A stretch of DNA of 32,255 nt from contig JAGTQB010000003.1 of assembly GCA_018396995.1 (NCBI GenBank), positions 1 through 32,255 of the forward strand. Direction: 5' to 3'. Position numbers and translations under genes: made by a program. The stretch is from Candidatus Bathyarchaeota archaeon (GTDB lineage: Archaea; Thermoproteota; Bathyarchaeia; Bathyarchaeales; DTEX01). The notes under the pieces are model-generated. The model was not told the DNA's origin, made no database searches, and worked only from the letters and a program-made list of their open reading frames with translations. Below, in pieces: positions 1 through 32,255 of the stretch; position 1 is the first letter of the stretch; each line of letters begins with the position of its first letter.

Positions 1-1
1 G

Positions 2-1366
2 ATTCTGCTGTTGATAAGCGCCGCCCTAAGCCTAGTACCGCCGTTAACAATGATCCCCTACTGTGCTGCGGGCGAGGTTTTAGAGACAACGGGACTAGGT
101 TTAAGGGCTGACTCCTCAAACATAGCGGCGCTGGCGGGCACAGCCATACTCTTCTTCCTAGTCTCAATCTATAATATGGGCGCCGAAAAGGGCGGGAGGC
201 TTAAGCCCGGGGTATACAACTTCTTCCTACTGCTCTTCCTATGCTGCATGTTTGGGCTTCTGCTCTCATACGATTTATTCGGCTTATTCCTATTCGTGGA
301 GATGGTCATCGGCGTATCAATAATACTCGTCGCCCACAACCCTATTAAAGCATCAACTGAAGCCGCCTTCAAATACCTGATTATAACAGCTATAAGCGCG
401 CTGTTCGTCCTCATCGGCGTTTTAACCATATACATTTCTACAGGTGAATCAAATATTCTACATTTGGTCAGCGACCTCGAGAAGCGGATCCTATTAGCCG
501 AGAACCCCCGCCTACTATTATTTGCTGCAGCTTGCTTCATAATTGGGTTGGGGGCGGACGTAGGGCTCGTCCCCTTCCACGGTTGGCTCCCCGACTGCCT
601 CCCAGCATCCACGATAATCGTTAACGGGTTTACCGCCATAGAGCCCATCCCTCTGATTCTGGCCCTCTATAGACTTGTCGCTCCACTATACAGAATCTAT
701 CCGTCAAACGTTATATTGGCTTTAATGCTTGGGACAGGGCTAATATCAATCATCTTCGGGGCTCTCATGGCTTACTCTCAAAAAGACTTCTTTAGAATGT
801 TTGCTTACTGCAGCATAGATGAGTATGGACATTCGCTCTTTGCCCTAAGCCTGCTCTCGCCCATAGAAGCGCAGAGCTTTATAATCGGACAGTTCTATTT
901 GATAAGCAGCACTCTGGCGAAAACCGGATTAATATTGAGTCTAGGCTCAATCTACTTTAACGCCAAGAGCACAAACATGGATTCGCTTGGCGGTCTCATT
1001 GAGAAAATGGATAAAACTGCGCTGAGCTATATAATATGCGCCTTCTCACTGACAGGTATCCCACCGATGAGCGGCTTCTACGCGAAGCTTCTCCTTTTCA
1101 GCTTTTCCTACAAATTCTTCCATGAGAACGGAAACTCGAATCTAGCGATCCTAATTATAGTCCTACTGGTCTGCATATCCATAATATCATTTGTCTTCCT
1201 GACACGCTCATTCCAAAAGATCTTTCTGGGTAAAAGCCAAACAAACATTGATGTTAAGGGCGATGTGCCCATATTAATGTGGCTACCAACAATTATTTTG
1301 GCGGCGGCAACATTAGTTTTAGGGATTCGGCCAGATCTTCTCTTAAGGCTCATAAGCCCAATCTAA
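2..1366 (+). CDS. Proton-translocating antiporter subunit (NuoN/NuoM/MrpD-like), 5' partial
   Basis: Membrane subunit of the complex I/Mrp antiporter family that moves H+ or Na+ in respiratory or hydrogenase complexes. Numbering from the TTG at 11, it shows the family's buried charges: E97 in FLFVEM, K121 in AAFKYL, the FHGWLPD loop at 189-195, the KDFFRMFAYCSIDEYGH helix near 258-274, and K359 in IPPMSGFYAK. About 12-13 hydrophobic helices are visible. The frame is open to the left edge and no convincing start lies inside, so the true start is probably upstream. It converges on the hydrogenase operon, and its TAA shares bases with the TAG of the minus-strand neighbour at 1363-1366. Its place next to hydrogenase genes suggests it pumps ions for that complex. 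The exact subfamily is not settled. Confidence 0.9.
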   Translation: MLLLISAALSLVPPLTMIPYCAAGEVLETTGLGLRADSSNIAALAGTAILFFLVSIYNMGAEKGGRLKPGVYNFFLLLFLCCMFGLLLSYDLFGLFLFVEMVIGVSIILVAHNPIKASTEAAFKYLIITAISALFVLIGVLTIYISTGESNILHLVSDLEKRILLAENPRLLLFAAACFIIGLGADVGLVPFHGWLPDCLPASTIIVNGFTAIEPIPLILALYRLVAPLYRIYPSNVILALMLGTGLISIIFGALMAYSQKDFFRMFAYCSIDEYGHSLFALSLLSPIEAQSFIIGQFYLISSTLAKTGLILSLGSIYFNAKSTNMDSLGGLIEKMDKTALSYIICAFSLTGIPPMSGFYAKLLLFSFSYKFFHENGNSNLAILIIVLLVCISIISFVFLTRSFQKIFLGKSQTNIDVKGDVPILMWLPTIILAAATLVLGIRPDLLLRLISPI

Positions 1367-1812
1367 TTGGCATTTAGGCCTCTATGAAAAACCCACTCTT
1401 TAGACTTAACGTTAAGCCCCAAATCAATCGTTAACCGCTCAATCAACTGCTGTAGTGCATATCCGCTGTCGCTGACAAACTTTATCAGCTGATATTCGGC
1501 CGTGTAAACGGGATATTGCTCCTCTCCACCAGTCTCCGTGACTATGTCCTCCCTCTGAACGACGTCTCCCATTACATAAACAGATATCCTTGCATCTAAG
1601 TATTCTCCTTCATAAATCTTCAGCGTAGAAACCTTTTCCTCGGTCTCCTCTAAAACGACGGGGCTCTTAGCCTCCTCATGAAAAACTATTTTCTTGTAAT
1701 CTGCTGGAACTATTTGCCTGATCTCCGAGACAATTTGCTCCTTCTCCTCAATTCTTCTAAATCCATACTTATCAATAAGATACTCTTCAAGCAACTTATA
1801 TTCTGTGTGCAT
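1363..1812 (-). CDS. Hypothetical protein at the 3' end of the hydrogenase operon
   Basis: A 149-residue soluble acidic protein that I do not recognise. It has no membrane segment, no CxxC pair and no obvious nucleotide-binding motif. The pattern is mixed alpha/beta, starting with a charged helix (residues 3-12) and ending with an amphipathic helix (QQLIERLTIDLGLNV). The frame extends upstream to a TTG at 1884, but that lies about 10 nt from a TATA-like element at 1889-1900, so the ATG at 1812 is the better start. It follows the NuoI-like gene on the same strand and may be an accessory, assembly or regulatory factor for the hydrogenase. It does not look like a NuoC/EchD subunit or a hydrogenase maturation protease. 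Function unknown. Confidence 0.75.
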   Translation of the reverse strand: MHTEYKLLEEYLIDKYGFRRIEEKEQIVSEIRQIVPADYKKIVFHEEAKSPVVLEETEEKVSTLKIYEGEYLDARISVYVMGDVVQREDIVTETGGEEQYPVYTAEYQLIKFVSDSGYALQQLIERLTIDLGLNVKSKEWVFHRGLNAN

Positions 1813-1888
1813 AAATACAACGCCTTTCAGCAATAAAACGACGAGTTCGCGCGGCTGTTGCGGCAAGGTATACTTCAACCCCAATTTA

Positions 1889-1900
1889 ACTTATATATGG
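1889..1900 (-). promoter_or_regulatory. TATA-like element before the hypothetical gene
   Basis: On the minus strand the element reads CCATATATAAGT. Transcription would start about 25 nt downstream, near 1869, giving a leader of about 57 nt to the ATG at 1812. It sits between the NuoI-like gene and the unknown gene, so the latter may be transcribed on its own as well as by read-through. Confidence 0.4.
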
Positions 1901-1917
1901 CGGAAACCTAATAAACT

Positions 1918-2256
1918 TTACTTGATGAGAAGCCCATTCTTGTCGTAGGTTACAACCTCAAACTGTGAGCTCATTTTAATAGCTCCTTTTGGGCATATTT
2001 CAACACACTGTCCGCAGAAAATGCACCTAGAGATGTTAAAGGATGCTTTCCTCTCCTCCGTCGAGGTTATTACGCCACCGGGGCAAACCCTTATGCAGAG
2101 CAGGCAACCTATGCACGCGCTTTTATCGTAGGTCAGTTTACCCCTAAATCTCTCTGGAAGAGGCACCATACTTCCCGGCTTAGTCATATATTCTACCGTA
2201 ACAGGCCTACGGAACAGCGATCTCAAAGTATCGCGAAGCATCTTTCCAACTCTCAA
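1918..2256 (-). CDS. 4Fe-4S ferredoxin subunit of membrane-bound hydrogenase (NuoI/EchF/MbhN-like)
   Basis: Electron-transfer subunit carrying two [4Fe-4S] clusters between an electron donor and the hydrogenase core. Two full motifs are visible: CIGCLLCIRVCPGG (Cys 48, 51, 54, 58) and CIFCGQCVEICPKG (Cys 78, 81, 84, 88), numbered from the chosen start. A short basic N-terminal helix fits membrane-arm docking in NuoI relatives. The frame also opens with a GTG at 2265, directly after the NuoH-like stop. I prefer the TTG at 2256 because GGTGA at 2266-2262 is placed 5 nt upstream, the same arrangement as at the large-subunit start. It is the fourth gene of the compact hydrogenase operon. Length of about 112 aa is normal for Ech/Mbh versions. 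Confidence 0.92.
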   Translation of the reverse strand: MRVGKMLRDTLRSLFRRPVTVEYMTKPGSMVPLPERFRGKLTYDKSACIGCLLCIRVCPGGVITSTEERKASFNISRCIFCGQCVEICPKGAIKMSSQFEVVTYDKNGLLIK

Positions 2257-2265
2257 GGCTCTCAC

Positions 2266-3216
2266 CTACAGGCCTACTGAAGATAGAATAATGGACGAAA
2301 TCGACAATATTAATGGAAGCATCCAATAGAACTTAAAGGCTTGGCCTATCTTCAACCTAGCTAGAACTGTGCGTGGCACAGTTATTGTGACAAACATTAT
2401 GAGTAGAGACTCTATTAAACATAGGGATAAAGATATGCCTAAGTTTAAAAGAACATTCTCCCCTAACAATAATGGAACGTAGAGGAAGACGGCTGATGCG
2501 AGCAGTGTTAGGGCGAAGTTTGACACGGCCTTAGCTATTTTTGCTAATGCTAAATATGGCCCGCCGTATTCGATGAGAAAACCATATATTATCTCGGTTT
2601 TAGCCTCCGGTATATCGAAGGGGACGACTGACGCTGCAGCCGGCATACATAGTAGGAATGTTGCCGCCGCAAGGGCCATGCTTGGTCGGGATGCCGCTAA
2701 AGGCAAGCCTAGACTGATCTGAAACCTTATGATATTATTGATCGCTAGAGATGGGGATGAACCAAACGCTACAGATATTATGGCGATGAACATAGGGATC
2801 TCGTAGGCTATCATCATGCTCATCTTTCTGGAGAAGCCTACTACGCCGTAGGGGTTACCTGAAGCTGAGCCTCCGATCATTAGGGCTACAGATGACATTG
2901 CGAGCAGATACATGACTAGTATAAGGTCGCCAATCACGCTCGATCCGGAGAGAATATTGGACAGCAATATGGATGCTCCTAGCAGCGAGACAGCTGCAGC
3001 GATCATGGGCATGGTCTCAAATACTCTTGCGGAAGCCGTTATGGGAACAATTCTCTCCTTACTGAAGAGCTTAATTAAATCGTAAAAGGGTTGAGTGACT
3101 GGCGGCCCAATCCTCTTCTGCATTCTGGCATGAATCTTCCTATCTATGCCTTCAAAGAGGAGACTTATTAATAAGACAGCTGGAGGGGAAATAAGAAACG
3201 CTATCGCCGCATCCAC
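2266..3216 (-). CDS. NuoH-like membrane subunit of [NiFe]-hydrogenase (EchB/MbhM-like)
   Basis: Complex I subunit 1 family integral membrane protein, the anchor joining the hydrogenase module to the ion-translocating arm. It has about 8 hydrophobic helices in 316 residues. Family signatures visible are the early segment with GIDRKIHARMQKRIGPP (the ERK..ARMQxRxGPN-like loop), DLIKLFSKE, and the loop near 200 with VPFDIPEAKTEI, matching the conserved PFDxxEAE-type segment. The GTG start at 3216 has GGTGAGGAG just upstream. It overlaps the 3' end of the large-subunit gene by 16 nt, so translation is probably coupled. The stop abuts the NuoI-like gene. Confidence 0.92.
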   Translation of the reverse strand: MDAAIAFLISPPAVLLISLLFEGIDRKIHARMQKRIGPPVTQPFYDLIKLFSKERIVPITASARVFETMPMIAAAVSLLGASILLSNILSGSSVIGDLILVMYLLAMSSVALMIGGSASGNPYGVVGFSRKMSMMIAYEIPMFIAIISVAFGSSPSLAINNIIRFQISLGLPLAASRPSMALAAATFLLCMPAAASVVPFDIPEAKTEIIYGFLIEYGGPYLALAKIAKAVSNFALTLLASAVFLYVPLLLGENVLLNLGISLSLCLIESLLIMFVTITVPRTVLARLKIGQAFKFYWMLPLILSISSIILSSVGL

Positions 3217-4436
3217 TTTCTCCTCACCATACGCCTTAAGCTATCCATATCGATAACCTTAGATTTCCCTTTCTCCTGATTAATGATCGTCACTCTGTTT
3301 GTACATGAGAGGCATGGATCTATGGAGGCTACGATGACGGGTATATCTGCGATTTCGCATCCTACCAGCATACGCTTTAAACTCAGCAGGTTAGAAAATG
3401 TTGGAGTCCGCACCTTTAATCGTATTAAACCACCTTTCCCATCGGTTTTAACAAAGTATAGGAGTTCACCTCTAGGAGCCTCAACTAGGGAGACCGCTTC
3501 GCCCTCCGGGATCCTTTTCATAATCCTAAAAACGTTCTCCTCTGGGCGTATAGATCCGTTTGGAAGTCTATCTAAAATCGCTTTAATTATGTTTATTGAC
3601 TCAAAAACCTCGAAAATTCGAACTTCAGTTCTAGCGTAGACGTCGCCATCCTTTCTCGTAATCACGGAAAAGTCTCCCTTCAGCTCATCATAGGCGGCGT
3701 ATGGATGATCCTTCCGAACATCAATGTTAACTCCAGAGCCCCTTGCCGTGGGTCCAACTACACACAATTTTATTGCATCATTGTAGTCTAAAACCCCCAG
3801 ATTGCAGATCCTTTTCTCAACGGTTCCATCCGTAAAAGCGCTGTGAATATATTTAGTGGATTTCTCAATCTCTCTCATGTAAGCCTTTACTTCCCCAGCC
3901 ATCTGAGACGTTAAATCCCATCTAACTCCGCCTATAGTGTTCATGGCGTGGTGGATGCGGTTGCCAGTGATCTTCTCAAATAAGTCGAGGATCTTCTCCC
4001 TCACGTGCCATGTGAACATGAAGAGCGTGTCGAACCCAATCTCATAAGCCATAACCCCCAGCAGTAAAAGGTGGCTGTGAATCCTCTCCATCTCAAAAAT
4101 TAACGTCCTAAGATATAAAGCCCGCTCTGAAGGGATTATGCTGCCGATTTCCTCCAATGCCTGGATAAAGCATGTTGTATGGCTGTGAGAGCAGATCCCG
4201 CATATGCGCTCAATTAAATAGAGCGTTTGAATTAGATTACGTCCTTCAGCAAGGGACTCTATGCCCCTGTGGACATGACCCAAAGTCATGTCCACATCGA
4301 TAATCTCTTCCCCTCTAACAGAAATCCTCAATAAAACAGGCTCCTTAAGAGCTGGGTGAACTGGTCCGAATGGTATACGCAGCCTAGTATATTCCACCTC
4401 CTTTTCTGTCCTCTCTGTACTACGCTTAACAACCAT
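3201..4436 (-). CDS. Group 4 membrane-bound [NiFe]-hydrogenase large subunit (EchE/MbhL-like)
   Basis: Catalytic subunit for H2 evolution or uptake coupled to ion translocation. Both pairs of nickel-binding cysteines are present: RICGIC near the N terminus (Cys 79 and 82 from the chosen start) and DPCLSCTNR near the C terminus (Cys 375 and 378). This separates it from NuoD/FpoD, which lack them. The final motif has Asn where many relatives have Asp or Glu. The protein continues 33 residues past the last cysteine, unlike large subunits that end shortly after a protease site. The frame begins with GTG at 4445, but GGTGA at 4446-4442 lies 5 nt before the ATG at 4436, which is preferred. It follows the small-subunit gene closely and overlaps the NuoH-like gene. 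Confidence 0.93.
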   Translation of the reverse strand: MVVKRSTERTEKEVEYTRLRIPFGPVHPALKEPVLLRISVRGEEIIDVDMTLGHVHRGIESLAEGRNLIQTLYLIERICGICSHSHTTCFIQALEEIGSIIPSERALYLRTLIFEMERIHSHLLLLGVMAYEIGFDTLFMFTWHVREKILDLFEKITGNRIHHAMNTIGGVRWDLTSQMAGEVKAYMREIEKSTKYIHSAFTDGTVEKRICNLGVLDYNDAIKLCVVGPTARGSGVNIDVRKDHPYAAYDELKGDFSVITRKDGDVYARTEVRIFEVFESINIIKAILDRLPNGSIRPEENVFRIMKRIPEGEAVSLVEAPRGELLYFVKTDGKGGLIRLKVRTPTFSNLLSLKRMLVGCEIADIPVIVASIDPCLSCTNRVTIINQEKGKSKVIDMDSLRRMVRRKWMRR

Positions 4437-4451
4437 AGGTGTCACCCTGTA

Positions 4452-4874
4452 TTACCTAAACTTACTCATCACGGCCATAATAATCCCTCTAGCTATCGCC
4501 TCCGGCCTAGGCGGGCATCCTACAATATATGCGTCCACCGGAATAATCCTGTCAACAGGCCCCTCAACCATCTCGCTTCCGAGAAATGGGCTTCCTGAAG
4601 AGGCGCATGTACCCACAGCAACAACAACCTTAGGTTCAGGGATCTGCTCGTAAACCCTAATTAAGCGGGGCAGCATCTGTCGTGTGACTGGCCCTGTAAC
4701 TAGTAGTACATCAGCGTGGCGCGGCGAACCAACAAGTAGGCAGCCAAAACGTTCAAGATCATAACGCGGAGTGAATGCGGCAACTATCTCAATATCGCAG
4801 CCATTACACGAACCAGTATTAAGATGGAATATCCAAGGGGATTTCATGCGACCTCTTGAAACAACTCTAAACAT
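4452..4874 (-). CDS. [NiFe]-hydrogenase small subunit (NuoB/EchC/MbhJ-like)
   Basis: Carries the proximal [4Fe-4S] cluster that passes electrons to the NiFe centre. The four ligands are visible: Cys 23 and 26 in GSCNGCDIE, Cys 90 in GTCASSG and Cys 120 in GCPPRPE. Length 140 aa fits group 4 small subunits. First gene of the minus-strand operon, followed by the large subunit after about 15 nt. The ATG at 4874 gives the usual short basic N terminus before the SPW..HLNTG segment. An internal ATG at 4847 has an AGAGGT sequence upstream and is an alternative. TATA-like sequences lie upstream at 4963-4975 and 4936-4945. A NuoC-like subunit is not seen next to it. Confidence 0.93.
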   Translation of the reverse strand: MFRVVSRGRMKSPWIFHLNTGSCNGCDIEIVAAFTPRYDLERFGCLLVGSPRHADVLLVTGPVTRQMLPRLIRVYEQIPEPKVVVAVGTCASSGSPFLGSEMVEGPVDRIIPVDAYIVGCPPRPEAIARGIIMAVMSKFR

Positions 4875-4962
4875 CGTAGATCTAGAAACAATAGACTAAA
4901 CATGCACATATCATTTTCGCTTTCGAAGCATCGGCACTTATAACAGCCTTATGTGCTCATGG

Positions 4963-4975
4963 CTTATATAATTAA
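4963..4975 (-). promoter_or_regulatory. Probable promoter of the hydrogenase operon
   Basis: The minus strand reads TTAATTATATAAG, a good archaeal TATA box. It would start transcription near 4942, leaving about 68 nt to the small-subunit ATG. A second candidate, GTTATAAGTG at 4936-4945, would give a shorter leader of about 40 nt. The box overlaps the stop of the upstream winged-helix ORF. Confidence 0.45.
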
Positions 4976-5208
4976 CTCATGAGAACACAACTCAGACTAA
5001 ATAGTCCATCTCTTCCAGGATCAAACAGACTTTGATGAAGGGAATTCTCGGTATTATGTGAAGATGCTTTCAGGAACACGCGGCCATCATCTAGATGCTT
5101 TAAAATCAGGGAATTAAGTTTCTGCCTGGGGAGACCAGTAGAGACGATAATATCCCTATAAGAGCGGGGAACATTATTAGAAAGTACTCTCAGTATGCCC
5201 TTAGCCAT
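4972..5208 (-). CDS. Small winged-helix-like DNA-binding protein
   Basis: A 78-residue protein whose first half reads as a helix-turn-helix: RSYRDIIVSTGLPRQKLNSL is a helix, turn and recognition helix, and DDGRVFLK fits the start of a wing. The C-terminal part (about residues 50-78) is polar and unassigned. It lies directly upstream of the hydrogenase operon on the same strand and ends at that operon's TATA box, so a regulatory link is possible but not shown. It has its own TATA-like element. It may be a real small regulator or the remnant of a larger one. Confidence 0.5.
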   Translation of the reverse strand: MAKGILRVLSNNVPRSYRDIIVSTGLPRQKLNSLILKHLDDGRVFLKASSHNTENSLHQSLFDPGRDGLFSLSCVLMS

Positions 5209-5250
5209 CCAACCAGCTAAACCCTAAACACCAATAATAAGTAATACGGT

Positions 5251-5268
5251 CCTATATATTTATTTAAA
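5251..5268 (-). promoter_or_regulatory. TATA box of the winged-helix ORF
   Basis: The minus strand carries TTTAAATAAATATATAGG. With a start site about 25 nt downstream (near 5230), the leader to the ATG at 5208 would be about 20 nt. Confidence 0.45.
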
Positions 5269-5365
5269 GTGCGGTTCAAACTAAGAAGAAAAATAAAACC
5301 CATACAAAAACAAAACAAGAATTATACTAATTTCCTGCTCAAAACAGCCAAAAATAATCCTAAAA

Positions 5366-5376
5366 GAACAAAAAAT
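5366..5376 (-). terminator. U-rich terminator after tRNA-Leu
   Basis: Directly after the tRNA CCA the minus strand reads AATTTTTTGTTCTTTT, the T-rich tract typical of archaeal termination. No stem-loop is needed or seen. Confidence 0.5.
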
Positions 5377-5464
5377 TGGTGCGGGGAGCGGGATTTGAAC
5401 CCGCGAACCCCTACGGGACAGGCTCCTGAAGCCTGCGCCTTTGACCTGGCTTGGCTATCCCCGC
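5377..5464 (-). tRNA. tRNA-Leu (anticodon CAG)
   Basis: The minus strand folds as a class II tRNA. Acceptor GCGGGGA pairs with TCCCCGC. The D stem is GCC/GGC. The anticodon stem CAGGC/GCCTG closes the 7-nt loop TTCAGGA, giving anticodon CAG at 5428-5426. The variable arm is CCC-GTA-GGG and the T arm is GCGGG-TTCAAAT-CCCGC. Discriminator A73 (5380) suits leucine, and CCA is encoded at 5379-5377. No intron is visible. It reads CUG codons. Confidence 0.95.
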
Positions 5465-5480
5465 AATATAGTTGAGTGTA

Positions 5481-5492
5481 CTATTTATTCAT
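5481..5492 (-). promoter_or_regulatory. TATA-like box A of tRNA-Leu
   Basis: The minus strand reads ATGAATAAATAG, centred about 22 nt before the mature 5' end of the tRNA, the expected spacing for an archaeal tRNA promoter. Confidence 0.4.
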
Positions 5493-5517
5493 TAATAATT
5501 ATTTTTGAGGTATCTTT

Positions 5518-6372
5518 TTACTTTATTGTTCCAACTAGGAAGGCTATTAGGCTTATTAGCATACATGCTAAGATTGCTTTTTTCGCTTTTTTTGAGTTCT
5601 CCCTTGTTGTGTTTTTTGCCACGCTTATTGCTGATATTATAAAGCCGGTGTTTGCGATGAGTAATAGTGGTATGAACCACATGTTTGTGAGATTTAGGGT
5701 TACTGGTAGTGGGCTTATGGCTACAGCTGTGATGATTAGTGCTAGTGCCGCTTCCGCAGCCCTTTTTGGTCCATAGGATATAGCTAGCGTCTTAATGCCT
5801 CCCACTTTGTCACCTTCTATGTCAGCTATGCCTTTAATTATCTCCCGGCCCGTATTTATTAAGAAGGCCATGGCGGCGAATATTAATGTACCTGGTTCAA
5901 CAAGTCCCCTCACGCATGTACCGCCGTATATGAAGGGCATGGACACACAAGCGCTAACCATTATGTTCCCGGGTAGACCAGTGCGCTTGCCGGACGTTGA
6001 ATAGAGCGTTGATACAATTATTGATGCTAGAGCTAGGAGTAGGCAGAGGTTGTTTATGAGCATAGCAGATAATAATCCGATGATTGTTAGCGCCGTGAAT
6101 ATTGCTATGCTCTCCATTGGGCTTATTAGTCCGCTGGGTATAGGTCGACTCGGCTCATTTATGGCATCAATCTCCCTATCATAATAGTCATTTATTGCCA
6201 TGGAGGCCCCAGTCAAAGTGAAAGCAGTTATAAAGCCAAGCATTAAGTTCACTATGCCCCCTCCAGGGATTCTCCCCTTAGTAGATATAATTGCACCAAC
6301 TATGACTGCGAAGCCCATCATTACGCAATTTATTGGGCGGATAATTCTGAGGAAGCCGATAACCTTCTTCAT
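5518..6372 (-). CDS. UbiA-family prenyltransferase, probable digeranylgeranylglyceryl phosphate synthase
   Basis: Likely adds the second geranylgeranyl chain to geranylgeranylglyceryl phosphate in archaeal ether-lipid synthesis, acting in the membrane. The two Asp-rich prenyl-diphosphate/Mg2+ motifs are clear: NDYYD at 61-65 (followed by REID) and DIEGD at 184-188 in IADIEGDKVGG. About 8-9 hydrophobic helices lie in 284 residues, the normal length for the family. The N-terminal RIIRPINCVMMG segment and the YSTSGKRTGLPGN loop are also typical of the archaeal branch. The gene diverges from argS across about 90 nt. Other UbiA-type activities (heme or quinone prenylation) are less likely given the DGGGPS-like loops. 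Confidence 0.88.
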   Translation of the reverse strand: MKKVIGFLRIIRPINCVMMGFAVIVGAIISTKGRIPGGGIVNLMLGFITAFTLTGASMAINDYYDREIDAINEPSRPIPSGLISPMESIAIFTALTIIGLLSAMLINNLCLLLALASIIVSTLYSTSGKRTGLPGNIMVSACVSMPFIYGGTCVRGLVEPGTLIFAAMAFLINTGREIIKGIADIEGDKVGGIKTLAISYGPKRAAEAALALIITAVAISPLPVTLNLTNMWFIPLLLIANTGFIISAISVAKNTTRENSKKAKKAILACMLISLIAFLVGTIK

Positions 6373-6464
6373 CCTCGATATATTTAGATGCGATGCCCTT
6401 AATAAGCTGATGGTGTTAGGCTTTATTTAGGCAAGGCTCCAGCCTTTGGCGGTGTAGAGCGTTT

Positions 6465-8426
6465 ATGGGGAAGAGCATATCTCCGAGTCCCTTCACAGAA
6501 TTTAGAGAACAGTGTAAAGACCTTATACTTAAGTTTCTGATGAAATCCTATCCTGATCTAGCTGGATTTAAGGTTACGCTTGATATACCGCCGAGACCGC
6601 AGTTTGGGGAGTTAGCGTCGCTTATATGCTTTGAAGTTGCAAAGCATCTATCGAAGTCTCCAAAGGAGATTGCCGAGGAGATTGAAACTAACGTTAAAGG
6701 CATGGTTAAGGGCTATCCATTGATAAGGGACGTAGTTGCGGTTCAAGGGTACATAAACTTCTATGTAAACTATGATGAGTTATCCTCGCTGGCGATAACC
6801 TCCGCCAGAACCCTTAACGAAGAGTATGGTTTTGTTAAGGTGAGTGAGCCCAAGAGAATAATAATTGAGCATACAAGCGTCAACCCCGTCCACCCAATAC
6901 ATATCGGCTCTGCTAGAAATACTTTTCTGGGAGACTCTTTGGCTCGTATGCTTAGGGCTAGGGGTCACGTTATATCAAGGCATTATTATGTGGATGATGT
7001 TGGCCGGCAATCAGCAATAACAGCGTTCGGCTATAAATTGCTGGGTAGGCCGACCCCAGAGGGAAAACCTGACCACTTTATAGGAGCAATATATGCCATC
7101 GTCAACTGCCTACTGGAGATTAAAAGGCTTAAGAAAACCGTTAACCAGCTGGAAGGGGAGGGTAAATGGGATGAGGTTCAGAGGGTTAGGATGGAGCTAG
7201 ACGAGTGGGTTAGTGTTGCCGCGGAGCTTCAGGAGAAGTTCCCGGAGATGTTTAACAAGATGCTTGAAGCCTTTGAGAAGATAAAGGATCCTGAAGCTGA
7301 GATTAATGCCCTCATGAAGGGCTATGAGATGGGGGATGAGGAGGCAAAGAACTTAATTCGTGAGGTTTCATCCATATGCCTAGAGGGCTTCAGGCAGACG
7401 CTTGAGAGGGCTAATGTTTATTTTGACTCATGGGATTGGGAGAGCAGCTTCGTTTGGAGCGGCGATGTATTGAAATGCTTAGAGGCGTTGAAGAGAACAC
7501 CATACATCTTCCGCAGGGGGGATGTACTTGAGTTTGATGCGGAGGGGGTTGCGAGGGACTTTGATCTCAAGAAGGACATGGGTTTAAAAGAGGATTACGA
7601 GATTCCATCCCTGACGCTTGCTAGATCAGATGGCACAACACTCTACACTACGCGGGATATAGCCTACAGTATATGGAAGTTTAAGCTGGCTGAAAAGGTT
7701 ATCAATGTTATAGGGATGGAGCAGAAGTTAGCCCAGATACAGCTGAAATTAGCGCTATATGCTTTAGGCTATAGGAGGGAGGCGGAGAACCTCATACACT
7801 TTGCATATAACCTAGTGAGCTTTCCAGGGGTGAGATTCTCTGGTAGAAGGGGGCGTTATGTGACGTTAGATGAGGTTATGGATGAGGCTGTTTCAAGAGC
7901 ATATTTAGAGGTTAAGAGACGCTCAACAGACCTTTCTGAGGAGGAAATGCATAGCATAGCGGAAAAAGTTGGTATAGGCGCCGTAAAATATGCGTTGGTT
8001 GAAACAGATCCCTTAAAACCAGTCACCTTCACATGGGACAGGGTTGTGAATTTCGAGAGGAATAGTGGGCCATATATACAATATACCCATGCTAGGGCAT
8101 GCAGCATATTAAAGAGGGCTTCAAGGCGGGTTGATAATGCTGATTTCTCCCTACTTAAGGAACCCATTGAGCGCGAGATAGTGCTGATGATAGCACGCTT
8201 TCCAGAAATATTTGTTGAGGCAGCCGATAACCTTAGACCTAACTTAATAGCGGACTTTGCAAATTCTCTAGCGGACAAATTTAATACGTTTTATGCATCC
8301 CTGCCAGTTATAAAGGCTGAACCGCATGGGTTAAGTGATGCTAGACTACTATTAGTTGATGCTGTTAGAATAGTTTTGAGAAACTCGTTGAATCTCCTTG
8401 GTATAGAGACTCCTCAAAGGATGTAA
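6465..8426 (+). CDS. argS: Arginyl-tRNA synthetase
   Basis: Class I aminoacyl-tRNA synthetase that charges tRNA-Arg. The N-terminal tRNA-recognition domain (about 1-115) is followed by the catalytic core with the HIGH signature in SVNPVHPIHIGSARN (HPIHIG at 143-148). The KMSKS position is occupied by RFSGRRGRYVTLDEV (about 457-471), so the first lysine is missing, as in a number of ArgRS enzymes. A charged insertion at about 215-300 includes a coiled segment. The DALR-type anticodon-binding helical domain occupies about 530-653 (YIQYTHARACSILKRA). Length 653 is at the long end because of the insertion. The ATG at 6465 has GGTG about 10 nt upstream. The gene stands alone on the plus strand, convergent with rpsS. 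Confidence 0.96.
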   Translation: MGKSISPSPFTEFREQCKDLILKFLMKSYPDLAGFKVTLDIPPRPQFGELASLICFEVAKHLSKSPKEIAEEIETNVKGMVKGYPLIRDVVAVQGYINFYVNYDELSSLAITSARTLNEEYGFVKVSEPKRIIIEHTSVNPVHPIHIGSARNTFLGDSLARMLRARGHVISRHYYVDDVGRQSAITAFGYKLLGRPTPEGKPDHFIGAIYAIVNCLLEIKRLKKTVNQLEGEGKWDEVQRVRMELDEWVSVAAELQEKFPEMFNKMLEAFEKIKDPEAEINALMKGYEMGDEEAKNLIREVSSICLEGFRQTLERANVYFDSWDWESSFVWSGDVLKCLEALKRTPYIFRRGDVLEFDAEGVARDFDLKKDMGLKEDYEIPSLTLARSDGTTLYTTRDIAYSIWKFKLAEKVINVIGMEQKLAQIQLKLALYALGYRREAENLIHFAYNLVSFPGVRFSGRRGRYVTLDEVMDEAVSRAYLEVKRRSTDLSEEEMHSIAEKVGIGAVKYALVETDPLKPVTFTWDRVVNFERNSGPYIQYTHARACSILKRASRRVDNADFSLLKEPIEREIVLMIARFPEIFVEAADNLRPNLIADFANSLADKFNTFYASLPVIKAEPHGLSDARLLLVDAVRIVLRNSLNLLGIETPQRM

Positions 8427-8432
8427 GCTCCT

Positions 8433-8828
8433 CTACTTCAGTGGCACATACATGCTGCTCCTTGTAGCCCCTATGCCCGGGGCTCCATGCTTAACTGGCT
8501 TATTTGTTATTGCATATTCGCCAAGGTAATGCCCTATCATCTCAGGTTTTATCTCAACTGGAACAAACTCCTTACCATTGTGAACATGAATTGTTAAGCC
8601 AACCATCTCGGGCAGTATTATCATGTCTCTACAATGGGTTTTAATTGGCTTATTATATCTGCCCTCCTTTGCAAGCCGCACCTTCTCAAGGAGCCTTCTC
8701 TGTTCATAATATAGCCCCCGCCTTAAGCTCCTGCGAGCGCGCGTGCCGAGTAACCGCATAAACTCGTCCATTGACATATCCATTAACTCTTCAAGCGTAT
8801 ATCCCCTATACCTAAACTCTCTCGGCAT
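8433..8828 (-). CDS. rps19: Small ribosomal subunit protein uS19
   Basis: Archaeal uS19, which sits in the 30S head near the decoding region. The N-terminal extension (about 1-60) is typical of archaea and eukaryotes. The conserved core follows with [41 protein letters not shown] and the basic tail [13 protein letters not shown]. Length 131 aa is normal. The ATG at 8828 has GGTGG 4 nt upstream and a TATA-like box near 8873. It stands alone between argS and EF-2 rather than between rpl2 and rpl22 as in most archaeal ribosomal operons, and no other ribosomal protein gene lies in the window. Confidence 0.95.
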
Positions 8829-8866
8829 GCTACCACCAATAGACTACTATCATTGATTACTCCGGC

Positions 8867-8880
8867 CTTTTTAAATATTC
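8867..8880 (-). promoter_or_regulatory. Promoter of the uS19 gene
   Basis: The minus strand reads GAATATTTAAAAAG preceded by G-rich sequence. A start site about 25 nt downstream gives a leader of about 20 nt before the ATG at 8828. Confidence 0.4.
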
Positions 8881-8886
8881 CCCTTT

Positions 8887-11106
8887 TTACTCAAAGTCGC
8901 AGTAGTCTTCTGGCTTAGGTAGCTCCTTACTCAAACCTTTTCTCTCGCGTATCTGCCTTATTACATCCATCTGCATAGACTCCGGCACAGGCGCCCATCT
9001 ACTGAACTGAGTTGCCCAGAAAGCCCTGCCCTGAGTCGATGACCTAAGCTCATCTGCAAGTCCAAAGGACTCGGCAACAGGTAGTTCAGCCTTAGTTAAC
9101 ATTATATCTTCATCGCTAGTTATATCTATGAGCCTACCACGTCTCTTCTGAATAATGGCGATAACATGGCTAAGGAAGTCACTTGGAACCTTACATTCAA
9201 AGCTTAGTATCGGTTCTAGGAGCTTCGGCTCACAGAGCAGGAAGCAGCCCCATATCGGCCGCCACGTCATGGGCATTATCTGGGCTGGCCCCCTATGCAC
9301 AGGATCTTCGTGGATCAATATATCTTCGAGGTTTACTTTAAGACCATATGCTGGCTCCTTCGCTAAGGGCATTGAGTTCACAGCATCTCTAAACGCTGCC
9401 TTCACGTGCTCTATGACGTCCTCAACAAACTGTCTACCCTTAATCCTATTTACGAGAACGTTTGTACCCTCAATTGCTATTACGTTTCTGGCGTCCTCAG
9501 CCGACCAGCCGAACTCGTGCATAAGTATCTTCTGCCTCTCATCCCGCTTCTGCATCTCAGATATTCTGCCGGTCCTCAGGGCTTCGATAACATCTTCTGA
9601 TAATCTTTCGATGGTAACCCAGAGTTTATTATGCTTATTCGGGCTCTTTCCCATAACTGGGGCGCCCTTGTAATCTCGGCTTATAGTCTCACGATACACC
9701 ACTATCGGCTTGCTCATCTTAACCTTTAAGCCTGCTTCTTGCATTCGGTAGGCAGCTATTTCTAGGTGGAGTTCACCCATCCCACTTAAAAGATACTCTC
9801 CAGTCTCCTTATTTATCGTGAAACGCAAATTCGGATCCTCTAGAGTTATCTTACGTATGACCTTGTCGAAGAGGGGTAGATCCCTAACGTCCGCTGGTTC
9901 AATAGCCACCGTTACAACCGGCTCAGAGACATACTTTAAGCTCTCAAAGGGTACTGTATCAACCCCATCATCAGCTATTGTCTCGCCAACCTGTAGGGGA
10001 GGTAGACCGGAAATTGCAGCTATGTTCCCAGCTGGTATCTTATCAACAATAATCTTGTCGGTACCCATGTACATGTAGACCTGCTGGATTGTTGCCCTTT
10101 GCCTGCTGGTAACCAATTGAATTACTTTACCCCTCTCAACAATTCCGCTAAAGACCCGCCCTATTGCAATAATGCCGCTGTGCGGATCAACTTCAACCGC
10201 CGTAACACACATTAGAAGCGGCCCATTGGTGTTCACTTTAGCCATACTCAAACCAACTTCACTCTTGGGTTCTCCCGGCCATATCTGGGTCTGCCTATAT
10301 GGCTGGGCTTCAAGCGGACTTGGTAGATGTTCACAGAACATGTCGAGTACAGGCTCATAGAGTGGAACTGTCTTGCTTAACGCATCAACCTTTTTGGCAA
10401 CCTCCTCAGGTGTGCCGGAGTAAGCGTCGATTACATCTTTAAAGGTTATGCCCTTAGTCCTCATATATGGCAGCGTGAAGCCCCACTTATGTAGGGCTGA
10501 GCCAAAGGCAACCGTGCCATTCTCAACTTTAACCTGCCAATCCCTCTTATGCTCGGGCGGAGCATACTTCTCAATTAACTGATTTATCCTAAGTATTATC
10601 TTCGCGAACCTCTGCTGCATCTCCTGTGGGGTTAATCTTAGCTCTTTAATCAGTCTATCAACTTTGTTTATGAATAGGATTGGTTTAACCCTTTCACGTA
10701 GGGCCTGCATTAAAACCGTTTCTGTCTGCGTCATTGGCCCCTCAACAGCATCAACCACGACGAGTGCTCCATCCACCGCCCTTAGGCTCCTTGTTACGGC
10801 GCCGCTGAAGTCTATGTGCCCTGGGGTGTCGATCAAGTTTATGAGGTACTCCTCGCCCTTATATGTGTGAACCAAACTTATGTTTGATGGAAAGACTGTC
10901 ATTTGTCTCTTCTGCTCAAGCTCCCAAGAATCTAGGAAGAGCCTTTGCCCAGCAACCTCCATGCTTATTATGCCGGCAGCAGCCAATAGGCTGTCCGATA
11001 GGGTTGTTTTGCCGTGGTCTACGTGGGCGATTATACTAGTATTTCTTATGTGCTTGGGGTCATTCATCAACTTGACTATATCTTCAATCTGCTTATAGCG
11101 TCCCAT
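8887..11106 (-). CDS. fusA: Translation elongation factor 2 (aEF-2)
   Basis: Ribosomal translocase GTPase. G1 is AHVDHGKTT at 27-35, G3 DTPGH at 93-97 and G4 NKVD at 147-150. The switch-I region reads EQKRQMTV rather than the RGIT seen in many other EF-2/EF-G proteins, a form I associate with TACK archaea. The domain IV tip has EDPVHRGPAQ, so the diphthamide histidine (H604) is present. The C-terminal domains are complete, ending about 135 residues after this loop. Length 739 is typical. GGTGAAGG lies upstream of the ATG, with a TATA box at 11154-11165. It follows no other translation gene on its strand and is probably monocistronic. Confidence 0.97.
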   Translation of the reverse strand: MGRYKQIEDIVKLMNDPKHIRNTSIIAHVDHGKTTLSDSLLAAAGIISMEVAGQRLFLDSWELEQKRQMTVFPSNISLVHTYKGEEYLINLIDTPGHIDFSGAVTRSLRAVDGALVVVDAVEGPMTQTETVLMQALRERVKPILFINKVDRLIKELRLTPQEMQQRFAKIILRINQLIEKYAPPEHKRDWQVKVENGTVAFGSALHKWGFTLPYMRTKGITFKDVIDAYSGTPEEVAKKVDALSKTVPLYEPVLDMFCEHLPSPLEAQPYRQTQIWPGEPKSEVGLSMAKVNTNGPLLMCVTAVEVDPHSGIIAIGRVFSGIVERGKVIQLVTSRQRATIQQVYMYMGTDKIIVDKIPAGNIAAISGLPPLQVGETIADDGVDTVPFESLKYVSEPVVTVAIEPADVRDLPLFDKVIRKITLEDPNLRFTINKETGEYLLSGMGELHLEIAAYRMQEAGLKVKMSKPIVVYRETISRDYKGAPVMGKSPNKHNKLWVTIERLSEDVIEALRTGRISEMQKRDERQKILMHEFGWSAEDARNVIAIEGTNVLVNRIKGRQFVEDVIEHVKAAFRDAVNSMPLAKEPAYGLKVNLEDILIHEDPVHRGPAQIMPMTWRPIWGCFLLCEPKLLEPILSFECKVPSDFLSHVIAIIQKRRGRLIDITSDEDIMLTKAELPVAESFGLADELRSSTQGRAFWATQFSRWAPVPESMQMDVIRQIRERKGLSKELPKPEDYCDFE

Positions 11107-11153
11107 AGCTAACCTTCACCACACTAAGCATGTAAATATGAATTTGGCAGACC

Positions 11154-11165
11154 AATATATTTTCC
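11154..11165 (-). promoter_or_regulatory. TATA box of the EF-2 gene
   Basis: The minus strand reads GGAAAATATATTGG, placing transcription start near 11133 and leaving a leader of about 25 nt that contains the GGTGAAGG ribosome binding site. Confidence 0.45.
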
Positions 11166-11208
11166 GCATACTTTTCATGATTCCCCCCAAGCAAGAGATC
11201 ACATAATT

Positions 11209-11218
11209 GTAAAAAACC
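11209..11218 (-). terminator. Possible T-tract terminator after the exchanger gene
   Basis: A run of six T on the minus strand (AAGGTTTTTTAC) lies about 35 nt after the stop of the Na+/Ca2+ exchanger gene, consistent with archaeal T-rich termination. Weak evidence by itself. Confidence 0.3.
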
Positions 11219-11252
11219 TTACCTATAACCTTTTTCGTCAGCGAACATCACC

Positions 11253-12257
11253 CTAAAAGTTTTGAGACTGGCGTGAACCGAAGCTTAGGATTATAAATAG
11301 GGCATACATGAAAAGCAGAATTAGACTTTCTCTCCAACCTATCCTCTCGCCAGAAAGAAAATACCATAGTAGAAGATTAGCCATTATTGAGAACATAACT
11401 AGGTTTGAGTATGCGGCCATATCAACTCGGAATGGCCCGCCCATTAACGCTACACCCAAAATCAACGTTATATTCACGAAGCCGCTACCGATGATATTGC
11501 CTAGTGCCAACTCAATATGTCCCTTTCTTGTCGCATCAATGCTGGTTACAAGTTCAGGTAGACTTGTGCCAAAGGCCACTATTGTTGCGCCAATAATAAC
11601 TCTTGGAACACCTAGTTCCTCCGCAATGTAGGAGGCTGATTCAACTATAAAGTATGCGCTGCTAACAACTCCAGCAATCCCTACAAGTGCCATTAAGACA
11701 TATTTTGTGACCTTATCTTTTTGGCCTGAGCCACCTGCTCCCTTCCTGCCTCTTTTAGACCTAATAATTTGAATATTGTAGAATATGAAAATCGTTATTA
11801 ATGCTGCCCCTACAATATTGCTTGTATAACCAATATAAATTAGGACTAAGGGAATTAGTGACGCTATGAAAAGCCCAAAATATAGTTCTCTCACCTCATC
11901 GGTTGTTACGCTACTAAAATGATGCATTCTCTTATGATTTTTCAGGGACAATATCAAGAAGCATGATCCTAGGATCAGGCAAATATTTATGATGTTTGAG
12001 CCTAGAACATTTCCTATCGCGACACCAATAGATTCCGGATTTATTGTAGAAAATATTGACACTGAAAGTTCCGGCAGTGATGTGGATAAAGCAATTAGTA
12101 GGAAGCCTATTGTTGTCTTTCCAAGCCCTGTTATCTCGGCGACTTTTACGGAGTTATCTATCGTCAGGTCGCTTGATTTGTCTAGGGCTAGCATTCCAAG
12201 TAGGAGTATTATGGCGTTGCCGATTAATCCTAGGCTTTCAAAGACTGCCTCCAGCAC
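11253..12257 (-). CDS. Sodium/calcium exchanger family membrane protein (CaCA/YrbG-like)
   Basis: Antiporter exchanging Ca2+ or a related cation for Na+ or H+. Both alpha repeats are present: repeat 1 has STSLPE at 58-63 and AIGNVLGSNIINICLILG near 80-97; repeat 2 has AFGTSLPELVTSI and ALGNIIGSGFVNITLILG. The first repeat carries Ser where GTSLPE is usual. About 10 helices are visible, with a basic central loop near 150-165 (RSKRGRKG). Length 334 is close to the usual 300-330. The GTG at 12257 is the first start in frame and the ribosome binding site is weak, so the exact start is uncertain. It stands alone between EF-2 and the cysteine operon. Confidence 0.9.
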   Translation of the reverse strand: MLEAVFESLGLIGNAIILLLGMLALDKSSDLTIDNSVKVAEITGLGKTTIGFLLIALSTSLPELSVSIFSTINPESIGVAIGNVLGSNIINICLILGSCFLILSLKNHKRMHHFSSVTTDEVRELYFGLFIASLIPLVLIYIGYTSNIVGAALITIFIFYNIQIIRSKRGRKGAGGSGQKDKVTKYVLMALVGIAGVVSSAYFIVESASYIAEELGVPRVIIGATIVAFGTSLPELVTSIDATRKGHIELALGNIIGSGFVNITLILGVALMGGPFRVDMAAYSNLVMFSIMANLLLWYFLSGERIGWRESLILLFMYALFIILSFGSRQSQNF

Positions 12258-12529
12258 CCCGCTTGCCCTCTCATATTAAATTAAGCCTATAGAACGCAAA
12301 GTAAAATAATAAGGTTTTGCTCAGCTTAGCTCATGATTTTCCATTGTGAAAAAGGATTTTCTGGACTAAAATCAAATTAAGGAAGAATTTCTGCTTTTCG
12401 AGCTTAACCTCTCTGACAATCCATATGACTTTATGAGTGGTTAACGCTACGGTTAAATGCTAGATACCTCCCTATCTTTCCGAAGAGTCTCTCCTTCCCT
12501 CTTACCCTTTCTCAATTAACTGATGCTGT

Positions 12530-13564
12530 TTACTGCTGGTTTGAGTCTATACTCTCGTTTTCGGCGCTATTCTTATAATATAATTTCGGTGGCGCAACTA
12601 TTACTTTTGTGCCAGCTGGTATTGATGATGTTATCCATGCGTTTCCGCCTATGACTGCATCGTCGCCTATGACTGTTTCGCCACCTAGAATTGTTGCACC
12701 AGAATATATTACGACGTTGTTTCCGACAGTTGGGTGTCTCTTTCGGCCCTTAACTATTTTGCCCCTCTCATCCCTTGGAAAACTTAACGCTCCGAGTGTT
12801 ACTCCCTGATATATTTTGACGTTATCGCCTATCTCGGTTGTCTCGCCGATAACAACTCCAGTTCCATGATCTATGAAGAAGTTTCTTCCAATTTTAGCGC
12901 CTGGGTGGATGTCTATTCCAGTTATTGAGTGTGCATATTCTGTCATAATCCTTGGTATGATAGGCACGCCTCTAACCCATAGTTCATGAGCTATCCTGTA
13001 TGTTGCGATGGCTAAGATGCATGGATAGCTTAATATAACTTCATCCGTACTTTTGGCTGCCGGGTCACCATCGTAAGCTGCCTGAACATCGCCGATAAGC
13101 ATGGCTCTTATCTCCGGGATCCTTTCAAGAACCTCCTTAACAACAGCCTTCGCCCTCTTTCGGCATGTCTCCTCAGAGCCAACTCCAAAGTGTCTCGAAA
13201 GATACTTGAGGCTCTTCTCAACCTCGCTGACTAGCCTAGAATACACGGAGCTCAGAATGCTGCCTACAAAGTACCTTACGTCAGCTCTGCCAACTTTAAC
13301 GTTTCCAAAGTATCCTGGAAACAATATGGTGAGGAGATCCTCTAGTATCTCTATAACTGCCTGCTTTGAAGGGAGCTCCGCATCCCCGGACTGGTTTATC
13401 CCGCCATGTTCCTCATAACTCTCAACAATCCTGTCAACGAGCTTTGGGAGGCCTTTTTCAAGCCAGTCATCTTCAACGTAATCTTCTCCACTCAATAACA
13501 GGTTGAGCATTTCCTTAGAAGCCCATATACGAGTTGTCTTATCAACTTTCTCGAGGAAATCCAT
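12530..13564 (-). CDS. cysE: Serine O-acetyltransferase (CysE/EpsC-like)
   Basis: Makes O-acetylserine from serine and acetyl-CoA, the first step of cysteine synthesis. A long alpha-helical N-terminal domain (about 1-205) precedes a left-handed beta-helix of hexapeptide repeats (about 210-320). The catalytic and substrate residues of the family are visible: D218 and H220 in GIDIHP, and H233 in FIDHGTG, followed by VVIGETTEIGD and QGVTLGALSF. The long N-terminal domain resembles EpsC-type enzymes. The C terminus (ending SNQQ) lacks the terminal Ile that docks into OASS in many bacterial cysteine synthase complexes, so stable complex formation is doubtful. It lies about 65 nt downstream of cysK and is probably co-transcribed. 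Confidence 0.93.
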   Translation of the reverse strand: MDFLEKVDKTTRIWASKEMLNLLLSGEDYVEDDWLEKGLPKLVDRIVESYEEHGGINQSGDAELPSKQAVIEILEDLLTILFPGYFGNVKVGRADVRYFVGSILSSVYSRLVSEVEKSLKYLSRHFGVGSEETCRKRAKAVVKEVLERIPEIRAMLIGDVQAAYDGDPAAKSTDEVILSYPCILAIATYRIAHELWVRGVPIIPRIMTEYAHSITGIDIHPGAKIGRNFFIDHGTGVVIGETTEIGDNVKIYQGVTLGALSFPRDERGKIVKGRKRHPTVGNNVVIYSGATILGGETVIGDDAVIGGNAWITSSIPAGTKVIVAPPKLYYKNSAENESIDSNQQ

Positions 13565-13628
13565 TGCCCCACAACCCTAAGATAACTTTAAATTTTATCG
13601 ATATGCTGGAGAAAAATTTATCGTTTCT

Positions 13629-14552
13629 CTATTCGAATAAAGCTGTGCTTAAATAGCGCTCCCCACCATCGGGGAGAATTGTGACTATAGTTTTGCCCTC
13701 ATTTTCAGTTCTTTTGGCAACCTCTAAGGAGGCGAAGACGTTTGCTCCAGACGATATTCCGACAAGAAGTCCCTCTTTCCTAGCTAGTAGGCGGGCGGTT
13801 TCAATGGCATCTTCATCCCTAACTTTAATAACCTCGTCTATAAGATCTAACCTAAGGACGTCTGGTATAAAGCCTGGCCCTATCCCCTGAATCATGTGTT
13901 GTCCTGGTTTACCGCCGCTTAAAACTGGAGAATTATATGGTTCGACTGCAATTGCCCTAAACTCTGGCTTAAGCGGCTTTATATATTCAGCAATACCAGT
14001 TATTGTCCCACCAGTCCCAACTCCAGCAACAACTATATCCACTTTACCATCAGTATCCCTCCAAATCTCTGGTCCAGTCGTCTCTCTATGTATCCTTGGG
14101 TTGGCGGGGTTTCTAAATTGGTTCGGGATAAATGAGTTTGGATATATCGATGCCAGCTCCCTAGCCTTCTTAATGGCGCCCTCCATGCCCTCCTCGGCGG
14201 GTGTCAAGACGACGTCGGCTCCATAGGCTCTAATAATCTTGCGTCTCTCAACGCTGACGCTCTCCGGCATAACGACGATGAGCTTATAGCCCTTAACAGC
14301 TGCGACCATTGCCAGAGCTATGCCAGTGTTGCCGCTTGTGGGCTCTATGATGACGGTTTTTCTATTAATTAAGCCGAGTCTCTCAGCCTCTTCTATCATG
14401 CTCAGCCCAATCCTATCCTTAACGCTCCCAGCGGGGTTAAGAAACTCCAGTTTGGCGAGGAGAGTACACTTTAGACCCTCAGCTATTCTATTCAATTGAA
14501 CCAGCGGCGTATTACCTATAACCTCGAGAACCGAATTATAGATTCTAGCCAT
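13629..14552 (-). CDS. cysK: Cysteine synthase / O-acetylserine sulfhydrylase
   Basis: PLP enzyme converting O-acetylserine and sulfide to cysteine. The PLP lysine is K45 in NPAGSVKDR. The substrate loop is TSGNTG at 72-77 and the phosphate loop is GVGTGGT at 177-183. Length 307 matches CysK. The ATG at 14552 has GGTG 5 nt upstream. It is first in a two-gene operon with cysE, so this organism appears to make cysteine by the bacterial-type OAS route. Homologues using O-phosphoserine or cystathionine exist, but the partner cysE argues for O-acetylserine. Confidence 0.94.
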
Positions 14553-14641
14553 ATTAACACCCGACTTCTCTATTGAGGAGACTTATTTTCCGCACTTAAA
14601 GATAATCGCCTTGAATAATATGGTGACGGATGCTCAATTAA

Positions 14642-16090
14642 TCATCTTCTCATCTCCTCCCTAGTTCTAAATTTTGGCTTAAATTTTAGGCAGCTGTAGT
14701 CTCCGGCTGTGCAGGCTAGGCAGAGCTGGTCTCTTGGTAAACCTATCCCCCTACTTAACCCATCTATATTGTTGTAGCCGACGAATGATGCTCCAATATG
14801 TTCGGCCACTCTCCTATTAATCTCCTCGAGGCTGCATGATGTCCCACAAACCCTATAGGCTAGGAGCTCCTCTTGGCTTGGGAAGTCTATCCCCATGTAG
14901 CATGGATAGAGTATTGGCGGGAAAGTTAGTAGTAGGGAGACGCTTTTCGCAGACCTGAGCTTGCTTCCAACTATTATCCTTGAACTAGTTCCCCTGACAA
15001 TACTATCATCGATGAGTATAACCTTCTTTCCCTCAATGACCTCCCTTATGGCGATGATTTTTGAAACTATTGTCTCCCTTTTCTCCGGCTCAATGAAGCT
15101 TCTCCAACCACCCTTACGCCTATACCGGTCCTTTAATAGCCCCTCCTCAAAAGGTATCCCAGTCTCCTCAGAGTACCCTAGAGCGGCGGGTCTGGCAGAG
15201 TCGGGCACCGGGATTACTACGTCACCCTCAATTGGATACTCCTTAGCTAAGATACGCCCAATATTTTTCCTTGCATTATAAACTATAATGCCTTCAATCT
15301 TTGAGCTCGGATGAGCAAAATATGTATACTCGAAGGGGCAGTGCGCATGTCTCTCACATTTAGCAAAATACTCTGTCTTTAAACCATCCCTATTTATTGT
15401 CACTATTTCGCCGGGCTCTATATCTCTTATAAGCCTTGCGCCGAGAACTTCTAGGGCACAGCTCTCTGAAGCAACTATGTATGAGGATGTTTCCTCATGC
15501 CACCCTAAGCATAGCGGTCTGAAGCCTCTCTCATCCCTCACAGCTATAAGCTCGCCATTAGATGTTACCATGACTAGCGAGAATGAACCATTTAAGCATG
15601 GATTCAATTTCTCAAAGGCTTCAACCCAGCTCCCACATCTCTTTATTAGGGCATAGAGGTTTAATCCCAGGAGCTCTGTGTCCGAGGCGCCCTGCGGAGG
15701 GTGTAAGCCGATGCTCTTCAAATTCTCCATAAGAGTCTCTCTATCAAGAGTTCCATTATGGGCGATCCTGAAGCCACTGCTATCAAATATTCCTCCTATA
15801 TCTATTGGCTGCGCATATTCAACTGTGGATTTAGCCGTAGTTGAGTACCGAACGTGGCCTACTCCAAGGCTACCGTTAATCTTTGATATCTCATTATATT
15901 CGGCATCGACTGAGTGGGAGACAATTCCAGGCCTCTTAAATGTTTGGTGGTTGGCGACCGCTATTCCCCAGGACTCTTGCCCTCTATGTTGAAGGGCTTC
16001 TAAACCAGCAATTAACAATGGGGTTACATTATATCCATCTAGCGAGAAAGCCCCTATTACACCACAATTCTCCCTTAAGAGCATAGTCAT
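14642..16090 (-). CDS. purF: Amidophosphoribosyltransferase
   Basis: First committed step of purine synthesis: glutamine plus PRPP gives phosphoribosylamine. The Ntn-hydrolase nucleophile is Cys9 in RENCGVIG, after an 8-residue propeptide that must be removed. Residues 1-240 form the glutaminase domain (LQHRGQES, GHVRYST, HNGTL). The PRPP loop VILIDDSIVRGTSSR is at 357-371. All four cysteines expected for the B. subtilis-type [4Fe-4S] cluster are present (C251, C397, C457, C460), so an oxygen-sensitive Fe-S enzyme is predicted. Length 482 is normal. Last gene of the minus-strand run that begins with DNA ligase. A second in-frame ATG is 6 nt downstream. Confidence 0.96.
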   Translation of the reverse strand: MTMLLRENCGVIGAFSLDGYNVTPLLIAGLEALQHRGQESWGIAVANHQTFKRPGIVSHSVDAEYNEISKINGSLGVGHVRYSTTAKSTVEYAQPIDIGGIFDSSGFRIAHNGTLDRETLMENLKSIGLHPPQGASDTELLGLNLYALIKRCGSWVEAFEKLNPCLNGSFSLVMVTSNGELIAVRDERGFRPLCLGWHEETSSYIVASESCALEVLGARLIRDIEPGEIVTINRDGLKTEYFAKCERHAHCPFEYTYFAHPSSKIEGIIVYNARKNIGRILAKEYPIEGDVVIPVPDSARPAALGYSEETGIPFEEGLLKDRYRRKGGWRSFIEPEKRETIVSKIIAIREVIEGKKVILIDDSIVRGTSSRIIVGSKLRSAKSVSLLLTFPPILYPCYMGIDFPSQEELLAYRVCGTSCSLEEINRRVAEHIGASFVGYNNIDGLSRGIGLPRDQLCLACTAGDYSCLKFKPKFRTREEMRR

Positions 16091-16172
16091 ATTTACTTCG
16101 TGAAGAAAAGTTGTTAGGAAGGCTATTAATCTTTATCGCCGCATCTATGTAAAAAACAGGAAGCTGTGCCCA

Positions 16173-16748
16173 CTAAATCCTTCTATAGTTTGGGTTATCG
16201 ATTAGTGTTGGTCTTCCACCTCTCTCAACTACAATTTTTGCGAAGCCTGTTCTCATTATAGTTTCATAGTCGTGGCCTGCATCTGACGGATATACTGCTA
16301 AGAAGACGAGTTCCGTTTTTCCAGTGTTTACGGCTCTATGGGCGAAGCCTGGTGGAACATAAACTACTGTTCCAGTCTCTATCTCCCCAACATTAAACGC
16401 CCCATTCTTATCTTGCATTAATATGAGCCCCTCACCGCTAACCCCAATATAGACCTCACCCGTCGTAACATTACTATGAAAGTGTCCTTTAGTAAAATGG
16501 TACTCGTCTCCTATCTTCCCAGGATAAATCACTGTGCATCCAACATTCAACTCGCCTCTTAATTCTCGGCTTATTTCATATACAACATAGATTAGTGGGT
16601 TTCTCCCGGAAGATAGAATTTCTTCAACGGCTTTCCTATCAATGAAGTAGTCTCGCATATCGCTTAGGTATCTTTCAATCTTACTTTCATATGGATAGAT
16701 TCCCCCTGAACCAAGTATCTTTGTGGTATAGGAGCCCCTATCCAGCAT
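16173..16748 (-). CDS. pgiA: Cupin-type glucose-6-phosphate isomerase
   Basis: Interconverts glucose-6-phosphate and fructose-6-phosphate in archaeal sugar metabolism. The metal site of the cupin family is complete: HFTKGHFH gives His 89 and 91, Glu98 lies in TTGEVYIG and His137 in PPGFAHRAVNTG (numbered from the ATG at 16748). These are almost the same positions as in the Pyrococcus enzyme. Length 191 fits. The frame opens at a TTG (16766), but the ATG at 16748 with GGAAGGA 6 nt upstream is better. It sits between pyrE and purF on the same strand. Confidence 0.93.
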   Translation of the reverse strand: MLDRGSYTTKILGSGGIYPYESKIERYLSDMRDYFIDRKAVEEILSSGRNPLIYVVYEISRELRGELNVGCTVIYPGKIGDEYHFTKGHFHSNVTTGEVYIGVSGEGLILMQDKNGAFNVGEIETGTVVYVPPGFAHRAVNTGKTELVFLAVYPSDAGHDYETIMRTGFAKIVVERGGRPTLIDNPNYRRI

Positions 16749-16798
16749 GCGGCATCCTTCCTTCAATGTGCCTAATATCGTTAACGTTACTTATTTCT

Positions 16799-17422
16799 CT
16801 AGCTCCTAACTTCTCTACAAGATCTAGTGTACGTAAGTATCCTTTCAGCTTCCTCAAAACTCATCTTACCAATACTTAACAATTTATTCACTATCTCTGA
16901 GATTGTCGTTATAGCCTCAACATTGTATCCTAAGGCTTCAAGTTTCTCTCTTCCACCCTGCTCCCTATCTACCACAACCATTATTGTGTCGATGACCCCT
17001 CCCTCCTCCTCAATAGGCTTTATACCTTCAACCTTCGACCTGCCGTCTGTCAGCACGTCGTCAAAAAATATGAAGCGTTCACCACGCCTAATCTCCCCAC
17101 CAACTATTCTGCCAGTCAAGCCATAGGTCTTTGTCTCCTTTCTCACAATTATACATGGCATCCTAAGAATGCTTGCCACACTGGGGAGAATTAATGCGCC
17201 CTTGAGCTCTATTGTCGCCAACTTATCTACCGCCCTCCTTTGAATTACCCCGCGTATTTTATCCGCAATTATCTTCACGACCCTCTCGAAATCCATTGGC
17301 GATGAGAGTAGCCAAGCCAAATCTATGTAGTATGGGCTCTCAACCCCAGACTTAAGGATAAACCTACCGAACTTGAGTGCACCGGAGTTGACTAGGCTCT
17401 CCGCAATAGCCGCCTCATCCAT
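16799..17422 (-). CDS. pyrE: Orotate phosphoribosyltransferase
   Basis: Makes OMP from orotate and PRPP in pyrimidine synthesis. The N-terminal substrate region GRFILKSGVESPYYIDL is typical. The central IELKGALILPSVAS is a variant of the flexible-loop region. The PRPP-binding loop FIFFDDVLTDGRSK is at about 117-130. Length 207 aa is close to the family. The frame extends to a TTG at 17443 that would overlap the JAMM gene; the ATG at 17422, 7 nt after that gene's stop, is preferred. Neighbouring pgiA and purF suggest a nucleotide/PRPP-related transcription unit. The C-terminal 25 residues are not typical of bacterial PyrE. Confidence 0.9.
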   Translation of the reverse strand: MDEAAIAESLVNSGALKFGRFILKSGVESPYYIDLAWLLSSPMDFERVVKIIADKIRGVIQRRAVDKLATIELKGALILPSVASILRMPCIIVRKETKTYGLTGRIVGGEIRRGERFIFFDDVLTDGRSKVEGIKPIEEEGGVIDTIMVVVDREQGGREKLEALGYNVEAITTISEIVNKLLSIGKMSFEEAERILTYTRSCREVRS

Positions 17423-17429
17423 AATTACC

Positions 17430-17810
17430 CTAATCCTCCACAATCCTGTATTTTAGCTTCTTTCCCTTACCATCTATCACAACCATGTTCTTTTCGCCCA
17501 TATACGGGTGGGCCACTATGATCATTATCTTGCCATAAAAGTTGTTTAGGTCTGCAGTGGATGGGGATAATATCCCTGAGGGGTGAGAGTGGGCGACACC
17601 TATAATTGAGAAGTCTAATGGAAGCATGTGTGGTGGAAAAGATGAGAAGCCATTACCGCGTATGCTTAGGGGCGGAATTAAAACCTCCTCAACCCTAATT
17701 ACATCCCCTTTAGCTTTACCCCTGAGGAGGAGTATCCCCTCCTTTGGGTGGCACATCTTAGCGTAGCTTAAAATGCTATCCATAACTGTTTTCCTTATTA
17801 AGACCTGCAT
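17430..17810 (-). CDS. JAMM/MPN+ metalloprotease (Mov34 family)
   Basis: Probable zinc isopeptidase that removes ubiquitin-like modifiers such as archaeal SAMPs. The complete JAMM signature is present: E24, H74 and H76 in AHSHPSG, S84 and D87 in SPSTAD, with the standard 10-residue gap between the second His and Asp. Length 126 matches stand-alone archaeal JAMM proteins. The ATG at 17810 lies 3 nt after the ligase stop and has GAGGAG upstream, so it is probably translated with ligase. No ubiquitin-like or E1-like gene lies in the window, so the substrate cannot be read from context. Confidence 0.9.
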   Translation of the reverse strand: MQVLIRKTVMDSILSYAKMCHPKEGILLLRGKAKGDVIRVEEVLIPPLSIRGNGFSSFPPHMLPLDFSIIGVAHSHPSGILSPSTADLNNFYGKIMIIVAHPYMGEKNMVVIDGKGKKLKYRIVED

Positions 17811-17813
17811 AGG

Positions 17814-19502
17814 TTACTCCTCACCATAAAACCTAGATTTCTTATAGAATTGACTCTCATATATTCTGCGCACCACTTCAATGGTATCCGCCTCCTCAGG
17901 GCCCTTGTCATCACGTATCCTTATGATCCTGGCGAAGCGAAGAGCCATACCAGACTCATACTTAGGGCTTCTCTGGATCTCGTTATAGGCAACCTCAACA
18001 ACTATCTTTGGCAAGACAATAACTTTATTGTCCTCCTCCTTAATCACTATTTTCTTAAGGCGTCTCGTCATTTCAGATATCTCCTCATCCGTTAACCCCT
18101 TGAAGGTTTTGCCAACTATCGTGAAGCCGTCCCCATCCCTGGCTGCTAGGTAATAGTCTGAGAGCCATCCATGCCTACGACCATAACCATACTCTGCGGC
18201 AACTATGACTAGGTCTAAGGGTGGAAGAGTCTCTTTAATTTTAAACCAATGCCTCCCCCTCACCCCAGGCATGTATGGACTATCTAACCTCTTCGCCATG
18301 AGCCCCTCGTGCCCCTCCTCAACGGCGGCTTTAAGGAAGGCCTCAGCCTCACTTAGACTACTGGTTATCATCTGCTTTGTTAATGGTATGCTGCCAGCGA
18401 TATCCCTAAGTATTTCTCTGCGCTCAACATACTGCTTTCCAATCATGCTCTCCCCATTGAGGTATAGGACATCAAATAAGTATAATTCTACTGGTATGCT
18501 CTCTGCAATTTTGTCTATTTCATGAACCCTCTTAAATCTGCGCATTAAGTGTTGGAAAGGCATGGGCTTTGAGTCCTCGCCGACAGCTATAACCTCGCCC
18601 TCTAGAATTGCCTCCCTCGCCCTCAATTCATCCCTGATGAGACCAACAATTTCTGGAAGACTTCTAGTCACATCCGTTAGCCTTCGGCTGAATATCCTGA
18701 TCTCCCCATTAGACATATGTATCTGGACCCTGGCTCCATCCAGCTTATATTCTAGAGCAGTTTTGCCACCATGCTCCTCAAAAACCTCTTTTAGGCTGGC
18801 GGCCATTTGCGCGAGCATCGGCTTAATCGGCCTAAAAATCTTAAACCCTAAATTTATCACGCCGCTCTTGCCATACTTCTTGCATAAATATGCTACCTCG
18901 CTTATGTCTCCAGTAACCATGGAAGCTAGTTGGACGTCTCTCAATGGTATTGAGAATGCTTCGGCGACAGCGTTCTCCATAAGCCCCTCCTGGAAACCTG
19001 TTCTCATCTCACCTATAATTATCTTGGTGAGATACTTTGCCTCTGATGGTGTGGCCCTGCTGAATAGCGCCTCTAACAACCTTTCCTTCTTCTCTCTAGA
19101 GCCCTCGCCCCTTGCCTCACTTATCCCCTCAAATATTTTCCTTACCTCGAGTATGGTTAATGGACTTTCAAGTAATGTGGCCTGCTTATTGGCCGCCCTC
19201 CTCCTCTCAAAAACCGCCTGTACCGCTGCACCCACATCTCCAGTAGCCCTGAAGGCTTGGTGGAATGCTGACCAATGGGATCCGGCTAAGCGGCTTATAA
19301 CCCTACTCAACGTCGTCCAGCTGACGTTTAATGTTCTGGTGTCATATTTTGGGAAAGCCCTGCCAAGCATCATTGAGACGGCTGGCTCAATCTCCTCCTC
19401 ACTTAAACCCTTCAAGAAATCTGAGACGAGGGAGACCATCAAGTTGCGTCTAGTTGTCTTCTCAAGCTTTTCACAGAGCTCTACAAGAGATTTAAACTTC
19501 AT
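17814..19502 (-). CDS. lig: ATP-dependent DNA ligase
   Basis: Seals nicks in DNA replication and repair. The N-terminal DNA-binding domain (about 1-220) is followed by the adenylation domain with the catalytic lysine in EYKLDGARVQIH (K253 from the ATG). Further motifs are FSRRLTDVTRSLPE, ILEGEVIAV and the motif IV-V segment EGLMAKRLDSPYMPG with WFKIK. The C-terminal OB fold carries the RFARIIRIRDDKGP segment. Length 562 is normal for archaeal Lig. The frame also opens with GTG at 19514. The ATG at 19502 has GTGA 8 nt upstream. First gene of the ligase-JAMM-pyrE-pgiA-purF run. Confidence 0.96.
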   Translation of the reverse strand: MKFKSLVELCEKLEKTTRRNLMVSLVSDFLKGLSEEEIEPAVSMMLGRAFPKYDTRTLNVSWTTLSRVISRLAGSHWSAFHQAFRATGDVGAAVQAVFERRRAANKQATLLESPLTILEVRKIFEGISEARGEGSREKKERLLEALFSRATPSEAKYLTKIIIGEMRTGFQEGLMENAVAEAFSIPLRDVQLASMVTGDISEVAYLCKKYGKSGVINLGFKIFRPIKPMLAQMAASLKEVFEEHGGKTALEYKLDGARVQIHMSNGEIRIFSRRLTDVTRSLPEIVGLIRDELRAREAILEGEVIAVGEDSKPMPFQHLMRRFKRVHEIDKIAESIPVELYLFDVLYLNGESMIGKQYVERREILRDIAGSIPLTKQMITSSLSEAEAFLKAAVEEGHEGLMAKRLDSPYMPGVRGRHWFKIKETLPPLDLVIVAAEYGYGRRHGWLSDYYLAARDGDGFTIVGKTFKGLTDEEISEMTRRLKKIVIKEEDNKVIVLPKIVVEVAYNEIQRSPKYESGMALRFARIIRIRDDKGPEEADTIEVVRRIYESQFYKKSRFYGEE

Positions 19503-19560
19503 AGTAAATTTCACATGTTTTACCCGTTTCCTTGGTAGGCAGAGCTATTTAAGGCTGAGG

Positions 19561-20478
19561 CTATGACCAAATTTTATTTATCTCTTCCTGTATCTCCTTC
19601 TTTCTCCTTTCATACTCTTCGATACCTATCTCGCCAACCTTATACCTCACTTGAAGAGTCTCAATTTCCTCCTTAAGCTCCCTCTCTCTTTCCCTCTTAT
19701 CCCTTATAAGTGACTCGAGGAAGGCTATTGTTTCCTCAACATCAAGTTTAACAGCATTAAGCAGATCGCCCGAGATCTTTCCATCATTAACCATGCCCTT
19801 TATGGCCTCGTAAGTTACCTTCAAATCATCTGCCATACTCTTTATCTCGCTTGGAGTCTTATCGCCCAACAATTTCTCAAGGCGATCTAGGCAAACCTTA
19901 ATGTTCCTAGCCATTAACTCTAATTCCCTCTGTTCGCTCTTAAGCTTCTCAGACCTCTGCGAGAAGGTGTTAAGATCCACCTCACCAATTTTGTAGCGCA
20001 CTGAGAGCTCCTCAATACTTAACGCCACCTCATTCAGGCGTTTATTGACATCCTCAAGCTTCCTCCTAAACTCCTCAAGCTTACGAACCCTCGTGTTTAG
20101 GAGATCGTTCAGCTTACCGCTATACTCATTATAAAGCTTTAAAAAGATTTTTTCTGAGACCTCGCCGGATTGGAGGAGCTTAAAGAGGGCGATTTTCCTC
20201 AAATATAGTGTTGAGATGCTCGACATCATGTTTGCCACTTCTCCCTCAAGCCCAATTGGTGGTGCTGTGGGCTGTGTTGGCGGTGGAACAAGGGGTGGAG
20301 CTGGTGGGGGAACCTCCTTAGGCTGTGGTCTTTCTAAGCGAGGTTGCTGCATCGATGGTAGTGGTGAGCCACATTGAATGCAATATTTCATTGCCGGAAC
20401 CATTTTACCGCACTTAGGACATTTAATGCGTACTTCGCTAGAACCCGAAGACATAAGGATATTCTCCTTTAACCTCAT
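19561..20478 (-). CDS. Zinc-ribbon protein with Pro-rich linker and repeated coiled-coil hairpins
   Basis: Not assigned to a known family. An N-terminal zinc ribbon uses Cys 20, 23, 33 and 36 (CPKCG and CIQCG). A proline-rich linker spans about 46-75. The rest is charged helix with four related turn motifs: QSGEVS near 103, YKIGEVD near 162, NDGKIS near 231 and YKVGEIG near 279. Each is followed by an aromatic or aliphatic residue and a basic helix, which suggests repeated helical hairpins. No membrane segment or signal peptide. The ATG at 20478 is used. An internal ATG at 20454 with AAAGGAGAA upstream is an alternative. It lies between the TGS GTPase and ligase genes. A scaffold or adaptor role is only a guess. 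Confidence 0.85.
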   Translation of the reverse strand: MRLKENILMSSGSSEVRIKCPKCGKMVPAMKYCIQCGSPLPSMQQPRLERPQPKEVPPPAPPLVPPPTQPTAPPIGLEGEVANMMSSISTLYLRKIALFKLLQSGEVSEKIFLKLYNEYSGKLNDLLNTRVRKLEEFRRKLEDVNKRLNEVALSIEELSVRYKIGEVDLNTFSQRSEKLKSEQRELELMARNIKVCLDRLEKLLGDKTPSEIKSMADDLKVTYEAIKGMVNDGKISGDLLNAVKLDVEETIAFLESLIRDKRERERELKEEIETLQVRYKVGEIGIEEYERRKKEIQEEINKIWS

Positions 20479-20573
20479 TTTCCTAATCCCCAGCGGGGCA
20501 AATATACTTAGCGCCTAAATAATTATAAGTGTTGATAATATGGAGAAGATTACATATTTCTTATCGCCGAACC

Positions 20574-21746
20574 CTAATAATGTATCTCCACTATGTCCCC
20601 ATCCTCTAAAATATGTGTTGGCCCAACGCGCTCACCAGGATATTTTGCGCTTGGTCCCCATATGCGGGCATACTTAAAGTTTTTATATATTTCAGAGTGC
20701 AGCTCCCTCGCAACTTCTATCACACTTGTCCCACTTTTAACGACAAGAGGTTTCGTCGACGGTTCCCTTGACGACGGCTCCTTCGTGTAAACCCTTATAA
20801 TTCCTAAAACCCTAAATATATTTTCGCCGATTTTCTTGAGGCCTTCTCCACTAGTACATGAGACCGCTAGGAGAGGGATTTTAAACCTCATTACCTCGCC
20901 CTCTAATAAAGCCATTTTCTCTTTCGCGCCCGGAAGATCGAGTTTATTGGCGACGACTATTGTCGGCTTATAGACGCTGTGTGAGAATATTGCATCCTCG
21001 ATGTTATCAAGTGTTACCTTGCCGCTTATCTTTAAAACAGCTGATGTAATCCTATAGCTTTCAAGTAGGTTCTTAACATCCTCATAGGTGCAGTCGGCAA
21101 GTGTGCCGCCGCCCACAATCTGTATGCCTACGCCATGAGCCCTTCTAATTATCTCAACCTCGCCCTCAGGCCTTCTGATCAGTATTCCAGCCTTATCCAA
21201 TTCAGACTGAACCATATAAAACTGCCCAACCGGGTCCTCTGATAGATCAACCATTATCATTAAGCCGTCGGAGTTGCGCGCTAGGCTGAGTATCTGCAGC
21301 CCATTCATTCTCCCCTCAGATGCTCCCTCAACTATCGCCGGAGCCTCAACAAGCTGAAATTGTATATCTTCATACTGGAGCATTCCGGGGACTGGTCTCT
21401 GTGTTGTGAAGGGGAGTGGGCTTACTTCTGGCTTAGCGTTGGTGACGGCGGCTAACAAGCTACTCTTACCCACGTTTGGCGGGCCTAAAATGACTATCTG
21501 CCCAGCCCCCTCCTTTGGTATTGCGAAGCCAGCTCCGCTACCCTTCCTCCTAGCCTTAGACCTCTCGAGTTCGCGTTCGAGTTCAGCTATCCTACGCCTA
21601 ATATTCGCAACTAGCTTGCTGGTCCCCTTATGCTTTGGGACTAATGAGAGGAATTCTCGCATCAGCCTTATTTTCTCTTCTGGGGAGCGAGCTGCTACAA
21701 CCTCAGCCCACTTGGCTCTGGCCTCAGCTGGTAAATTTGTAACCAT
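20574..21746 (-). CDS. Obg/DRG-related GTPase with C-terminal TGS domain
   Basis: Archaeal relative of DRG/Rbg ribosome-associated GTPases. A charged helical N terminus (about 1-70) precedes the G domain: G1 GPPNVGKSS at 88-96, G2 region PFTTQRPVPG near 112-121, G4 NKLD at 267-270 and SCTSGEG as G5. The TGS domain fills about 315-390 and ends with EDGDIVEIHY. The G3 position reads VEAPAIVEGA instead of the usual DxPGxxEGA, so the Asp and Gly of DxxG are both changed. This may alter Mg2+/hydrolysis behaviour. Length 390 is normal. The start ATG has GAGGAGAGG upstream and the promoter carries two AGCGCT palindromes. Confidence 0.92.
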   Translation of the reverse strand: MVTNLPAEARAKWAEVVAARSPEEKIRLMREFLSLVPKHKGTSKLVANIRRRIAELERELERSKARRKGSGAGFAIPKEGAGQIVILGPPNVGKSSLLAAVTNAKPEVSPLPFTTQRPVPGMLQYEDIQFQLVEAPAIVEGASEGRMNGLQILSLARNSDGLMIMVDLSEDPVGQFYMVQSELDKAGILIRRPEGEVEIIRRAHGVGIQIVGGGTLADCTYEDVKNLLESYRITSAVLKISGKVTLDNIEDAIFSHSVYKPTIVVANKLDLPGAKEKMALLEGEVMRFKIPLLAVSCTSGEGLKKIGENIFRVLGIIRVYTKEPSSREPSTKPLVVKSGTSVIEVARELHSEIYKNFKYARIWGPSAKYPGERVGPTHILEDGDIVEIHY

Positions 21747-21773
21747 CCTCTCCTCATAAAAGAGATGCTTATG

Positions 21774-21795
21774 AGCGCTCTATATTTTTAGCGCT
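21774..21795. promoter_or_regulatory. TATA box flanked by two AGCGCT palindromes
   Basis: AGCGCT occurs at 21774-21779 and again at 21790-21795, 16 bp apart, with an A/T-rich core between them that reads AAAAATATAG on the minus strand. The core is correctly placed as the TATA box of the TGS GTPase gene (start at 21746). Symmetric sites on both sides of a TATA box look like an operator where a dimeric regulator could block TBP. Which regulator is unknown. Confidence 0.45.
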
Positions 21796-21856
21796 TAACA
21801 TGGCATGGTAATGATTAAATACATGTCTCTTTTAAGGATAATCTTCGGAGAGGGGT

Positions 21857-22501
21857 TTGGATAAAACATATGTGAAGGTTATTTTTCAGCCGGACTTAAA
21901 GAACCCTGTTGTGGTGGCTAGTTTCCCCGGGGTTGGTGGGGTCGGGGTTACTGCCACGAGACTTCTAGTAGACTTTTTAGATGCGAAATTGTTTGCGGAG
22001 CTCTACTCTCCGCTCCTCCCAGACTACACTCCTGTTAACCCTGACGGTTTATGCAGCCTACTAAAATACGACTTCTATGCTTCCATCGAGAGGAATATAG
22101 TGGTGCTTATAGGTGAGGAGCAACCGCCGCCAGACGACATCCCAGCATACTATGATTTATGTGGTGAGATCTTAGACTTTATGGAGAACATTAATTGTGC
22201 AATTATATTTACAGTGGATGGAATCCCAACACTATATCCCCAAAGGACGGTTTACGTTGCAGGGACATCAAAGAGAATTATATTGGAGTGTGTTGATATG
22301 GGGGCCAAAGTATACGCAGATGGAAGAATAATTGGTCTGCCCGGCCTTCTCCTAGGGCTGGCTAAGCTCCGCGGCATTGAGGGAGCATGCATCCTTACCC
22401 CGGTAACAGACCTTATTTCAGATAAAGCTGCCGCCTTCAACGCATATAATTTCTTAAGGAAGATCCTCGGCCTTGGCCTTGAAAAAACTATATGGGGTTA
22501 G
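21857..22501 (+). CDS. PAC2-family protein (proteasome assembly chaperone-like)
   Basis: A 214-residue soluble protein of the archaeal PAC2 family, related to eukaryotic proteasome assembly chaperones; archaeal members are little studied. Family features seen are the N-terminal PVVVASFPGVGGVG segment, VVLIGEEQPPP after the second strand, VDGIPTLYPQRTVYVAG, and the late GRIIGLPGLLLGLAKLRGI stretch. The TTG at 21857 has GGAGAGG close upstream; a GTG 15 nt later is the alternative. Its stop overlaps the 3' end of gatB by 14 nt in convergent orientation. It diverges from the TGS GTPase gene. Confidence 0.88.
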   Translation: MDKTYVKVIFQPDLKNPVVVASFPGVGGVGVTATRLLVDFLDAKLFAELYSPLLPDYTPVNPDGLCSLLKYDFYASIERNIVVLIGEEQPPPDDIPAYYDLCGEILDFMENINCAIIFTVDGIPTLYPQRTVYVAGTSKRIILECVDMGAKVYADGRIIGLPGLLLGLAKLRGIEGACILTPVTDLISDKAAAFNAYNFLRKILGLGLEKTIWG

Positions 22502-23963
22502 CCCCCCTCCTAATCTCTTCGATCTTCTCTCTCACTATCTTATTTGCGAGGGCTGGGTCGGCTTTACCCCTTGTTAACCTCATGAGCTGCCCTATGAGGT
22601 AGTGTACGGCTTTTTCATCGACTAATGCGTCTTTAACAGCCTTGGGGTTCTCAGCAAAGACTTTGTCCACTAGGGCCCTCAAAGCTCCCTCATCAGAGAT
22701 TTTTATTAACCCCTCCTCCTCAACTATTCTCCTCGGATCCTTCCCAGATACAATCATTATCGGGAGAATTTTCTTCGCTATTTTTCCGCTTATAACCCCC
22801 TCATCGATTAAGCGTATCATATCCACGAGCAGTTGTGGTGTCAGTTTTGACTCATGTAGTTCAAGGTTATTCTCATATAAATAGCGGAGAACATCACTCA
22901 TCATCCAATTGCTTATCTCCTTAGGCTTATTATACAATTTGACACATTCCTCGAAGAAATCTGCCATCTGCTTTGAGCTGACGAGTACTTCAGCATCATA
23001 TTTAGGAAGACCGTATGTGCTCATAAAGCGTTTAACCCTCTCATCCGGGAGCTCCGGCATCCTAGACCTAATCTCCTCAACCATCTCCTTAATTATAACT
23101 ACTGGGACAAGGTCTGGCTCAGGAAAGTATCTGTAATCCTGCTCCTCCTCCTTAACCCTAAGGGATATCGTTATTCTACGCATCTCATCCCAATGCCTAG
23201 TCTCCCGCTTAACGGTAACACCCTTCTCAATTAAACCCCTCTGCCTAACAATCTCAAAGTTAAGCGCCCTCTCAACCTCCTTAAATGAAGTTATATTTTT
23301 CACCTCAACCCTTGTTCCACCAGCCAGCGAGATATTTGCATCGCAGCGCATTGAGCCCTCAAGGCTGCCATCAAATATTCCGAGGTGCTCAAGAATACTC
23401 CTTAGCTTCTGGAGGAAGAGCCTAGCCTCCCTTGGGGAGCTCATATCCGGCTCTGTGACTATTTCGAGAAGGGCTATACCGGACCTATTATAGTCCACTA
23501 ATGTATAGGGCGACTTATCTATTGGACCAATATGGATGAGACGTCCAGGATCCTCTTCTAAATGAACTCTACTTATACGAATCTTTTTTGTCTGCCCTTG
23601 GTTCTCAATATATAAATAGCCATTAACGGCTAATGGAACCCCGCCAGCCTTATCATACTGGGTTATCTGGAAATTCTTTGGGAGATCTGGATAAAAATAA
23701 TTCTTTCTGAAGAAGATCATTCTCTCCGATATCTTGCAGTTTAATGCGAGGGCCGCCATAATGGCATATTCAATAGCCTTCTCGTTTAGAACCGGTAAGG
23801 CTCCAGGCAATCCCAAACAGACTGGGCAGACCAATGTGTTTGGCTCCTTACCCCTATAATCAGCTGAGCAGCTACAGAAGAGCTTGGTCTTAAGACTAGT
23901 TAGCTGCACGTGAACCTCAAGACCTATCTTAATGCTCTCCTCAATAGTTTGCATGACAACCAT
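22488..23963 (-). CDS. gatB: Asp-tRNA(Asn)/Glu-tRNA(Gln) amidotransferase subunit B
   Basis: Subunit of GatCAB that recognises the mischarged tRNA and phosphorylates its acyl group before amidation. In archaea, which also have GatDE, it mainly supplies Asn-tRNA. Visible signatures: IGLEVHVQL near the N terminus, the zinc site CSCSADY with CPVCLGLPG, FYPDLPKNFQITQYD, VHLEEDPGR, DYNRSGIALLEIVTEPD and YRYFPEPDL. The C-terminal YqeY-like tail domain ends EIRRGANPI. Length of about 491 is normal. The frame extends to an ATG at 24008, but that overlaps a TATA box (24005-24014), so the ATG at 23963 (or 23954) is preferred. gatA and gatC are not in the window. Confidence 0.95.
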   Translation of the reverse strand: MVVMQTIEESIKIGLEVHVQLTSLKTKLFCSCSADYRGKEPNTLVCPVCLGLPGALPVLNEKAIEYAIMAALALNCKISERMIFFRKNYFYPDLPKNFQITQYDKAGGVPLAVNGYLYIENQGQTKKIRISRVHLEEDPGRLIHIGPIDKSPYTLVDYNRSGIALLEIVTEPDMSSPREARLFLQKLRSILEHLGIFDGSLEGSMRCDANISLAGGTRVEVKNITSFKEVERALNFEIVRQRGLIEKGVTVKRETRHWDEMRRITISLRVKEEEQDYRYFPEPDLVPVVIIKEMVEEIRSRMPELPDERVKRFMSTYGLPKYDAEVLVSSKQMADFFEECVKLYNKPKEISNWMMSDVLRYLYENNLELHESKLTPQLLVDMIRLIDEGVISGKIAKKILPIMIVSGKDPRRIVEEEGLIKISDEGALRALVDKVFAENPKAVKDALVDEKAVHYLIGQLMRLTRGKADPALANKIVREKIEEIRRGANPI

Positions 23964-24004
23964 CTTTAGATTAATGGGTCTGAGAGATAAGAAAACTAAA
24001 AGTG

Positions 24005-24014
24005 TCATATAAAG
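24005..24014 (-). promoter_or_regulatory. TATA box of gatB
   Basis: The minus strand reads CCTTTATATG. The expected start site near 23984 leaves a leader of about 20 nt before the ATG at 23963 and argues against the upstream ATG at 24008. Confidence 0.4.
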
Positions 24015-24060
24015 GTAGTTCTAACGGACACATAGGGCTCCATGTGGGGCAAAGAAGATA

Positions 24061-24084
24061 TCTATAGTGGATTCTATAGTGGAT
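24061..24084. repeat. Perfect 12-bp tandem repeat (TCTATAGTGGAT x2)
   Basis: TCTATAGTGGAT occurs twice with no gap (24061-24072, 24073-24084). It ends 9 nt before the TATA-like sequence AAAAATATAG of the downstream MFS gene. It could be a pair of regulator sites or a simple slippage duplication. Confidence 0.6.
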
Positions 24085-24093
24085 AACAGAGTG

Positions 24094-24103
24094 AAAAATA
24101 TAG
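24094..24103 (+). promoter_or_regulatory. TATA-like box of the MFS gene
   Basis: AAAAATATAG lies about 50 nt before the chosen ATG at 24145, with an expected start site near 24125. This supports the internal ATG over upstream starts in the same frame. Confidence 0.4.
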
Positions 24104-24144
24104 TTGTGCTAAGGCTGAATTTAGCTATATGGCAAGTGAATGTT

Positions 24145-25479
24145 ATGTGGATGAAATCTGAGGATTCGCGGAAAATTGCTTGGGCCCTCACTCTAGAGAT
24201 ATTGCTCGCTGGGGCTTATGTTTCCTTAACGAGGGGTCTCTTCATAATATATCTTACATCAATTGGATATAGTGTGGATAGCATATCTTTTGTAACTCTT
24301 TCATCCGCTCTCTCATCAATAATTTTTGGCATTCTCATCTATAAACGCCCTAACTTCATAATTAGAAGAATAAAGGCTAAGCTGATAACCTTCCACGCCC
24401 TTGAGAGACTCACGTGGATGATAATCCCCCTAACACAAAATCTTTTTACAATCCTATCTTTATATTCTATTCAACTAGTCTCCTCTTTCCTCATAAACAC
24501 TTTTATATCATACATAATTTATGGTTCGCTTACAGAGGATTTAATAAGGGATGTTACCGCTAAAAGGTCTGCTGCCAATGGTGTATCAAGCATAATGGGC
24601 TTCTTAGCGGGGACAGCCCTCCTCGCCTTTCTTCCGCCAGAAAGTAAATTTAAATATATTTTCATAATGGGCTCTCTAATAGGCTTGGTTTCAACACTAA
24701 TTGTTGCCACACTAAACGTTTCGCATTTAGAGGGAAAGATGTTTCCTGAAGCTGTTGAAGAACCTGAGAGAATATTCTCGTCTTCCATCTTCTCAATAGT
24801 CTTCTTCTCCAGCGGCAACATATTGGGGATTGTTTGGGCGCCCTATGTAATAAGATATTTAGGTGGAGCCGACTACATAGCTTCACTCATGAGCCTTGCT
24901 GGGACAATGTCAAACTCTGTTGCCTCCCTATTTTGGAGAAGGAGATCCTTTAAATCTCTTCATTTTGGCTTAATAGCAAATGCCCTTGGACCAATATTAA
25001 TACTTGTCACACCGTGGCCGGTGGCCCACGTAGGCATAAATATCTACACATCCTTCACCTATACTGGAGCAAGTTTTATCACAGCCTTCCTTTTTGCGAG
25101 ATACAATAGGTGGTTTGGCGCAATCAAATCCGGAATACTCCTCGTACTATTCAATAGCTGCGCACAGCTAGTGGCCTCTATCACTGGTTTGCTCATAAAA
25201 GAGAACTTTATTATACTATTTCTAGCAGCCCTATCAGCTAAGCTTGCGGCTTCTCTCTTAGCATCGCTCACAATTCCCGAAACAGCCCTAATCCCAGAGA
25301 ACCTTGCTAGAACATATTCGCAAATACTATATAACAGTAGTTTGATGGGGTATCAGATGGGAGTTGAGCTCTCAAAAGAGACAATAATGATGGCGCTTAG
25401 ATTCCTGGCATTATTGTTAACTGTGATAATATTATATATGATATATTATATTTTATGGATACTTATAAATTTGGGATGA
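24145..25479 (+). CDS. MFS-like multi-helix membrane transporter
   Basis: A 444-residue protein with about 12 hydrophobic helices, including GLFIIYLTSIGYS near the N terminus, a cytoplasmic-looking polar loop near the middle (EGKMFPEAVEEPER) and a long C-terminal helix. The pattern suits a major facilitator superfamily carrier, but the classic loop motif is weak and the substrate cannot be read. The frame extends to GTG at 24067; the ATG at 24145 (or 24151) is preferred since GTGA lies 6 nt upstream and a TATA-like box at 24094-24103 fits it. The last 45 residues after IPETALIPENLART form an added hydrophilic linker and helix. The MscS-like gene follows after 24 nt, so they may be co-transcribed. 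Confidence 0.82.
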   Translation: MWMKSEDSRKIAWALTLEILLAGAYVSLTRGLFIIYLTSIGYSVDSISFVTLSSALSSIIFGILIYKRPNFIIRRIKAKLITFHALERLTWMIIPLTQNLFTILSLYSIQLVSSFLINTFISYIIYGSLTEDLIRDVTAKRSAANGVSSIMGFLAGTALLAFLPPESKFKYIFIMGSLIGLVSTLIVATLNVSHLEGKMFPEAVEEPERIFSSSIFSIVFFSSGNILGIVWAPYVIRYLGGADYIASLMSLAGTMSNSVASLFWRRRSFKSLHFGLIANALGPILILVTPWPVAHVGINIYTSFTYTGASFITAFLFARYNRWFGAIKSGILLVLFNSCAQLVASITGLLIKENFIILFLAALSAKLAASLLASLTIPETALIPENLARTYSQILYNSSLMGYQMGVELSKETIMMALRFLALLLTVIILYMIYYILWILINLG

Positions 25480-25503
25480 AAATCGTCTTTAGAGGGAGAG
25501 CAT

Positions 25504-26151
25504 TTGAACCAAGAGAACCTCTTTAAAGTAATTGGAGAAGTACTTGCACAAATAGCCTTAGAGGTAACTCTCCTTCTACCAAAAATACTCATCACATTAG
25601 TGGTCTTTATCATAGCATTTTTAATAATTAGGATGTTAAACGCCTTCTTAGGAAAACTGCTTAAGATTGCGAAGGTAGATGATGCATTCGTCCGCTTTTC
25701 GGGCTTTTCCCTTCCCTTCTCCCTAGAAAAATTCATAGTGTTCCTCGCTAACATAGGCATATTTTTAATCGCCTTTTATGCAATAATAAACCTTTTTCTC
25801 GAGCCGCGCTACATTCAGCTAATTAACGATGGAATATACTATGGCGCGCGGATAATCAGTATAATAATTATAACGCTAGTTATCTTCGCAGTTTTTAATG
25901 CAGTGACTATTAGGACTAAGGTTGACCCACGTATTAGAACCTATCCGTTGGTGATAATAATGCTTCTGGTTACCGCAATGTTAATTGATATAACTGCGCT
26001 CAGTAGTGAGATAAAGGGTGCTCTTGCAGCTGGATTGTCAATTGGTGTTGGTGTGGCAATAGGTGCCTTCGCACTATGGTTCTTCTTCCATGAATATTTA
26101 GATGCATATTTTAAGACTGGGGGAAGGGTGAGTGAGGGCGCACACAAGTAA
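25504..26151 (+). CDS. Small membrane protein resembling the conserved TM region of MscS-type channels
   Basis: A 215-residue protein with about 5 hydrophobic helices. The first helical pair (LLPKILITLVVFIIAFLI followed by RMLNAFLGKLLKIAKVDD) resembles the conserved TM helix found in MscS-related proteins. The last helix is glycine-rich (GLSIGVGVAIGAFALWFF) like a pore-lining TM3. The MscS beta and C-terminal cytoplasmic domains are absent, so channel function is uncertain. The TTG at 25504 has a strong GAGGGAG site 5 nt upstream, and no ATG fits as well. It probably forms an operon with the preceding MFS gene. Confidence 0.75.
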   Translation: MNQENLFKVIGEVLAQIALEVTLLLPKILITLVVFIIAFLIIRMLNAFLGKLLKIAKVDDAFVRFSGFSLPFSLEKFIVFLANIGIFLIAFYAIINLFLEPRYIQLINDGIYYGARIISIIIITLVIFAVFNAVTIRTKVDPRIRTYPLVIIMLLVTAMLIDITALSSEIKGALAAGLSIGVGVAIGAFALWFFFHEYLDAYFKTGGRVSEGAHK

Positions 26152-26214
26152 CTGGCATTTTTCTTTAACCTAGATCTTTCTAGAATATATGCCCTGAAAG
26201 CATGTTTGATGGCT

Positions 26215-26511
26215 TTACACGACAATTGTCTGCTTCAAGTCATATTTTATGCTCAGGAGTGGTTCAAGGTAAAACTTCACTTCCCAGTTCTTTAGTTCAA
26301 CACATATGAGCTTACACTTGTTATTCCTGCACTCAAATTTTCCGGTAAGGTTGACTCTATAAAGTGGTTTACTGCAGAGGGGGCATTTAAGCTTTAGATT
26401 GGAAGTGCCCCTCCCTCTAAAATAAAGGCTTATCTTACCCCTATTCTCCTCAACCCAATCCTTAAACATACCAAGAAGAAGGCTTGGGGAAACTGCCTTA
26501 TTAAGAGACAT
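26215..26511 (-). CDS. Zinc-ribbon hypothetical protein
   Basis: A 98-residue protein with one zinc-ribbon-like module: CPLC at about 43-46 and CRNNKC at about 61-66, followed by another Cys (KLICVEL). The N-terminal 35 residues contain an amphipathic helix (LLLGMFKDWVEENRG). Function unknown. Zinc ribbons of this sort often bind nucleic acid or protein partners, but nothing here decides. The ATG at 26511 lacks a ribosome binding site, and a TATA-like AGAATATTATCC at 26532-26543 is placed so that the mRNA may be leaderless. It diverges from the RAM-domain gene. Confidence 0.7.
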   Translation of the reverse strand: MSLNKAVSPSLLLGMFKDWVEENRGKISLYFRGRGTSNLKLKCPLCSKPLYRVNLTGKFECRNNKCKLICVELKNWEVKFYLEPLLSIKYDLKQTIVV

Positions 26512-26614
26512 ATCATTTAAATAATCCTTAGGATAATATTCTGTTAAGTTACGATCATAAACGTGAGAAAAATTAATTATTGTCTGTATTCATGTATTAA
26601 TCTTGGTGGATGTT

Positions 26615-26842
26615 ATGAAGGCTTTCATAGAAATATACGTGGCTGCTGGCAGTCTAGACATGGTGCTTGAGGCTGTTAAGAGGGTTGAGGGGGTTAAGGA
26701 GGCTTATCCAGTTACAGGGCACTGTGATATCATAGCTGTTGTCGAAGTGCCGGATTTAAAGGCTCTAGCCAACCTAGTAACAAAGTGTATACATACGATA
26801 AAGGGTGTTGAATCTACAGAGACTTTAATATGTGTCGAATAG
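26615..26842 (+). CDS. Stand-alone Lrp/AsnC ligand-binding (RAM) domain protein
   Basis: A 75-residue protein made only of the RAM/AsnC effector-binding ferredoxin-like fold: AFIEIYVAAG, VKRVEGVKEAYPVTGHCDIIAVVEV and the closing IKGVESTETLICVE all match. No DNA-binding helix-turn-helix is attached. Such single-domain proteins bind amino acids or partner with full-length Lrp proteins. The frame opens at TTG 26603, but GGTGGA lies just before the ATG at 26615, which is the better start. Its partner regulator is not in the window. Confidence 0.88.
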   Translation: MKAFIEIYVAAGSLDMVLEAVKRVEGVKEAYPVTGHCDIIAVVEVPDLKALANLVTKCIHTIKGVESTETLICVE

Positions 26843-26868
26843 CACTGAAAAATTCATATGATATCACT

Positions 26869-27843
26869 TCATCTTCCTCTAAAGAACTTACTAAGGATCA
26901 TAATGATGCAATTCTCTACCATGCTATTAATATTTTGTATAGTGTCGTCTCCCAACCTCGCAAAATTCTCCTCAACAATTTCTATAAGGGTTCTTGATAG
27001 ATCCTCTGGCAGGTAACTAAGGTATCTCGTGATCTCAGCCCTAATATCATTCCCAAATTTCTCATCGGCGAGAAGAGGAGCAGCGCACCCTAAAACCTTC
27101 AGCAGAGATACTAAGTGAAGCGCTTCAAGAAGACTATTCCCACTCGAAAGTCTCCATGAAAAAGTCTCTTCCTCATTGTCTTTTAATAAAAATCTTACGT
27201 ACTCAACCTGGTCACTAATGTATCCACGGCTATATAGGAGGCGCGTGACTTCATAGTCTTTAACAGCAATTGAAACTAGATAAAGTATGTTTTTGGCGTA
27301 CTCTAGGGGGAGGTTAAACTCCTCTATTGCGCGGATTAAGGGTACTGGAAGAGCTAGCAAATAATATTCTAAGCTTCCATGCAGTACCGTGTGCCCGACC
27401 TCATGGCGTATCCCCCCAACCTTAACAACCTCTGGAAGAACCCTAAGCCTATCAATAAATAAGGTAATCCTTGGAATACCTCTCCAAGCGTCATGCATAG
27501 CAAAGAAATTCTCCTCGAGATATGGCGTTGCTGAGACACCTAAGCTGGCATACTCTTTCATGGTGAAGAGTTCTGCCAGAGAGAAGCTCTCAAAGATGTA
27601 AAGGTCAATTAATGAGACCTCATGAGGCATGAGTCTAGCATAACATTCCTCTATGATGTTAATTATTTGAGACAATTCTTCATCAGAAATCCTGCCATAT
27701 TTAGAGATAATAATTCGAACCAAATTGACCCACAATTCTATAAATGACTCCCCAGAAATTAAGGTTATTGAATAATTTACTATAAGCGAGGTTACTGCTG
27801 TAAAAGTGATGGCGATAACCTTGACATGGCCATTAATGTCCAT
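26869..27843 (-). CDS. Putative HExxH zinc metalloprotease, family unassigned
   Basis: A 324-residue protein with HEVGH at 147-151 inside GGIRHEVGHTVLHG, a good zincin active site. A second helix with KDYEVTRLL offers E198 as a third zinc ligand, 47 residues later, as in gluzincins. H155 is also near. The N-terminal 30 residues are hydrophobic and could be a signal or anchor, but they are short and interrupted (ITFTAVTSLIVNYSITLI). The rest is mainly helical and soluble. The ATG at 27843 has GGAGAG 6 nt upstream. It follows a small membrane ORF on the same strand. Not recognised as any named peptidase family; substrate unknown. Confidence 0.72.
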   Translation of the reverse strand: MDINGHVKVIAITFTAVTSLIVNYSITLISGESFIELWVNLVRIIISKYGRISDEELSQIINIIEECYARLMPHEVSLIDLYIFESFSLAELFTMKEYASLGVSATPYLEENFFAMHDAWRGIPRITLFIDRLRVLPEVVKVGGIRHEVGHTVLHGSLEYYLLALPVPLIRAIEEFNLPLEYAKNILYLVSIAVKDYEVTRLLYSRGYISDQVEYVRFLLKDNEEETFSWRLSSGNSLLEALHLVSLLKVLGCAAPLLADEKFGNDIRAEITRYLSYLPEDLSRTLIEIVEENFARLGDDTIQNINSMVENCIIMILSKFFRGR

Positions 27844-27854
27844 CTAGCTCTCCT

Positions 27855-28067
27855 TTACCTGCCTAAAAGTTTGGCTATAATTAGTGTTGCTAAGCTGCTC
27901 AGCGGAACCATTATATTATCATCGGTTAAATTTATTGATAGCGAAAGCGGGTGATCGTTTAATTCTCTTTTAAGTGACTTCAGTGCTGGCCAGATTATGG
28001 CTAACGCTGCCAATGAAAGGATATATGAACCCGTAAGAATTGTAGAAAAGCCCAGTCTAATATGCTG
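27855..28067 (-). CDS. Possible small membrane protein, start unclear
   Basis: The minus strand is open for 70 codons ending in TAA at 27857-27855. The frame encodes a hydrophobic helix (GFSTILTGSYILSLAALAII), a polar middle (KRELNDHPLSLSINLTDDN) and a second hydrophobic end (VPLSSLATLIIAKLLGR). The composition looks protein-like, and the TAA lies just before the ribosome binding site of the HExxH gene, as in an operon. No ATG or GTG lies before the first helix. The only standard start is a TTG at 28013, which would cut it. It overlaps the end of the frameshifted hydrolase gene, so a second indel here is possible. Confidence 0.4.
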   Translation of the reverse strand, partial: QHIRLGFSTILTGSYILSLAALAIIWPALKSLKRELNDHPLSLSINLTDDNIMVPLSSLATLIIAKLLGR

Positions 28068-28720
28068 CTAAGTGCGGCATCATTCTCTTTAAACCACGGT
28101 ATAACATAAAGAAACCAGTAGTAATTAGGAGGAAACCTATATGACATATTATGCTCACTAAAATGTTTATAGCTCCCAAACCAACTAAAACAAGACCCAC
28201 ACTGATTTCAGCTGCCACTATGCTCTTTCTTCTTAGATTTCTGTACAAATGAATTGGGTAAACTAACACTCCGGTGAGAAAGAGTATGAAGTAAACGTAG
28301 AAAAGTATCTGATGGAAATTGGGTTGAAACATGGGATTAAAGTTAAGTGGATAGAAGGGCTTCATTTCGGGATATAATGGCGAGTCAAAGAATATGTGGG
28401 AAGCCCAGCCTACAATACCCAGCTAAGATGAATGATTTAGGCGGATCCTTTTTGTCTACTAGGGATAGGTCCGCCAAGTACGGCGTTACCCGTTCTCTAA
28501 CCAAATATAAGATGAATCCTATTAGGGCGCCTGCAGGTATCGATGCAATAAATGTGTGAAGTAAATCATGTGGAGGATAATTTAGTCTTGCGACAATGGT
28601 TATCAGGGGCTCAAAATCTGTAATAATACTCGACGAGATTAAAGTTGGCCAGTTAAGTCTCCTGCGCAATAAATATCCTATTAAGAGGGATGTTCCAAGG
28701 TGGTAGTTGTTAAGCGGCAT
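28057..28720 (-). pseudogene. Membrane metal-dependent hydrolase family (YdjM/DUF457-like), broken by a frameshift
   Basis: Two frames make one gene. The first (28720-28385) begins MPLNNYHLGTSLLIGYLL and continues with DFEP and YPPHDLLHTF, all family features. It then runs into nonfamily residues and a stop at 28385. In the next frame, from about 28413 onward, the minus strand reads GWASHIFFDSPLYPEMKP, the expected continuation, and stays open to 28057. A one-base indel near 28411-28420 explains both. The joined product is about 220 residues with about 5 helices and conserved His/Asp. GGAGG precedes the ATG at 28720. The break may be a real mutation or a sequencing error. Biochemical function of the family is poorly known. 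Confidence 0.75.
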
Positions 28721-28924
28721 AAAAATTCCTCCAGATTTTCTTCCCTTATGTCCCCTTAATCTTTGCTTCCATTACAATCTTTCGCCCTAAACTTTTAATC
28801 CTTTAAGTTCTTAAATAAGACTCTTAGAAATCCGTAAACCCTGACCATAAGCATTACATCTGCATGCCTCATTATGTTATCTAAAATTTTAAGAAGGTAC
28901 AGAAGTTGTGAACGCTATATTTGG

Positions 28925-29242
28925 TCATTTTGTACAGTGGCTTTTAATTATTATGATCGATGCCGATATTAATATTAGGCTATAGATTAAGAGGATTAGC
29001 AATGGTTTATCTGATAATGAAGATAATGTGTTGATCCATTCGTTCATAACCTTGATGCCCTCATAGGCCGTTATATTCAAATCAGCTACACGCCATATAG
29101 TGTTCCCAATTATATCTCGAGTAAGAGACGCTGTAACGGCCTTAAGCCCAAAAAGATAGGACGATCCTAGAACGCCCAAGATGCCTAGTATTAAGATCAC
29201 AAAGCCAAACACTTGATGTAACCTAGACACCGCAAACACCAT
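28925..29242 (-). CDS. Small two-helix membrane protein
   Basis: A 105-residue hypothetical with an N-terminal helix (VFGFVILILGILGVLGSSYL) and a C-terminal helix (LLILLIYSLILISASIIII). About 45 polar residues between them contain a glycosylation-like NIT and would lie outside the membrane if both ends are inside. No recognisable domain. The ATG at 29242 has only a weak ribosome binding site. The flanking gaps (28721-28924 and 29243-29512) show no further coding signal on either strand. Confidence 0.55.
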   Translation of the reverse strand: MVFAVSRLHQVFGFVILILGILGVLGSSYLFGLKAVTASLTRDIIGNTIWRVADLNITAYEGIKVMNEWINTLSSLSDKPLLILLIYSLILISASIIIIKSHCTK

Positions 29243-29512
29243 AAGGTAGTCTATCTTTTCAGATAATAATTTTTTGTCTTAATGAAGGCTACTTAATCGG
29301 CATTTATTGTTGCAGCAGAGAAGTATAAGAAAGATTTTGGAAGGGGGTCTGGCTAAAATCAGATGGCTCCTTAAGGCATAGATTATATTAGGTTATTATT
29401 CTAAAATGTATCTTAGAGAGCTAGCCTTGTAAGCGACAAGATATAGATAGGGGCGGCCTTAATAGCCCAAACAATGCTGGTTGAAGCCTGGCTTTTCTGG
29501 AGCTTGCCTTTA

Positions 29513-30676
29513 TCATGGAGTTGCCGTTGTTTTTAATGGTATTATGAAAATGGTTGACGCAACTACTATTGCGCCGCCGACTAGGAACGGTAGGTTAATG
29601 TCTATGCCAGCCAGAAACCCGCCTACAACTGGACCGATTATCATGCCAATAGACCCGAAAAGAGACGTCATATTAACGTCCTTTGCTCTCTGATCATCCC
29701 TTGAGTAAACCTGTAGTAGGGTTTGTTGGGCGGGCGTAGAAATAGAGGCGCCGATTATGTCATGTAAATACCAGATCACCGCAGCTGGGATCAAGCTTGG
29801 GGTTAAAGCGGCTAAAATGTGAGGTAACCCGGTAAGTATGTTGCCGACCATAAACAATTTCTTATAGTTGATGTTCTCTCTCGCATAGAGCTTGCTTGCC
29901 ATAAGTATGGGCACGCCAAAGGTGAAGTTGTGCACGGCTAAAATAATGGAAAGCGCCTGGGGGTCTAACATGAACTTCTTTGCAAAGAAGAGTATGAAAA
30001 TGAAAAATGTATGGCATATTGCGAAGCCAAACTGGCTTAACAGGTTGAAAATGCATAGAATTTTCAGATGCTTGTTTATGTCAAACTTATATGCTTCCCA
30101 CAAGCTTTTTCTGTTAACCTTTGGTCTGACAGGCTCCCGCGTGAGTTGAAAAAGCAATAGAGCCCCTAACAACATTAAGCCTAAAGAGATGAAAGATCCT
30201 TGAAAACCCAAGTGGAGCAGCAAAAAGCTGGCTGCCATGAATCCAATGCCGCTGAGGGTTAATTCTAAACCTTGAATTCTTGCAATAATCTTGGCATAGC
30301 CAGATTTAACATGTTCGTAGATCAACGTTGAATGTATGGTCATTCTTGTATGAACCCCAATGTTGTCTGCAATTCTAGTTGCAGTTAATTCCCAAACGCC
30401 TCTTAAAAATGAGGTGAAGAACGCGGATATCGAGTTTAAAATTAAGGCTGCCGAGTAAACAATTTTTCTTCGCCACACGTCACATTGCACACCAATGAAA
30501 ATCATCACAAAAAAGGCGACAAGCCCGGAAACTGAAAACATAACCCCCATTATTGGAAGAGAAATTTGAAGATAATCAATATATAAAGTGAAGAGCATCC
30601 CAGACATTCCGCTACATAAACCGATAACAGCTGAAACCAACGCTATAACCGTGATATCCCTGTTAAGTTTATTCAT
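29513..30676 (-). CDS. Major facilitator superfamily transporter
   Basis: A 387-residue protein with 12 hydrophobic helices in two halves and a central polar loop (TREPVRPKVNRKSLWEAYKFDINKH). The helix 2-3 loop, GVQCDVWRRKIV, is the MFS motif A (GxxxDrxgrr-like). The second half has the pattern DIIGASISTPAQQTLLQVYSRDDQR, seen in drug or metabolite exporters, and GPVVGGFLAG in a late helix. Substrate unknown. The ATG at 30676 has GAGAAG upstream. Intact, in contrast to its disrupted neighbours. Drug-efflux family membership is a guess. Confidence 0.88.
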   Translation of the reverse strand: MNKLNRDITVIALVSAVIGLCSGMSGMLFTLYIDYLQISLPIMGVMFSVSGLVAFFVMIFIGVQCDVWRRKIVYSAALILNSISAFFTSFLRGVWELTATRIADNIGVHTRMTIHSTLIYEHVKSGYAKIIARIQGLELTLSGIGFMAASFLLLHLGFQGSFISLGLMLLGALLLFQLTREPVRPKVNRKSLWEAYKFDINKHLKILCIFNLLSQFGFAICHTFFIFILFFAKKFMLDPQALSIILAVHNFTFGVPILMASKLYARENINYKKLFMVGNILTGLPHILAALTPSLIPAAVIWYLHDIIGASISTPAQQTLLQVYSRDDQRAKDVNMTSLFGSIGMIIGPVVGGFLAGIDINLPFLVGGAIVVASTIFIIPLKTTATP

Positions 30677-30899
30677 GGTTTCTTCTCAATAGGAAAGCAA
30701 GGATGTAAATATGCTTTTTCGTACATTGCCTTTTAAGAATCGATAAGAAGGAGAGTATTAGGACATGTAATAGTAGTGTTCTGGACTTATTTGCAATAGG
30801 CTTTTGATTATTACCCAAATTTTATGTTTCAGGAGGAGCATCGTCTCTCATGAAAATAGCTTTTAAGTAATGATTAGTCTCTTTTTTAGGGATGGCGTT

Positions 30900-31178
30900 A
30901 TGAATCTCTTATCCATAATTTTGGCAGTTATTGTGGCGGGGGCATTATTGGTGTAGTTGTTCGTATATAATATTTACAATAGGTTTAGGACGTTGAGGAA
31001 TGCCGCCGAGGCGACGCTTGCACAGATGAGGGTTGCCTTAAGGAAGAGACTTGATATGATGGCACAGCTCGTCAAAGAGAACTACCTACTACTTCATAAG
31101 GGAGGGGAAACCGTATTCTTAAACCCGCATAAAAACATAGATATTCTAGAATACATTAAAAAAGTTTTAAAAGTTTAA
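30900..31178 (+). pseudogene. LemA-like protein with in-frame TAG in the membrane helix
   Basis: The frame starting at ATG 30900 encodes a hydrophobic helix (LLSIILAVIVAGALLV), then TAG at 30954-30956, and then continues [18 protein letters not shown] in the same frame. The second part (to about residue 55) matches the start of LemA: YNRxxxLRN, [20 protein letters not shown]. After that the sequence leaves the LemA pattern and ends at 73 residues past the TAG, far short of the usual 180. TTG at 30957 could restart translation but would lose half the anchor. A Trp-to-stop change (TGG to TAG) is the simplest explanation. Read-through or pyrrolysine insertion is possible but has no supporting gene in the window. 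Confidence 0.55.
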
Positions 31179-31274
31179 TTGAATAGGATAAGGATAAACC
31201 TGGTTGTGATATTTTTCAGAGTCACTTTGGTTATATTGCTGACGGGGCATGTTAGGCATAGATTGCTACATTAA

Positions 31275-31783
31275 AAGGAGAGATGGAGGCTATTAGTACC
31301 TTTGTTTTTGGAAGCCAAGAATGGAGAATGTGCATGTAAAGCATTTGTTTGCAATTCTGCAAATTGCGGAAAAGCTTTTTCAAGTGGAGAGCTTTGGAAA
31401 GCATTCAGATGTGTTTATGACAACTCGTGGGAATGGGTAGAAGCTCATCCCAACAATCAAGTACCAACAAACTTTTGCTGCTCTGATGATGATTGCACCG
31501 CATATAATGTGACACCAATATTTACAGGATTTACAGGTGTAAACAATCATGTACTAGTGATGATGACTGTCAACCTGGTTATTACTGTTATTGTGGGGTT
31601 TGCAGTTCTACTTTTACTTCAGCTGGCTGTGAAGTTGGTAAATGCTGCAATAGAGGTTATGGTGGGACTGGTAGAGGAAGTTGCGTGAATGCTGGGACAA
31701 TTTATTCAAATTATCTTTGCGACCCACCAGAATGGAAAAGCAGCGAGCCCAATCAAAAAACCAAGCAACAATACTATCTTTGA
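31275..31783 (+). pseudogene. Cysteine-rich protein, frameshifted and without a clear start
   Basis: Two frames each encode cysteine-rich sequence. Frame 1 (31275 to about 31506) contains GECACKAFVCNSANCGK, then FRCVYDNSWEW and FCCSDDDCTAY. Frame 2 (31508-31783) continues CDTNIYRIYRCKQSC, TSDDDCQPGYYCYCGVCSS, GCEVGKCC and LCDPPEW, ending at TGA 31783. The joined product has about 20 Cys in about 155 residues. A one-base loss near 31500-31508 explains the change of frame. Read in frame 1 alone, the distal part looks like a membrane helix, but this is an out-of-frame artefact. No ATG with a signal peptide precedes frame 1, so the 5' end is missing or broken. Repeated SDxDCxxGYYC modules are typical of secreted DPANN archaeal proteins. 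Confidence 0.55.
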
Positions 31784-31804
31784 TTTAATTTTCAATTTCT
31801 TCTC

Positions 31805-32255
31805 TCATTTCTTCCAGAGATAAATCTTCCTGGCAAATTCAGGAAGAATATGGTGCGGCCTTATAACTTGGTAAATTTCCGCATGCGCCAAGTAAGGCTC
31901 TACATTGGGATGTTGAGCCCCCTCTTCCAAATCTTTTTCCAAACCATCAACACAACTGAATAAACAGAAAATGTTGCCATATCCAATTACAACATTCCCA
32001 TATTCACCACTCTTTAAAACATTCACTATATTGTCAGGAAGCGATGTTGCACCTTCCCAACCACATGCTGTTTTTCCTTTATCTCCTATGTAATGAGCCA
32101 ACTCAAAAGCAGGATAAGTGTAAGGTACTCCAAAAGCTTTAAACAAGAGTGGGAAAGCATACCTTTCACCTTCAAATTCAGGCTCAGGAAATTCTCCAAA
32201 CTCATGCAAATACCTTCCATAAGCATATATAACTCTAATCAAATCCCATTTGTCC
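31805..32255 (-). CDS. Unrecognised protein, 5' truncated by the window edge
   Basis: The minus frame is open from the right edge to a stop at 31805, giving at least 149 residues, with DKWD before the TTG at 32242. So the gene almost certainly begins outside the window. Aromatic- and glycine-rich soluble sequence with several His and Cys: FELAHYIGDKGK, CGWEGATSLPDN, YGNVVIGYGN, CLFSCVDG, HAEIYQVIRPHHILPEF. No motif I can assign. Codon choice (frequent AAA, GAA, TTT) looks more A/T-biased than the housekeeping genes to the left. Convergent with the cysteine-rich locus. Possibly of foreign origin; function unknown. Confidence 0.6.
   Translation of the reverse strand, partial: DKWDLIRVIYAYGRYLHEFGEFPEPEFEGERYAFPLLFKAFGVPYTYPAFELAHYIGDKGKTACGWEGATSLPDNIVNVLKSGEYGNVVIGYGNIFCLFSCVDGLEKDLEEGAQHPNVEPYLAHAEIYQVIRPHHILPEFARKIYLWKK

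Follow-up and report, generated by a model that had tools for sequence, protein, structure and literature searches.

Broken genes in a Candidatus Bathyarchaeota scaffold: the remains of a mobile element very probably integrated at the 3' end of the RNase P RNA gene

Near the right end of the DNA studied here lie broken genes that reflect real gene decay, mostly that of an eroded mobile element, to which the decay of two host genes is added. The window, which is the whole stretch of 32,255 bp that was analyzed, forms the opening part (C23:1-32255) of the 133,838-bp scaffold C23 of a Candidatus Bathyarchaeota genome (G000; 42 contigs, 98.5% complete). Its terminal segment, positions 31,066 to 32,255, is very probably the outer part of a decayed integrated element whose attachment site was the 3' end of the archaeal RNase P RNA gene, rnpB. 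What the window shows is unremarkable as a fossil; what stands out is the attachment site and the fact that it is used repeatedly. A preliminary description had listed two frameshifts, an in-frame stop and a start-less small open reading frame (ORF) near the right end, all of which are present in the sequence, and had rightly considered a decaying accessory region. It had also described the left 28 kb as free of broken genes, which agrees with the ORF list, the level at which this was compared. The features of the damaged region and its flank are as follows.

27855-28720, minus strand: decayed gene for a DUF4184-like multi-spanning membrane protein, in three pieces (28385-28720, 28057-28365 and 27855-28013), 71% identical in nucleotides to the copy on G004 C31
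29513-30676, minus strand: intact MFS transporter gene flanking the damaged region (PF07690, E 8.4e-28)
30900-31065, plus strand: N-terminal fragment of a lemA-like gene with an in-frame TAG at 30954-30956, cut off at 31,065 (alignment to the LemA of G011)
31066, no strand: left breakpoint of the element remnant, where the lemA fragment is joined to element DNA; homology to G009 C6 and G004 C12 starts exactly here, and to the left of it both relatives carry the first half of the 91-aa gene in place of lemA
31066-31178, plus strand: C-terminal half (residues 51-91) of a conserved 91-aa element protein, intact in G009
31302-31823, plus strand: gene for a Cys-rich, probably secreted protein with a frameshift near 31,506 (frame comparison with G009 and G004)
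31805-32255, minus strand: C-terminal part of a 335-aa element gene, 91% identical in amino acids to G009, which runs across the 199-N gap (32256-32454) into the rest of C23

The right edge of the window is that 199-N scaffold gap, and C23 runs on for about 101 kb beyond it. The gap has exactly the length of the sequence that G009 carries at the corresponding place (199 bp), an agreement that speaks for the scaffold join. Beyond the gap, 1.1 kb past the window end, lies rnpB (C23:33398-33694, minus strand), its 3' end directed towards the window. The gene is complete, matching positions 1-288 of RF00373 with 231.5 bits. Between rnpB and the 335-aa gene we found the remnant of a tyrosine integrase gene (C23:32904-33346), 66% identical to the G009 enzyme in the better-matching stretch, where it contains five stops.

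The relative G009 carries the element in a more complete form, as 18.1 kb of DNA bounded on both sides by a 20-bp repeat of the rnpB 3' end; repeats in shuffled sequence did not exceed 14 bp. Its integrase gene is intact, begins 61 bp after rnpB and encodes a protein with PF00589 and PF02899 domains. The element also encodes a second tyrosine recombinase with a zinc ribbon, two Cdc6-like ATPases, a ParE-like protein and large unknown proteins, and it looks plasmid-like. An archaeal provirus was considered but is not supported: a comparison of eight G009 element proteins with PHROGs gave no capsid match and no clear virion gene, with one weak helix-turn-helix match to a terminase small subunit (E 5e-4), and searches of viral contigs with the integrase, the 335-aa gene fragment and the att sequence returned no match. 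The same element, with a different deletion, is present in G004.

About 2.3 kb of collinear remnant is retained beyond rnpB in G000. Counted from the rnpB side, its positions 1-482, 594-670, 735-943 and 1143-2332 correspond to positions 1-495, 15098-15177, 15166-15374 and 15574-16766 in G009. Since these four collinear blocks skip about 14.6 kb of the G009 sequence, that much has been lost inside the element. No far att copy was found in the window or elsewhere in the G000 genome; there is one copy only, and the far end is deleted. Because G000 itself does not have direct repeats at both ends, its element is a decayed remnant and not a complete element, and it presumably no longer functions. 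With the far att copy gone, integration at rnpB is deduced from the relatives; what is seen directly are homology, collinearity, the direct repeats in relatives and the lesions. The tyrosine integrase gene adjoining rnpB is decayed in G000 and intact in G009, G033 and G045, and repeats of the rnpB end flank the elements on both sides in the intact relatives G009, G025 and G044.

Homologues of the 91-aa protein occur in 10 of the 41 genomes searched; its N-terminal half was not found in G000. In many relatives this protein is paired with a divergent winged-helix protein of about 120 aa, often at contig ends (L013 7545-8235; L029, L030, L032 and L033), and the pair lies near a tRNA gene in L029, L030 and L032. 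It is likely that the pair marks other integrated elements. The Cys-rich gene has indels in its G009 and G004 copies as well.

To the left of 31,066, the window carries the start of a lemA-like gene. Its frame opens at the ATG at 30900 (MNLLSIILA...), reaches the TAG at 30954 and continues with 20 further residues (letters not shown). Aligned to the LemA of G011, the fragment scored 94 as opposed to a shuffle maximum of 72 (0/500), and the start codons of the two align. As this alignment includes the start, the TAG is most likely a genuine nonsense codon. Pyrrolysine was considered as an alternative reading of this codon, which falls in the membrane segment of an already truncated gene. The fragment shares the N-terminal membrane segment and the YN...R.D..LV motif with the LemA family (PF04011), from which it differs in keeping only about 55 residues and in the TAG inside them. 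Pfam, which does not score so short a fragment, gives no match for its 58 aa, hence the label lemA-like. No LemA was found elsewhere in G000 or in its genus, and the C-terminal half of the gene is also absent from G000.

The join at 31,066 could in principle be an assembly chimera, in which a host contig ending inside lemA was misjoined to element DNA. The join is abrupt and rests on one draft, the genomes compared being mostly multi-contig drafts and probably metagenome assemblies. In several relatives the contig breaks off at the 3' flank of rnpB, which marks the site as difficult for assembly; and the bases just right of 31,066 can also be read as LemA (QLV), a short common word that might mislead an assembler. 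However, the element and rnpB go together in G000, G004 and G009. A chimera should moreover leave the missing halves of lemA and of the 91-aa gene elsewhere, but both are absent from the 98.5% complete G000, and the decay reaches well beyond the join. We therefore regard a chimera as improbable and a decayed element as the better account of the window's right end.

The element DNA and the chromosome give different pictures of the relationship between G000 and G009. Identity to G009 is 92% over positions 31,066-32,255 and 98% over the next block, as opposed to 67% for the chromosome on the other side of rnpB; rnpB itself is 89% identical. This contrast points to a horizontal and probably recent spread of the element. 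The composition of the segment differs as well. In the tetranucleotide comparison that the preliminary description had proposed, 31,066-32,255 was the strongest outlier in the first 48 kb of the scaffold, with a distance of 0.452 (mean 0.288, SD 0.035). Foreign DNA had been suspected from about 31.2 kb onwards, possibly from a DPANN partner. The foreign character is borne out, from an exact breakpoint at 31,066 rightwards; the proposed source is not. Joining of a partner's DNA to the host scaffold would fit the shift in composition and the Cys-rich protein, a style that can hint at DPANN, yet the same DNA stands beside rnpB in several relatives of one genus, the nearest named relative of the integrase comes from a Bathyarchaeota metagenome-assembled genome, and the 335-aa gene fragment has no match among named genomes. 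With the closest matches in genomes of the same genus, we rejected a DPANN origin, whose chance we put as very slight. The source of the foreign DNA is a mobile element that circulates among close relatives and was inserted at rnpB.

Independently of the element, the host has also lost the membrane-protein gene at 27.9-28.7 kb. The ORFs at 28385-28720 and 28057-28365 (minus strand) belong to one gene, and the start-less ORF at 27855-28013 (minus strand) is its C-terminal piece. Relative to the G004 homologue, the G000 gene has one base inserted near 28,420 and lacks 77 bp near 28,066; the G004 copy has a 2-bp frameshift of its own at another place. Because the lesions in the two copies do not coincide, they reflect decay rather than errors of base calling. 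The assignment to DUF4184 (PF13803) is below the cut-off, with E 0.04 and 14.1 bits against a required 25 for the N-terminal piece only. As a side observation, the G004 homologue of the MFS gene at 29513-30676 (L060, G004 C30:70371-71522; 63%) contains one in-frame TAA. Sequencing or assembly errors in place of true decay, put down earlier to poor base accuracy near a contig end, can be dismissed as highly improbable: several lesions are indeed single-base, but C23 continues past the gap, and the 77-bp and 14.6-kb deletions, the five integrase stops and the independent, different lesions in relatives all speak against them.

The following course of events would account for the decayed element. 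A tyrosine integrase would have recombined the att site of the element with the last 20 bp or so of rnpB and adjoining bases, leaving rnpB whole and placing the integrase gene directly behind it. In the G000 lineage the element would afterwards have lost about 14.6 kb internally, the far att copy and its far end, in an order of deletions that we infer. The far-end deletion would also have taken the C-terminal part of the neighbouring lemA-like gene and so created the fusion at 31,066. What was left (the start of the integrase, the 335-aa gene, the Cys-rich gene and half of the 91-aa gene) would since have been accumulating frameshifts and stops.

Integrases were found at rnpB in further genomes of the order. 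The integrase family of G009 is present, intact and 77-78% identical, directly behind rnpB in G033 and in G045, which belong to another family, and survives as remnants behind rnpB in G005 and G008. A relative of this integrase in L122 (51%) had no rnpB within the flank examined. Downstream of rnpB in G033 C10 (L115, L118-L120) the rnpB 3' end recurs in three att-like copies, at distances of about 44.2, 46.7 and 54.0 kb, suggesting stacked, tandem insertions. Another integrase, which shows no similarity to the first by BLAST, lies behind rnpB in G025, G044 and G059. Direct repeats of the rnpB end accompany it in G025 (25 bp, 4.9 kb apart) and in G044 (27/28 bp, 5.0 kb apart). Two unrelated integrase types occupy rnpB within the order, with three intact cases each. 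The outer flanks of the G009 and G025 elements were not found beside rnpB in other genomes, nor did any relative lacking the element show the same outer flank.

Some further observations were made at these loci. The 4.9-kb element of G025 C1 (L084, between rnpB and the second att copy) encodes an AbiLi-like ATPase (PADLOC, E 3e-36) and carries an extra gene for a TATA-binding protein; there are four such genes in G025 and five in its congener G044. In G059 (L128), rnpB, the adjoining integrase gene and a 23S rRNA gene share one short locus. In six genomes (G001, G004, G005, G006, G008 and G014), no more than about 770 bp separate the rnpB 3' flank from a contig end, as expected if strains differ in the elements inserted there.

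It is chiefly at tRNA genes that integrases of archaea are known. For their tyrosine recombinases, a review gives tRNA genes, intergenic regions and protein genes as targets (PMC8371274), and a survey of 68 thaumarchaeal integrations counted 39 in tRNA genes, 15 in intergenic regions and 14 in protein genes (PMC6563490); RNase P is unmentioned in the main text of either. The elements described here resemble the integrated elements at archaeal tRNA genes (PMC6563490; PMC8371274) in their tyrosine integrase, in the short direct repeats that copy the 3' end of a structural RNA gene and in that this gene stays whole, but their target is the RNase P RNA gene. We found no earlier report of rnpB as an archaeal attachment site in the open-licence literature and one bacterial precedent, a putative phage-inducible chromosomal island in rnpB of Clostridium novyi sensu lato (PMC8473940). 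That island is likewise an integrative element at the RNase P RNA gene. However, it is bacterial, has the gene content of a phage satellite and is described as splitting rnpB, whereas the archaeal elements use the 3' end and leave rnpB intact.

In this order, rnpB is probably a hotspot of regular integration that at least two unrelated families of tyrosine integrases have come to use independently, and where elements arrive, spread between species, stack in tandem and decay. If this is true, mobile-element DNA repeatedly takes the place of the 3' end of an essential ribozyme gene.
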